Source of the DNA: Rhodopirellula sp.
GTDB taxonomy: Bacteria > Planctomycetota > Planctomycetia > Pirellulales > Pirellulaceae
Reading direction: 5' to 3'
Length of the DNA stretch: 64,000 bases
Assembly (NCBI GenBank): GCA_002701385.1
Contig: NZVD01000090.1
Span: 31,830-95,829 of the forward strand
Every line of letters starts with the position of its first letter. The stretch's first letter is position 1. The notes under the pieces are model-generated. The model was given only the letters and a program-made list of their open reading frames with translations. It was not told where the DNA came from and did not search any database. The position numbers were made by a program, and so were the translations under genes. Below are positions 1 to 64,000 of the stretch, one piece after another.

Positions 1-201
1 GGTCTGAGTTACGGAGCCACGGACGAATTGGGATATCGCAGTGTAGAAAAAATTGTCACCGTACATGATCTCCACGCCACGATCTTGCACCAACTAGGCT
101 TAGATCACCACAAATTAAGCTACCATCATCAGGGACATTCAGAATCCCTGACCGATGCCCGAGTTACAGAAGCCCGAGTGGTCAAAGACATTTTACTTTA
201 G
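1..201 (+). CDS. DUF1501 domain-containing protein, C-terminal fragment (5' truncated by window edge)
   Basis: Frame 1 reads GLSYGATDELGYRSVEKIVTVHDLHATILHQLGLDHHKLSYHHQG...VVKDILL then TAG at 199-201; matches the C-terminal 'HDLHATLLHLLGLDHxxLTYxxxGR' of other DUF1501 proteins in this window. Confidence 0.85.
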   Translation, partial: GLSYGATDELGYRSVEKIVTVHDLHATILHQLGLDHHKLSYHHQGHSESLTDARVTEARVVKDILL

Positions 202-217
202 GCGACTCGAGGAGACT

Positions 218-1603
218 CTAAGCGATAAGTTCTTCAATGACTTCTCCACCGAATTGACTCAGTTGTTTATATCGCCCGGCATGAAAGTAAGTCAGCTTAT
301 TGTCATCTAGTCCCATTAGCCGAAGTAGAGTCACGTGAAAGTCGCGTAATGGATGTACGACTTCAACCGCTTCCATCCCCACCTCGTCAGTCGCTCCGAT
401 CGTGTGGCCAGCTTTGACTCCTCCACCTGCGAGCCATACGGTCATCGCATTTGGATTGTGGTCCCGCCCGTATCTCACGCCACCACCCCGAATTCCATTA
501 TCCGGTGTGCGACCAAATTCGCCCATCCAAACCACCAGAGTCTCGTCCAGGAGACCTCGTTGTTTCAGATCCTGAAGCAATGCAGCAATCGGTTGGTCGA
601 CTCTTTCTATCATCGAACCATGAGCACGTAGAATGTAATCATGACTATCCCAACTGCTGGCATAGACCTGAACAAAACGGACTCCCTTTTCAACCAATTT
701 CCGTGCCAACAGACATCGTCGTCCAAAGTTGTCTGTGGTTGGATTATCGATTCCATATAGATCTCTGGTTACCTGAGTTTCGTCTTCGATACTCACAAGA
801 TCGGGAACCTGTGTTTGCATTCGGAAGGCCAATTCGTAATTATTCATCCGTGCTTTGAGCTGTTCGTGCTGAGGATGAGCTTCGGCGTGCTTTCCATTTA
901 GCTTGGCTAACAGATCAAGATTCCGCCGCTGCTGGCGACGCGTCACGCCTTTGGGAGGCCGGATATCAAGCAACGGCGATCCCTGAGGACGAAAAGCTGT
1001 CCCTTGAAAATCTGTGGGTAAGAAACCGTTATTCCAGTTTGCCGGGCCACCCTGTGGATAAGAAAGCTCGGGAAGCACAACAAACCCCGGGAGATCTTTA
1101 TTCTCCGTACCCAACCCAAGGTTGACCCAAGCTCCAATGGCTGGATCACCTCCAAAACGATTGCCGGTGTTTACGTGATAATTAGCGGCAGGGTGGTTTA
1201 CCGAGGTCACTTGCAAACCTCGATAAAAACAGATGTCGTCCACAACCTTTTCCAGGTGAGGCCATGCGGTGGTTATATCGGCTCCCGATTCGCCTGATTT
1301 CTTGAATTCAAACGGCGTCTGTACAAAGTAGCGTTTACCGCTCGCCATCGCGCTCTGTTCCTGACCGCTACGTTGAAACTCCTGTTCGTGAAGCTCCTTT
1401 AACTTCGGCTTGGGATCAAAAGTATCAATGTGAGAAGGCCCACCTTCCATATAAAGGAAGATACAATGCTTCGCCTTCGCTTTTGGGTAGTGTGCCACTC
1501 GCAACGGGCTTTCCTCCGCCATTGCATCATCGGCCAGCATGGCGGTGAGCGCAATACTTCCCAAACTTGTATTCAAACCATATAAGAATTCACGGCGATC
1601 CAT
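218..1603 (-). CDS. DUF1501 domain-containing protein (sulfatase-like fold, exported)
   Basis: 461 aa; N-terminal MDRREFLYGLNTSLGSIALTAML Tat/Sec-like signal, FLYMEGGPSHIDTFDPKP, GEFGRTPDNG, HNPNAMTVWLAGGGVKAG. Confidence 0.9.
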   Translation of the reverse strand: MDRREFLYGLNTSLGSIALTAMLADDAMAEESPLRVAHYPKAKAKHCIFLYMEGGPSHIDTFDPKPKLKELHEQEFQRSGQEQSAMASGKRYFVQTPFEFKKSGESGADITTAWPHLEKVVDDICFYRGLQVTSVNHPAANYHVNTGNRFGGDPAIGAWVNLGLGTENKDLPGFVVLPELSYPQGGPANWNNGFLPTDFQGTAFRPQGSPLLDIRPPKGVTRRQQRRNLDLLAKLNGKHAEAHPQHEQLKARMNNYELAFRMQTQVPDLVSIEDETQVTRDLYGIDNPTTDNFGRRCLLARKLVEKGVRFVQVYASSWDSHDYILRAHGSMIERVDQPIAALLQDLKQRGLLDETLVVWMGEFGRTPDNGIRGGGVRYGRDHNPNAMTVWLAGGGVKAGHTIGATDEVGMEAVEVVHPLRDFHVTLLRLMGLDDNKLTYFHAGRYKQLSQFGGEVIEELIA

Positions 1604-1624
1604 TTTTTCTGCTTCGGCACTCCT

Positions 1625-4312
1625 CTAATAAACGTATATGAATTCATTGGTATTCAATAACACCAGGCAAAGCTCCGCGAACGCTCTGGTACGAGCGTCG
1701 ACTTGATGGGGCTGCAGATCGTGCTGATAATCCTGATACTCAAATAACGTTTCTGTAAATGTAAATTCCTCCCCCGTATTTTCTTCATTTGCCCGTCGCA
1801 CCACTTCGGTAGGATACTCTCGGATCTGTGGCTCACTTTCGCGATGGTCGGTGAGGCATTCTTTCCAATGCACTCTAGCAGCCTTTAATTCTTCGCGGTC
1901 CGGTAATCTCCCGACGGCTAATTCAAAAGCACGCTTAATCGCATCTTCATCCGACTTGGCCTCTTTTAGAATACGATGAGCCATCGCCAGAGACCGATCT
2001 GCCGACTCTTCACTATTAAACAGTGCAAACACCTGGGGAGTCACATTGGATGCATCCCGCATTTCACAGGACTCATCCGGCGAAGGCTGATTGAAGGTTG
2101 TCATAAAGGGATCACGCAATCCCCTTAGTTTGAGGACATAAATCGATCTTCGATTCCGTTGTTCCGGATTCACATTCGGAACGTAACTGGGAGCAAAGGA
2201 ACCCATAATCTGGCGTGGTTGTAAGGCAGCCTCTACATTCATATCAGGTCGAACCGGTAATCCCCCGAGCTCATGCACCAATTCCCCACTGACTTGTAGC
2301 GTCGAATCTCGTAGTTCTTCAGACGTCAATCGGCGTGCCTGGAATACCGAGTAAAACTGGCGATTGCTATCGAGTTCATTCAAAGTGTCCAAATCCGGAT
2401 GAGTGCTACTTCGCTGATAAGCCTCTGAAGTAAGAATGAGCTTATGAAGTTGTTTGATAGACCAGCCTGATTTAATAAACTCGGACGTCAGCCAATCTAA
2501 TAAAAGAGGATGAGTAGGTTTATCTCCGGTAGCTCCAAAATTATTTGGATTCCCGGCAATGCCCTGCCCAAAATGATAGGCCCACACTCGATTGACCATC
2601 ACGCGTGCGGTCAGAGGGTTTTTGGAATCCGTCACCCATTTCGCAAACGAACCTCGCCGTCCTTCCAGTGCTTTTGGAATACTTGCTTGCAGCCCGGTCA
2701 CACTCAGAATTCCTGGCGTAACAGACTCTGAAGGTGTAAAGATATTACCCCCGGTGAGGATGGCGGTGTTTTCCAAAATCCCGTTGGTTACATTACCAGG
2801 CTTATCAAAACGATTGTACGAATTACGATTTAGCTGAGTATGGCCATTGTAGACTCCCAAAATCAAAGGCTCGTATCGATCTCGTGCTCGCTTATAAAGG
2901 TTACTCCATTTGCCACTCAGCCGAGCACGCCCAAAGTCGTTTGCCGTTTTATTTGGGTTATTGACTGTCTTGCGTAGATCAGCAATCGCTTCCTCGCGTT
3001 TCGCTAAGTACTTCTTGTCTTCCTCAAATTGCTTCGTGTTTTCATGAGGGAGAAACGGGATAGGTAACTCTGCCATCTGCGTCGTAGCAAACACGGATTG
3101 AATGGAGTAGTAATCCCGAGTTGGCACCGGATCGAACTTATGGTCATGGCAGCGAGCACATTGTAACGCCTGACCTAAAAACACCTGACCAACCGACGAG
3201 GTAACGTCGTCCAGGAATTGCTGACGGGTAATCTTACCAACAGACATACCGGTATGTTCCCAGGGCCCCATTCGTAAAAAGCCAAGCCCTAACTGAGCCT
3301 CGGGAGATTCAGCAAACAACTCGTCTGCTGCTATTTGCTCCTGCACAAACTGATCATAGGGTTTGTCCTGATTAAAACTGCGAATGACATAATCTCGATA
3401 TCGCCAGGCATTTGGACGCTCATAATCATTGGCAAATCCGCTGCTGTCGGCATACCGTACAACATCCAGCCAATGCTTACCCCACTGCTCACCGTATCTC
3501 TGTGATGCAAGCAGCCGATCAATTAGGTTCTCGAAAGCTTGGGGAGATTCGTCCTCTTTGAATTCCCTGATCGCTTCCGGAGTCGGCGGCAATCCGGTCA
3601 AGGTATAGCTTACACGCCGAATCAGAGTGGTTTTGTCCGCTCGCGGAGCTACTTTCAATCCCATTGGCAAATGCTGCGCAACCAAGTAATCAATCGCGTG
3701 CCCCTGATCCTGAGTAATGTCGACATCAGCAATCGGCTGATACGCCCAAAGATTCTTTGGCTGATAGGTCCGATTGCTCCATTCTTCGCTCAGGCCACCC
3801 GACGTCGCAACTCGAATCTCATCGCCCGTCCCCCACGGATCTTGCCCCTGCTGAATCTCCTTCAATCGTTGTTCGTTAGGCCACGGAGCCTGAGCTGCGA
3901 TCCACTCTTTCACAAACACCAATTCTTCTGAAGTCAAACGTTCGCTTTCCTTGGGAGGCATTGCAGACCAAACATCATCATCCCGCTGGATTGCTAAATA
4001 AAGAGGACTTCCTTCCGGCCGCCCCAGGACAATTGATGCTTCTCCCGTAGCTCCTCCCTTAAGTAGCCCGGCCCGCGACGTAAGATCTAACTCCCCTTCA
4101 ATTTGGTCTGGCTCCGCTCCGTGACAGGCAAAGCACTTATTGACCAATATACGGTGAACTTGAAATGCGAATAGTTGTTCAGGATCGCTGCGTCGTGCCT
4201 TTAGATCACTCTCATCCCCACAGACAAACGGTAAATTCAGCATGAATACGAACATGCCAACAATCATCTTGATAGTTTGTCTATTTGCTGAATGACTTTG
4301 TAGTAATGTCAC
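1625..4312 (-). CDS. PSCyt1/DUF1549/DUF1553 domain-containing planctomycete cytochrome protein
   Basis: 895 aa; NKCFACHGAEPDQIEGELDL (PSCyt1 CxxCH), [64 protein letters not shown]. Confidence 0.92.
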   Translation of the reverse strand: MTLLQSHSANRQTIKMIVGMFVFMLNLPFVCGDESDLKARRSDPEQLFAFQVHRILVNKCFACHGAEPDQIEGELDLTSRAGLLKGGATGEASIVLGRPEGSPLYLAIQRDDDVWSAMPPKESERLTSEELVFVKEWIAAQAPWPNEQRLKEIQQGQDPWGTGDEIRVATSGGLSEEWSNRTYQPKNLWAYQPIADVDITQDQGHAIDYLVAQHLPMGLKVAPRADKTTLIRRVSYTLTGLPPTPEAIREFKEDESPQAFENLIDRLLASQRYGEQWGKHWLDVVRYADSSGFANDYERPNAWRYRDYVIRSFNQDKPYDQFVQEQIAADELFAESPEAQLGLGFLRMGPWEHTGMSVGKITRQQFLDDVTSSVGQVFLGQALQCARCHDHKFDPVPTRDYYSIQSVFATTQMAELPIPFLPHENTKQFEEDKKYLAKREEAIADLRKTVNNPNKTANDFGRARLSGKWSNLYKRARDRYEPLILGVYNGHTQLNRNSYNRFDKPGNVTNGILENTAILTGGNIFTPSESVTPGILSVTGLQASIPKALEGRRGSFAKWVTDSKNPLTARVMVNRVWAYHFGQGIAGNPNNFGATGDKPTHPLLLDWLTSEFIKSGWSIKQLHKLILTSEAYQRSSTHPDLDTLNELDSNRQFYSVFQARRLTSEELRDSTLQVSGELVHELGGLPVRPDMNVEAALQPRQIMGSFAPSYVPNVNPEQRNRRSIYVLKLRGLRDPFMTTFNQPSPDESCEMRDASNVTPQVFALFNSEESADRSLAMAHRILKEAKSDEDAIKRAFELAVGRLPDREELKAARVHWKECLTDHRESEPQIREYPTEVVRRANEENTGEEFTFTETLFEYQDYQHDLQPHQVDARTRAFAELCLVLLNTNEFIYVY

Positions 4313-4346
4313 TGGTTCAATCTTAATTACGAACAGGCTATTTCAT

Positions 4347-5210
4347 TTACCAAGAGATCTTAGAAGGAAAGAAATCCGCGATCAAGTCTTCATAAAAGGG
4401 ACGTAGCAATTCCACATCAGGCGGATCATTGGATTTGGAATATAAGTCATAGGGATTAAACAGCTTCACGAACTCCAACATTTTATGATCGTGTTCGTCC
4501 ATTAAGTGGCGATAGGCGCCCTCACTGTGCCAAGGATAGAACGAATGATAGCGAATCATTGCCAATCCTTCATCAGGCAAATAATCTTTGCATACATTGT
4601 ACATGTATTCGTCATGTCCCCATGACAACATTACATTTCTGAGTCCACAGTTGGCCGTATAAATGCCTAACTCTGACTGGAATACAGGGTCCAAATTGTC
4701 AGGGTTCTCCTGAAAGAAATCATGGTAGACTATCGACGAATCAAAACGGCACCCCACCACAAACGTATCACCAGTCACACACCATTGAGGCTCATCAAAG
4801 AGGCAAAGAATTTTCCCGAGATCATGAATGAGTCCGGTAAGGATAAACCAACGAGGGTGCCCATCAGCTCGAATCGCCTCAGCCGTTTGTAACAGATGCT
4901 CAATTTGACTGAGATTGGTATCCGGATCACTATCATCGATCAGTGTATTAAGAAACTCCATCGCTTCCCAAATCCCCATTTGTCGGCGATTGAGTGGGAG
5001 AAACTGTTCGCGTTTAAGGCGATTGATTTCAACCGTCTGTCGTTGATGATTCAAACGGTAGAATTCACGCACATGATCCGGTGCATCATCATAACTACGG
5101 AATTCCTCTGATGTATTTCCTTGATTTGCATCGGGTTGTTTTGGATAGCGACGAAGTAGGTCGTCATCCCACTGATCGAGCGACTGAAGTGGATTTCCCT
5201 CTGGTTTCAT
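4347..5210 (-). CDS. inositol oxygenase (myo-inositol oxygenase family)
   Basis: 287 aa; GLIHDLGKILCLFDEPQW, ELGIYTANCGLRNVMLSWGHDEYMY, MIRYHSFYPWHSEGAYRHLM, FNPYDLYSKSNDPPDVELLRPFYEDLI...KISW: all characteristic of MIOX. Confidence 0.93.
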   Translation of the reverse strand: MKPEGNPLQSLDQWDDDLLRRYPKQPDANQGNTSEEFRSYDDAPDHVREFYRLNHQRQTVEINRLKREQFLPLNRRQMGIWEAMEFLNTLIDDSDPDTNLSQIEHLLQTAEAIRADGHPRWFILTGLIHDLGKILCLFDEPQWCVTGDTFVVGCRFDSSIVYHDFFQENPDNLDPVFQSELGIYTANCGLRNVMLSWGHDEYMYNVCKDYLPDEGLAMIRYHSFYPWHSEGAYRHLMDEHDHKMLEFVKLFNPYDLYSKSNDPPDVELLRPFYEDLIADFFPSKISW

Positions 5211-6778
5211 TCTTCGTCACTCTTTATACAAATCAGCTCTCGAATCGTATGTGCAAAAATACGGCCTTCTGAAAAAGAGAGCGAGGCGCGGTGATAAGAT
5301 TCACCTGCCGACCCAAGGTCATTTATCTCCACAACCGCTCGGGCATCCAAAGAGGAAGCATTCCAACGAATCACAAACACGGTGCCGTTCATGACGGGCA
5401 CATAAAGATGTTCTCCGGCCACGGTAGGTGTCGCACTGGCAATGTGCCCCCAACCACTCCCCTTCGATCTCTTATCTCCAAAGACAGTGAAGCCCCGCGA
5501 ATTCTTCATGCTGTTCGGAGTTACCGTCTGTTCCTTCAACTGCTTGGCGCCTTCTGACTGATCAAAATAGAGATATTGATCTTCCGTTTCGGGACGAGCA
5601 TTAATTTGCAAAGGCAATTCAAGATATTGCACTTGGCCGGTTTCCACATTCACACGTCCCAACCAGGGTCTCACGTAACTGCGGAAATAATGATACTTAC
5701 CGACTAGCAAATTAGAAGTCTGGGTGATCATCCGTTTATTCTTTCCCACTCGCAAGTCGGCTGTTTGATCAGATTCCTTTTCCTCGGCGAAAATAGAAGT
5801 CGGAATGTTGTCGACGATCGATGTTTGAGTAAGAATCTTCCCGGTAATGCCATCTACGATGAGATGGTTCCCTTTGTGAAACAAACAAACCTTATCGTTA
5901 TACAGTCGATAACTCGCCGTACTCATGAAACCAGGGAGCGGCAGTGACCAAATGGTTGAGCCATCGGCCAGATCAACCAGCGAGACTCCCTCGGGCTTTT
6001 CCGGAGGGCCGTGGCCTCCACCTCTGCCGACCACGACGACCTTTCGACCGTCACTCAATTTCTGTGGTACGACGGCGTTACCCATATTGAGACCACAGGT
6101 AGTTGTCCAAACCACATCACCTGTTTGCATATCGAGTGCCTGCAGCTGCGTCCAATCTTTTATCGGGGCGTCTTTGTATTTATGCGGAAAGACGCCGTTC
6201 GGATCAGGCGGATAGACTTGTCGAGTGAATACAAATCTATCGCCTAAAAGGAATGGTAACGTACGATTCACACTTAGGACTTCACGTGACCAAAGAGGAG
6301 CTCCCTGTAAATTGAAGCAGGCGATCGTGCCCGACGCATTGATAAAGACCACTCGTTCGCCATCCACGACAGCTGGTGGGGAAGTACTGTCGCCAAAGCA
6401 GCCTGACAGCCTGAGTGTATACTTTCCAGGAATCGCTCGTCGCCACAAGACGTGACCGTTATTGGCGTCCACGCACCAAGCCACAATGTCTTTCCCGAGC
6501 TGTGAGTCTTCGGTGACCTCCTTAAACGTCGTGAAGAACACCCTGCCCTTACTAATCACAGGAGTACTTTGCCCTGTTTCCGGTAGGGTCAAAACCCAGT
6601 GTATGTTGCGGCGATGGACAACACTCCAGTCAGTCGGCGCTGCCTGTTCGATCTGAAAGTTTCCATGAGGCCCTGTTGCCTGGTGCCAATCCTGAGCTGC
6701 GAGCGGATGAACCACAAACCACTCGGCAAGCAGAATCAAGACGCAAAAAATCTGCCCACCAAAAACTCTTAAAAGCAT
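5207..6778 (-). CDS. PQQ-like beta-propeller repeat protein, exported
   Basis: 523 aa; signal-like N-terminus, repeated GDVVWTTTCG / DGSTIWSLPLPG blades, ELICIKSDEE end; paralogous by eye to 28421..29965. Confidence 0.85.
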   Translation of the reverse strand: MLLRVFGGQIFCVLILLAEWFVVHPLAAQDWHQATGPHGNFQIEQAAPTDWSVVHRRNIHWVLTLPETGQSTPVISKGRVFFTTFKEVTEDSQLGKDIVAWCVDANNGHVLWRRAIPGKYTLRLSGCFGDSTSPPAVVDGERVVFINASGTIACFNLQGAPLWSREVLSVNRTLPFLLGDRFVFTRQVYPPDPNGVFPHKYKDAPIKDWTQLQALDMQTGDVVWTTTCGLNMGNAVVPQKLSDGRKVVVVGRGGGHGPPEKPEGVSLVDLADGSTIWSLPLPGFMSTASYRLYNDKVCLFHKGNHLIVDGITGKILTQTSIVDNIPTSIFAEEKESDQTADLRVGKNKRMITQTSNLLVGKYHYFRSYVRPWLGRVNVETGQVQYLELPLQINARPETEDQYLYFDQSEGAKQLKEQTVTPNSMKNSRGFTVFGDKRSKGSGWGHIASATPTVAGEHLYVPVMNGTVFVIRWNASSLDARAVVEINDLGSAGESYHRASLSFSEGRIFAHTIRELICIKSDEE

Positions 6779-6831
6779 GGCAAATCTTAACCTCAGAAAT
6801 AGGAAGTTTGAATTACAGGAAGTCTGACTGA

Positions 6832-7776
6832 TTAACGGTTAGATTTACCAGCTACGTCAAGCAACAGCGAATTAGAGACATTATTTCCAAAATCATCAAA
6901 TCGGTCGAAAGTCCATACGACCTTTTTACTTTTGGGGTTCAATTCGACCAACAACGGCTGTCCGGGACCGGCGTGACAATTTCCAATCACATAATTTCCG
7001 TTGGGTAACACTTCAAGAGTTGTCACCCATGCCAGTACGATTCCTTCGAGATCTTTCTGACGAATCTGCCAGACGATTTTCTTTTCGGGTGTCACTTCCA
7101 GTACGGCGTGTCCGTTTCCACAACCAATCAGCGTATTACCATTTTTCAATCTCAAAGCCGAAAATGCCTGATTTCCATAAGCTTCCGGTCCATGACCACC
7201 TGCTCGATCCTGAAACAACGGCACTTCATATTCCCAAATCACATTCCCCGATTTGGAATCATATTCACGAATTTTCCCATCCCCTTCATGGCAAACCAGA
7301 TAGTTTCCATTTCCAAGCTGCCTTGCCAGCCGGGTATCCCGATGTGGATGTGGATTATCCACAACCAGTTTTGTTTCCTTAACAATTTCCCCATCGCGGT
7401 TTACTTCAATGATCCTTCCCACCCCGGATTCGGCAATCATGACATTCCCGTTCTTTAGTGGCTGAAAGGCGTGGACTTCCAAACGTTTCCCCTGATTTCC
7501 ATTTTGCGTGCGACTGTTGTAACTCCAAACTATCTTTTTCGAGTTGTGATCAATTTCAACGACTTCGCTCATATTACGTTGCACCATGACATTGCCGTTG
7601 TCCAGGACATGAATGTCATGAATTCCACCGAACGCCATTTGCCAACTGGTGGAACCGTCTTTTTCAATAATCTGAAGACCTGATTTCCCATGTAACAGAA
7701 CTCGGTGTTTGGCAGAGGCGGACGAGGCAAATAGTAGAAGGCTAAAAATTGAGGCAGATATAAGAAATCGTTTCAT
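6832..7776 (-). CDS. exported beta-propeller protein (PQQ-like/arylsulfotransferase-like repeats)
   Basis: Signal peptide MKRFLISASIFSLLLFASSASA chosen as start (ORF track extends to 7848); repeated 'LxNGNxLI...VWxY/xW' blades. Confidence 0.75.
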   Translation of the reverse strand: MKRFLISASIFSLLLFASSASAKHRVLLHGKSGLQIIEKDGSTSWQMAFGGIHDIHVLDNGNVMVQRNMSEVVEIDHNSKKIVWSYNSRTQNGNQGKRLEVHAFQPLKNGNVMIAESGVGRIIEVNRDGEIVKETKLVVDNPHPHRDTRLARQLGNGNYLVCHEGDGKIREYDSKSGNVIWEYEVPLFQDRAGGHGPEAYGNQAFSALRLKNGNTLIGCGNGHAVLEVTPEKKIVWQIRQKDLEGIVLAWVTTLEVLPNGNYVIGNCHAGPGQPLLVELNPKSKKVVWTFDRFDDFGNNVSNSLLLDVAGKSNR

Positions 7777-7907
7777 GACATAGGGGTCCGTGGTTGAACA
7801 TTCTGAGAGGCTAATTGATGTAGATATTGTAGCAATTATGAGACGCACCCGTTATTTTGATGGCTCGGATAACAGACTGCCGCGAACAAGCTGAACTGAC
7901 GGACTAG

Positions 7908-8453
7908 ATGCGTAGAGAGTACAACAATATTCGGCACAATCACATCGTCATTGCTGAATACGATCAGGCCTGGATAGATTCGTTTCAGCGCGAAGTCATT
8001 TGCCTACAGCGATTGATGGGGGATCTTCTTGTCCAGGCTCATCATATCGGCAGTACGTCCGTACCGGGCTTAGCCGCCAAACCGGTAGTGGATCTTCTTC
8101 TTGAAGTCACCGACGTCAAGAAACTGGATGACTTGCAGGCTACGAGCATAAGCCATGGTTATCAGTTTTGGGGCGAGTACGGGCTAGCCGGCCGCCGTTA
8201 TCTCACCAAGGGTACAGACCCCCGAACTCACAACATTCATAGCTATACATCAGGGGATTCTGAACTCAAGCGGCATTTAGCATTTCGTGATTATCTTCGG
8301 GCTCACCCGGACGTGGCCGCAGATTACGTGAGTCTTAAACGTCGCTTAGCTGCTGAATGCAATCATGACATTGATAAGTATTGTGATGGTAAAGATGCCT
8401 TCATCAAACATTATCAACAGCTAGCATTAGAGTATGTATCATCCCAATCATAG
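7908..8453 (+). CDS. GrpB family protein (UPF0157, nucleotidyltransferase-like)
   Basis: 181 aa; HHIGSTSVPGLAAKPVVDLLLEV, HLAFRDYLRAHPDVAADYVSLKRRLA. Confidence 0.92.
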   Translation: MRREYNNIRHNHIVIAEYDQAWIDSFQREVICLQRLMGDLLVQAHHIGSTSVPGLAAKPVVDLLLEVTDVKKLDDLQATSISHGYQFWGEYGLAGRRYLTKGTDPRTHNIHSYTSGDSELKRHLAFRDYLRAHPDVAADYVSLKRRLAAECNHDIDKYCDGKDAFIKHYQQLALEYVSSQS

Positions 8454-8590
8454 AACATATCTTCAGGAGATTTGAGTGTCATATCTCTTAAGACTATTCT
8501 CTGTTTCAGAACCATGGCGTTCTTTTTAAAATCGCAACTGGTCACCCAAAAGATCTGGGCAGTATTGGCGGGTGGTCAACAATCCCTAAC

Positions 8591-10012
8591 TTAAGCGTCA
8601 ATCATGTCGTGAAGAATTTCCCCACCAATGTCTGTAAGGCGACGATAACGACCAGCATGCAAATAGCGTAAAAGCTCATCATCAAGCCCCATCAAATCGA
8701 GTAGTGTGGCGTGTACATTACGAATGTGAATCGGTTCTTCTGCAGCGCGCAAACTGAAGTCATCCGTACCACCGATGGTAGTACCTGCTTTCACATTTCC
8801 ACCTGCCATCCACATAACCAATCCATACTTATTATGATCTCTGCCAGGTGTACCACCAATATTCCCTGGGGCAAACGGAGTTCGTCCCATTTCGGAAGCC
8901 CAGACGACCAACGTGTCCTTCAACATATCGCGTTGTTGCAAGTCCGTGAGTAAAGCGGCAACAGGCGTATCCACCTCTGCTGACTGACGCACCATGCGAC
9001 CTTTGACGTCACCATGGTGATCCCAGCTATTCCCTCCAATCTGGACTCCATGGATAAGCATCGTATAACGCACACCGCTTTCCGCCAGTCGGCGGGCCAT
9101 GAGACACTGCTTTCCAAATCCGGCAGTCTTTGGGTTATCAAGTCCGTATAGTTTGTGAATATGCTCGGGCTCAAATGACAGATCGACTAACTCAGGTGCG
9201 GTGGATTGCATACGATAAGCGAGTTCATAGGATTCGATCCGAGCCTCTAAATCCGTAGCATGAGGGAATCGATCACTATAACGTTGATTCAATTTCTTAA
9301 GTTGATCTAGCTCCCCTCGCTGGCGTTTTGAGCCGACACCACGTGGTGAATCCAAATTGAGAATCGGCGTTCCTTCGTTTCTCAGTAACGTGCCCTGATA
9401 CGCTGCTGGCAGGAAACCATTTCCCCATGTATGGGCGCCATTCACTGGTGCTCCACGTGGATCCTGAATCACCATATAGGCCGGCATATTGTCATTCTCA
9501 GTGCCTAGGCCATAGGTCACCCAACTTCCAACAGACGCATGCCCAGGAAACTGGCTTCCAGTGGTCACATGTAATGTGGAAGGACCATGATTTGGATTGT
9601 CGGTTTCAATCCCGTGTATGAACGCAAGCTTATCCACGTGCCCCGCAATTTTCGGAAACAACTCGGAGACATACCGTTTCGATTCACCGTATTGTTTGAA
9701 TTGAAAGGGGCTTCCAATAAGTGAGTGGGGATGCGAAATACGGCCCTGGATTTCCCCTCGCACATCATGCGACCCTGGAATTCTCTGGCCATGCAACCTG
9801 TTTAACTCTGGCTTATACTCGAAAGAGTCCATTTGGCTAACACCTCCCTGCATGAACAGAAAGATGCAACGCTTTGCTTTACGGGGAAGATGTTGAGGGC
9901 GTGGCGCGAATGGTTTCGAACTTGAATCCTCATTGGCCTGCAGCAGATCCGTCAGCGCAAGCAAACCTAATCCATTCAGAGTGTTTGCTAAGAGACTGCG
10001 TCTTGAATACAT
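8591..10012 (-). CDS. DUF1501 domain-containing protein
   Basis: 473 aa; MYSRRSLLANTLNGLGLLALTDLL, FLFMQGGVSQMDSFEYKP, ASEMGRTPFAPG, HNKYGLVMWMAGGNVKAG. Confidence 0.9.
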   Translation of the reverse strand: MYSRRSLLANTLNGLGLLALTDLLQANEDSSSKPFAPRPQHLPRKAKRCIFLFMQGGVSQMDSFEYKPELNRLHGQRIPGSHDVRGEIQGRISHPHSLIGSPFQFKQYGESKRYVSELFPKIAGHVDKLAFIHGIETDNPNHGPSTLHVTTGSQFPGHASVGSWVTYGLGTENDNMPAYMVIQDPRGAPVNGAHTWGNGFLPAAYQGTLLRNEGTPILNLDSPRGVGSKRQRGELDQLKKLNQRYSDRFPHATDLEARIESYELAYRMQSTAPELVDLSFEPEHIHKLYGLDNPKTAGFGKQCLMARRLAESGVRYTMLIHGVQIGGNSWDHHGDVKGRMVRQSAEVDTPVAALLTDLQQRDMLKDTLVVWASEMGRTPFAPGNIGGTPGRDHNKYGLVMWMAGGNVKAGTTIGGTDDFSLRAAEEPIHIRNVHATLLDLMGLDDELLRYLHAGRYRRLTDIGGEILHDMIDA

Positions 10013-10079
10013 GTGGTACTTTCAGTTTTCGATTTTCGCGTCTTTGACGATGCTCGCGAATCTACAATCAGATTACGCC

Positions 10080-12941
10080 TTAGTCCAAATATAGAAACTC
10101 ACTGGTATTAAACAAAATCCGACCGATGCTTAACATGGCCTGAAATTCGTCATCCATTGTCTGGTAATAGTCACCTAATTCCTGCACTTCCTGCGCCGTC
10201 GGTTCACGGCATAATGCCAATCTAACGGCATTGGCAACTCGTGATTCTGAACTGTCATCTGACATTTGAATCACTCGTTTGGCAAAGGGTTCCACTTCCA
10301 TCGAAACCAACGGCCCGTTATACATAGCCAACGCCTGCAATGCCGTTGTACTGGCTCGGCGACGCGGCCGGGACTCATCACAGACGGGGGCATCAAACGT
10401 TTGTAATAACGGCATATTGAGTGTGCGTTGTTGATAAATATAGATGCTGCGTCGACGACCTTCTGGTCCAAACTGTGTCGCCCACTTGCTGTTGTCGTAT
10501 TTCACTCGGTCTTCAATCCCATCGGGAAGTGGAGGGAAAATCGGCAATCCAAAGGACTTTGGATTTAGCCTGCCCGAGGCGGATAAAATACGATCCCGTA
10601 CAACCTCAGCACCGAGTCGGCGAATTGGAAATTTCCACAGCAGAACATTCTCCGGATCCACTTTTTCAGCAACAGCATTTTCAAGATCACTTTGTTGCCG
10701 GTAAGTACTACTATTACAAATCAATCGATGGATATGTTTCAAACTCCAACCATGCTCCATCAACTCGTCGGCGAGATAATCCAATAGTTTTGGATGAGAC
10801 GGTCCGCCACTTAGATTTCCAAAATCACTTGTCGTCTCCACGATTCCGCGACCAAAGTGCCGGTACCAAAGGCGGTTAACCAGCACCCGTGCGGTCAAAG
10901 GATTATCCTTACTCGCGATCCAGTCAGCCAAAGCCTTACGGCGACTCCGCGTAGGCCATCGTTTGAACGTATCAAGACGAATATCGGCTGCGTCCTGATC
11001 TCCCGTGATGGCACTCAGAAAGCCTGGTTCAACGACCTCACCGGGGTTATCCCATTCACCACGAATCATGACTCGTGATGTGGGAACACCAGGTTCATAG
11101 GGAGGGCCAAAGGAATGTCGCAGGGTCATGGCCCGTGGTTGAAGGCGACGTAGATGTTGGTCCAGGTACTTAGCCTTATTGGCTAAATCCAAATACAACT
11201 CACGCTCCTGCGACGAAATTTCATCACTACTTCCATTCGCAATAAGCGATTCAATTCGGCCAGCACCACCTGCCTCCGGATTGACAAATGTCGTGATGAA
11301 TTGACCTTGCCCTCCCACTTCGAAGATGTAGGATTCGTCGCTATCCCGACTACTGAAAACAGTCACAATGGTTCCCAATTCATCCGTAAGGAACGAAAGC
11401 TGTTTAGCTGAGCCCTTAAGGAAGTCATCATCAAATTCTACTGCCGGCGTCGAAAGTCCGGGCAACGTACTCATGATGGGGAGACGTTGCTCGTCGACAC
11501 TTTTCAATTCCACACCGGTCACCTTATCTCGCCAGGATGTAATTGGGGCACCCACGGCTGGATTATCCGATGCTGGATTGGCATCAAGATCGGAAGCATC
11601 AAGCCAAAACTTTAACCCTTCCAATTTTGATATCTCATTCCATGGCTGATTCAACTGCTCAGCAGTAAGGGCACGATCAAACACCATCACATGAGCTAGT
11701 TTGCCATTGAATGCAGCGGTTTGAAAATCTCCAGATCCATTTGTAGCTGCGCCCACGGCAACATACTCGGGCTGTTCCAGCCCATCGTACCAATGGCCTT
11801 CGTTTGCTCCTGCTAAACTCCCCTGCTCTGCAGACAACTGACCATCCGTATAAAACGTCCAGGTCCCGTTGTCGGCAGTAATCGCTGTGGTGTGTGGTAA
11901 CCGGTCGGTGACAGTAAATTGATCGAAGAAGTAGTCGTTTCCAAATCCTCTACCAAACGCCTGAATTCCAAATCCTGGATTTAATTGCAACCGAGTGCGG
12001 AAATCAGCCAAGAGCTCAGCCTGCTTCTGTTGGGCTTCCGATGCCTCTTCATTTAACCGATCTCGTTCCCTTTCGATTGCTTCCTCTTCACCTTCGCGAT
12101 AAAACTCTGCAGTCGTTGGCCCGCCAATCTGAAATCCATCACCCCGTAATGGAGGAGGTATCGCTACCGTCGCAAAGAATGCCTTCATTCGATAAAAGTC
12201 TTTGGTGGGGATTGGATCATATTTATGGTCGTGGCATTTGGCACATCCCACCGTCAGACCCAGGAATACACTACTGACCGTCGTCGTCATCTCGCTGAGC
12301 ATCTCATGCCTTGATTCATCCCCGCGAGGCTCGGTGAATGGCGCCAGTCGTAAAAAAGTCAACGCCACCAGATTTTCAGCTGGCGGGTTGGGCAATTCAC
12401 CAGCACCGGTAATATCAACCAATTCGTCTCCGGCCAATTGTTCACGAATGAATTGGTCGTAAGGTTTATCTCGGTTCAACGAATCGATAACATAATCCCG
12501 ATACCGCCAGGCATAGGGCAAATCCGGATCACCTTCGTAACCAGCAGTGTCAGCATAGCGTGCCAAGTCTAACCAGTAGCGTGCCCAGTGTTCACCGTAA
12601 CGAGGATCGTCTAATAGCCGGTTTACGAGGTTGTCATAAGCGTCCTCGCTCGTGTCATCCAGAAAACTCTGCTGTTCTTCAGGTGATGGTGGAAGTCCGA
12701 GCAAGTCGAGATAAAGTCGGCGGACGAGAGTGGGTTTATCAGCGGTTTGCGTCGGTATCAACTGCTTACTGTCCAGTCTTGCCTGGATAAAACGATCTAC
12801 GTCATTGATAGCCCAATCCTCAACAGCAACGGCTGGAATCTCAGGTCGTTGAACCGGTGAGTAAGGCCACTCCTGCTGCGCACCGAGCTCAATCGTCAAA
12901 AGACTCAAAGTAATGCACAGACCTAAGCGACTAAACAGCAT
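10080..12941 (-). CDS. DUF1549/DUF1553 domain-containing protein with internal LamG/concanavalin-like insertion
   Basis: 953 aa; LVRRLYLDLLGLPPSPEEQ, CAKCHDHKYDPIPTKDFY, central 'FTVTDRLPHTTAITADNGTWTFYTDGQL...GKLAHVMVFDRALTAEQL', [25 protein letters not shown]. Confidence 0.88.
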   Translation of the reverse strand: MLFSRLGLCITLSLLTIELGAQQEWPYSPVQRPEIPAVAVEDWAINDVDRFIQARLDSKQLIPTQTADKPTLVRRLYLDLLGLPPSPEEQQSFLDDTSEDAYDNLVNRLLDDPRYGEHWARYWLDLARYADTAGYEGDPDLPYAWRYRDYVIDSLNRDKPYDQFIREQLAGDELVDITGAGELPNPPAENLVALTFLRLAPFTEPRGDESRHEMLSEMTTTVSSVFLGLTVGCAKCHDHKYDPIPTKDFYRMKAFFATVAIPPPLRGDGFQIGGPTTAEFYREGEEEAIERERDRLNEEASEAQQKQAELLADFRTRLQLNPGFGIQAFGRGFGNDYFFDQFTVTDRLPHTTAITADNGTWTFYTDGQLSAEQGSLAGANEGHWYDGLEQPEYVAVGAATNGSGDFQTAAFNGKLAHVMVFDRALTAEQLNQPWNEISKLEGLKFWLDASDLDANPASDNPAVGAPITSWRDKVTGVELKSVDEQRLPIMSTLPGLSTPAVEFDDDFLKGSAKQLSFLTDELGTIVTVFSSRDSDESYIFEVGGQGQFITTFVNPEAGGAGRIESLIANGSSDEISSQERELYLDLANKAKYLDQHLRRLQPRAMTLRHSFGPPYEPGVPTSRVMIRGEWDNPGEVVEPGFLSAITGDQDAADIRLDTFKRWPTRSRRKALADWIASKDNPLTARVLVNRLWYRHFGRGIVETTSDFGNLSGGPSHPKLLDYLADELMEHGWSLKHIHRLICNSSTYRQQSDLENAVAEKVDPENVLLWKFPIRRLGAEVVRDRILSASGRLNPKSFGLPIFPPLPDGIEDRVKYDNSKWATQFGPEGRRRSIYIYQQRTLNMPLLQTFDAPVCDESRPRRRASTTALQALAMYNGPLVSMEVEPFAKRVIQMSDDSSESRVANAVRLALCREPTAQEVQELGDYYQTMDDEFQAMLSIGRILFNTSEFLYLD

Positions 12942-13152
12942 GAGAATTCTACGTTGCAGGAGTTAATAGAGACATCAATTATTATAGCTACCGTTAACAT
13001 GCAATTCACGAATCCAGGGCATGCGGAAACCACAGCACATTGATTCACGGTGCGTTATAATTTCAACAATCAATCGCTTTTCCAATCACCGCCGCCTGAA
13101 GTAGCCCGATTTTTTTCAGGCAGGCTATGAATGCTTCGTAACGAGGACTCTA

Positions 13153-14055
13153 ATGACAATGACTCAATCTCGCAGACAATTCATTTCTCAAACTAGTCAG
13201 CTCGCCATCGCCTCTGCGGCACTCCCTGGATTCCTGAATGCGAATAACGTCGTCGACACACCTAAATATGAAATTGGATTGAGCCAATACTCCTTGCGTG
13301 CCATGTTCAAAGATCGATCTTTAGACCCGCTGGACTACGCTAAATTCACCGTGGATACCTTTGGGATTAAGGCTGTCGATCTTTGGGAAGGCGGACTTGC
13401 TGGTGATAAGCTGGATAACAAAAACTATCTGGAAAAGCTGCGTACAAGCTGTGACGATGCCGGCACTCGCCTATTCCTGTTAATGACTGGCGCACTCGAC
13501 GCCAATCCCGATAAAGCAGCAGCAAGTCGTAACAGGCTGCTACCTTCAATCGATCGGGCTGCGGCATTAGGCACGGAATATTTACGGGTCTTTCTAAAAG
13601 CGCCGGGCGAAGATGAAGCTGCGGGCGTGCAAGCTAGTGTGGATGCATTGAAACCACTCGCTGATGCGGCCGCTAAAAAAGACGTCATGATCGTGATCGA
13701 GCCAGGTGCCTCTAAGTTAAGTCAACGTGGAGCGTTTCTCGCCAAAGTTTGCAAACAACTAAATCATCCTGCACTCAGACTGATGCCCGACTTTGGTAAA
13801 CAAGTCAACAATGTGTACGACGGAACCGAAGCAATGATGCCCTATACGGTAACGATCAGTTGCAAGATGCACAGCTTTGACGACAACGGGAAGCAACCTC
13901 ACTTTGATTACAACCGACTCCTAAAAATCATCGATCAAGCAGACTACCGAGGCTTTCTCACCATTGAATGGGAAGGAAGTAAACTGCAACCTGTCCCCGG
14001 AGTGCTAGCTTCCAAGAAACTGATCGAACAGGCCATTGCCAATCTAGCAAAATAG
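13153..14055 (+). CDS. sugar phosphate isomerase/epimerase family TIM-barrel protein, Tat-like signal
   Basis: 300 aa; SRRQFISQTSQLAIASAALPGF, GIKAVDLWEGG, LFLLMTGALDANPDKAAASRNRLLPSIDRAAALGTEYLRVF, GFLTIEWEGSK. Confidence 0.82.
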   Translation: MTMTQSRRQFISQTSQLAIASAALPGFLNANNVVDTPKYEIGLSQYSLRAMFKDRSLDPLDYAKFTVDTFGIKAVDLWEGGLAGDKLDNKNYLEKLRTSCDDAGTRLFLLMTGALDANPDKAAASRNRLLPSIDRAAALGTEYLRVFLKAPGEDEAAGVQASVDALKPLADAAAKKDVMIVIEPGASKLSQRGAFLAKVCKQLNHPALRLMPDFGKQVNNVYDGTEAMMPYTVTISCKMHSFDDNGKQPHFDYNRLLKIIDQADYRGFLTIEWEGSKLQPVPGVLASKKLIEQAIANLAK

Positions 14056-14061
14056 TACGGA

Positions 14062-14817
14062 TCAGATTTTGTTGTCTGCCGTAAGTTCTTCTACCAGACT
14101 TTGTTGGTATCGCTCGACCTGAGCGGAATCGACTTTGGCTTGAGCTGAATAGTACACCATCCCCATCGCTCTGCGGTGGCGGGAGTTCGATTGATTACCG
14201 TTGGCACGGTGAATGGTCATGGAATGATGGACGAGCAAGTCTCCCGGTTCGGCATGAATCGCTGCTTCCTGTTGAGTATCCTCTGACGAATAATCCTGAA
14301 TCCCCTGTGAGAACCCGAGCGTGCCGGACTTTCCGTGCGAACGCATTCCTCGCAAATGAGAACCTGGGATGTATCGAACGCAACCATTTTCTTCGTCGAC
14401 ATGGTCGAGCGCCAACCACATGGTCAACGCTTCATTGGGGTCCAGCATGAAGTAGTATCCATCCTGATGCGGAGGTGTTGATTTACCAATCGAAGGAGGC
14501 TTATTGAAATACTGCATATTCTTGGCAACCACATCTGATTGCAGCAGCGACTCGGCTAAGGGACGAAACCGTTCTCCACTCATCTGTTTAGCAAAGAAGG
14601 AATCATGCTCACACATACGGTGAATTTGTTTGAGCGTCGCCAGATCTGATTTGTCCTCATAAAATGCTTCCTCCGGAGCTAACGTCGGAATTACATCCGT
14701 CACAAACCTCTGTACCTGTTCGAGCATTTCAGCAACTTGCGTGGCACACAGGAACCCAGGCAGGACAATGAAACCTGTTTGTTGAAATTCCTGAACTTGC
14801 TCTGCTGTCGCAGTCAT
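14062..14817 (-). CDS. phytanoyl-CoA dioxygenase (PhyH) family protein
   Basis: 251 aa; QQTGFIVLPGFL, PPHQDGYYFMLDP (HxD), GCVRYIPGSHLRG, GDLLVHHSMTIHRANGNQSNSRHRRAM. Confidence 0.92.
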   Translation of the reverse strand: MTATAEQVQEFQQTGFIVLPGFLCATQVAEMLEQVQRFVTDVIPTLAPEEAFYEDKSDLATLKQIHRMCEHDSFFAKQMSGERFRPLAESLLQSDVVAKNMQYFNKPPSIGKSTPPHQDGYYFMLDPNEALTMWLALDHVDEENGCVRYIPGSHLRGMRSHGKSGTLGFSQGIQDYSSEDTQQEAAIHAEPGDLLVHHSMTIHRANGNQSNSRHRRAMGMVYYSAQAKVDSAQVERYQQSLVEELTADNKI

Positions 14818-14822
14818 GAATT

Positions 14823-16241
14823 TTATTCCTGAGCCAGTCGCTGCTTTAATTGCCGAGATAATTCAGAAACTAATTTCTGATTGGCTTGAGCGATGTTTTT
14901 TGTTTCCGCTGCCGGCTTTGAATGATCATATAGTTCGGCAAATCCATCGCGATGGAGAATCAACCGATGAGTTTCTGTGCGAATGGTTTGGGCACGACTG
15001 GAATAGGCAATCGCAGAATGTCCTCCGACAGATGGATCATTGAGGATCGGCACCAGCGATTCACCATCAAGCTGCTTGGGGGCTGTCAGTCCTGCCAAAT
15101 CGCAAAGAGTTGGGTAAATGTCCAAAGTCTCTACCATGGCGTTCGCCGGCTTTCCGGGTTTCTTCATCGTCGGAGCACTGATGATCATTGGCGAATGAAG
15201 TGATTCTTCGAACAATGAGTGTTTCCCCCAAATGGCATGCTCACCTAGATGCCACCCATGATCTCCCCACAGCACGACAATCGTATTCTCACGTTGCCCC
15301 AATTCCTCCAGACGACTAAGAAGTTTACCCACCTGTGCATCTGCATAGCTAACACAAGCGGCATATGCTTTCCGAACATCCAATGCGAATGCAGCATCCG
15401 AATTTGGATTTCTGCCCCAACGATTGTATTTCATAAACTCACCGGAACCATGCCACGTCGTTTTCCCTGCCGGCTTAGAAGGATGAGCGGTCGCCGGCAA
15501 GGTCACATCTTCATAGAGAACGTGATACTTTTGGGGTGCTCCAAATGGGAGGTGCGGTCGCAGAATACCAACGGCTAAGAAGAACGGTTTTTCACTGTCT
15601 GCCAGAGTCGTCATCTGGTTCAGCGCTTCGTTAATCGAAATTCCGTCAGGATAGATTTCATCCGGTCCGGCTGCCGCTTGGAATAAATCCATGTCTTTGG
15701 GATTTTTACGAATTTCGCCATGAGCTAAACCATGCATCCATCCCCGCGGGTGCTGCCAGTCTCCTGCCGGTAAGAGATGGCGATCCCAACTGTTGGGCAT
15801 TTCGAGTTGGTTTTTATCATCCCAGTTCGGCCCTCCTCGTCCTCCCGGATGATGAGAGACTTTACCGACCGATACCGTGGTATATCCGTGTTTTCTAAAC
15901 CAGGCTGGCATGCTGGGAGTCACATTGTCGGGATCCGATTTAACACGACCTGCCCGACTGAACAGAGCTCCATTTCCGGCCGATCCGTACTGTCCGGTAA
16001 GCAATGTATAGCGGGAAGCTCCGCAAGTGGGAGCTTGCACAAAATGGTGATGAAAGGCTCGGCCTTCTGCGGCTAACTGGTCAATGTGAGGTGATTGAAT
16101 GTAATCGGCACCAAAACTCTTTAGTTCCGGCCGTAAGTCGTCCACACAAATTAGTAAAACATTGGGCCGCTCGGCAGCTACCCCAAGCGTGGAAATGAAA
16201 AAAATGACGGTAAGGAATACTAATCGTGACAGGTGTTTCAT
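14823..16241 (-). CDS. sulfatase (iduronate-2-sulfatase-like)
   Basis: [32 protein letters not shown]; catalytic motif [37 protein letters not shown]; start placed at signal peptide [23 protein letters not shown]. Confidence 0.92.
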
Positions 16242-16425
16242 AGAGAGCGATCTTTCGATGAACGCGAGACGGCAGCTTAAATAATCTGTAATTGAATGTA
16301 GCAAAAACACTACAAGGCGTGGAGCATCTGTACCAAAAGTGAGGACAGACAGATGGTGATGACCTCTTTAAAATTTACCGACACTGATTGTACGGCTCCA
16401 TTCATGAATAAACAGGTAGAAGATA

Positions 16426-16800
16426 TTGAAGTTCGTAGTACCTACGCTCGTCGCTTCGATTCCGGTCACAGCGTCTCTTACCTTTTTCAAATATGAAAAC
16501 TTCGAAACCTGGTTATATAACATCCAGAGTCTGGGGCAGATTGCACTGTTATGGAGCGGCATCGCCTTAGCGATGACGGTTCTCCATTTAACTGAATTTC
16601 TGGTGCGGATTAAAATCGGAGCACGGATGTATTATCCCTGTTTTGCGACGGCTTCCATCTTAATCTTCATCGCCTTAGGGTTTACGGCACGAATCAATCA
16701 GGATCCACTTCAGGCAGCAACACTCTGGCTATATTGCACTCCCGTGATTTTTCTGGTGCTTGGAAAGTTCACTTCTCATAGCATGTTAACAGGAAGCTAA
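16426..16800 (+). CDS. hypothetical membrane protein
   Basis: 124 aa ORF with several hydrophobic stretches (IALLWSGIALAMTVLHL, FATASILIFIALGF, LWLYCTPVIFLVL); no recognised family. Confidence 0.5.
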   Translation: MKFVVPTLVASIPVTASLTFFKYENFETWLYNIQSLGQIALLWSGIALAMTVLHLTEFLVRIKIGARMYYPCFATASILIFIALGFTARINQDPLQAATLWLYCTPVIFLVLGKFTSHSMLTGS

Positions 16801-16859
16801 GCTCAGTGATATCGTGCCTTCAAGGTAAAGGACATGGGGATAAATGTGTCCTTGAATTT

Positions 16860-17180
16860 TCAATGGTGTGAGGACACGGCTTCCATCAGGTTCAGCATCA
16901 GATGCACTTCTTCTAGATGAAGTGCACCGTCCGGTTTGAGTAAACTGGCACAGGTGCCAGCCCAAGCGTCTAGGTCAGTAAGCCAGCACAAAACGCCTCG
17001 TCCGGTATAGATGATGTCGTACTTTAAATCACTCAGCGTCTGACACGCATTGGCAATGGTCGAAACAACAAACGACGCATCGTGGATATTTAATTCTTTA
17101 GCGAAGAGTGTTGCTTCAGCAATAGCTGCAGAGGAAAAATCGAGTCCTGTCACAGTGGCAACACGGGGGTCCCATCTCAT
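16860..17180 (-). pseudogene. class I SAM-dependent methyltransferase remnant, apparently truncated at both ends
   Basis: Contains VATVTGLDFSSAAIAEATLFAKEL...YDIIYTGRGVLCWLTDLDAWAGTCASLLKPDGALHLEEVH, but lacks the expected N-terminal region; an in-frame stop lies just upstream and the C-terminus ends early. Confidence 0.6.
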
Positions 17181-17247
17181 GCTCCGAGGTTTTGACCAAT
17201 CTGTTGTTGTCCCTTACACCAATGATTCAAGTGTTTGCGTTGCAACT

Positions 17248-18795
17248 CTACTCCGGTGTGGAGAATTCTGGCAGGTTATCGGCCATGCCGGCGCGGGTGC
17301 GTCGGAGCTCAGCAATGGTTGCGGCACGCATCCGTCTGAGCTTATTTAGATATTCTGGCTGAAACGCCAGATTCACTAACTCCTCCGGATCGTTCTTCAA
17401 ATCATATAACTCTTCGACCTCGCCCTTCACAAGAGTACGAATGTATTTGAAATCTCCCTCGGCTAAGGAAATCCACCATGGCACTTTAGCAGTTGCCAAT
17501 AAAACCTCTTCATCGGCCGGAATCACATCCGTTGCACTTCCATAATTCTGCCCGGTCATCACTGTGAGCGTAGGGTGCTTCCATTTCTTTTGCGAGTTTC
17601 GAAGCACGGGAGCCAGACTGTGGCCATGCATTCTCCATGGTAGTGGTAGGCCGGCATAGTCAAAGAACGTTGGAGGAAGATCGACTCCACTCACAGCAGC
17701 ATCCACAACACCACCAGCTTCAATTTTCCCGGGAAGGCTCATAATTAACGGCCCCCGAATGTTGGCATCATAAGGAGCGATCTTTTGTTGGAATCCTTTT
17801 TGTCCCCAGGCGATCCCCTGATCCGAAGCAAAGACGATCAATGTGTTTTCATACTGGCCCGTCTCTTTAAGTGAGGCGACAAGTTTACCGACAGCATCAT
17901 CAATCGCTAGAACACCTTGTTGATACTGACGCACCCAATTCTGTAATGTGTTTCCGTGAATCGGAGCATTCTTCACCGTCCGTTGCTGTACACCTGATTT
18001 AAGTTCGGGTTCTCCATTTTTATCCAGGGCCCAGCGGTCACGAATCTGGACGTACTTCGGTTTGTCCGCTCGATTCTCTCCGGTAAAGATATCTTTGGGC
18101 ACAGGAACTTTGGCATTGGGGTATGCGTCAACATGTCGTTCGGCGGGCGTAAAAGGTCCATGGACGGCTCCGAAGCATAACCACAGATACCAGGGTTGCT
18201 CTGCATCCCGATGATCACCACGGATGAATTGGTCAGCTCGCTCGGTGTACCAATCGGTCGTGTATCCCTGAACTCGAGTGCTCTTACCGTTGATCTCCAC
18301 AATCTGGTCATCAAAGTAATTACCAGCGTTGTCAGGATGCGCAGGACGGTTCCAAACGATTTGATAATCCCAGTCGCGTCCATAACCGTTATCGACGCCA
18401 GTATGCCACTTCCCAATCTGAGCTGTCGTATATCCGTGCTGGCGAAAGACACTGGGCCAGAATGGCGTCTTGGACGGATCGTATACACTGCCAGGATATT
18501 CACCTTCCATCCGCATCGACTCGACGCCAAATTGGTGATAGCCCGTTAATTGGGTGGCTCTGGACGGCATACACCAGGTGCCAATGTACGCCTGATTAAA
18601 TCTTACGCCGGTCGATGCAAGTTGATCGATATTGGGTGTGTTAACCCAGTCATAAGCTTGATCGTAGCAACTGACCGTACGATGCGACTGATCATCGGTG
18701 AAAATGAACAGAATATTTGGGCGTTCTTTAGCCTTCAATGACGACGTCAGGCCGGATATTAAGACAATCAGATAAACGATTAAAATTCGTTTCAT
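17248..18795 (-). CDS. sulfatase
   Basis: RPNILFIFTDDQSHRTVSCYDQAYDWVNTPNIDQLA, WCMPSRATQLTGYH (CxPSR), IGKWHTG, VFASDQGIAWGQKG; start at MKRILIVYLIVLISGLTSSLKA. Confidence 0.93.
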   Translation of the reverse strand: MKRILIVYLIVLISGLTSSLKAKERPNILFIFTDDQSHRTVSCYDQAYDWVNTPNIDQLASTGVRFNQAYIGTWCMPSRATQLTGYHQFGVESMRMEGEYPGSVYDPSKTPFWPSVFRQHGYTTAQIGKWHTGVDNGYGRDWDYQIVWNRPAHPDNAGNYFDDQIVEINGKSTRVQGYTTDWYTERADQFIRGDHRDAEQPWYLWLCFGAVHGPFTPAERHVDAYPNAKVPVPKDIFTGENRADKPKYVQIRDRWALDKNGEPELKSGVQQRTVKNAPIHGNTLQNWVRQYQQGVLAIDDAVGKLVASLKETGQYENTLIVFASDQGIAWGQKGFQQKIAPYDANIRGPLIMSLPGKIEAGGVVDAAVSGVDLPPTFFDYAGLPLPWRMHGHSLAPVLRNSQKKWKHPTLTVMTGQNYGSATDVIPADEEVLLATAKVPWWISLAEGDFKYIRTLVKGEVEELYDLKNDPEELVNLAFQPEYLNKLRRMRAATIAELRRTRAGMADNLPEFSTPE

Positions 18796-18804
18796 AGCGA
18801 TCAC

Positions 18805-18843
18805 AAAAAAATGGATGGAAGTTTGATTCAACTTCCATCCATT
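18805..18843 (-). terminator. rho-independent terminator downstream of the sigma-70 gene
   Basis: Perfect 14-bp stem AATGGATGGAAGTT / AACTTCCATCCATT (18810-18823 with 18830-18843), 6-nt loop, followed on the minus strand by a T7 run (A7 at 18805-18811 on the plus strand). Confidence 0.85.
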
Positions 18844-18923
18844 CTAACGTGCTGTGATTCTGCGGGAATGTCGCTTCTACCAAGTTTGGTAAAGCATTCC
18901 TTCCTAAGCAGAGGTGGCCGTTG

Positions 18924-20399
<1,476 letters not shown>

Positions 20400-20611
20400 G
20401 AAGGTGTTCCTATCTACTCTCTCTGGCTCTTCTCAACATCGAAGCATTTTCTGCCTGTGAATAAAACTTAGGTTACTTTCCGTACCCAAAGTTACTTTTT
20501 TCAGAGCATTTACAAATGTCAGATGTTCTAGACACAGTTGTACCGATTAGGGGGGTAATTCCATCTCCCGAGGCGGGGCGCAGGCATCATGCGGTTAGGA
20601 GAGGTAGATTG

Positions 20612-21007
20612 ATGTCCATAGAATCTGTAAGTACAACTACTTATATGATTGCAATGTTTCTACTCGTGGCAACCCTAAATAGCGTTATCGCGCTGTTTGT
20701 TACGGCAATTGCCGCCATTTGCCGTATAAATCAGAATAAGAATCCGGAGCTTTTTTTAAATAATCTCCAGCTGTATATAAGAAGTTGGACACTCTCGGCA
20801 GTCTTTTTAGTGGCGGCATATTTTGGCTATGGATTATATAGTTTGCTTGTTATTTTGGTATTAGCGAAACCCAGCTACAGAATGACCAATCTACAAACTG
20901 TCTCATTCACGCTGGTGGCAGGAATACTACTGGTTTGTATTAACTTAGTTTTGGTGCTGGGTGTGTTCTATTTAGGAGGAGGACTAGTTATTGGTCGGCA
21001 ATTTTAG
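20612..21007 (+). CDS. hypothetical membrane protein
   Basis: Start chosen at the ATG after AGGAGAGG; MSIESVSTTTYMIAMFLLVATLNSVIALFVTAIAAICRIN... multiple TM-like stretches. Confidence 0.55.
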   Translation: MSIESVSTTTYMIAMFLLVATLNSVIALFVTAIAAICRINQNKNPELFLNNLQLYIRSWTLSAVFLVAAYFGYGLYSLLVILVLAKPSYRMTNLQTVSFTLVAGILLVCINLVLVLGVFYLGGGLVIGRQF

Positions 21008-21062
21008 ATAGCCATCTCTATTAATCATTAATGAAAGATCAATATAAGCCTCAAAGTTTGAA

Positions 21063-21539
21063 ATGAATCTACCTCCTTTTATTGCCAGCGCGACCGGACA
21101 GGCTAATTTATGGAAAGATTTGATCCACAGCGTCCCTACTCTGGCCGCTCTGGCTCAACTTGCATCGGACCGCTTAGTCGTTTCAGCTCCGGCCGATTAC
21201 GAGTTATCTCCTGAAGCCAGGACGATTCTATCGATCACTCGTAATCGCGGCGTCATTGAGCTCAAGAGTAACAACACCGAATTTGAGTCATCTCAGCGTA
21301 TGCTCGCTGTTTATGTTGAACGGACAGCAGAATCTCACGTTATGTTTCGCAGTCGCACGGAACCAGAAATTACTGTTCGATTTTTAGAAGGATTTCGACA
21401 GTTGTGTGACGCAGGTCTGGTCATGCATCAGGTTGGAGGCGAGTTTTCTTTAACAACTCGTGGTTATGACACAGCCAAAGGCATCAACCCGGCCGAGTGT
21501 AGTGACCTTGAAGCTGAAGGTACAGAACTGGAACTTTAA
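21063..21539 (+). CDS. hypothetical protein
   Basis: 158-aa ORF, MNLPPFIASATGQANLWKDLIHSVPTLAALAQLASDRLVVSAPADYELSPEARTIL...; no family recognised. Confidence 0.5.
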   Translation: MNLPPFIASATGQANLWKDLIHSVPTLAALAQLASDRLVVSAPADYELSPEARTILSITRNRGVIELKSNNTEFESSQRMLAVYVERTAESHVMFRSRTEPEITVRFLEGFRQLCDAGLVMHQVGGEFSLTTRGYDTAKGINPAECSDLEAEGTELEL

Positions 21540-21630
21540 CATTTAACCAATTAGCCATGTGGCATTGGACCGTTAGACAATTGTCGTCTTTTATCGTTGG
21601 CCTTAGGGAGACTGGAACTTCCTACTCAAG

Positions 21631-21691
21631 TTTTTTTAAAGAAACTTCTTTCAAGTGACCAACCGTGTCACTTCCCTTTACGATCATTCTA
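21631..21691 (+). promoter_or_regulatory. putative regulatory element, copy A: T7 run + GTGACCAACCGTGTCACTTCCCTTTACGATCATTCTA
   Basis: 37-mer at 21655-21691 is 30/37 identical (ungapped) to 52446-52482; central palindrome AAGTGAC-N7-GTCACTT at 21653-21673. Confidence 0.6.
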
Positions 21692-21764
21692 GTAACAATC
21701 ATTCTGAGATCGTAACCAAACTGATCCAACAACAATGGGTCAAGTTGTAAAAAGGAGTTTTACA

Positions 21765-21914
21765 ATGAGTAAAGTACTAATCAACGACGTACCTAAGGAC
21801 GCACTAGTTTTTTGGAATCGCCAGTGGTATGAATACTGCCAGTGGATTGAATTCAAACGCGAGTTGGAGCAGGAAGCGACCTGGTATTATCAGGAAGTGA
21901 GAAAACCCAAATAA
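21765..21914 (+). CDS. small ORF, 49 aa (MSKVLINDVPKDALVFWNRQWYEYCQWIEFKRELEQEATWYYQEVRKPK)
   Basis: Read directly from sequence; AAGGAG Shine-Dalgarno 7 nt before ATG; below the ORF track length cutoff; preceded by shared upstream element. Confidence 0.55.
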   Translation: MSKVLINDVPKDALVFWNRQWYEYCQWIEFKRELEQEATWYYQEVRKPK

Positions 21915-21968
21915 GTGGTTTCCGGTTTCCCATTTAGCCATGTACCAAATGTCTAATTGGTTCCATGG

Positions 21969-23408
21969 CTAATTGGTTAACTGTTTCGCTGCTCGGCCAA
22001 AGTATTCATACCGATCGAATATGTTTGTCTTTAAATTGGCAGCTCTGGGATCTCGAGTACGACGCATCCACCGCGCCACCTCTGATTTCAGCTGACGTTC
22101 ATGGCGGGAATAATCCGGATGTCCCGATACATTATTGATCTGCCATGGATCGATTCTAAGATCGTAGAGTTCAAATTCGGGCCGTTTAGCAACCGCCAAA
22201 TCACGCCATTGTTGCAAATGAGGCGTCAAATCACTTTCTAATAACAGACTCTTGGTGAGCGAATTATCTATATCTCCAAAAGGTCCCACGGCCCAATGGG
22301 TCTCAGGGTCGCCTGCCGGATATAACTCGGGGCGAATATTCCAGATCCAGAGAAATTCCGCCGTACGTATCGCTCGGCAAGGATAGGATGCATCACCAGC
22401 TCGGACATTCGCATGCCGTTCCCTTTCCAGAAACACGGAATCACGATGTTCAACCGTTGCTCCTTGTAACACGCCGACAAAACTCTTGCCTGCCATTTCA
22501 TGGCCATCCATCCCGATTAGTTCAAACAAGGTCGGACCAACATCCTCAAAACTGACAAACGTATCCGCTTTAAGGCCACTCTGAATTTTCCCCGGCCACT
22601 GAATAGCAAAGGGGACATGTGTGCCCCAGTCATAGATATTCGCCAGACCGCGAGGCATCTGCCATCCATTGTCTCCGAGCATCAGGATAATCGTATTTTC
22701 ATATTTTCCGGCTCGTTTCAGAGATTTGATGATTTCTCCACACTGACTATCAAACTTTTGTACTTCGGCATAGTAGTCCACAATTTCTTTACGAACGGTT
22801 GGGTGGTCGGGAAGATAGCTGGGCACTTCCACTTTGGAGGCATCCAACCCTCGATAAAACTCCTGTTCCGCTTCCCAGGGGCGATGAGGATCATGAGAAC
22901 CAAACCAAAAACAAAACGGCTTATCACCGACCGTCTCCAGGAATGCCTCAAATGACTCAGTTTTAAATCCGGCTGGATTTGGTTTGCCAAAGGTATGTCG
23001 CTCACCGAGATAACGTCCCGGCCCCCAGCCTTTGATCATATAACCAACTTGATAGCTGGCACTGGAGCGAGACAAGGCTAACGGAAACGTCCATTGCTGA
23101 TCAGGAAATTGTCCCCAGAGATTAGCAGCATCCTCGAGTTGATGCGAAACCCTACCAGTTAATAGTACCGCTCGGGACGGCGAGCATGATGGGACCTGAC
23201 AAAATGCATTGGTAAAGTAGACTCCGTTTCTAGCAATGGAGTCGAAGGTCGGCGTCTTTACTGAGCGATCTCCCATTATAGAAGCATGAGGTGCGGCCCA
23301 GTTATCTGCCAACAGAATGAGAACATTCGGCTTCGAATTCTCGGCATTCAGTGACGTCGTCAATAACGAGACAAATAGAGAAAACCAACCTGTGGCCCAG
23401 CGATTCAT
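21969..23408 (-). CDS. sulfatase
   Basis: KPNVLILLADNWAAPHASIMGDRSVKTPTFDSIA, VPSCSPSRAVLLTGR (CSPSR), FWFGSHDPHRPWE, ILMLGDNGWQMPRG; start at MNRWATGWFSLFVSLLTTSLNA. Confidence 0.92.
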   Translation of the reverse strand: MNRWATGWFSLFVSLLTTSLNAENSKPNVLILLADNWAAPHASIMGDRSVKTPTFDSIARNGVYFTNAFCQVPSCSPSRAVLLTGRVSHQLEDAANLWGQFPDQQWTFPLALSRSSASYQVGYMIKGWGPGRYLGERHTFGKPNPAGFKTESFEAFLETVGDKPFCFWFGSHDPHRPWEAEQEFYRGLDASKVEVPSYLPDHPTVRKEIVDYYAEVQKFDSQCGEIIKSLKRAGKYENTIILMLGDNGWQMPRGLANIYDWGTHVPFAIQWPGKIQSGLKADTFVSFEDVGPTLFELIGMDGHEMAGKSFVGVLQGATVEHRDSVFLERERHANVRAGDASYPCRAIRTAEFLWIWNIRPELYPAGDPETHWAVGPFGDIDNSLTKSLLLESDLTPHLQQWRDLAVAKRPEFELYDLRIDPWQINNVSGHPDYSRHERQLKSEVARWMRRTRDPRAANLKTNIFDRYEYFGRAAKQLTN

Positions 23409-23520
23409 GGTCATGGAGTCGATCCTGCAAAAACTAGCATGAGTGGATTGTTCCATGATACACTCAACGATACTACTCATCCTGAACCATCATGATATTA
23501 GCCCTGATTGAGGAAAGCCC

Positions 23521-26500
23521 ATGATTCGCTTTACCTTACCAACACTTTCCATTCTCTTAATCTCTCTGGCTGTACCTGGCCAGGCCGATGCTCAGGCATT
23601 GGAGCTACCTACCAACAGCCGAATCGCCGTGATTGGAAACAACCTCGCCGACCGCATGCAGCATCAGGGATGGTTAGAGGCATATATTCAGGCCATTCAT
23701 CCCAAGCAGAAAATCTCCTTCCGCCATCTAGGATTCACCGGGGACGAGGTCAATGTGCGTCCTCGCTCGAACAATTTCGGATCCGCCGATCAGTGGCTTA
23801 CCAAGGTACAGGCAGATGTTGTCTTTTGCTTTTTTGGATTCAACGAAGCACTTCGCGGACCTGAGTCGATGGAGCAATTCAAGCAACACCTGACGTCCAT
23901 GCTCGAGGGCATGAAACAACAACGATACAATGGTGAATCCGCACCCACCATTGTTCTGTTTTCACCTATCGCTCACGAAGACCTGCACAACCCTCATCTC
24001 CCGGATGGCTCGGAAAACAATCCTAAACTTCTGGCGGCCACCACGGCTATGAGCGAGGTCTGCAAACAGCAAAATGTTCGCTTTGTCGATCTCTTCCGCC
24101 CGACTCTGGCACTCTATGAAGGCTCATCCAAACCACTGACGCTCAATGGTGTCCATTTACTTGACCATGGTGCCGATGCGGTTGCCAAAATAATGATCGA
24201 TCGACTCTTTGGCCTAAATGCAAATCAGGTAGCAAAACGGGAACAAATCGAACGTATCCGAGAAGCCGTCCTGGAGCGAAATTACTACTGGTTTAGTCGT
24301 TACCGCGTTGTGGATGGTTACAACGTATACGGTGGACGCTCGACTTTAAATTGGTTCGGGCAATCCAACGCCGATGTGATGAAACGCGAGATGGAAATCT
24401 TTGATGTGATGACCGACAATCGCGATGCATTGGTTTGGGCCTCTGCCAATGGAAAGGATTTTGAAGTCAAAGATGACAACCTGCCTGAAGAACTTGTCGT
24501 TCGCACAAATAAACCAGGAGCACTCGAAGGTGGATTTCATCCATACCTCGAAGGTGCAGATGCCATTAGCAAGATGACTGTGGCTGAAGGAATGCAGGTC
24601 AACCTGTTCGCTTCGGAGGCAGAGTTCCCGGAACTGGTGAACCCCGTTCAAATGTGCGTTGATCCAAACGGAGTCCTCTATGCCTCAGTCTGGCCTTCCT
24701 ATCCGCACTGGAATCCTATACAACCTCGAACAGACCGTATCCTAGCCTTTCCCGACAAAGATGCCGACGGGAAAGCTGACGAGTGCATCATCTTTGCCGA
24801 CAAATTAAACAGCATTACCGGAATTGAGTTTTGGGGCGGAGGTATGCTGGTCGCAGCGCCACCGGAAATCTGGTTTCTCAAGGATACCGATGGGGACATG
24901 GTCGCAGACAAAAAAGTCCGCATGCTTCAAGGAGTCTCCAGTGCCGACACCCACCACAGCGCGAATGCTTTTGTCATCGGTCCGGATGGAGGGCTCTATT
25001 GGAGCCGAGGGATTTTCAACGTAGCCAACATGGAAACTCCAACCAAAACCTATCGTTCCACAGCCTCCGGTGTATACCGATTCGACCCGCGAACTTTTGA
25101 AATGGAATTTGTGTTTCCCATCGGACCGAATCCACACGGTGACGTATTTGATCAGTGGGGATTTCAATTCGCCAATGACGGCACCGGTGGAACTGGTAGC
25201 TATGTCAACATCGGTAAAGGCATGGGTAACAAACAATGGTTCAAGAAACGAGTTCGACCGGTGGCGGCGACAGGCATTCTATCGAGCAGCCATTTCCCTG
25301 AGGCCAACAATGGAAACTTCTTGATCTGCAACGTGATTGGGTTTCAAGGCGTGTTGCAACATGAAGTCAGTTTCAACGGAGCCGATATTACGGCTGAAGA
25401 AATTGAGCCTATCCTCTACTCCTCGGATCCCACATTTCGACCATCTGACATCGAAATCGGCGGTGACGGAGCCATCTATGTTTCCGACTGGAGCAATGCG
25501 TTGATCGGCCATATGCAACACAACATGAGAGATCCTAATCGGGATGCTCAACACGGTCGTATCTATCGAGTTACGTATGAAGGTCGTCCCTTGGTCCAAC
25601 ATCCACAAATGATTGGGGCCTCTGTTGAAGACATCCTGCCAGCCTTCCTGCTTCCTGAAAACGGCATTCGCTATCGAGCTCGATTGGAATTGAGTGGAAG
25701 AGAAGCAAAAAGCACATTACAAACCGTCGCCCGATGGACAAAAACGCTAAATCCGAAAGACAATATTGAAGCTCAGGCTTTATTGGAATGCCTATGGGTA
25801 TTTGAGGAACAGCGTGTCGCCAATTTGGAATTACTGCTACGCGTGTTTGAAGCAGAGGATGAACGCCACCGTGCCGCTGCCATTCGCACACTCGGCCACT
25901 GGGCCGGAAAGATTGAGGGTTGGGAATCGGTGCTCAGCCAGGCCGCTCAAGACACCTCTGCTCTCGTACGTGCCGAAGTTGCTAAAGCCGCGGTAGAGCT
26001 TCAGGGACTGGCGGCAGCCGAAGCTGTCTTTGAAGTTGCAGTTCGGCCGACGGACCCTGAATTAACGACCGTCTTAAACTATGCCACCAGAAGTTTGAAT
26101 GTAGACGCTATCGTCAACGATGCTATTGCCAACAATAAACCACTTTCCAAGGCAGCTCAATTGTATGTCCTGCGTAATGCCACCATTGCAGACTTAATGA
26201 AACTAGAACCTTCTGAAGCTGTCTATCTGGCCATCCTCGCTCGGGAAAATGCTAACGCGGAGCAACTATCCGTTGCGATCGATGGATTGTCGAAATTACA
26301 AAAAACTGATCCCGCCGCCTTGATTGTCGATCTACTGAAGCAACGTGATGCCGAAGGTCAATCAGGCATTCTGGGACTCGGAACGCTACTTAACTTACAA
26401 CCAGCCCAAGAGCTTGCTCCGCACGCCGCTACGATTGAGTCACTAGCCGTGAACGGTCAGACCAATGACACAAGGCGATTTGCATTCGCTGCCTGGATTG

Positions 26501-28440
26501 CGTCGGACGGCACGGGAGACGATGCCTACCTGGCAGCGACTCGAAGTAAAGAAAAGCTTCGAGACTTCCTCTCTGCCATTCCTGCTATTCCGGACGACGG
26601 AGTACGAAGTAATCTGTATTCAAAAGTACTCCCTCTGGTCTCAACCCTACCCACTCAGTTAGAAGCTGAAGCGGGTGGTGCTTCCTTATCTCCTCCAGGC
26701 ATCCACGTTGATTTCTATCAACCGTCCATCGGAAATGTCGATATTAACAACCTCAATAAACTCACACCCAAAGAAAGTGGAATCGCCGATCATATTGGGA
26801 TGGATGTACCTCAACGAAAAGCCTCGGACGCATTCGCATTAAAATTCAGTGGCTACATTCGGGTGGATCAACCGGGGCGATATACGTTTTATGTCACTTC
26901 TGACGATGGCTCTCGAGTCTATCTCAATGATTCATTGTTGATCAACAATGACCGACTTCAAGGACCTACGGAACAGGCCGGTGAGATCGATCTGGCAGCC
27001 GGTAGTCATAAGCTCGTCGTCACTTACTTTGACAATGGCGGAGGCGATGCCCTGCGATTCCAGTGGTCAGGCCCTGGCATTAACAAACAGGACGTAGCCA
27101 AGGACCGACTCTCAGTCAGTTCCGGCGAGACGATTCACGACTTCGCTATAAACTCGCTCGCGGCCATCCCCGGACACGAAGCTGAAAAATTCGATGCATT
27201 AATTACACTCTTAAAGGCGGGACGGCAACGCACTTCCTCAATCAAAGCTCTGAGCCTCATTCCTGCAGACGCTTGGCCACCGGCACAACTACAACCATTG
27301 GCTGACAATTTAGTTTCATACTTAACCGAACTACCAGCAGCCTATCGAACAAGTGATGCCGCTGTTCAGGCTATTGAGCTGACCAAGACTGTCGCTGGCA
27401 AACTTCCTGATGCTCAAAAAGTAGCCATTGAAAACCGGCTCGAGAATCTCGACGTACGAGTGATTGCCATTGGCACAGTACCTCATCGAATGATTTATGA
27501 CAAAGAACAAATTGTCATCCAAACTGGCAAAACGGTTGAATTCAGATTCTCCAATACCGACAGTATGCCTCACAACTTCGTCATCACTATACCCGGAGCG
27601 ATGCAGGAAATCGGTGAATTGGCCGAGGCAACGGGGCGTGACCCCGATGCCATGGAACGACATTATGTGCCGAAGAGCAATAAAGTCCTACTCAACAGTA
27701 CCTTGCTACAAACCAATCAGGTTGAAGCATTAATCTTTGACGCTCCTAAGGAACCTGGAATCTATCCTTATGTCTGTACCTATCCGGGACACTGGCGGCG
27801 AATGTATGGCGCGTTATACGTGGTTGCCGATGTCGAGCAATACAATCTCAATCCGGAAGCCTATCTGGCAGACAACCAACTGGAATTCAAAGACGATCTA
27901 TTAAAGCTCAGCAGCCGTGGTCGGGAGTGGAAAGTCGAGGAATTACTTGCCGACGTTAACCCACTGCCTATGGGACGCAACTACGAAGTTGGACGTGAGC
28001 TGTTTAAGGTCGCGAGCTGTGTATCGTGTCATAAACTGGGAGACCAGGGTCGAGTGTTTGGACCTGACTTAGCAAAATTGGATGCTAAAACTTTCAACAC
28101 CAGTCACATTCTGGAGTCGATTATCGAACCTTCAAAAAAGATCGATGAGAAATTCCGATCGCACTCCTACTTACTGGTTTCAGGTAAACAGGTCACAGGT
28201 ATGGTCATCAAGGAAACTACGGATGAACTACATGTCGTAATCGACCCATTGGCTAAAGATAAAGCGACTATCATTGCCAAGGACGACATTGATGCCCAAA
28301 AGAAATCTGAAGTATCCCTGATGCCCAAAGGTTTACTCGATAAACTTTCCCGTGAAGAGATTCTTGACCTAATCGCCTATGTCATGGCCAAAGGTGATAA
28401 AAAGCACAAGGTGTACATGCATGAACACCACGATCACTAA
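23521..28440 (+). CDS. multidomain PVC-type heme protein: SGNH/GDSL-like hydrolase + dehydrogenase-like beta-propeller + HEAT-like repeats + PA14-like + cupredoxin (type 1 Cu) + C-terminal cytochrome c
   Basis: 1639 aa; RIAVIGNNLADRMQHQGWLEAYIQ (SGNH), VNLFASEAEFPELVNPVQMCVDPNGVLYASVWPSYPHW, GRYTFYVTSDDGSRVYLNDSLLINND (PA14), MPHNFVI...YPYVCTYPGHWRRMYGAL (Cu ligands H..C..H..M), ASCVSCHKLGDQGRVFGPDL (CxxCH at 28018-28032). Confidence 0.92.
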   Translation: MIRFTLPTLSILLISLAVPGQADAQALELPTNSRIAVIGNNLADRMQHQGWLEAYIQAIHPKQKISFRHLGFTGDEVNVRPRSNNFGSADQWLTKVQADVVFCFFGFNEALRGPESMEQFKQHLTSMLEGMKQQRYNGESAPTIVLFSPIAHEDLHNPHLPDGSENNPKLLAATTAMSEVCKQQNVRFVDLFRPTLALYEGSSKPLTLNGVHLLDHGADAVAKIMIDRLFGLNANQVAKREQIERIREAVLERNYYWFSRYRVVDGYNVYGGRSTLNWFGQSNADVMKREMEIFDVMTDNRDALVWASANGKDFEVKDDNLPEELVVRTNKPGALEGGFHPYLEGADAISKMTVAEGMQVNLFASEAEFPELVNPVQMCVDPNGVLYASVWPSYPHWNPIQPRTDRILAFPDKDADGKADECIIFADKLNSITGIEFWGGGMLVAAPPEIWFLKDTDGDMVADKKVRMLQGVSSADTHHSANAFVIGPDGGLYWSRGIFNVANMETPTKTYRSTASGVYRFDPRTFEMEFVFPIGPNPHGDVFDQWGFQFANDGTGGTGSYVNIGKGMGNKQWFKKRVRPVAATGILSSSHFPEANNGNFLICNVIGFQGVLQHEVSFNGADITAEEIEPILYSSDPTFRPSDIEIGGDGAIYVSDWSNALIGHMQHNMRDPNRDAQHGRIYRVTYEGRPLVQHPQMIGASVEDILPAFLLPENGIRYRARLELSGREAKSTLQTVARWTKTLNPKDNIEAQALLECLWVFEEQRVANLELLLRVFEAEDERHRAAAIRTLGHWAGKIEGWESVLSQAAQDTSALVRAEVAKAAVELQGLAAAEAVFEVAVRPTDPELTTVLNYATRSLNVDAIVNDAIANNKPLSKAAQLYVLRNATIADLMKLEPSEAVYLAILARENANAEQLSVAIDGLSKLQKTDPAALIVDLLKQRDAEGQSGILGLGTLLNLQPAQELAPHAATIESLAVNGQTNDTRRFAFAAWIASDGTGDDAYLAATRSKEKLRDFLSAIPAIPDDGVRSNLYSKVLPLVSTLPTQLEAEAGGASLSPPGIHVDFYQPSIGNVDINNLNKLTPKESGIADHIGMDVPQRKASDAFALKFSGYIRVDQPGRYTFYVTSDDGSRVYLNDSLLINNDRLQGPTEQAGEIDLAAGSHKLVVTYFDNGGGDALRFQWSGPGINKQDVAKDRLSVSSGETIHDFAINSLAAIPGHEAEKFDALITLLKAGRQRTSSIKALSLIPADAWPPAQLQPLADNLVSYLTELPAAYRTSDAAVQAIELTKTVAGKLPDAQKVAIENRLENLDVRVIAIGTVPHRMIYDKEQIVIQTGKTVEFRFSNTDSMPHNFVITIPGAMQEIGELAEATGRDPDAMERHYVPKSNKVLLNSTLLQTNQVEALIFDAPKEPGIYPYVCTYPGHWRRMYGALYVVADVEQYNLNPEAYLADNQLEFKDDLLKLSSRGREWKVEELLADVNPLPMGRNYEVGRELFKVASCVSCHKLGDQGRVFGPDLAKLDAKTFNTSHILESIIEPSKKIDEKFRSHSYLLVSGKQVTGMVIKETTDELHVVIDPLAKDKATIIAKDDIDAQKKSEVSLMPKGLLDKLSREEILDLIAYVMAKGDKKHKVYMHEHHDH

Positions 28441-29965
28441 ACTTCTACTTTGCTTAACCCTACTGACAACTCTGACGCCCACAGCCCCAGCCGACTGGCC
28501 TCAGGCTGCCGGCCCCACATATGACTTTGTCGACACGGGTAAAACGCCAACTCACTTTAGTGGAACCCGAGGTACGAATATCCGCTGGCGTGCGAAGCTA
28601 CCCAACACTGGCCAGGGCACACCTGTGGTCGTCGGAGATCGCGTGTTCATTCAATGCCACGAACCGATTCAGGCGGACACTGAAATGAGTTCCCTCACCG
28701 TGGGACTCTGTTTCGACGCAAATTCTGGTGAAGAACTTTGGCGACGAGAACTACCTGCCGCACGAACGACCGACTTATCAAGTTTGTTTAGCGATAACAC
28801 AGCTGCCTCAGCAGTCGCCACCAAAGAACTCGTAGCCTTCGTTAATGTGGGCGGACGCATCTCTGTGTTTGATCACGATGGCAAGCAAAAATGGACATAC
28901 GCCTGGGTACCCTTTGGACGTCATCACTCAAGACAACACGAACCGTTCCTGTTTGAAAATCAAATTATTATCCTCAAAACAATCAAGGACGACCTACCCA
29001 TCTCGGCCACAACCAAAGCGGGCTCTCACCCGTTAGGAAGAGGTAAAGAGTACTGGACGCATCTACATGCCTTTGATCTCGTGTCTGGAAAGACAACTTG
29101 GATAGCAAAAACTGGCACAGGGATTCACGCGGCATCTCGCTTTGGCATTTACCAGGGTAAGCCAATTATCCTGACCGGTCGCGGTGGAGGTCACCAACCA
29201 CCTGAAGAACCGTTTGGGATTTCCCGAGTAAATGCAAAAGACGGTTCTACTGATTGGGATGCCGGGGTCCATGGATATCCCTCTGCTCAAAACGTTACCT
29301 GGAACAAAAATGGAGTCTATGGATTTGGAGGGCAAACTCATTTTTCACTCGACCTGACAACCGGCTCTCCCAGTTCGATGACGTCATTGACTGACGACGT
29401 CTCTGTCACATCCGGTTTCCCAAATTACAGTACGCAAAGACATCAGCAGTTTAAGCCAGCCAAAAAGGCGATCACCTACCAGACAAACATTGTCGTAGGC
29501 GACTATCATTATTTCCTCTCTCATAAAGCGGGATTCATTGGCCGCGTTCATTTGAAATCCAATTCGGTAGAGTACCTACAGGTTCCGTTGCAAGTTGTGC
29601 GTAATATAAAAACCAAAGAGGAAAAGTATCTGTTCGATAAAACACTTCCTAATGATATGAAGAACGCGGATGGTTTTCTTGCAACGCAGGATCGGCGAAA
29701 TGCGGGAAATGGATGGGGCCATGTCTCGGCAGCCAGCCCAACAGTGGTCGGAGATGTCATGTACCTCCCGACCATGGTCGGCACCGTCTATGTGTTGAAA
29801 TGGAATGTAGATCAATTCGATGAAAACACCTTGCTATCGGTTAGTGACCTTGGGCCGGCGGGGAAAACCTGGACGCTGTCGAGTCTCGCCCATTCAAAGG
29901 GACGACTCTATGCACGGACATTGAAAGAACTCATCTGCATTGAAACTCCACAGGATTTACCATGA
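28421..29965 (+). CDS. PQQ-like beta-propeller repeat protein, exported
   Basis: Signal-like MNTTITKLLLCLTLLTTLTPTAPA; WPQAAGPTYDF, NTGQGTPVVVGDRVFIQC, ELICIETPQDLP; start overlaps the end of the preceding gene by 20 nt. Confidence 0.87.
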   Translation: MNTTITKLLLCLTLLTTLTPTAPADWPQAAGPTYDFVDTGKTPTHFSGTRGTNIRWRAKLPNTGQGTPVVVGDRVFIQCHEPIQADTEMSSLTVGLCFDANSGEELWRRELPAARTTDLSSLFSDNTAASAVATKELVAFVNVGGRISVFDHDGKQKWTYAWVPFGRHHSRQHEPFLFENQIIILKTIKDDLPISATTKAGSHPLGRGKEYWTHLHAFDLVSGKTTWIAKTGTGIHAASRFGIYQGKPIILTGRGGGHQPPEEPFGISRVNAKDGSTDWDAGVHGYPSAQNVTWNKNGVYGFGGQTHFSLDLTTGSPSSMTSLTDDVSVTSGFPNYSTQRHQQFKPAKKAITYQTNIVVGDYHYFLSHKAGFIGRVHLKSNSVEYLQVPLQVVRNIKTKEEKYLFDKTLPNDMKNADGFLATQDRRNAGNGWGHVSAASPTVVGDVMYLPTMVGTVYVLKWNVDQFDENTLLSVSDLGPAGKTWTLSSLAHSKGRLYARTLKELICIETPQDLP

Positions 29966-32334
29966 ATAACTGGCGGACGATCATCGCGACGATATTTCTA
30001 TCAGGTTGCTACCTCCTTTCTGCAAAAGCCTCAAACAATATTGTTCTTCCAACTGACGAGCTAAAGCTACTTCCGGGATTTCAGGCCGAGATTGTTGCGG
30101 CCTTTCCAAAAGAGCAGGCATCCATTATCAGTTTGGCGACAGACGGTCAGGGACACATTCTGGCCAGTAGCCAAAACGACAAACTTTTTCGAATCGTCCC
30201 CGGAAAGCTAGGACAACAACACCCTGCAACCAGCATTCACAATTTGAATGTGGAATTTGGAGGCGGACATGGGCTGCTCGTTGCTTTTAACAGTCTGTAT
30301 CTGGTAAAGGCAGATGGGACGGGTGACAGTGGCGTTTACCGATTGAAGGATACAGATGGGAAAGGGAATTATTCAAACCCTGAATTAATCCTTCCTATCC
30401 CTGGCCGCGGTGAACATGGTGGACACGGTTTGGTGGTAGGACCACATGGCAAGTGGATCTATCTCATCGCAGGCAATGCAACCGGTACACCAGCCAATCT
30501 CACTGCCGACCATACCACCAAACCAAAAGCGACCCCAAACTATCAGGTCCCTAAACGACAAGGCTGGGTGATTCGTTTCTCTCCGGATGGAAGTCAACGC
30601 GAGATGTTTTGCGACGGTCTCAGAAATGCTTACGACATCGCCTTCAATCGGCAGGGGGATCTATTCACATTCGACTCCGACAATGAAGGCTTTATGGGTC
30701 TACCGTGGTATCGCCCTGCCAATGTCTATCATTTGATCAGCGGAGCAGATTACGGTTGGCGTCAAAGCCCTCAAAATCTGATGCCCTACTATCCGGATAC
30801 ACTGCCCCCGGTCATAGAGATTGGGCCAGGTTCTCCAACCGGCGTCGTATTCGGAGACAAAACACATTTCCCTGATAAATACCAACAGGCGTTCTATGTT
30901 TGTGATTGGAGTTACGGACGAATTTATGCCGTTCATCTTAAGTCTAACGGCGCGGGGTACAAAGCCTCTTGGGAGTTCTTTGCCAGCGGGACACCACTTG
31001 CCGTGACCGACATCGTCGTGGGACATGATGGTGCCCTTTATTTCTCTACGGGTGGTCGCGGTAACCCATCAAAAATCTACCGTATCTTCCACGCTCATCA
31101 GAATGACATCGGCAATAAGATCGACTTATCGAATGCCACCAAAGATCTGCAGAAACTCAGTTCCTTGAACACATCGGGGACTCCTGTCAGTTACGAATCT
31201 CTGGCTGCCTCGCTGAAGTCCGAGGATCGCACCATCCGATACGCTGCCCGGATGGTATTAGAACACCAGCCCTTTGAGGATTGGATTGAACATACACTTA
31301 CCGAGCCTCATGCGACGGCATTACTTGAAGGACTAACGGCAGCCACTCGTCAGGCCACTCCAGCATTCAGGCAGCGTCTGACAGACAAGCTAACATCACT
31401 CCAATGGAAGTCTCTCACTACAGAGCAAAAGCTCAACACGCTTCGTCTCTTTGCTATTGTTTTGGCACGAATGGGAATGCCTAAAGGGTCTGAACATTCG
31501 CAAACATTGAATTATTTGAATCCCCTGTTTCCGTCCCCTGACAGTAACATCAATAAAGAGCTCGCTAAACTGCTTAGTCACTTTCAACCTGAGCAGTTCA
31601 CGGACCGCATTCTACAGTCGATATCTGAATCAGAATCACTGATGACTCAGCTGCACTTCCTCTCCATTTTGATGGACGAAGGTATACACAACTTTACTCC
31701 GGAGCAAGCGGAACAACTAACGAGTGCGATCAATCCTTACGAATTGCGAGCCGTCGCTCATCGGAAGTACCGTGAACAAAGTGAACAACTACAGCAATTA
31801 ATAAGAACCCTGAGATTACCGGAAGGCGATGGGGAAATGCCATCACGCCCGGTCGTGCAGAATTGGAAACTCACAGACTTGTTGCCACTCGCTTCCAAAT
31901 CCTCACTCGACTCGGGCAGTGCCGTGCAAGGGAAAGTGGCGTTTCGAGCGGTCCGTTGTGACAACTGTCATCGACTAGGTAATGCCGGAGGGGTGCTGGG
32001 GCCCAGCTTAAATGGACTGTCCGGACGATATACCCCGCAAGCCATCCTGGAACATGTCGTCCATCCCAGTCGCGTGATCTCTGATCAGTATCAGTCCGCC
32101 AACTTTATCCTCAAAGACGGCCGTCAGTTAAACGGACAAATCGTCAATTTATCCAGTGGAAGCTATCAAGTACGGACTGATCCATTTCGCCCCTTTGCCC
32201 GTACCACCATCCGAACCCAAGATGTGGAAGAAGTACTACCCTCGAAAGTGTCTCTTATGCCGTCCGGCTTACTTGATTCACTGTCCAAAGAAGAAATTCG
32301 CGATTTACTCGTCTACCTGTTAGACCCTGAGTAA
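29962..32334 (+). CDS. PVC-type heme-binding protein: sorbosone/glucose dehydrogenase-like propeller + C-terminal cytochrome c
   Basis: 790 aa; LPGFQAEIVAAFPKEQASIISLATDGQGHILAS, FCDGLRNAYDIAFNRQGDLFTFDSDNE, VRCDNCHRLGNAGGVLGPSLNGL; ATGA overlap with the previous gene. Confidence 0.9.
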   Translation: MNNWRTIIATIFLSGCYLLSAKASNNIVLPTDELKLLPGFQAEIVAAFPKEQASIISLATDGQGHILASSQNDKLFRIVPGKLGQQHPATSIHNLNVEFGGGHGLLVAFNSLYLVKADGTGDSGVYRLKDTDGKGNYSNPELILPIPGRGEHGGHGLVVGPHGKWIYLIAGNATGTPANLTADHTTKPKATPNYQVPKRQGWVIRFSPDGSQREMFCDGLRNAYDIAFNRQGDLFTFDSDNEGFMGLPWYRPANVYHLISGADYGWRQSPQNLMPYYPDTLPPVIEIGPGSPTGVVFGDKTHFPDKYQQAFYVCDWSYGRIYAVHLKSNGAGYKASWEFFASGTPLAVTDIVVGHDGALYFSTGGRGNPSKIYRIFHAHQNDIGNKIDLSNATKDLQKLSSLNTSGTPVSYESLAASLKSEDRTIRYAARMVLEHQPFEDWIEHTLTEPHATALLEGLTAATRQATPAFRQRLTDKLTSLQWKSLTTEQKLNTLRLFAIVLARMGMPKGSEHSQTLNYLNPLFPSPDSNINKELAKLLSHFQPEQFTDRILQSISESESLMTQLHFLSILMDEGIHNFTPEQAEQLTSAINPYELRAVAHRKYREQSEQLQQLIRTLRLPEGDGEMPSRPVVQNWKLTDLLPLASKSSLDSGSAVQGKVAFRAVRCDNCHRLGNAGGVLGPSLNGLSGRYTPQAILEHVVHPSRVISDQYQSANFILKDGRQLNGQIVNLSSGSYQVRTDPFRPFARTTIRTQDVEEVLPSKVSLMPSGLLDSLSKEEIRDLLVYLLDPE

Positions 32335-32347
32335 GAACGTCCTATTA

Positions 32348-35300
32348 TTAGGGGTAAATCTGAACCTCATTCAGGCCACCGCCTAGCCCCCAGTACGAGT
32401 CGACATAGATTCTCACTTTACGAGCCTGAGTCGATTCGAATTCAGTGATTTGCCAACCGTCACCGAACGGTACCGCCACGCCGGGCTCGAGCATGCCGGC
32501 GAATGTCGCACTGTACTTACCGAAGTGCTGCGGATATTTAAACGCTGCCTGAAAGGGCCGATCAAACACCTTTCCAAATTGACGATTTTTCGTCGCCAAC
32601 ACCTGATCGTTTTCATCCCTCAGTTCAATTCGATACTTCATCGTAGCGAAGTCATTCAGCCCCGCGTTGGCCGTATTTAGTACTCTGACTTCGGATACAG
32701 CTTGATCTACCTTCCATTCATATTCAATCCAACCGGTCTGCTGATAAGGAAGCAGCCAATAGGTCGGGGCAACATAAAATGGAAAGGTGGCCATTTCATC
32801 ACTTATCAAAGGATGTTTGTCAGGGCCATATCCACCTAACGACGCCGTCTCTATAGGACGCTGAAGATAGTTCAGTTTTCCATCCGCTGGAAACTCTGAA
32901 GTTTTATTATCAATCGTTAAGTAAGGTGAGAAGCGAATACTGCGACTCCCAGATGCCGTGACGCGTGCTTCCCGTGCCAGATTCTTCTCCAGAGATTCAT
33001 CTCGTTCAGCAAGTTGTTGCTGTAGGATCGGAGCCAGGCCAGCCTGAAGCTGCTGTTGGCTAACCTGTGAGTTATGTTCAATCGTTGCAACCGTTGGATC
33101 TGACTGGAATCGCAATCGGTTGTCGGCAATTTGAACGCCATTACCCAACGGATAAGTCTTCCCAAACATGGTCAACTCTGTGGCTCCATCGACCGAGGCG
33201 CGAACTTGTGAGATTTGCCCAACACTGTTCATGATGAGTGCCAGGTCCAATGGTCCTGAGTTCTTAAAAATCTCCTGCCCATCCAGAGCAAGATAAGCTG
33301 CCTTCCGCATATATATCTGCTCGATATTCTCGTCATCGGTAATGCGGAACCAGGCCAGTTCAGCAGCGACCGTACCCCATTGAAATGTAATGGGTTGAGC
33401 CGCATCAACCACGAGCCAATCCGCTTCAAATTCTCCTCTGGGTATCTTGATCACACTGGCATCACCTATCCGTTTTACTTCGGCATGAATCACCTCCCCA
33501 TCTTTCTTAAGAGGATTGAGCAATGTGACAAAGGTTTGCTGTTTGGTTTGAGTCAGCTTTCCCAGTGGCTCAATCGTAAGCTCCCCGATTTGTAACACCG
33601 AATCTTCATGAATGTGATTAGGCGGATGCGAATATTCCGCGGCAAGCAAGCCACCGCGAATCTCCTGCACATCCTGCCCTGGTGGAACTGAGAAGTGGAC
33701 ATATTCTGTTTCCATCCAATCCGTTGTCTTTGTCAGTGAACGAGTATCTCGAAGGCTTAAAGAATCTGGGACGTTATAGACTTCATTACATTGCGCCACA
33801 ACACGTCCTTCGGCATCGAGTAGCGTGAGCGGAATTTTCCAGGCAAGATTTTCATAGACGGCCAGGTCACTCTTTTGATATCGAACTTTCATGCGATAGC
33901 GATGCCCTGCCTTAAGCGTTTGACGTACCTTAAACTGATTCAGACTCTCCCCCTGCTTACGCACTAAAGCTGACTTACCTTGCAAGTAATAGGCAACGTC
34001 CGGCAAGCCTGCTTCCGATTCAGAGGGATAGACGAGCTTCCCTGTCCCTGACCAGTGTTTGGGGGAGATGACCGCTGCTGTTTCATTCGTCGTTTCATAT
34101 TGTCCCGCCATAGCCCGCATGGTCAGTAGATTGTGATCGTAGGTATACGCAACTTTGGGTTGCCCGGGAGCACTTTCCAATTCAACCTCCACTTCATCAG
34201 GCACGAGGAATTGAAACGCTAAATCTGCATTGGGTCGTTTAAGCCTGACCATTTTATCGGTGATCGTTTCATAGGTGGCTGTATTCCCGTCCTCATCTCC
34301 GTGCACTGAATTCCACGTTTGCCATTGCCAGCCATGAAACCTCGCATCTTCATGGGCCACATGGTCAACAAAAATGAAATAATCTCTTCCCGGCTCATCC
34401 TTCACATACATGATGTCACGATCTTTTCGGGTGTAGTGTTCAGGAAGTTCATCGTGTCCGGAAGGTTTGTAATATTGAATATTACTTTTGGCGGCTGCCG
34501 TATGGATGATCGCGAGTTTTTCGCCATCCCAACTACTAGTGACTTTCATGGAAGGAGCAAGAGATTCCCGTTCGGTCAGCACACCTGATTCCGCGGCCTG
34601 ATAGCCATGCCATTTATAGTGCCATGACATCCCCGATGACGTGCCCAGTATTTCTCCGAGAGACGAAAGGAAGATGTCTCCGTTGACATACATGTAGGTA
34701 TGTCCCATGCCATAACCACTACGAATCATACTCATCCGGTCGGTCGTCTTAAAGAGCTCAAGCGGCTTGCGAACTTCCGGTTGATACACTTCCGGGCGTG
34801 TCCATAATAAAGTGATGATTTCGGCATGACCGGATTGATGTGCGTCATGCGAAGAAAACTCAAACTGTTTCTTCTCGTTAACTTTGACCATCGACTGATT
34901 GATGAAATAGGATGCAGCAGACTTCGGATTTCGATAGGCGAAGTCGTACCACCACGGACTTCCCGAGGCTGATCCGGGGAGCTCGATTGGTTTGCCTGAA
35001 ATGACGCCGGCAATCCCCTGGTACCCAGGATCAATAGGACTCTGGAACATCCCAACCGGAGGTACGGTTGATTCATGCATGATCGGATAATAAGTTGCCT
35101 GCTCAATTCCCGGATGTCGTCGCAGGTCGATGCCTCGAACATTATTCAAACAGACCGCAGCAGTGTACAGATTTTGCATGGAGACACTCCAGTAACCTGG
35201 CATACCAGCCTCCAATCCCTGCCCTGCCCATCCAATATCGTGAGTCAGCAGCCAATGATAGGTCTGTAGATAACTTGTCAGCCAACGTTTAGCATCTGGG

Positions 35301-36025
35301 TACTCATCTCCCAAAACCAAGCACCCGATCAGGGCTCCGGCAAAAACATTATTCCCCTGGTTCTTACTACGTAAGTGATGAAGCCCCATTGCCGGAGTAT
35401 GTAACACGAGTCGAAAGTATGGTTCCACAACTTTCTCGGCAATAATGTCGCGTGCCTGACGACGTTGCTGTTCTGAGAGAGCGTCCCAGATGAAATCCAC
35501 TGTGAAAGCGGAATTACGAGCATACATTCCAGCATGTATTTGCGGCATTGCTGCACCACTCCAGGTAAACCATCCCCAACGATTGGCACGTGCTGCTGTG
35601 GTAAACACATCCCAGGCAACCTCCGCATACTTCTTTTCACCGGTCAGCAGATAGACAAAAGCAGCCGATGTCATACGAGTTTGCATTTGTTCGGCAAGCC
35701 GCTTTGCCATTTCTCTGGTGGCAGCATCTTTGGTCACCGCATCAAACTCAATGGTGAGATCCAGAATGGATTCCAGTCGCTGATCCATCAACGGCTTATC
35801 GTTCGGCCAATGGTTCACCAATTCATCAGCACGCTTGCGAATACCACTCAGCATCGAAGACCAGGGTTCGACTTTTACTTTTTCACGTATCTCATCGACT
35901 TCAGCCGACTGGAGAAGCAGACCGATCCCTGGCGATGGCAACTCCTGCGCAGTAGTGATCAGCGGTAAGCACCAAGCCCATATTGCAAAAAACGTAGAGG
36001 CTGTAAAAAAACGAAAGCGACTCAT
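32348..36025 (-). CDS. heparinase II/III- or alginate-lyase-like exported protein, 1225 aa
   Basis: Signal-like N-terminus; alpha/alpha-toroid-like N-terminal half (FVYLLTGEKKYAEVAWDVFTTAARANRWGWFTWSGAAMPQIHAGMYARNSAFTVDFIWDAL, SKNQGNNVFAGALIGCLVLGDE); Ig-like/heparinase-like C-terminal half. Confidence 0.7.
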   Translation of the reverse strand: MSRFRFFTASTFFAIWAWCLPLITTAQELPSPGIGLLLQSAEVDEIREKVKVEPWSSMLSGIRKRADELVNHWPNDKPLMDQRLESILDLTIEFDAVTKDAATREMAKRLAEQMQTRMTSAAFVYLLTGEKKYAEVAWDVFTTAARANRWGWFTWSGAAMPQIHAGMYARNSAFTVDFIWDALSEQQRRQARDIIAEKVVEPYFRLVLHTPAMGLHHLRSKNQGNNVFAGALIGCLVLGDEYPDAKRWLTSYLQTYHWLLTHDIGWAGQGLEAGMPGYWSVSMQNLYTAAVCLNNVRGIDLRRHPGIEQATYYPIMHESTVPPVGMFQSPIDPGYQGIAGVISGKPIELPGSASGSPWWYDFAYRNPKSAASYFINQSMVKVNEKKQFEFSSHDAHQSGHAEIITLLWTRPEVYQPEVRKPLELFKTTDRMSMIRSGYGMGHTYMYVNGDIFLSSLGEILGTSSGMSWHYKWHGYQAAESGVLTERESLAPSMKVTSSWDGEKLAIIHTAAAKSNIQYYKPSGHDELPEHYTRKDRDIMYVKDEPGRDYFIFVDHVAHEDARFHGWQWQTWNSVHGDEDGNTATYETITDKMVRLKRPNADLAFQFLVPDEVEVELESAPGQPKVAYTYDHNLLTMRAMAGQYETTNETAAVISPKHWSGTGKLVYPSESEAGLPDVAYYLQGKSALVRKQGESLNQFKVRQTLKAGHRYRMKVRYQKSDLAVYENLAWKIPLTLLDAEGRVVAQCNEVYNVPDSLSLRDTRSLTKTTDWMETEYVHFSVPPGQDVQEIRGGLLAAEYSHPPNHIHEDSVLQIGELTIEPLGKLTQTKQQTFVTLLNPLKKDGEVIHAEVKRIGDASVIKIPRGEFEADWLVVDAAQPITFQWGTVAAELAWFRITDDENIEQIYMRKAAYLALDGQEIFKNSGPLDLALIMNSVGQISQVRASVDGATELTMFGKTYPLGNGVQIADNRLRFQSDPTVATIEHNSQVSQQQLQAGLAPILQQQLAERDESLEKNLAREARVTASGSRSIRFSPYLTIDNKTSEFPADGKLNYLQRPIETASLGGYGPDKHPLISDEMATFPFYVAPTYWLLPYQQTGWIEYEWKVDQAVSEVRVLNTANAGLNDFATMKYRIELRDENDQVLATKNRQFGKVFDRPFQAAFKYPQHFGKYSATFAGMLEPGVAVPFGDGWQITEFESTQARKVRIYVDSYWGLGGGLNEVQIYP

Positions 36026-36216
36026 TTCAAATCCGTGAGGCTGGAGGGATACTACGCTCGATTATATCATCCCGCCTTCTCGGATTTCCGGTATCGTGTG
36101 GACCAGAAAGATGAATACTACAATCCACTCAAAACACCTTCCATTGCTTGTTGTAGCCAACTCGAACAATCTGTTTATAATGAGTGCCGGAATGCCATCC
36201 CCTTTCTATTTCAACC

Positions 36217-37785
36217 ATGAGACGACCAATGCTACGAGCAACCCTTGCCTCCCTGCTTATTCTGATAACAGCTCTGACTACTCAGGCTGACGACCGGCCG
36301 AATATCGTGCTCATTATGGCCGATGACTTAGGCTTCTCTGATATCGGCTGTTATGGTTCGGAAATTCCGACACCCAATCTGGACTCGCTAGCCGAAAACG
36401 GATTGCGTTTCACTCAGTTCTATAACACGTCTAAATGTCATAGTTCACGCGTCTCTTTGCTGACCGGACTATATTGTGATCAAGCTGGCAGTGAATCCCT
36501 AAGCCGCGGCTCCACCATCGCTGAAGTACTTAAAGAAGCCGGGTATTTCACAGCGATGTCAGGTAAATGGCACTTAAGCAAGCAACCGACAGATTTTGGA
36601 TTTGACCGTTACTGGGGACACCTATCTGGCGCCACTAACTTTTTCATTGGAGATGATACGTTTCGCTATAACGGTGAACATTATGATGTACCCAAAACGC
36701 TTAATGGGCGTCCCTTCTATACCACGCATGCGATTGCGGATTTCGCCATCGAATTCATCGACGAAGGTATTGCCGCCAACAAGCCGTTTCTGATGTACAT
36801 CCCGTTCAATGCGCCCCATTACCCATTGCAAGCCCCGGAAGCCGACGTCAAACGTCACCTGGGAAACTACGACGGTGGTTGGGACGCTCTGAGAAAAACT
36901 CGATTTGCTAAACAATTGGAATTAGGTTTATTCCCTGAAGATACTCAATTGAGCAAACGCTCAGACCATGTACCTGCCTGGAAATCTCTTTCTGAAGAAG
37001 ATCGCACCTGGGAAGCAAAGCGAATGGCAGTCTTTGCCGCCATGGTCGATTTGCTGGATCAGAATATTGGACGCGTCGTCAAGCATCTGGAAGAAAAGAA
37101 TGAGTTAGATAATACATTGATCCTGTTTTGTAGCGATAACGGAGCTTGTCCGTTTGAGCGAACACAGGGCCGATTTAAGGCCCCTTGGGATCCTGAATCC
37201 TATTGGCTTTATGATGCCAGTTGGGCCAATGCGGGAAATACACCATTTCGTCTCTATAAACAAAATCAGCATGAAGGTGGAATCTGTTCTCCCATGATTG
37301 CCCACTGGCCTAACGGCTTGAAAGCAAAGCCTGGGACGATTACCACTCAGACAGCTCATTTGGTGGATTTCATGGCGACGTTTCTCGATGTAGCTGACGC
37401 TCGGTATCCACAACAAATTGGGGAACGCAAGATAGACCCACTCGTAGGTAAATCACTCGTCCCCATCTTTGAAGGGCAACAACGCGATGCTCACGCAACG
37501 CTGTATTTCCATTTCGGAACAGACCGAGCACTGCGTCAGGGGCCGTGGAAAATTGTCTCTGCCAAACTGGGACGTTGGGAACTCTACAACCTGGAAAAGG
37601 ATCGCACGGAAATGAATGATCTGGCCAAGCAATTTCCTGCTCGAGTGAAAGCGATGGAAGAGGTTTGGTTCGATATCGCCAAAAATCAGGAACGCCTCAA
37701 AGGCAAGCATTTATTGCCTGTGAAAAACACGATCACTAAATTGAACTTCCGCAAAGACACTTCAAGTGGTCGCGTAGAAAACTGA
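36217..37785 (+). CDS. sulfatase (arylsulfatase-like, atypical CHSSR motif)
   Basis: RPNIVLIMADDLGFSDIGCYGSEIPTPNLDSLAENGLRFTQFYNTSKCHSSRVSLLTG; SGKWHLSKQPTDFGFDRYWG; FCSDNGACP. Confidence 0.9.
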   Translation: MRRPMLRATLASLLILITALTTQADDRPNIVLIMADDLGFSDIGCYGSEIPTPNLDSLAENGLRFTQFYNTSKCHSSRVSLLTGLYCDQAGSESLSRGSTIAEVLKEAGYFTAMSGKWHLSKQPTDFGFDRYWGHLSGATNFFIGDDTFRYNGEHYDVPKTLNGRPFYTTHAIADFAIEFIDEGIAANKPFLMYIPFNAPHYPLQAPEADVKRHLGNYDGGWDALRKTRFAKQLELGLFPEDTQLSKRSDHVPAWKSLSEEDRTWEAKRMAVFAAMVDLLDQNIGRVVKHLEEKNELDNTLILFCSDNGACPFERTQGRFKAPWDPESYWLYDASWANAGNTPFRLYKQNQHEGGICSPMIAHWPNGLKAKPGTITTQTAHLVDFMATFLDVADARYPQQIGERKIDPLVGKSLVPIFEGQQRDAHATLYFHFGTDRALRQGPWKIVSAKLGRWELYNLEKDRTEMNDLAKQFPARVKAMEEVWFDIAKNQERLKGKHLLPVKNTITKLNFRKDTSSGRVEN

Positions 37786-38067
37786 TCACTCGGGCAACGC
37801 TTCCGAATCGTGATCGGGTAGGTATACGTAATAGTGATAGTCGGCATGAAGCTGCCAGCCACGCGATTCATAGAGCGTCTTGGCTGGTAGATTGTTTACA
37901 CCTGTGCACAGTAACAGGCGAGTCGCAGAGGTCGATTCTGCAAAATCCTCTGCCGCCTGTAACAACTGAGTTGCCACACCCAGCCCATAAAATTGGTGGT
38001 ATTGGCTTAACAACTAAGCCTATGCCTCCAGATCATCGAGATTTGCCTTCGTGATATCAGCGACTGA
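37786..38067 (-). pseudogene. GNAT-family N-acetyltransferase remnant
   Basis: One frame reads SVADITKANLDDLEA*A*LLSQYHQFYGLGVATQLLQAAEDFAESTSATRLLLCTGVNNLPAKTLYESRGWQLHADYHYYVYLPDHD: GNAT N- and C-terminal signatures joined with the middle missing and two in-frame TAG stops (38014-38016, 38020-38022). Confidence 0.7.
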
Positions 38068-38068
38068 T

Positions 38069-39709
38069 TTATTTTCCGGGGTTCAGGACTGGTAAATACT
38101 CAGCGCCAAGATCTTTAGGAAGCGGAGTCACCTGGTTATCCTCGGCCCAACGATCCCACTTTGCTTCCAAGGACTTTGCTAATTTGGGATGACGCTTCAC
38201 CAGATTGCGGGACTCAATTCGATCCTTCGAAATATCATATAGTTCCCATGGCTCACCACGAGTGGCGACCAGCTTCCAATTCCCTTCTCGGACTGCTCGG
38301 CTTCCCTGGTGTTCAAAGAACAATGTCCGAGTATCACCTGTATCATTTGCACGCCAGCTTGATAATAAGCTAACTCCCGGAAGTGGTAATGTGGACTCTC
38401 CTTCCCATTGCTGAGGATATTCACTTCCTGCGGCTTCCAGTAAGGTCGGAACGAGATCAATAATATGAGCCGGCGTATTATTGATTGTCCCTCGAGCCAA
38501 ATTCCCCTGTGGCCAATGGATGATTGCCGGCATCGAGATTCCACCCTCGTGACTGTAATGTTTGTAAAGTCGAAACGGAGTATTGGAAGCATTCGACCAA
38601 CCTGACCCGATGCTGTGATAACTATCTGCATTACCCATGGTTTCCAGCTGCTCTCCCCAATGCAGTTTGTTGTTACGACCGGACCAGATATCAAATCCAA
38701 AGGGATCCCATTCGTAGCATGCGCCATTATCAGAAATGAAAATAATCAAAGTGTTCGCAAATTCATCATGGCTTTTGAGGTCGGTGATAACACGACCAAT
38801 GTTGCGATCCATCTGGTCCACCATCGCTGCATAGATCGCCATCCGACGAGCCAAATCTCCGCGACGATCGGTCGGAAGCGAGTCCCAGGCGGGATTTCGA
38901 AGAGCTTGGGTTTCTCCCCAATCCCAATACAGAGACCGTTTGGACAATGCCGAGTCTTTAGAGACCACACCAAGTGCCTTCATGCGTTTCAAACGTTCTT
39001 CACGAATAGTATCCCAGCCAACATCGTATCTTGTTGCATACTTGGCGATGTCTTCCGGCCAGGCATGCAGTGGGAAATGCGGTGCATTAAACGCCAGGTA
39101 TAGAAACCATGGCTTCTCCTTTGTTTCCCGTCCCATCTCCAGGAATTCTAATGCATGGTCAACGGTCGCATCCGTGGCGTGGAATGTTCCGGGTTTGTAC
39201 TCGATGGGTTGTTCATCCGTCGGAAAGCGATCCAATTGGGTTGGGTCGAAATAATGTCGACCACTCTTCACCGTGCCATAGGATTGTTCAAATCCATGTT
39301 CTGTTGGATTTGGTGTTCCCAAGTGCCACTTACCAGCAAGGAATGTTCGATACCCAGCGGCTTGCAGGAGTTGCCCAGAAGTCACCGCATCCTCGGCTAA
39401 CGATCCCCGATATCCCGGATGCCCGATGTCCTTGATCATATGTCCAAGCCCGACTCGGTGAGGATACTGCCCGGTAAGAATACTCGCACGTGACGGGCAG
39501 CACCGCCCCATGTTATACATTTGCGTCATTCGCACACCGTCGGTAGCGAGAGCATCAAGGTGCGGAGTATTGATTTCACCGCCGTAACAGCCGAGGTCAC
39601 TGTAGCCGAGATCGTCCGCGACAATTACGAGTACATTCGGTTGTTGCTGAGCTGATAATTCGAGGGTGACAAAAAGTAGTAGCAGCGTGGAGAGAATACG
39701 AGAAGGCAT
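38069..39709 (-). CDS. sulfatase (arylsulfatase)
   Basis: 546 aa; QPNVLVIVADDLGYSDLGCYGGEINTPHLDALATDGVRMTQMYNMGRCCPSRASILTGQYPHRVG; FISDNGACYEW. Confidence 0.94.
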   Translation of the reverse strand: MPSRILSTLLLLFVTLELSAQQQPNVLVIVADDLGYSDLGCYGGEINTPHLDALATDGVRMTQMYNMGRCCPSRASILTGQYPHRVGLGHMIKDIGHPGYRGSLAEDAVTSGQLLQAAGYRTFLAGKWHLGTPNPTEHGFEQSYGTVKSGRHYFDPTQLDRFPTDEQPIEYKPGTFHATDATVDHALEFLEMGRETKEKPWFLYLAFNAPHFPLHAWPEDIAKYATRYDVGWDTIREERLKRMKALGVVSKDSALSKRSLYWDWGETQALRNPAWDSLPTDRRGDLARRMAIYAAMVDQMDRNIGRVITDLKSHDEFANTLIIFISDNGACYEWDPFGFDIWSGRNNKLHWGEQLETMGNADSYHSIGSGWSNASNTPFRLYKHYSHEGGISMPAIIHWPQGNLARGTINNTPAHIIDLVPTLLEAAGSEYPQQWEGESTLPLPGVSLLSSWRANDTGDTRTLFFEHQGSRAVREGNWKLVATRGEPWELYDISKDRIESRNLVKRHPKLAKSLEAKWDRWAEDNQVTPLPKDLGAEYLPVLNPGK

Positions 39710-39875
39710 ATCTGCGGAGACCTACTTTGGAAAATGGACAATCTCAGGTTTTGTAAGCAAGTTTGAGTCACTACCGTCTCGTTGGAAACTTAGAATGGTG
39801 TTAACTCAACCGGAGTTTAATTATTGTCGAGATTCGACTTCATATCTACAGAAGCAAATCAGAAGCCCCATTTAG

Positions 39876-40856
39876 ATGACCGATTCCTCTCACACCTGGA
39901 CGTTTCTTCATGTAAACGATAGTCACATGGGAACTCCTCGCTCCTACCGTTTTCGTCCTGCCATCAATCAACGATGGGCTGCGATCAAGCAGCAAATTGA
40001 ACAGGAATCTGCCGACCTACTATTACATGGCGGCGATTTGACCCGGGACGGTCAAACACATTCGTTTGAAATCGAGCAGGCCGCAGTGGATCTGAGTTCG
40101 ATACCATTTCCAATCCACGTGATTCCCGGCAATATGGATGTCGGCAACAAACACACTCACGTCAACGGCCGAAAAAAGCGGTGGGACCCTCTGGGACTTG
40201 GCTGGCACGATCCTGAATTAAATATGACCGGTGAACGCCTTGACTTGTTCAGTCGTTTTTTTGGCGATATTCAATGGACGTTTATCCATCGGGATGTTCG
40301 CTTTACCGGATTTTATGCAGCCGTAGCAGGTTCAGGGTTACCTCAGGAACAACAGTTCTGGGAATTTATGGAAATGCTTCCGACACTCGAACGCACCAGA
40401 CATCACGTCGCCGTCATGCACTACTGGTTATTTATGGAGGATCCCGATGAACCTGACTGGGATCTCACTAACGAAGAAGAATACGACAACTGGTACTTTT
40501 CAATCTCTCCCCCTCATCGGCAGAGGATCTGGAAGATCCTCCGGCAAGCTGGGGTCGACATTCTATTTTGTGGGCATGTCCACACTGCACGACCGGTACA
40601 GCATCTGGATGGGATTCGGATCTATCGCACTCAAGCGGCTGGTAATACGGCACAACTCACCGATCGCTGGAAAGAAATCGACACTCGCTTTGGTTATCAT
40701 CGCTGCACGGTAGTAGACGACCGAATCGATGTTGAATTCATACTGGGCGATGATCAATGCGAAGAATTTGGAACATACGGCCCACTGGGGCACCCCAAAG
40801 TGGAAGACCGAGACTACAGTGTCGCACAACAGCACCCTCCTATCGAACCGGATTGA
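39876..40856 (+). CDS. metallophosphoesterase family protein
   Basis: 326 aa; FLHVNDSHMG, LLHGGDLTRDG, VIPGNMDVG, ILFCGHVHTARP. Confidence 0.92.
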   Translation: MTDSSHTWTFLHVNDSHMGTPRSYRFRPAINQRWAAIKQQIEQESADLLLHGGDLTRDGQTHSFEIEQAAVDLSSIPFPIHVIPGNMDVGNKHTHVNGRKKRWDPLGLGWHDPELNMTGERLDLFSRFFGDIQWTFIHRDVRFTGFYAAVAGSGLPQEQQFWEFMEMLPTLERTRHHVAVMHYWLFMEDPDEPDWDLTNEEEYDNWYFSISPPHRQRIWKILRQAGVDILFCGHVHTARPVQHLDGIRIYRTQAAGNTAQLTDRWKEIDTRFGYHRCTVVDDRIDVEFILGDDQCEEFGTYGPLGHPKVEDRDYSVAQQHPPIEPD

Positions 40857-40860
40857 TCCG

Positions 40861-42357
40861 TTAGGCTAAGAGTCCCTCAACAATTCGTCCAGGCTGTCCA
40901 TCCAACAAGGTCTGCTCTCGACCATTTTGCTTAAACGTCAAAGCTTCGGCATCTAATCCAAACAAGTGCAATAGTGTTCTGTGGTAATCAAAGTGATTGA
41001 CTACGTTCTCTGTGGCACGATGCCCAAATTCATCGGTCGCACCGTACGTGCCACCTGCTTTGAATCCGCCTCCCGCTACCCACATACTAAAGCCGTAGGT
41101 ATTGTGATCCCGTCCAAAATTCGCGACACCAGTATCGTTCTGAATTACTGGAAGACGGCCCATTTCTCCGCCCCAATGCACGACAGTCGAATCCAACATT
41201 CCTCGTTGTTTAAGATCCTTCACCAATGCTGCGGCGGGGACATCCACCTTTTTACAGGAAGCAGGTAGGCGAGTTTGTAGTGTGCCGTGATGATCCCAAT
41301 ATTGATTCTTAGTGAACAGCTGAACAAAGCGAACACCACGTTCCACAAGTCTACGGGCAATCAAACAACGCTTCCCGAATTCATCCGTCTCTTTGACTCC
41401 GATACCGTACATGTCATGAGTAGCCTGTGTTTCCTGACTCAGATCAAGTGCCTCGGATGCAGCAGCCTGCATTTTGTAAGCCAATTCATAATTGGCGATC
41501 CGCGCAGTCAGCTCCAGCTCTCGCTCACGCTGTTCACGATGTTGTTCATTCAGGAGACGTACTAGCGACAGAAACTTCTCCTGAGACTTGCCGGTGAATT
41601 GTTGCGGAGCATTCAAATTCAGGATTCTTGGTTCGACGGGACGAATGACTGTACCTTGATACAAAGATGGTAGCCAGCCGTTTGACCAATTCAAAACGCC
41701 TTCCACGGGTAGACCCTGTGGATCGGTCAGTGACACGTAAGCTGGTAACTCATCAGTTTCAGCACCAAGTGCATAAGTTAACCAGCTGCCTAAAGCAGGT
41801 CGGCCTTTCTGTGTTCTACCGTTATTCATCGCGTGGATAGACTGACCGTGATTATTGACACCCGTATGCATGGATCTGATCACCAATACATCATCGACAA
41901 TACCGGCCAGTCCCGGGAGCAATTCGGAAATCTCCGTTCCACATTCACCATGCTTGGCAAACTGATAAGGACTTCCCATGATTCGCGAACTCGCTTCAGC
42001 AGCGTTGTCGTATTTGATCTCACCGGGAAACTTTTGCAAATGCATCTTATTAAGGATCGGCTTGGGATCCATCAGGTCCATTTGACTTGGACCGCCCTGC
42101 ATAAACATCGAAATCATCGCCTTGGCCTGAGGCTCATGATGAGTCGGCTTCGGCAATAAGTCGAAACTCTGCAGTCCCAAATTCGGTTTAACCGGTTCTG
42201 CGTGAGCAGCTTTCTGAGCCAAGGCAGCCAGAGATAAAGGAATACTTCCCATCGCCACTCGAGATAAGAAGTGACGACGACTAGATGACCGGACAGTCTC
42301 TTGGCCAAATTCCTGGCGGTGTTCTTGATGTAGTTCTTGACGACTGGAGGAATTCAT
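40861..42357 (-). CDS. DUF1501 domain-containing protein
   Basis: RRHFLSRVAMGSIPLSLAALAQKAAHA signal, MFMQGGPSQMDLMDPKP, GGEMGRLPVIQND, HNTYGFSMWVAGGGFKAG. Confidence 0.92.
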   Translation of the reverse strand: MNSSSRQELHQEHRQEFGQETVRSSSRRHFLSRVAMGSIPLSLAALAQKAAHAEPVKPNLGLQSFDLLPKPTHHEPQAKAMISMFMQGGPSQMDLMDPKPILNKMHLQKFPGEIKYDNAAEASSRIMGSPYQFAKHGECGTEISELLPGLAGIVDDVLVIRSMHTGVNNHGQSIHAMNNGRTQKGRPALGSWLTYALGAETDELPAYVSLTDPQGLPVEGVLNWSNGWLPSLYQGTVIRPVEPRILNLNAPQQFTGKSQEKFLSLVRLLNEQHREQRERELELTARIANYELAYKMQAAASEALDLSQETQATHDMYGIGVKETDEFGKRCLIARRLVERGVRFVQLFTKNQYWDHHGTLQTRLPASCKKVDVPAAALVKDLKQRGMLDSTVVHWGGEMGRLPVIQNDTGVANFGRDHNTYGFSMWVAGGGFKAGGTYGATDEFGHRATENVVNHFDYHRTLLHLFGLDAEALTFKQNGREQTLLDGQPGRIVEGLLA

Positions 42358-42379
42358 TTTGATAATTCTTTCTTCAACT

Positions 42380-45289
42380 CTAGTCCACATAAATGAATTG
42401 ATTGGATGCAAGTAATGCCTGACAGACCATCGCCAAAACTGTTTCCTCAGCCGCTTCTGGTGTCAGTTTCGAGTCTGCCTGAAGCAACTCCTGCTTTTGC
42501 ATGACCTGAAAGTCCAGAAAACCCTTCAGCACATCCGTCGCGATTTCCTGTCCGTATGCACGCTTCCAGGCATAAGCTATCTGCGATTCTAAAGACTCAC
42601 CGCCTGCCTGCTGAATATGCTTTGCAAACAACTGAGAGTATTTAACAATGAAATCGCTGTTCATCAGCAATAGAGCCTGCGGAGCAACATTAGAGTCTGC
42701 ACGTTGAGTGCAATTCGGAGCCACCGAGGGCACATCAAAAGTTTCAAGCACCGCCAAGGGTCGGCTACGACGCACCTGAATATAGACACTACGCCGATTT
42801 TCCAAAGCTCCCAGCCCATCTCCCTTAATCGGCTTACGTTCGCCGTCCAGATTCTCTTTTCCAAGGACAATCTGACCGACTCCATCTTCCATCACCGGGA
42901 CAGCTTCACCAAACATCGCATTGTTACTCTGGCCACTAACGGCAATCACTGCGTCCCGCACAATTTCAGATTCCAAACGTCTCACGGACTGACGTGCATA
43001 GAATCGGTTATCAGGGTCTATTTGATCCAGATAGGCGGATCGATCTGACCGTTGCTGATAGGTGTAAGAAGTAAGGATAAGTCGATGGATATGTTTGATA
43101 TCCCAACCACTCTCAATAAATTCTCGGGACAGCCAATCCAATAGCTTCGGATGTGTCGGGCGTTCACCCAGTTGTCCAAAATTTCCCAGTGAGTTAACAA
43201 AGGCCCGCCCAAAATGGTGATACCAAATCCGATTCACCATGACTCGTGCTACCAACGGGTGACGGTCGTTGGTGAGATGGCGAGCATAGGCAAGTCGACG
43301 GCCGCTGGTAGATAAATCGGGGTTATTCGCCGGAATCTCGACCGAGACTTTCGAATGCAGAATCTCCATCTCCCCGGGGGCAATCGGTTCCTCCGACGGA
43401 CTCGAGTGATTACCTCGTTTAAAGAGATAGGTGACGGGTTGATGGTTTTCCGGTTCGGTCAACGCCCGTATAAAGTACTCCCTGGGAATTTCATCTCGAA
43501 TCGCACTGATGCCATTTTGTAATTCATCAAGTTCTTTTCGAGCATCCGTCTCGCGACAGACTTTGGCAGCCTGCCGGTAGGAGGCCACTCTCTCAGTAAT
43601 CTCCGGCTGAAATTTCTTTAGTGTTTCTGCCGTAACCAGCAGTGCCTCATGCTCACTTAATCTAGTTTTCTGTTCATCACTACGCTCGTTTTCCGGAATG
43701 TCTAAAAGCGTCTTGAGTTCTCCGCGAAGTGGTTCGTCTATGCCCTCCAGATATTCCTCCTGGGTATCGGCAATTGCCTCGGACTCCAACTTATCAGCAA
43801 TGGCTTCAATATCGGTGGCTCGACGGCTTCGCTGTCGGCTATAGAGGTAAAGCGATCCCGCACTAATGTTTTGAATGTAAGGATGCTCTTTCAATAGAGC
43901 CACCTGATCATCTGTTCTTTCTGCAGACGGCGTTCTGTATGCAGTTCTTAATGGCTCCTTCAGATCATCCGGAGCTTTAATGAGTTCTTCAGATAATGTG
44001 CGTTCAATGTGTTGGTCGACGATTTTTTGACGAGCATCGGTTGCATCCTGAGCTCGCTGTTCGATCGCAGCTTTACTATCTCGATCCTGCTGTGAATAGA
44101 GACTGATTTGACGTTGTGACGGTGGTCGCCATGATTGCCAGTCTAAGGCCGGAGCCAATACGGCTCGTAAGCGATAATAATCCTCCTGACTAATCGGGTC
44201 ATAGCGATGATTGTGGCAACGAGCACATCCCACCGTCAGGCCTAGTAGCGAGGTTGTCATGATATTGATGCTATCGGCAATCGCTTCGTTTCTTGCCACC
44301 ATCTGATCAACACCTCCGCTTCCCGTACCATCAGGAGCCATCCTCATAAATCCTGTGGCGATCAGGCGGCGTTTGGCATCCGGCGTGAGATTATCATAAG
44401 GTCGCGCTGTCAATTCATCGCCTGCAAGTTGTTCGGTGACGAATTGGTCATACGGCATATTGTCGTTGAAGGACTTAATCACATAGTCACGATAGGCATA
44501 GGCCCACTGACGTTCTGTATCCGCGTCTGTATAACCTTCTGAGTCTGCATAACCGGCGACATCCAACCAATGCCTTCCCCAGCGTTCACCATAGTACGGA
44601 GAAGCGAGTAGCTCGTCGACTAACCGCTCATACGCATCAGGTCGCTCATCCTTGATAAATCGCTCCACAGCATCCACCGACGGAGGTAAGCCAAGCAAGT
44701 CAAAATAGAGACGACGTATCAGTACTTCACGTGGGGCCTGATCGGTAAACTCCAAAAGCTTAGCTCGTAGTTTTTCCAGCACGAAGTAATCCACCGGCGA
44801 ACTCAACATGCGTTCTGTATTGAGTATGGGGACGGCTCGTTTCACAATCGGCTGGAATGCCCAGAAGCGACTTTCTTCTTCAGTAAAATACTGTTCAGAA
44901 ATGGTCTCCGGCTCGGGACTAGCCGTCTGAGCTCCCTGATCAATCCAGGCTTTCAGCGTTTCGATCTCTAACGGACTTAAATTTTTATCTTCCGGAGGCA
45001 TCTCCCCGGAACTAACTCGCTCAATTAGAACTGAATCTGTAGCCGCTCCGGAGATAACCGCTGGACCTGAGTCTCCTCCTGCCAAAATAAATCTGGCAAG
45101 TCGCAAATCCAGGTTGCCCTCTTTGACTCCTTCTTCACCGTGACAGTGAAAGCAATGAGCTTTGAGAATTGGACGCACATCTCGTTCATAAACTACATCG
45201 GTACCCTGTTCTGCCTGTACAGACTTTATTGTCTGAACTGGAAGGACTAAGGCTAGGCAAATTAAAACGAGCTTAATAATAGGGTTCAT
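42380..45289 (-). CDS. PSCyt1/DUF1549/DUF1553 domain-containing planctomycete cytochrome protein
   Basis: 969 aa; VYERDVRPILKAHCFHCHGEEGVKEGNLDLR, LIRRLYFDLLGLPPSVDAVERF, CARCHNHRYDPISQEDYY, HPLVARVMVNRIWYHHFGRAF. Confidence 0.93.
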   Translation of the reverse strand: MNPIIKLVLICLALVLPVQTIKSVQAEQGTDVVYERDVRPILKAHCFHCHGEEGVKEGNLDLRLARFILAGGDSGPAVISGAATDSVLIERVSSGEMPPEDKNLSPLEIETLKAWIDQGAQTASPEPETISEQYFTEEESRFWAFQPIVKRAVPILNTERMLSSPVDYFVLEKLRAKLLEFTDQAPREVLIRRLYFDLLGLPPSVDAVERFIKDERPDAYERLVDELLASPYYGERWGRHWLDVAGYADSEGYTDADTERQWAYAYRDYVIKSFNDNMPYDQFVTEQLAGDELTARPYDNLTPDAKRRLIATGFMRMAPDGTGSGGVDQMVARNEAIADSINIMTTSLLGLTVGCARCHNHRYDPISQEDYYRLRAVLAPALDWQSWRPPSQRQISLYSQQDRDSKAAIEQRAQDATDARQKIVDQHIERTLSEELIKAPDDLKEPLRTAYRTPSAERTDDQVALLKEHPYIQNISAGSLYLYSRQRSRRATDIEAIADKLESEAIADTQEEYLEGIDEPLRGELKTLLDIPENERSDEQKTRLSEHEALLVTAETLKKFQPEITERVASYRQAAKVCRETDARKELDELQNGISAIRDEIPREYFIRALTEPENHQPVTYLFKRGNHSSPSEEPIAPGEMEILHSKVSVEIPANNPDLSTSGRRLAYARHLTNDRHPLVARVMVNRIWYHHFGRAFVNSLGNFGQLGERPTHPKLLDWLSREFIESGWDIKHIHRLILTSYTYQQRSDRSAYLDQIDPDNRFYARQSVRRLESEIVRDAVIAVSGQSNNAMFGEAVPVMEDGVGQIVLGKENLDGERKPIKGDGLGALENRRSVYIQVRRSRPLAVLETFDVPSVAPNCTQRADSNVAPQALLLMNSDFIVKYSQLFAKHIQQAGGESLESQIAYAWKRAYGQEIATDVLKGFLDFQVMQKQELLQADSKLTPEAAEETVLAMVCQALLASNQFIYVD

Positions 45290-45444
45290 TCTCTAATACC
45301 AACTTAAGAGATTTGTGATACCTACATTCTAGTCAAAAACAAATATTGATACTCCCCACAATTTAGGTAGTTCGTTACTGGTCTCAATATGGCTTACAAT
45401 AATAGTCTCTCAATTCAATCGATACTTTTTACGAGGTACCTGCT

Positions 45445-46020
45445 GTGCTCAAATCTTGCACTTTGACATTCACGACGTGCTGTCTGCTTTGGATGGGACT
45501 GACTTTGAATGCGACTGACAAGAAGGTCAATCCTCATCATCTTGGAGACAAGGTGCCCGATTTCGAAGTCAGTACACTTCGCGGTAAAAAGACTTCCCTC
45601 AAATCGATTCAAGCTGATCCTAAAACGAATTCGAGTGGCGTGACAGTTTTGACATTCTGGTGTTCCTTTTGTGGAAGTTGTCGCCAAGTCGATCAGCCAC
45701 TCAGTGAGCTGGCTGAAAAGTATGAGGGCAAGGTTGCAGTCTACGCCTTGGATTCCAGTGCTGGAGAAGAATCCCGCACCATTTCTAAAGTGCTGAAAGA
45801 AAAGCGTCTGAAGATGCCAGTGTTAGTAGACGCTGAAGGCAAAGTCGCCGATTTATTCGGAGCCAAAATGACAACCACAACCGTAGTGATCGATGCGAAC
45901 AATGTCATTCGATACTGGGGGCAATTCCAACATGGTGATCAGGCTCTGGCCGAACAGGCAATCGACGCGGTACTGGCAGGCAAAAAGCCACCGCATGATC
46001 ACACGCGAGAACGTGGCTGA
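45445..46020 (+). CDS. thioredoxin-fold redoxin/TlpA-like protein, exported
   Basis: 191 aa; signal-like N-terminus, VLTFWCSFCGSCRQVDQPLSELAEKYEGKVAVYALDSS, LFGAKMTTTTVVIDANNVIRYWGQF. Confidence 0.82.
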   Translation: MLKSCTLTFTTCCLLWMGLTLNATDKKVNPHHLGDKVPDFEVSTLRGKKTSLKSIQADPKTNSSGVTVLTFWCSFCGSCRQVDQPLSELAEKYEGKVAVYALDSSAGEESRTISKVLKEKRLKMPVLVDAEGKVADLFGAKMTTTTVVIDANNVIRYWGQFQHGDQALAEQAIDAVLAGKKPPHDHTRERG

Positions 46021-46036
46021 CACATCGAACGTTTTT

Positions 46037-46057
46037 AAGATTCCGTGCGAATCTTTT
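46037..46057 (+). terminator. possible rho-independent terminator after the redoxin gene
   Basis: AAGATTC-CGTGC-GAATCTT followed by TT; short 7-bp AT-rich stem between convergent genes. Confidence 0.35.
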
Positions 46058-46081
46058 GCTTAGACCAGTTACCAAACAGGC

Positions 46082-48835
46082 TTAACCGGTACCCCGCATT
46101 CCGGTCGAGACTCCTTTGATTGTCAGCTGCGTCTGATAATCAAGATCGGCAATATAATCCGGGCTGTCATTTTCTGATGCGGACGCCGAGCGTTTCATTA
46201 ACTCGATTTGCAATAGATTGAGTGGGCCAACATAGCCATTACGAACCTGAATGGACCGCTGCAACCAGCTGATCTTTTCCAGTAATTGCTCAGATCCGGT
46301 TAATTCCAGTATCGCCGCAAGCGTATTTTCGTACTCGCTGGTGATCATGGCAATCAACTCCGGTCCACCTTCCAGTTCAGCCCCGAGTTGAGCGTAACGA
46401 CTAAAGACCGGCATGTTCGTCTTTGCCAACGCCAATGCAGCGTTATCGACTATCGCCTTAAAGAAGGTCCCTTCGTTGTACATATCCTGCAATGTATCAA
46501 ACCGCCCAGAGTCCTTAAACTGTTTACAGGCTGTCCCGATACCAAACCATGCTGGAATCAAGCACCGACATTGCGTCCAGGAAAAGACCCAGGGAATCGC
46601 TCGCAGATTTTCAACTTTATCGCCACTACGTCGCTTCGACGGCCTCGAACCAATCGGCAGTTTTTCAATGGCGTTAATCGGGGTCACATGGCGATAGAAA
46701 TCAGGAAAACCCGGATGATCGACAAGTTGACGATAGCCAACTCGGGAGTGATCGGCCAGTTCCTGCATTGTTTCTTTGGAAGTATCCGAAAGCACCGATG
46801 CATCCTGAGAGACTTTCGATAGCACTGCCCACGCGAGTTGCTCCAGGTGGCGACTGGCAATGTGGGGATTATCATAACGATCCGAGAGGATTTCTCCCTG
46901 TTCGGTCAGTCGCAATGTACCGTTGAATGAATCTTCAGGAAGGGACAATACGGACTTCGCAGCTGGCCCGCCTCCTCGGCCAAGTGAACCACCACGTCCA
47001 TGGAAGAAAGTGAGGTTCACTCCGAATTGGTTAGCCACTTTGGCCATTCGGGATTGAGAGTTATAAAGCCCCCATTGTCCTGCCAGATAACCTCCGTCTT
47101 TGGTGCTGTCACTATAGCCGATCATTACCGTTTGGTTATCACCCAGCTTTTTCAGGTATTCCCGATAAACCTCATTGTTCAAGAGATTCGTAAGCGTGGC
47201 ATCGGAATTCTTCAGATCATTAATCGTTTCAAACAGCGGTACCAGCGGAAGTTGACTCAAATGATCTTGCTCATCACCTCCGTCAACCGCCTCAGACCAC
47301 TTCCATAACCACAACACGGTTAGTAAGTCACTCGGCGTTCTGGTCATACTGACCACATGAGCTCCTAAGGCTGCCAATCCGTATACGCGAGCGGTCCTGC
47401 GTAGCAATGTGAATAGCTCGAGTGTTTGCTTTGTACTGTCCTGAATATTTTCCGTACCGACATCAACTGGGTTTCCAAGCGTGGCCAACAACAGCTCCTG
47501 CCGCTGCGTTTCTTCCAGACTTTCAGGCTCCACATGCTTACCTGTTTGTTTCCAGATGTCGTTCATAACTTCTGCGTAAACACTTGAATCCTGTCGAATA
47601 TCAAGGTGCATCATGTGGAATCCGAAGATGCGGATTTGATCGAGCCAGGGCTGAACTTCCTTTTGAGCGATGATGGTGTTACCGGTGGTTCGTAGACTGT
47701 TACGGACGAGCGTCACATCGCTATGCAATTCTGCCGCCGACATGTAAGCCCCGGGAATATCCGCCACACGGTCGGTCATCTCCAATGTGGCCGTCTGAGA
47801 CAATCTCCAGTGAATCACCCTAATCCACTGGCGATAAGATTCTCTTAATGGAACACGATCCAGAATTGGCTCCAATTCTGGCCAGCGTTGTTTGGCATTG
47901 GCTACCGAATCCAGAATCATCTTCCCTGACTCGGTGTGTTTATCGGAAATGCACAACGACCGACCCAATTTCTCACATTGGCTTAAGTGTGTTTCCAACG
48001 CTGCCTGTCGTAACCATTCAAATGTTTGTGCGGTCACATCCGGAGTGACAAACGGGTTACCATCTCGATCACCACCGATCCATGATCCGTAGACAAACAG
48101 AGGGTTGGTTTTCTTGACGTTGGGGTAATAGTCATTCAAAGCATCTCGCAGATCATTGGCGACCTGCGGCACGATATCCCATAGTACATCTTTGTAGGCT
48201 AACCCTCTTTGCACTTCCTGTAGCACAGTGGGACGTCGTGAGCGGATGAAATCTGTTTGCCACAACTTTCTCAACTGAGCTTTCACTTCGCTGGGAATAC
48301 GTTTGCTTCGTGACTGCAGCAGATTTGGATCATCCTGACGGTCAAGTAACTCACGTAAGTCATTGAGCAACCGGCGAATGGACCGTCGTTTGGCTTCGGT
48401 TGGATGGGCGGTCAGCACCAATTCAACTCGAGCCTGATTGACGAAATCCTGAACTTGTTGATCGGACATTCCTTCATCGTGGAATCGCTTGATAATGGCC
48501 CGAATCGTCTCTTTCGCCGGCTCTGGATACGCCTCTCGCCGGCGATCAAAAAGAACGCGGACACGCTGACGGTCTTCTGCGAGATTGGATAATTCCAGAA
48601 AGATTGTGAATGCCCGAGTTAGCGTGATAATTTGCGTTTTATCAACATTGGCAATGATCGAGTCCAGTTCGTCTTCTCGCTCACGATTTCCCGCTCGTAA
48701 TTCGCGGATCATCTTTCGCACAGCTTCCACCAACTCAAAGCCATCATCGCCAGCCATTTCTCGAATGACATCGCCGATCAAGTGACCTAATTGGTCTACT
48801 TCTTTGCTAAGCGTTTCAAAGGAAGACTGGGGCAT
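46082..48835 (-). CDS. ppc: phosphoenolpyruvate carboxylase
   Basis: 917 aa; LVLTAHPTEAKRRSI, YGSWIGGDRDGNPFVT, GYSDSTKDGGYLAGQW, FFHGRGGSLGRGGGPA, PWVFSWTQCRCLIPAWFGIG. Confidence 0.97.
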   Translation of the reverse strand: MPQSSFETLSKEVDQLGHLIGDVIREMAGDDGFELVEAVRKMIRELRAGNREREDELDSIIANVDKTQIITLTRAFTIFLELSNLAEDRQRVRVLFDRRREAYPEPAKETIRAIIKRFHDEGMSDQQVQDFVNQARVELVLTAHPTEAKRRSIRRLLNDLRELLDRQDDPNLLQSRSKRIPSEVKAQLRKLWQTDFIRSRRPTVLQEVQRGLAYKDVLWDIVPQVANDLRDALNDYYPNVKKTNPLFVYGSWIGGDRDGNPFVTPDVTAQTFEWLRQAALETHLSQCEKLGRSLCISDKHTESGKMILDSVANAKQRWPELEPILDRVPLRESYRQWIRVIHWRLSQTATLEMTDRVADIPGAYMSAAELHSDVTLVRNSLRTTGNTIIAQKEVQPWLDQIRIFGFHMMHLDIRQDSSVYAEVMNDIWKQTGKHVEPESLEETQRQELLLATLGNPVDVGTENIQDSTKQTLELFTLLRRTARVYGLAALGAHVVSMTRTPSDLLTVLWLWKWSEAVDGGDEQDHLSQLPLVPLFETINDLKNSDATLTNLLNNEVYREYLKKLGDNQTVMIGYSDSTKDGGYLAGQWGLYNSQSRMAKVANQFGVNLTFFHGRGGSLGRGGGPAAKSVLSLPEDSFNGTLRLTEQGEILSDRYDNPHIASRHLEQLAWAVLSKVSQDASVLSDTSKETMQELADHSRVGYRQLVDHPGFPDFYRHVTPINAIEKLPIGSRPSKRRSGDKVENLRAIPWVFSWTQCRCLIPAWFGIGTACKQFKDSGRFDTLQDMYNEGTFFKAIVDNAALALAKTNMPVFSRYAQLGAELEGGPELIAMITSEYENTLAAILELTGSEQLLEKISWLQRSIQVRNGYVGPLNLLQIELMKRSASASENDSPDYIADLDYQTQLTIKGVSTGMRGTG

Positions 48836-48998
48836 AGAATTACAGCACGTTTAATGAATAGCGGAAGTTAGAAAAGAGCCTAAGCTCGACGAGATGTCTG
48901 AGCCTTTAGTTTAGTGTGAGAGACCTGTCTCTGATACCCCACAGAATTCTATCCTTGGCCCACCATTTCGTCTGAACTGAATGGTATGAAAAGGACAA

Positions 48999-49520
48999 TC
49001 ATTCTTCGCGTAAACTCCCTAACCAAATGGCGAATTCTTTGACTTCTTCCGGAGTCATACTCAATACCAACGCCTCGCGATGAATCGGATGCACTGCCAG
49101 GACATGGTTTTCATGGAATTCGATTACAGAGTCCTTTTCGATCTCATGTAGTTTGGTTTCATGCAGCCTGTTATCAACCCTGCCTTGAAACTGCTCCCCA
49201 TCTCGTGCCACAATCTCGACCCAAAATTCCTCACCCCAACCACGCGATGGAACCTGGTCTGGCTCAATATTAACCAGGGTAAGCGGAAAAGGATGCCCAA
49301 TAATCGGCTTAGTAGCCTCCCCGTTACAAACAGGACAGCTACAGGATTCCGGAGCATCGGGATGGGTGGAGAATCGTGGAGAATCGATCCTGACTTCCAC
49401 GAATTGCCCGAGCGTCAGATACTTTTTCATCAATCGATGAGGAATATGAAAGTAATCAGGGTTTTCCAAATACATGGCCACGCCGTCGACCAGATCGTAT
49501 TCATTTGCAAACTGTGACAT
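48999..49520 (-). CDS. hypothetical protein with CSCPVC motif
   Basis: 173-aa ORF; PESCSCPVCNGEATKPIIGHPFPLTLVNIEPDQVPSRGWGEEFWVEIV; family not recognised. Confidence 0.65.
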   Translation of the reverse strand: MSQFANEYDLVDGVAMYLENPDYFHIPHRLMKKYLTLGQFVEVRIDSPRFSTHPDAPESCSCPVCNGEATKPIIGHPFPLTLVNIEPDQVPSRGWGEEFWVEIVARDGEQFQGRVDNRLHETKLHEIEKDSVIEFHENHVLAVHPIHREALVLSMTPEEVKEFAIWLGSLREE

Positions 49521-49525
49521 AGTGC

Positions 49526-49765
49526 CTAATCCTGCTGCGTCCCATGAGGCCCCAGATATTCAAAGCGTTGGACGGTCTGACCATCCAACGCCACCGTCTC
49601 AAGAAACATCTCATAGGGCCTGACCCATAGATTACGTGCGCCGTATTCCTGTTGGTATAGCACCATCGCCTCTTCGGTTTCACTGTGAAACGCAATCCCC
49701 AACACTGTGTAGTCTTTGTTTTTGTAGTGACGATAGCGTCCGATTTTCAATTCTGGTGTTTGCAT
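49526..49765 (-). CDS. DUF1653 family protein
   Basis: MQTPELKIGRYRHYKNKDYTVLGIAFHSETEEAMVLYQQEYGARNLWVRPYEMFLE; start chosen at internal ATG (ORF track extends to TTG at 49792). Confidence 0.88.
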   Translation of the reverse strand: MQTPELKIGRYRHYKNKDYTVLGIAFHSETEEAMVLYQQEYGARNLWVRPYEMFLETVALDGQTVQRFEYLGPHGTQQD

Positions 49766-49783
49766 AGACTGTGGTTTCTCTTT

Positions 49784-49813
49784 CTTTCCCAATTACTTTC
49801 CCAATTACTTTCC
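49784..49813. repeat. 2.5-copy tandem repeat of 12 bp (CTTTCCCAATTA)
   Basis: CTTTCCCAATTA CTTTCCCAATTA CTTTCC read directly; spans the stop of the DNA methyltransferase gene. Confidence 0.9.
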
Positions 49814-50761
49814 TGAGTTTCGTTGCCAAAATACACCATCGACGTAGCCCTGTATCGATGGAGCAACTTTGGCCTGCTCCAGACGCTTGAGTGTCCACAG
49901 GCAATACTGTTTGTTCAAGTCGATCGAAAGAAACTTTCGTTTTAACTTTTGCGCAACTACCGCTGTGGTACCACTGCCTCCGAATGGATCCAAAACCAAA
50001 TCACCCTCATTGGAGCTGGCTAGAATCAACTTAGCGAGTAGTTTCTCTGGTTTTTGGGTTGGATGGTCAGTGTTCTCCGGCATAGACCAAAAAGGAATGG
50101 AAAGATCGTTCCAGAAATTGGCTGGGTGTGTGTCCCTGAAATTCCCATTTTGATTTTCATCCCAGTCTTTAGGAGAGCCGTCTTCATGACGATAAGGGGC
50201 AATTACCGGACGGCGATGTTTCACCTGATCGACATGAAATGTATATTGCTTGCCCATCGTGCAAAACCAGATATCTTCATGGGCATTTTTCCAGTTGGTT
50301 TTTGCTCCACGTCCTTTCTCTCGTTCCCAGGTAATACGATTTCGAATGTGAAAATACTTTTGAGCGACTTCCACGATCGACAGGGAGGTTTTCCAGTCTC
50401 CGCAGAGATAGATCGAGGCCGTTGGTTTGAGTACGGGCAGGTTGGTTTGAATGACATCGTCCAGCCACTGGGTGTAATCCTGCTCGGTTCTAGCTTTAAA
50501 TCGCAAAGACCCAAACGACTTCGTCAAATTGTAGGGGGGATCCAGAATTAGCAAATCAACGGAGGCTGAGGGCAAAAAGGTAACCCAGTCTTTGTAATCC
50601 CCCAAAGCTACACCCGTGAATGGCTTCTTCCGTTTTCGTTTCGGAAGCTCCGTTTGCAACTTCGGCAATAATCGTGTGCGATCTGCACGTGACAAGGTCA
50701 GTGTACGATTTTGCGGTGCTCGTTTCCTAGAGCCAACACGTTTTGTGGTTATCTTTTTCAA
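49805..50761 (-). CDS. site-specific DNA methyltransferase (N6-adenine/N4-cytosine, DPPY type)
   Basis: 318 aa; VDLLILDPPYNLTKSFGSLRF, ENTDHPTQKPEKLLAKLILASSNEGDLVLDPFGGSGTTAVVAQKLKRKFLSIDLNKQY. Confidence 0.93.
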   Translation of the reverse strand: MKKITTKRVGSRKRAPQNRTLTLSRADRTRLLPKLQTELPKRKRKKPFTGVALGDYKDWVTFLPSASVDLLILDPPYNLTKSFGSLRFKARTEQDYTQWLDDVIQTNLPVLKPTASIYLCGDWKTSLSIVEVAQKYFHIRNRITWEREKGRGAKTNWKNAHEDIWFCTMGKQYTFHVDQVKHRRPVIAPYRHEDGSPKDWDENQNGNFRDTHPANFWNDLSIPFWSMPENTDHPTQKPEKLLAKLILASSNEGDLVLDPFGGSGTTAVVAQKLKRKFLSIDLNKQYCLWTLKRLEQAKVAPSIQGYVDGVFWQRNSGK

Positions 50762-50861
50762 AGTGGTGGTTTGGTTTTATTGAACAGATGGTTTATTGGT
50801 TTGCTGTCTGCCTTATATTGTAGAGACTGAATCTGAAGACCCAACCGTTGGAGTAACAACA

Positions 50862-52382
50862 ATGACTAAACAATTTGTACTTGCTGCCTGCCTGATCATG
50901 ACGTTAACTATGTCTGCCATGGCAGCAAAACCAAACAAACCACTCAAGCCAAGTCTGTTTGCAGGACAAGGCATCATGATGGGGGAATTAACTTCAACCA
51001 GTATTCACGCGCAAGTACGACTCACTGCGACCACACAATTGGTGGATCGAGATGTTCCGGGACGCAACGGCGTTGTTAAGTTTGCACTGATCGAAGATGT
51101 GGCTTTATCCCGTCCACGGTTCAAGGGTGAACTCACAACTATCGAGAAACAGATTGTCGAAACAAAAGCAGAACATGACTACATCGCCCGCGTCATTTTC
51201 AAGAACCTTAAACCGAATACTTCCTATATCATTAAAACGAAAATCGGCATCGATGAAGACACACTCAGGCCTGGTCCAACCGGGCGATTCATTACCCACC
51301 CTGGCAAAGACCAGTCCCGACCAATTTCTTTTGTTGTCGTGACGGGAATGAATTATGCCAAGTTCCATGGAGATAACAGAATCGACAGAAAAATTCACCT
51401 GGAACATAACAACACCGAATTGCCCGAGCCTTATCAGGGTCGGGATAAACATCTCGGATATCCGGCTTTGGCAAGCATCAGCAAGTTGCGTCCTCACTTC
51501 TTCGTCGGAACCGGCGACAACGTTTACTACGATACCCCCAAAGATCCACGTGCAGAAACGATCGAAGAGATGCGGCAAAAGTGGCATGAGCAATTCGTTC
51601 AGCGTCGTTACCGGACTCTGTTCTCCCATGTTCCAACTTATTGGGAAGTCGATGATCATGATTACCGCATCGATGATGGGGATAACTCCGGAGACCATTT
51701 GCCAAGCGTGGAGATGGCTGTTCGTATGATGTACGAACAACTACCATACGCCGCGATGGGAGATCAAACAACGAAAACCTATCGAACAATCCGAGTATCG
51801 AAAGATCTTCAGATTTGGTTTGTCGAAGGACGAATCCACCGAACGGATAATGCCATGGAAGATGGCCCAGACAAGACGATTTGGGGATTGGAGCAACGCG
51901 AGTGGTTGATGAAGACACTCAAGGACAGTGACGCCACTTTCAAAGTAATGGTATCCCCCACCCCAATGGTTGGTCCTGATGACAAACGAAAATTCGACAA
52001 TCACACCAACTTCAATGGGTTTCGTCACGAACGCAAAGTCTTCTTTGACTTTCTCGAAAATGAAGGACTTAATAACAATAATTTCTATATCATCTGCGGT
52101 GATCGCCACTGGCAGTACCATGCGGAAGACCCAACCGGAATCGAGGAATTCTCTTCCGGAGCATTGATCGATGCAAACAGTCGACCGGGACGAAAGTCTG
52201 GCGAAGAGTTAAGCACGGACCCCGAAGGACATATTAAGCAACACTACCTTCAGAACCCACCTTCCGGTGGTTTTTTGCAGGTAGTCAGTATCCCAGGAGG
52301 CACTGGCGAGGCTCGTCTGGCGTTTATCCACCGCGACGAACATGGAAAAGTGCTTAATCTAGAAATAAAGGCCGCTAAGTAA
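50862..52382 (+). CDS. PhoD-like alkaline phosphatase D family protein
   Basis: Signal MTKQFVLAACLIMTLTMSAMA; PHFFVGTGDNVYYDTPKDP, THVPTYWEVDDHDYRIDDGDNSGD-type motif, FYIICGDRHWQYHAEDP. Confidence 0.88.
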   Translation: MTKQFVLAACLIMTLTMSAMAAKPNKPLKPSLFAGQGIMMGELTSTSIHAQVRLTATTQLVDRDVPGRNGVVKFALIEDVALSRPRFKGELTTIEKQIVETKAEHDYIARVIFKNLKPNTSYIIKTKIGIDEDTLRPGPTGRFITHPGKDQSRPISFVVVTGMNYAKFHGDNRIDRKIHLEHNNTELPEPYQGRDKHLGYPALASISKLRPHFFVGTGDNVYYDTPKDPRAETIEEMRQKWHEQFVQRRYRTLFSHVPTYWEVDDHDYRIDDGDNSGDHLPSVEMAVRMMYEQLPYAAMGDQTTKTYRTIRVSKDLQIWFVEGRIHRTDNAMEDGPDKTIWGLEQREWLMKTLKDSDATFKVMVSPTPMVGPDDKRKFDNHTNFNGFRHERKVFFDFLENEGLNNNNFYIICGDRHWQYHAEDPTGIEEFSSGALIDANSRPGRKSGEELSTDPEGHIKQHYLQNPPSGGFLQVVSIPGGTGEARLAFIHRDEHGKVLNLEIKAAK

Positions 52383-52420
52383 CTCTGATAGTTACTATCC
52401 GCGAAACTGATGATTTCTAG

Positions 52421-52482
52421 TTTTTTTACAAATTCCCCACGTGGTGTGACCTAACGTGTCACATCCCATTGCGATACTTCTA
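52421..52482 (+). promoter_or_regulatory. putative regulatory element, copy B: T7 run + GTGACCTAACGTGTCACATCCCATTGCGATACTTCTA
   Basis: 37-mer at 52446-52482 is 30/37 identical (ungapped) to 21655-21691; TGTGAC-N7-GTCACA palindrome at 52445-52463. Confidence 0.6.
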
Positions 52483-52520
52483 TCAGTCAAACAAAACCGA
52501 CCTGCATAGGAGGCCTAGCA

Positions 52521-52673
52521 ATGGCACAACGATGGCTGGAATCTGATCTCGACTCACTGTTCACCAACACCGAGCCACTGGAAATTGGCCGACTCGATGT
52601 AGAAGAATTCTTTGCTGAATTGGCAAAGCTTCTGAATGCTCGAAATGCCAATGATAATGAAGTAGCAGGTTAA
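52521..52673 (+). CDS. small ORF, 50 aa (MAQRWLESDLDSLFTNTEPLEIGRLDVEEFFAELAKLLNARNANDNEVAG)
   Basis: Read directly; AGGAGG Shine-Dalgarno 7 nt before ATG; below the ORF track length cutoff; preceded by the shared upstream element. Confidence 0.6.
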   Translation: MAQRWLESDLDSLFTNTEPLEIGRLDVEEFFAELAKLLNARNANDNEVAG

Positions 52674-52683
52674 CCAACGGGCT

Positions 52684-55509
52684 TTATTCCGTCGCGTTAT
52701 CTGATGTGGTTGCTGGCGTTGGCTGAGCGTCTTCCTCGGTGGAAGCCTGGTTGTTTTGATTCCTAAATGGGTAGCTTAGCACCAGTTCTTCGAGCCAGAT
52801 TTGGGGCGCAAAGTCATTTTGAGTCAACGTATTGGATAGATGTCGAAGAGGGCCTTCATCAAAATATTGAAGCTGGCGTCCTAAGGCAAAACTCAACATT
52901 CGTTCACTTAGATTTCGAGCAAATCTATCTTGTTCTCCCAACAGGATTTGCTTGAGCTCACTGGGACCGGAAAACTTCCTGCCATCTGGTAACTCGCCTG
53001 AGTTATCAATCGGTTTGCCACCCTGCATCTGGCGAAATCGTCCGATGGCGTCGAAGTTTTCCAACCCAAACCCGATCGGATCGATTTGTTGATGACACGA
53101 TCGGCAGGCAGCGTCGTTACGATGTTGCTCGAATTGTTCCCGCAGAGTCTTCCCTTTTACATCGCCCGCGTTGTCAGGCAACGTCCCGGCATCCGGCGGT
53201 GGCGGGGGCAATTCGTCTCCCAACAGAGTCTCAAGTACCCACTTGCCTCGAATCACCGGACTCGTCCGCAACGGTAAAGAAGTCGCCGTCAAGACACTAC
53301 TCATACCCAACAAACCCCCGCGAGGGCTATCTTTTAGAGTCACGAGCTGCATTTCGTGATGCTCGATTCCTGATAGCCCATACAACTCAGCCAGTGATTT
53401 ATTCAGGAACGTTTCCTTCGAATCGATCAGCTTAAGCAAGCTTTGGTTCTCACGCACCAAATAGTCAAAATATAAGACGGGTTCACTAAGAGCAGCCTGT
53501 TGAACGGCTACATCAAACTCCGGATACCTCTTCGGGTCCGGGCCGATCGTCTTACCAATGGCACTAATCTCTAACCATTGCCCAATGAAACTCCGTGCGA
53601 AAGCAGTCGACTTTGGATTTTCCAGCATTCGACGTACCTGAGATCGCAACACATCCGGCTTGGTCAATTCACCTCGAGTGGCCAATGTGAACAACTCGTT
53701 ATCCGGCATCGTCATCCACAGGAAATAGGAAAGACGCGTCGCTAACTCAAACTCGCTCAGTTCAAACTCACCTTGCTCATCGCCATTACCTTCTACTTTG
53801 AATAGAAAGTTGGGTGAAACTAAGATCGCCGTCAGTGGTAACCGTAACGCCTCCTTAAAAGATGGGACATCGGTATAACCACGTTCAAACAATGCTCGAT
53901 ATGCAGATAATTCATCCTCTGTGACGGGACGCCGAAATGCTCGGGACGCAAATAACGAAAGCACTTCGGATGCCGCCTCCGCAGCTGTCTTCCCGTCCAC
54001 TGGCGCGGCAATAAAGACGCGCTGCTGATACAAATCGCTCAGTCCGATCGGACCTTCGATATCAATAAAATCCATCGCCACACTGCCCGGCTTTTGAGTT
54101 TGAGGCTTGGGAGCCTTAACGTTGGCTACCGCAGCCAGGACTATTTTGTTGTCTGACAGCGCTTCCTCGTTTTGCTCTTTAATCTGGTATTCCAATTCAT
54201 CCACAGCAATATCCAGAGCTCCGGCCAGAGCTGCTTTGGCGGTATCCAGCGTGACAGTCCGTTCTGCCACATAACCCTTAAACCGCTGAAGTTCCGATAG
54301 ATTTCCTTTCGGGCCGTGGAGACGTAGCCATTCAATCGGACGCTGCACAGAATAAAACTGAACATTCATCGCTTCACGCAACTTCGTGACCTGAGGATTC
54401 TCTCCATCCGTTCTATTCAAACGCGGATGATTGGCCATGGCTCGTTTGGTTACTAATGCACTCCATTGATTCATCGGAGGCACTGGCTGATCGGCATGTT
54501 TGTGTTTAGCCACAGCAGGCTCTTGTTTTGCCGGCGTGACTGACTCGTCAGTCAATTGCGGCTGCTTGGGCTCGAGGTCCGTTTCACGATTAGGAATACT
54601 TGTTACAAAGTCACCCTGTTGAATATTCCAGGCAATCTGATGAGTTCCCTTTTCGACAAAGGCTACCACTTCGTAAATACCCGGCTCCGTACTGGGAACC
54701 TGTATGTCACCCTGAACTTCATCATTAATTCTCAATCTCGCGCCGGTGGGCCCGGCGGTCGACCAGGCTCTCACTTTAAATCGATAGTAACCACTCGACG
54801 GGAATTCAATGGAGTCCCATAACGTCATCTGGCCACGATTAAGAATATAGCCAAATTCCGCCGGAGGAGAATTTCGTTCGGTCATAAACATCTTTTCGGT
54901 TTCCAGATGTTTATGAAGCGGATTGTCCTGCATTGTGATTAGCTGATCGATCGACTGCTGTGCCGCTTTGATGTACTTCTCGAGTAATGCCGGTTCGAGA
55001 AAAAGATTATCCCGATCATTGTTAAAACCACTCGCTCCCTGAGCATCGTCTCCTAATTCACGACCAGGATTTAGATCGACTCCTAAGAGGTCTCGCATCG
55101 TGTTGTTATATTCTTCACGCGAAAGGCGAGCTGTTGCCACGTGACCAGCATTTTTGACTTGCGACCAATCAATATCATTAATCTGTCGATCCACCCATTC
55201 GATTAAGTAACGTCGTTCGTCAAAGGTAGGCAGTGGTTCTTCAGGTGGCATCTCCTCGTCTTCTAATTTTTCCAGAATCTTCAACCAATCCTTTCGATTT
55301 TTGAGCAGCATATCAACCGCAGTAAACCGGGCGATATCCACTTTGGCTGCTGCCTTCTCCTCGTTATGACAACGATTACAGTATTTCTTCAGTAACGGCT
55401 GCACTTTCTCATCAAATTCTTTGGCGGCGAGCATATCTTCAGCTTGAAGCATGTCTGATGGACCAGAGAAAAGTCCGAATCCTAAAGTGATTAAAAGCCA
55501 GTAACGCAT
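52684..55509 (-). CDS. DUF1587/DUF1592/DUF1588/DUF1585-type planctomycete cytochrome protein
   Basis: 941 aa; KKYCNRCHNEEKAAAKVDIARF, RLSREEYNNTMRDLLGVDLNPGRELGDDAQGASGFNNDRDNLFL, FASRAFRRPVTEDEL, RLSYFLWMTMPDNELF, ACRSCHQQIDPIGFGLENFDAIGRFR. Confidence 0.94.
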   Translation of the reverse strand: MRYWLLITLGFGLFSGPSDMLQAEDMLAAKEFDEKVQPLLKKYCNRCHNEEKAAAKVDIARFTAVDMLLKNRKDWLKILEKLEDEEMPPEEPLPTFDERRYLIEWVDRQINDIDWSQVKNAGHVATARLSREEYNNTMRDLLGVDLNPGRELGDDAQGASGFNNDRDNLFLEPALLEKYIKAAQQSIDQLITMQDNPLHKHLETEKMFMTERNSPPAEFGYILNRGQMTLWDSIEFPSSGYYRFKVRAWSTAGPTGARLRINDEVQGDIQVPSTEPGIYEVVAFVEKGTHQIAWNIQQGDFVTSIPNRETDLEPKQPQLTDESVTPAKQEPAVAKHKHADQPVPPMNQWSALVTKRAMANHPRLNRTDGENPQVTKLREAMNVQFYSVQRPIEWLRLHGPKGNLSELQRFKGYVAERTVTLDTAKAALAGALDIAVDELEYQIKEQNEEALSDNKIVLAAVANVKAPKPQTQKPGSVAMDFIDIEGPIGLSDLYQQRVFIAAPVDGKTAAEAASEVLSLFASRAFRRPVTEDELSAYRALFERGYTDVPSFKEALRLPLTAILVSPNFLFKVEGNGDEQGEFELSEFELATRLSYFLWMTMPDNELFTLATRGELTKPDVLRSQVRRMLENPKSTAFARSFIGQWLEISAIGKTIGPDPKRYPEFDVAVQQAALSEPVLYFDYLVRENQSLLKLIDSKETFLNKSLAELYGLSGIEHHEMQLVTLKDSPRGGLLGMSSVLTATSLPLRTSPVIRGKWVLETLLGDELPPPPPDAGTLPDNAGDVKGKTLREQFEQHRNDAACRSCHQQIDPIGFGLENFDAIGRFRQMQGGKPIDNSGELPDGRKFSGPSELKQILLGEQDRFARNLSERMLSFALGRQLQYFDEGPLRHLSNTLTQNDFAPQIWLEELVLSYPFRNQNNQASTEEDAQPTPATTSDNATE

Positions 55510-55735
55510 AGATCTACATGAACCGGATGGGAGGAATGGGCAGCATCCAACACTTAGACACTGAATCGATAATCATTATAGTTGGCCCATTCTAAAGTGT
55601 CTTGCGGCAATAACCATCACTTCACCGCAATCATGTTAAAAACACCTGCCGTGGGTTGCCGAGAAATGATAATATAGAGACAGATATGAGGAATTTGTAT
55701 TCCCTTGCTTTGATTGTTTAATCACGGGTTATTCG

Positions 55736-57037
55736 ATGAGTCAGAATTGGAAAATTTCACGCCGAACGATGCTTCGAGGTACTGGTGCCGCGGTTGCGCT
55801 TCCGATGTTGGATGTCATGCAAGGGCACGCGGCCTTCGGTAAAGAAGCCGTTGCTCCTCCAATGCGAATGGTTTCTCTGTTCATGCCGAACGGCGTTAAC
55901 CCGGCTACCTGGAACGTTAAAGGGGAAGGGGCCGATTACGAATTATCTGAGTCTCTGGCTCCTCTGGCTAAGCTTCGTCAGGATGTGAGTATTCTGTCGA
56001 ATCTCGACAACACCGGAGCCGGTGGACATGTCGGAGCTACCTCTGGGTTTTTATCCGGAATCAAAATGAAAAACGGTGTCCTTGGAATCTCCATGGACCA
56101 ATTAATCGCAAACCATATCGGTGATAAAACTCGCTTCCCATCGATCGTACTGGGCACAGAACCACCTCGGCAGGGTGGAGCCGGCCCCGGACTCCCAATT
56201 GCCTATGCGAATACCATTTCATGGGCATCCCCTAATTCAAGGATTTCTCCAGAGATCAATCCTCAGGTTGCCTTCGACCGAATGTTCCGCACTGGTGAAA
56301 ATGCCGTCGAACAAGCTCGGGAATTACAGAGTGTGGTCGATCTGGTTTTGGCGGATGCAAAACGGCTTAAAACCCGAGCCAGTAAAAACGACGGTCACAA
56401 GATTGAAGAATACTTGTCGAGTGTCCGTAGTGTTGAAAAACAAATCGACAGTACCTTGAATCCACCTGCTCGGGATTGGATTCCACCAACAACACCTGAA
56501 TTAGTTCGGCCACCTGCCGGCATTCCTGTTCAACGGGATGTCCATGTCAAAATGATGATGGACTTACTTATTCTGGCGTTGCAAACTGATACGACTCGCG
56601 TTGGTACCTTTATGTTGGCCCATGGCTTCAGCCGTTGTAACTTTGGATTCATGGGACTCAAAGGGGATCACCATACGATCTCTCACCATAAGAATCAAAA
56701 TGATTGGCTGACCGAGTACACTGCGGTTACCAAATATTATGTCGGTCAATACGCTTACTTGATGGAACGGCTTAAGAACATTGACGAGGGTGGGTCTAAT
56801 CTGCTCGACAATAGCGTTGTGTTATTCGGTTCCGGGTTGAAAGACGGCAATGGTCATGTCCGATCTGATTTGCCAATTCTTCTGGGTGGCCACGGCGCGG
56901 GATCATTGAATCCTGGACGACATATTACCTTTACTAAAGGCACGGGACTTCCTGATCTTCACCTCTCGCTCATCCAACGGTTCGGAATCGATATCGACAC
57001 ATGGGCGGACAGCTCAAATACTCTAGCCAATCTCTAA
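55736..57037 (+). CDS. DUF1552 domain-containing protein
   Basis: 433 aa; ISRRTMLRGTGAAVALPMLDVM, FMPNGVNPATWNVKGEG, YLSSVRSVEKQID, DTTRVGTFMLAHGFSRCNFGFMGLKGDHHTISHH. Confidence 0.94.
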   Translation: MSQNWKISRRTMLRGTGAAVALPMLDVMQGHAAFGKEAVAPPMRMVSLFMPNGVNPATWNVKGEGADYELSESLAPLAKLRQDVSILSNLDNTGAGGHVGATSGFLSGIKMKNGVLGISMDQLIANHIGDKTRFPSIVLGTEPPRQGGAGPGLPIAYANTISWASPNSRISPEINPQVAFDRMFRTGENAVEQARELQSVVDLVLADAKRLKTRASKNDGHKIEEYLSSVRSVEKQIDSTLNPPARDWIPPTTPELVRPPAGIPVQRDVHVKMMMDLLILALQTDTTRVGTFMLAHGFSRCNFGFMGLKGDHHTISHHKNQNDWLTEYTAVTKYYVGQYAYLMERLKNIDEGGSNLLDNSVVLFGSGLKDGNGHVRSDLPILLGGHGAGSLNPGRHITFTKGTGLPDLHLSLIQRFGIDIDTWADSSNTLANL

Positions 57038-59377
57038 GTGAAAGAGGTAATCGTGACGTCCCCACTACGATGTCGTCGGCAAAGCTTCCCATTCACGGCC
57101 GTCGCGACAAGTACGATTCTTTTTTTTAGCATCGCCCAATTACAGGCCATCGACTTCAACAAAGAGATTCGGCCTATTCTGTCAAACCACTGTTTTGAAT
57201 GCCATGGCCCAGACAATGCTACGCGTCAGGCCGACCTACGCCTCGACTTACAAGCATCGGCCATGTCGGTGATCTCTCCGGGAAAAATCAAACGCAGTGA
57301 ATTGATTCATCGCATTGAATCTCATGACCGGGACGTGATGATGCCTCCGGCCGATGCGAAACGTCCACTGACAGATCAACAGCGTAAGTTACTGATCGAC
57401 TGGGTTCGGGAAGGTGCTGAATACCAACAGCATTGGTCGTTCAAACCCATTCAAAATCAACCGACTAAACGCCACCGACAGGACAAATGGTCACAAAACC
57501 CAATCGACCATTATGTTTATCTCCGCTTGAAAGCAGAAGGACTTTCGCCGTCGAAACCAGCGGATCGAGCGACCTTAATTCGTCGCATTAGTTTTGACCT
57601 GACGGGCCTGCCCCCCTCGCTGGAAGACGCTCGACGTGTATTAGACGATCCTTCAGAAGATGCGCTTGAGAAGTACATCGATCACTTACTGCAATCCAGT
57701 GCCTACGGTGAACATATGGCACTCTATTGGTTGGAAGCTTCTCGCTACGCCGATACCGATGGATATCAAAATGACCGCACTCGTCATCATCATGTCTGGC
57801 GTGACTGGGTCATCATGTCGTTTAACGACAATATGCCGTACAACCAATTCATTATCGACCAGCTTGCCGGTGATCAAAAACCAAACCCGACATTAAAGTC
57901 GCAGATTGCCACCGCGTTCTGCCGGAATCACCGAATTAATTCGGAAGACGGTTCCATCCCTGACGAATGGCATGTCGAAAATGTCGCAGACCGCGTCGAT
58001 ACGTTCGGGACTGTTTTTTTGGGCCTGACCATCAGCTGTTCCCGTTGCCATGACCATAAGTTTGATCCAATCTCACAGCAGGACTACTACGAACTGTTTG
58101 CGTACTTCAATAACAATGCAGAATGGGGAGTGGGGCCGAACAACGGAAATAGTCCACCGTTTATTGAGATACCGGAAAGCTGGCCTGTTATTGCTGCTGA
58201 TCAAAATCATCCGGTGGCCCCTGAACCCCTGAAGCTGACCAACGCCCGTAAGGAAGCAGGAAACGGACTAAAACGTCCCCAGCCAGGTTCCGCCAAAACA
58301 CTCATGGTGATGCATGACCTGGAAACACCACGAGAAACCTATTTACTGAATCGAGGGCAGTACAATTTGCCGGACAAGTCGAAGCCGCTATCACCAACCA
58401 TTCCATCGGCTCTGAATTTTGCTCCCGACATGCAACCAAATTCAAGATATGAGTTAGCTCAATGGCTGGTTCACCCTGACAATCCACTCACCGCTCGAGT
58501 TGCGGTCAATCGTTTTTGGCAACAGCTGTTCGGACGTGGCCTGGTTGAGTCGAGTGAGAACTTTGGATCACAGGGCACACTTCCGTCACACCCTCAGTTG
58601 CTGGACTATCTTGCCTCGCAATTCATTCACGCCGGCTGGGACACCAAGGCCCTGATGAAACAGATTCTGTTGAGTGCTACCTATCAACAATCATCCGATG
58701 CCCCGACGCATCTGATCGAGCGTGATCCTAAAAACGAATTGTTGGCGCGAGGCCCCCGGATGAGGCTTTCAGGATTTGCCCTTCGCGATCAGGCTCTGGT
58801 TGCCAGTGGCCTTTACGTAGAAGGAGTCGGCGGCCCATCGGTACGTCCTTATATGCCTCCTAGAATCTGGCGGTCTATTTCAAACAATTCATACAAACAG
58901 GACACTGGCGATAAGCTCTATCGACGCAGCCTTTATACCTATTGGCGACGTACGATCCCGCCGCCAACGATGATGAATTTTAATGCGGCTGCTCGTGAAG
59001 TCTGTATCGTTCGCACCGAACAAACCAATACCCCGCTCCAGGCGTTAACATTATTGAACAACAAAATATTTGTCGAAAGCGCTCGTAATCTTGCCGAGCG
59101 ATCTATCAGGCAAGGTGGAGACACAACCACCGAACGACTTCAGTTCGCTTTCCAAACGGTATTGACCAGGCCGCCGACCGAGCAAGAATTGGAAATCCTG
59201 CAAGATTCGCTGGAGTTCTTTCTGAACCGTTATAAAGAGAAAACTTCAGAAGCTGCTTCCCTGACCGCCGTCGGTGAATCGGTTGCCAATCCGGAATTCG
59301 ATACCACAACACTGGCAGCCTACACGATGGTGGCATCGACAATCTTCAATTTGGATGAGGCGATAATCAAACGATGA
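57038..59377 (+). CDS. PSCyt1/DUF1549/DUF1553 domain-containing planctomycete cytochrome protein
   Basis: 779 aa; [95 protein letters not shown] start directly after the DUF1552 stop, a second GTG at 57053 is also plausible. Confidence 0.92.
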
Positions 59378-60846
59378 GTCGGAATCTCAATGAACTCGAA
59401 CAGGCGAAAAACCTGCACCATCGTCGGTATTTTCTGAACCGCATGAGCACCAGCCTGGGAAGTCTTGGTCTGGCCTCGTTATTAGGTCAGGAGGCACTGG
59501 GGCGTCGTTCTAATCAAGAGGCCGTCGGTGGATTGAAAAATCTACCCCACCATAAACCCAAGGCCAAGCGAGTCATTTACCTATTTCAGTCTGGCGGTCC
59601 TGCTCAAATGGATCTCTATGACTACAAGCCACAGCTGGCAGAACGATTTGGGGAAGAAGTTCCTAAGAGCGTATATCCGGATGATCGGAAGACCACCATG
59701 AGTAATGCTCAGGCCTCCTTCCCTGTCGCTCCTTCGATCTTCAAATTCAGCCAGCACGGTAAGGGTGGAAACTGGTTACCTGAAACTTTACCTAAACTCA
59801 GTGAAGTCTCGGATGACCTGTGCATTATCAATTCGTTTCATACCGATGCGATCAACCATGATCCTGCGGCGACTTTGATGCAATCCGGCTCACAAATCCC
59901 AGGGCGACCTAGTATTGGGTCATGGCTTGGCTATGGCCTGGGTAATATGAATGCCAACCTACCTGCCTTTGTGGCCATGAGTTCCAGAGGTACAGGAAAG
60001 CCCGGAGGACAACCACTCTATGACCGTTTGTGGGGGAGCGGTTTTTTGCCGAGTCGGTTCCAAGGGGTTAAGTTCCGAAATCAGGGTGACCCGGTACTTG
60101 ATATCAACAATCCATCAGGTGTGGATACTGAAACACGCCGGGCAATGCTCGACAGTCTGAAAGAACTAAACAGGATTCAGCTGAGTGCAACGGGGAATCC
60201 CGATATCGAAACTCGCATATCCCAATATGAACTTGCCTATCGCATGCAGATGTCAATTCCTAAACTGTTGGACATGAGTGACGAGCCAAAGCATGTATTA
60301 GATATGTATGGGCCGGATGCACTTAAGCCTGGTACTTATGCTTACAACTGCCTAATCGCTCGCCGCTTGGCCGAAAGCGGTGTTCGCTTTATTCAACTTT
60401 TCCATCAGGGCTGGGATCATCATGGCAAACTTCCAGACGCCATGCGTGGCCAATGCCGTGACACCGATGCTCCGTCGGCTGCCTTGATCAAAGACCTTAA
60501 ACAAAGGGGACTCTTTGACGATACGATATTGGTCTGGGGGGGTGAGTTTGGACGAACGATTTATTCACAAGGCTCCCTGACAAAAGAAAAGTATGGTCGT
60601 GATCACCACCCTAGCGTGATGTCAATTTGGTTAGCCGGCGGAGGTATCCGCGGTGGAATGACCTACGGAAAATCTGATGACTATAGTGTCAACGTTGCTG
60701 AAAACGGCGTGCATGTACATGACCTGCACGCTACATTGCTGCACTTGCTAGGAATCGACCATGAGGAATTCACCTATCGATATCAGGGTCGAGACTTCCG
60801 ACTCACCGACGTACATGGTGAAGTAGTGAAAGACATCCTTGTATAA
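59374..60846 (+). CDS. DUF1501 domain-containing protein
   Basis: 490 aa; HRRYFLNRMSTSLGSLGLASLL, YLFQSGGPAQMDLYDYKP, GGEFGRTIYSQG, HHPSVMSIWLAGGGIRGG; ATGA overlap with upstream gene. Confidence 0.94.
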   Translation: MSRNLNELEQAKNLHHRRYFLNRMSTSLGSLGLASLLGQEALGRRSNQEAVGGLKNLPHHKPKAKRVIYLFQSGGPAQMDLYDYKPQLAERFGEEVPKSVYPDDRKTTMSNAQASFPVAPSIFKFSQHGKGGNWLPETLPKLSEVSDDLCIINSFHTDAINHDPAATLMQSGSQIPGRPSIGSWLGYGLGNMNANLPAFVAMSSRGTGKPGGQPLYDRLWGSGFLPSRFQGVKFRNQGDPVLDINNPSGVDTETRRAMLDSLKELNRIQLSATGNPDIETRISQYELAYRMQMSIPKLLDMSDEPKHVLDMYGPDALKPGTYAYNCLIARRLAESGVRFIQLFHQGWDHHGKLPDAMRGQCRDTDAPSAALIKDLKQRGLFDDTILVWGGEFGRTIYSQGSLTKEKYGRDHHPSVMSIWLAGGGIRGGMTYGKSDDYSVNVAENGVHVHDLHATLLHLLGIDHEEFTYRYQGRDFRLTDVHGEVVKDILV

Positions 60847-60954
60847 CACCCAACAATTCTACATTCGGTTATAAATAAACTTAGAGCGACAACAGCATTT
60901 GCTCTGACATTACCGTCGCTTGTAACATCCCTGCTACTAAATAGAAAAAGACAT

Positions 60955-61758
60955 ATGAAACTCATACGATTTATCAACGAAGCTGACGAAACCAAATATG
61001 GTGTACAACAGGAAGACGGCAGCGTTACCTATTTGGAAGGCTGCCCATTCGATTCTCCTACCGACACTGGAGAAACAGCAACTGTTAGTAAACTTCTTGC
61101 TCCGATCGCTCCCAAGTCGATCGTTTGCATCGGACTCAATTACAAGAAGCATGCCGAAGAAGGGGGTTCAGATATGCCTGAACATCCCGTCGTCTTTATG
61201 AAAATGCCTAGTACGGTGCAGAATCCGGGGGACAGTATTCAAATCCCTACTCATTTACCCAGCACCATGGTCGATTATGAGTGCGAGTTAGCAGTCGTGA
61301 TTGGTAAACGAGCCAAAAACGTCTCCAAGGAAAATGCTCTGGACTACGTGCTTGGTTATACCTGTGCCAATGACGTTAGCGCCAGAGACTGGCAAAGCAA
61401 ATGGGGCGGTAGTCAATGGTGCCGTGGCAAGACCTTTGATACTTTCTGTCCACTCGGACCAGTTTTAGTCACCTCGGATGAAATCACAAACCCTAACACG
61501 CTGGGTATCAAAACCATCCTGAATGATGATGTCATGCAGGATTGGAACACGGACGACATGATCTTTGACGTACCTACGTTGATTGAATTCCTGAGCGGTA
61601 GTTCTGTTCTGGAACCAGGTACGGTCATTTTGACCGGAACGCCACATGGAGTTGGATTCGCTCAGGATCCACCACGCTTCCTGAAGGATGGAGATACCGT
61701 GACCATCGAGATTGAAGGCATCGGTCAATTGACCAATCCTGTCGTCAATGAAGCTTAG
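60955..61758 (+). CDS. fumarylacetoacetate hydrolase family protein
   Basis: 267 aa; ICIGLNYKKHAEEGGSDMPEHPVVFMKMPSTVQNPGD, VDYECELAVVIGKRAKNV, GYTCANDVSARDWQ, ILTGTPHGVGFAQDPPRFLKDGD. Confidence 0.95.
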   Translation: MKLIRFINEADETKYGVQQEDGSVTYLEGCPFDSPTDTGETATVSKLLAPIAPKSIVCIGLNYKKHAEEGGSDMPEHPVVFMKMPSTVQNPGDSIQIPTHLPSTMVDYECELAVVIGKRAKNVSKENALDYVLGYTCANDVSARDWQSKWGGSQWCRGKTFDTFCPLGPVLVTSDEITNPNTLGIKTILNDDVMQDWNTDDMIFDVPTLIEFLSGSSVLEPGTVILTGTPHGVGFAQDPPRFLKDGDTVTIEIEGIGQLTNPVVNEA

Positions 61759-61782
61759 GGAATTCAGGCAGCATCTCACTCT

Positions 61783-61820
61783 AAAACCCATTCGTGCATC
61801 ATACACGGATGGGTTTTTTT
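61783..61820 (+). terminator. rho-independent terminator after the fumarylacetoacetate hydrolase family gene
   Basis: AAAACCCATTCGTG-CATCATA-CACGGATGGGTTTT with one internal mismatch (T.G), followed by T run. Confidence 0.85.
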
Positions 61821-61882
61821 GATTCTGGTAAACGCCTGCCTTCAACGGAAAATCGCCGCAATTCCAACGATCATTCTATAAG

Positions 61883-62839
61883 CTAGACTGCTGTAGAACT
61901 TTCAGTTTCCTGCTGAGCCAGATCGGCTTCAGCTTTTGCCGTTCGATGCACAATGTGTTTCGGTACTGGCTTCAAATCCCACACGATACCGACAAAAGAA
62001 AGTAGCTTGAGAATCATATACGTGGCATCGATCTGATACCACCGAAATCCATTTCGAGCCGACGACTGGAAATGGTGGTGATTATTGTGCCAGCCCTCGC
62101 CCATCGTCAAAATGGCAATTAGTAGATTATTGCGGCTAGTGTCTGTTGTTTTGTAGGGACGAGTTCCCCAAACGTGCGCCAGAGAATTGACAAAAAACGT
62201 ACTGTGATACAGCAATACCGTTCCCAAACAAAATCCATAAGCTACAACCTGCCAGCCACTCAGTGCCCAAGTAGAATCTTCCGTAATCCCAAATACACCA
62301 TTCCAAAAATGGCCTAGAAAATAACAAAAGATAAAGAACAAGACCGGAATTAAAACATCATGTTTATTAATGAACACTAATTCAGGATACTTCGTGAAAT
62401 CCTTAATTCTGTCCGCCTTAAAATCAAAGTTTTTCTTCGTCATAAACCAGCCCATGTGGCTATAGAAAAAGCCGGTTTGTTTAGGGCTGTGAATATCTTT
62501 TTCTGTATCACTGTGCCGATGATGATCACGATGATGAGATGCCCACCACAGCGCTCCTCGCTGAATCGCAGCTCCACCTAAAACCGCACCGACGAACTGA
62601 AACCACCGTGAAGTTTTGAAAGCTCGATGTGCAAAATATCGATGATAGAATCCCGTCAACCCAAACATTCGGGGAAAGTACAACAACAGCGTTATAATGA
62701 CCGCCATCCAACTAAACTCAACAAAGAAGACGCTGATCGCGCTTACGTGAAGAAGATAAAAAGGGATGCAACGCACCCAGTCAATCTCTGCTTTTGAACT
62801 TGCACTAGGTAATTCTTTTGAGTCGATAACGTCAGACAT
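61883..62839 (-). CDS. fatty acid desaturase (acyl-CoA desaturase family)
   Basis: 318 aa; histidine boxes HRYFAHRAFK, HHRDHHRHSDTEKD, EGWHNNHHHF. Confidence 0.93.
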   Translation of the reverse strand: MSDVIDSKELPSASSKAEIDWVRCIPFYLLHVSAISVFFVEFSWMAVIITLLLYFPRMFGLTGFYHRYFAHRAFKTSRWFQFVGAVLGGAAIQRGALWWASHHRDHHRHSDTEKDIHSPKQTGFFYSHMGWFMTKKNFDFKADRIKDFTKYPELVFINKHDVLIPVLFFIFCYFLGHFWNGVFGITEDSTWALSGWQVVAYGFCLGTVLLYHSTFFVNSLAHVWGTRPYKTTDTSRNNLLIAILTMGEGWHNNHHHFQSSARNGFRWYQIDATYMILKLLSFVGIVWDLKPVPKHIVHRTAKAEADLAQQETESSTAV

Positions 62840-63284
62840 TGATGTATTTAGCGCCTAAAGCACAGGCCCATTGGGGGGATTTTTATAAGGATAAATGGCC
62901 GCGCTCGATTTTCAGAGGTAGATACCAATATCCGGTAAAACTAAAAGATAATGACAAACTGATAAAAGATAAATCCCAACCTGTTTGCAATCTAAGTATT
63001 ATTATAAGTCGCTTGATCAATACGGTAAGTTCACATTGATCCTATTACACTTGAAAATAGAGCCACTAAGCCCGATCACACTCAAAAACGCCGCTTTTCT
63101 TGCTTATGAATCGGAAATCCAACCAAAAAAACAAGGCTTCAGTGGGTTCTGGTCATCAGCCCGTGGGCAAATATCTAAAACACTGATTTTAAGTAAATAA
63201 GGATTCGGTAAGATACCAGCATGCGTACTCCATCATGTTATAAATGGAGATTACCTACCAATTCGATCTGAGGAACCTTTTAAT

Positions 63285-63752
63285 ATGCAACGCTTTGTCA
63301 CTTCATCTGGCTTTTGCATTCTGTTACTTGTATTTTCCGGATGCCAAACAAACGTCGAACAATCCAATCCAGGTGTTGGCGATACGGATACCAAAGTCGC
63401 AGTCATCAGTCTTACCAGTGATCCGTTGACTGATCCTCAATCTGTAAACATGGGGCTGATCTTTGCCGGATTCTGTTTGGACGAGGGCTATGAAGTGGCG
63501 ATCTTCTTTAACGTCAAAGGGGTCACCCTGCCGATCACCAGTTTTGATGCGGCCTACAAGTATCAGGGACATGCTCCTATGATTCAACAACTTCAAACAC
63601 TGAAGAGCCGCGGTGCTGAACTGCATGTCTGCCCGGTTTGCATGAAAGATCTGGAGATCACTTCAGACGATATTATCGAAGCTGCCTTTGTAACTGATAA
63701 GTCAAAGCTGTTCGGCAAATTGGGTGGCGATACGATGGTATTTAGCTACTAA
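63285..63752 (+). CDS. DsrE family protein, predicted lipoprotein
   Basis: 155 aa; lipobox-like LLVFSGCQ; KVAVISLTSDPLTDPQSVNMGLIFAGFCLDEGYEVAIFFNVKGV, LKSRGAELHVCPVCMKDLEI. Confidence 0.78.
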   Translation: MQRFVTSSGFCILLLVFSGCQTNVEQSNPGVGDTDTKVAVISLTSDPLTDPQSVNMGLIFAGFCLDEGYEVAIFFNVKGVTLPITSFDAAYKYQGHAPMIQQLQTLKSRGAELHVCPVCMKDLEITSDDIIEAAFVTDKSKLFGKLGGDTMVFSY

Positions 63753-63755
63753 CGA

Positions 63756-64000
63756 TTAGCTCGTCAGGTCGACTGCCAATTTCATTGCCGTCTGCATATC
63801 GACGGGATCGGCAACTCCCTGCCCTGCAATGTCAAACGCTGTTCCGTGATCGACACTGCAGCGGACAATCGGCAATCCAAGTGTAACGTTGACAGTATGC
63901 TCAAAGTCATAGAGCTTCATGGGCACGTGCCCCTGATCATGATACATTGCTATCACCATATCACATTTACCACGAACAGCCTGCATAAAGAGAGTGTCTG
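63756..64000 (-). CDS. pdxA: 4-hydroxythreonine-4-phosphate dehydrogenase, C-terminal fragment (5' end beyond window)
   Basis: [68 protein letters not shown]. Confidence 0.92.

Follow-up and report, generated by a model that had tools for sequence, protein, structure and literature searches.

A conserved palindromic element of predicted promoters upstream of recA and two small proteins in Rhodopirellula and its likeness to WYL-activated DNA-damage promoters

DriD is a WYL activator of Caulobacter crescentus with a regulon comprising didA, bapE, recJ and dnaG, of which DidA is a 71-aa membrane protein. The DriD consensus, ATACGAC-N7-GTCGTAT, overlaps the -35 region and lies at a fixed distance from the -10 (preprint, PMC12340889). 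The consensus of mycobacterial PafBC is tTGTCRgtg-8 nt-TannnT (PMC5656591), and mycobacterial recA is described as having a LexA box in addition to a WYL-type promoter. The WYL family also includes BrxR and CapW, which regulate defence islands (PMC9122588, PMC9122589). Hardly anything has been described of how planctomycetes regulate their response to DNA damage. The sole remark on it found in the literature searched is that the E. coli motif is not used by the LexA of planctomycetes, and no description of the element reported here or of a planctomycete WYL damage regulon was found in openly licensed papers.

The window, that is the whole 64,000-nt stretch of Rhodopirellula sp. DNA which was analysed, contains two copies of a 37-bp element (21655-21691 and 52446-52482) identical at 30 of 37 positions without gaps. 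The sequences and coordinates given for them in an earlier note on this DNA were found to be exact, and both copies possess GTGAC-N7-GTCAC. The distance from the end of AGTTTTTTTA to GTGAC was measured as 16 and 17 nt, against the 17-18 nt claimed there. The reading frames of about 50 codons with strong Shine-Dalgarno sequences were also confirmed and encode proteins of 49 aa (A; ATG 21765, AAGGAG) and 50 aa (B; ATG 52521, AGGAGG). The features of the two loci are as follows.

21629..21638, + strand: T-tract AGTTTTTTTA of promoter A, about -66 to -57, with a T-rich stretch conserved at this place
21655..21671, + strand: putative operator A GTGACCAACCGTGTCAC, pseudo-palindrome GTGAC-N7-GTCAC over the -35 region, found in 18/18 ortholog upstream regions and at recA
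21682..21687, + strand: predicted -10 hexamer A, GATCAT (GATnnT), from counts over 66 sites
21694..21694, + strand: predicted transcription start A, from Y at position 39 and R at position 40
21765..21914, + strand: small protein A, 49 aa, Shine-Dalgarno AAGGAG at 21752-21757, with orthologs and a structure model
52419..52428, + strand: T-tract AGTTTTTTTA of promoter B, from position-wise counts
52446..52462, + strand: putative operator B GTGACCTAACGTGTCAC, conserved upstream of orthologs
52473..52478, + strand: predicted -10 hexamer B, GATACT, from comparison with DriD promoters and site counts
52485..52485, + strand: predicted transcription start B, from site counts
52521..52673, + strand: small protein B, 50 aa, Shine-Dalgarno AGGAGG at 52508-52513, with orthologs and a structure model

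When all same-strand pairs of 37-mers in the window were compared, the two copies formed the top repeat pair, followed by a runner-up with 29/37 identities, and the next-best match of copy A to the rest of the window reached 22/37. The combined pattern, which was derived from these two copies, gave 2 matches against 0 expected in shuffles. By itself, the 30/37 match would be marginal evidence and a weak case. The comparative evidence is judged to make the case decisive, because the 17-bp core is kept upstream of 18/18 A and B orthologs and recurs upstream of recA. Of the nine genomes of the genus, 8 have an ortholog of A, with 53-86% identity to the protein of the window across species, and all 9 have one of B. 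A B ortholog is also present in a single further genus (G012, 38%). All 18 possess the core TGACC-N4-GTGTCA upstream, followed by CGA ten bases on, and every ortholog found is preceded by GTGACC-N4-GTGTCAC-N9-CGAnnnT or a near variant, while their remaining intergenic DNA has diverged and is hardly alignable. This agrees with the earlier proposal of a selected cis element, and a recent duplication of the A and B regions was rejected on account of their unrelated flanks. In the G012 site both ends are altered jointly (TTGAC...GTCAA), as expected for a palindromic site.

A search with the core identified a third exact copy in the same genome (G000:C2:42132-42148), upstream of recA, with the same T-tract and followed by CGATAG. 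Each genome of the genus holds two or three strong copies, belonging to small protein A, small protein B and recA. The earlier note had made its regulon depend on the genome holding more than two copies, and with the copy at recA the regulon stands. Exact TGACC-N4-GTGTCA-N10-CGA occurs 67 times in 118 relatives, against 12 times for a reversed control, 9 of them in one genome. A loose core pattern with one mismatch was no better than its reversed control (69 versus 72 in the same genome), so only its exact matches were used. A 76-column sequence model was built from 57 sites; in a scan of the genus it gave the A, B and recA sites, on which it had been trained, E values of about 1e-9 or better, with nothing further under E 0.2. 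Among GTDB genome contigs, GTGACC-N4-GTGTCAC-N9-CGAT was found in 98 stretches. About 51 of the 80 matches listed carry planctomycete names and 28 come from other organisms. The latter number is near the chance expectation for the full collection, roughly 30, as estimated from 17 fixed bases and 257 Gb. Rhodopirellula rubra, which is in culture, is one of the relatives that have a site.

The family-wide regulon is dominated by DNA-repair genes, and the small proteins to which the earlier note confined it proved too narrow a description. The largest group of genes downstream of sites is recA (15 distinct sequences), followed by AddB-like PD-(D/E)XK proteins (8), small proteins with an FYVQSG-like start (7), small stand-alone WYL-like proteins (7), a helicase (3), PriA (3), CsrA (3) and proteins B and A. 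A few of the listed sites are intragenic and probably chance matches. In two genera (G061 and G027) a site precedes a gene cluster that includes the gene for the WYL regulator. The stand-alone WYL-like proteins, of about 95-137 aa, are frequent targets (L116, L122, L219, L227, L234, L237, L257) and might feed back on the regulator. The FYVQSG-type proteins form a family of about 100 aa which starts with MxKFYVQSG or MSKYYVTCGS (L090, L091, L100, L230, L233, L235, L288); L100, the one member searched, had no match in Pfam or NCBIfam. HTH_17-type genes heading BREX (BrxF) and DISARM (DrmD) gene groups are also downstream of sites. In Pirellula, sites were observed ahead of BREX (BrxF) and DISARM (DrmD-like) groups (L093 and L240 on one contig; L267), tying phage defence to the same element. 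Sites ahead of csrA in several genera (L096, L105, L123) are unexpected for a repair regulon.

Promoter layout was analysed by position-wise counts over 66 sites, in which the invariant blocks sit where the search patterns demanded them. Apart from these, T at position 33 (T-7) was observed in 54/66 sites, Y at position 39 in 62/66 and R at position 40 in 55/66, along with a T-rich stretch at positions -22..-18 (about -62 to -58 from the start), none of which was demanded by the search. With GATnnT as the -10, transcription would start at position 40 (21694 and 52485) and the palindrome would extend from about -39 to -23. It overlies the -35 region, where no good -35 hexamer is present. This layout is predicted to be that of an activator-dependent sigma-70 promoter, with a palindrome over the -35, a GATnnT -10 and a Y/R start. 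Of the three possibilities named in the earlier note, the operator class was retained, while a leader RNA, riboswitches included, appears unlikely, as the palindrome is upstream of the predicted start. A sigma-70 promoter with GTGACC as -35 and TACGAT as -10 was rejected, the A of that -10 not being conserved, and so was a sigma-54 promoter (-24/-12), whose GC is not conserved. The T-tract was rejected as a terminator, since a clear hairpin precedes it at recA only.

The element shares several features with the DriD system. In the didA and driD promoters (sequences from PMC12340889), the second half-site is followed after 12 nt by CAAGGT or CAATCT; the -10 of these two was placed in this analysis by the rule in the source text, and placement and alignment of bapE are ambiguous. 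In A, B and recA, 12 nt likewise separate the second half-site from GATCAT, GATACT and GATAGT, so both groups have GAC-N7-GTC over the -35 and 12 nt to a weak -10. Both also have a LexA-independent operator with repair genes and a small protein as targets. The half-sites differ: the full outer half-site of DriD (ATACGAC / GTCGTAT) is absent and GTGAC is found here, so that the element, which appears to work like DriD, is not filed as a DriD site. Further differences are that recA itself is a target here and that the candidate regulator of 332 aa is only distantly related to DriD. With the PafBC promoter of RecA-NDp type (PMC5656591) the element has in common the geometry of GTC, 12 nt and -10. 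When GTGTCAC..GATnnT is compared with the PafBC consensus, spacing and TGTC match and gtg and T-12 do not. In both systems recA possesses a WYL-type promoter together with a LexA box. However, the PafB/PafC heterodimer reads one half-site, whereas the full palindrome here suggests a homodimer, and a single WYL gene beside thrC replaces the pafA operon; as a rule one strong WYL ortholog was found per genome, and no second WYL gene adjoined the regulator in the loci read. Likeness to BrxR and CapW lies in the WYL family and in the sites preceding BREX and DISARM genes, but in the genomes inspected the candidate regulator is encoded by a conserved gene that is not part of a defence island, and the main targets are repair genes. 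On its sequence layout, the element is classed as working like a DriD/PafBC promoter.

The candidate regulator is a WYL-WCX protein of 332 aa (G000:C23:32479-33474) encoded next to threonine synthase (thrC). It contains WYL (1.9e-12) and WCX (1.9e-11) domains and an HTH_11 match (7e-4) below the HTH_11 cut-off. Orthologs are present throughout the family, and their HTH region contains a stretch, SLHxR..RRD, that hardly varies. The match to DriD and PafC chains is weak (E about 1e-4) and covers the WYL-WCX part only. Taking a model E <= 0.01 as presence of a site, 54 of 118 genomes have both site and strong WYL ortholog, 7 the WYL ortholog only, 5 the site only and 52 neither (Fisher p 1.5e-19, inflated by shared ancestry). 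Within the family, with training genomes excluded, the corresponding numbers are 35, 6, 1 and 9 (p 1.4e-5, likewise inflated by shared ancestry), and the p value weakens to 0.0012 at a stricter site threshold of E <= 0.001. Outside the family, sites were found in G076 and G107 only, both with the WYL ortholog, though the one in G107 scores poorly (E 0.003) and a scan of this kind is expected to give about one match by chance. No WYL ortholog was found in the site-bearing genomes G004, G005, G012 and G070. In the first three, an assembly gap is a possible explanation because the neighbouring thrC is missing too. In G001 the WYL gene and thrC are both cut at contig ends. No strong site was found at the WYL gene in this genus, and a site suspected close to the WYL gene in G025 did not hold up.

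From what was observed directly, namely the element and its conservation, the promoter-like layout, the target genes, the common spacing and the co-occurrence with one WYL ortholog, we infer with good confidence that each copy is a WYL-activated, LexA-independent sigma-70 promoter of a DNA-damage regulon in Pirellulaceae-type planctomycetes, in which binding by the WYL protein, activation and damage as the signal are predicted and A and B would be part of the damage response. Once its WYL domains have taken up ssDNA arising from DNA damage, the WYL-WCX regulator would bind GTGACC-N4-GTGTCAC over the -35 as a homodimer. Bound there, it would keep RNA polymerase at a promoter that lacks a good -35 and has a weak -10 (GATnnT). 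DriD acts in this manner in Caulobacter, and PafBC does so in mycobacteria by a mode of its own. Its strong targets in this genus would be recA and small proteins A and B. The palindrome over the -35 would also suit a repressor, and lineage-restricted regulators co-occur by descent, so an operator of another dimeric repressor or activator, of non-WYL type and tracking the same lineage, was considered. This is improbable, as the spacing is the same as in DriD and PafBC promoters, the targets are repair genes, the WYL gene is downstream of sites in two genera, and within the family sites are lacking where the WYL ortholog is absent, apart from the site-bearing genomes named above. Planctomycetes possess many ECF sigma factors, and conserved blocks upstream of a start are what a promoter of an alternative sigma factor of this type would offer. 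The upstream block is, however, a palindrome whose inner half is too near the -10 for an ECF -35/-10 pair, and the -10 keeps A-11 and T-7 as in sigma-70. With nA-N3-T kept and Y/R at the expected start, this alternative is hardly credible.

That the element is the planctomycete LexA box of a classical SOS regulon is very unlikely. The presence of recA among the targets, as in the LexA regulon, the occurrence of LexA in 113/118 relatives and the published remark on the E. coli motif favor this view. Against it, lexA in the genus is without the GTGACC-N4-GTGTCAC element and is preceded by another conserved palindrome, AGTGTAC-N4-GTGCACT, which adjoins a -10 resembling TATAAT (L169-L178); LexA was set aside as regulator of the element for this reason. 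A box of the same AGTG-N10-CACT type is situated separately, between the element and recA, in 8/8 genus genomes checked (L101-L104, L107-L110), and this palindrome of lexA and recA is a candidate planctomycete LexA box. In addition, the presence of sites is not associated with that of LexA (p 0.68), and G017, G031, G054 and G058 have sites and no LexA over the cut-off. Returning to the WYL-activated promoter, the LexA-type box accompanying the element suggests that recA would be under double WYL/LexA control, by analogy with mycobacterial recA.

For the whole family, these results provide a candidate operator, promoter and regulator together with a list of targets, all of them open to testing, place recA under a non-LexA element, and reveal that two small proteins share their promoter type with recA. 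WYL-type damage control would extend from two studied groups to a third phylum, suggesting conservation of promoter geometry. More tentatively, and somewhat short of an even chance, planctomycetes may hold a third lineage of WYL-activated, LexA-independent damage response, in which recA is controlled by both WYL and LexA and which, in this genus, has shrunk to recA and two new conserved 50-residue proteins. These two would have a direct part in surviving damage, for instance by partnering RecA or blocking division. If true, the common GTC-12 nt-(-10) geometry would indicate a single, ancient type of promoter spread over three phyla.

The model of A is a single long helix (residues 11-46, mean pLDDT 80) and that of B has two helices at low confidence (mean pLDDT 68). 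No family was found for A or B in Pfam and NCBIfam, and a PDB fold search with the A model gave no match. Unlike the membrane protein DidA, A and B have no membrane helix by eye; a damage-checkpoint role for them, by analogy with DidA, is a guess. Linkage of genes A and B is maintained across the genus at a distance of 22-33 kb (window 21655/52446; G001:C193, G003:C201, G005:C1, G008:C11). Near gene A, the window also encodes a sigma-70 family factor with regions 1.2, 2, 3 and 4 (18924-20399, - strand), perhaps the primary sigma factor.
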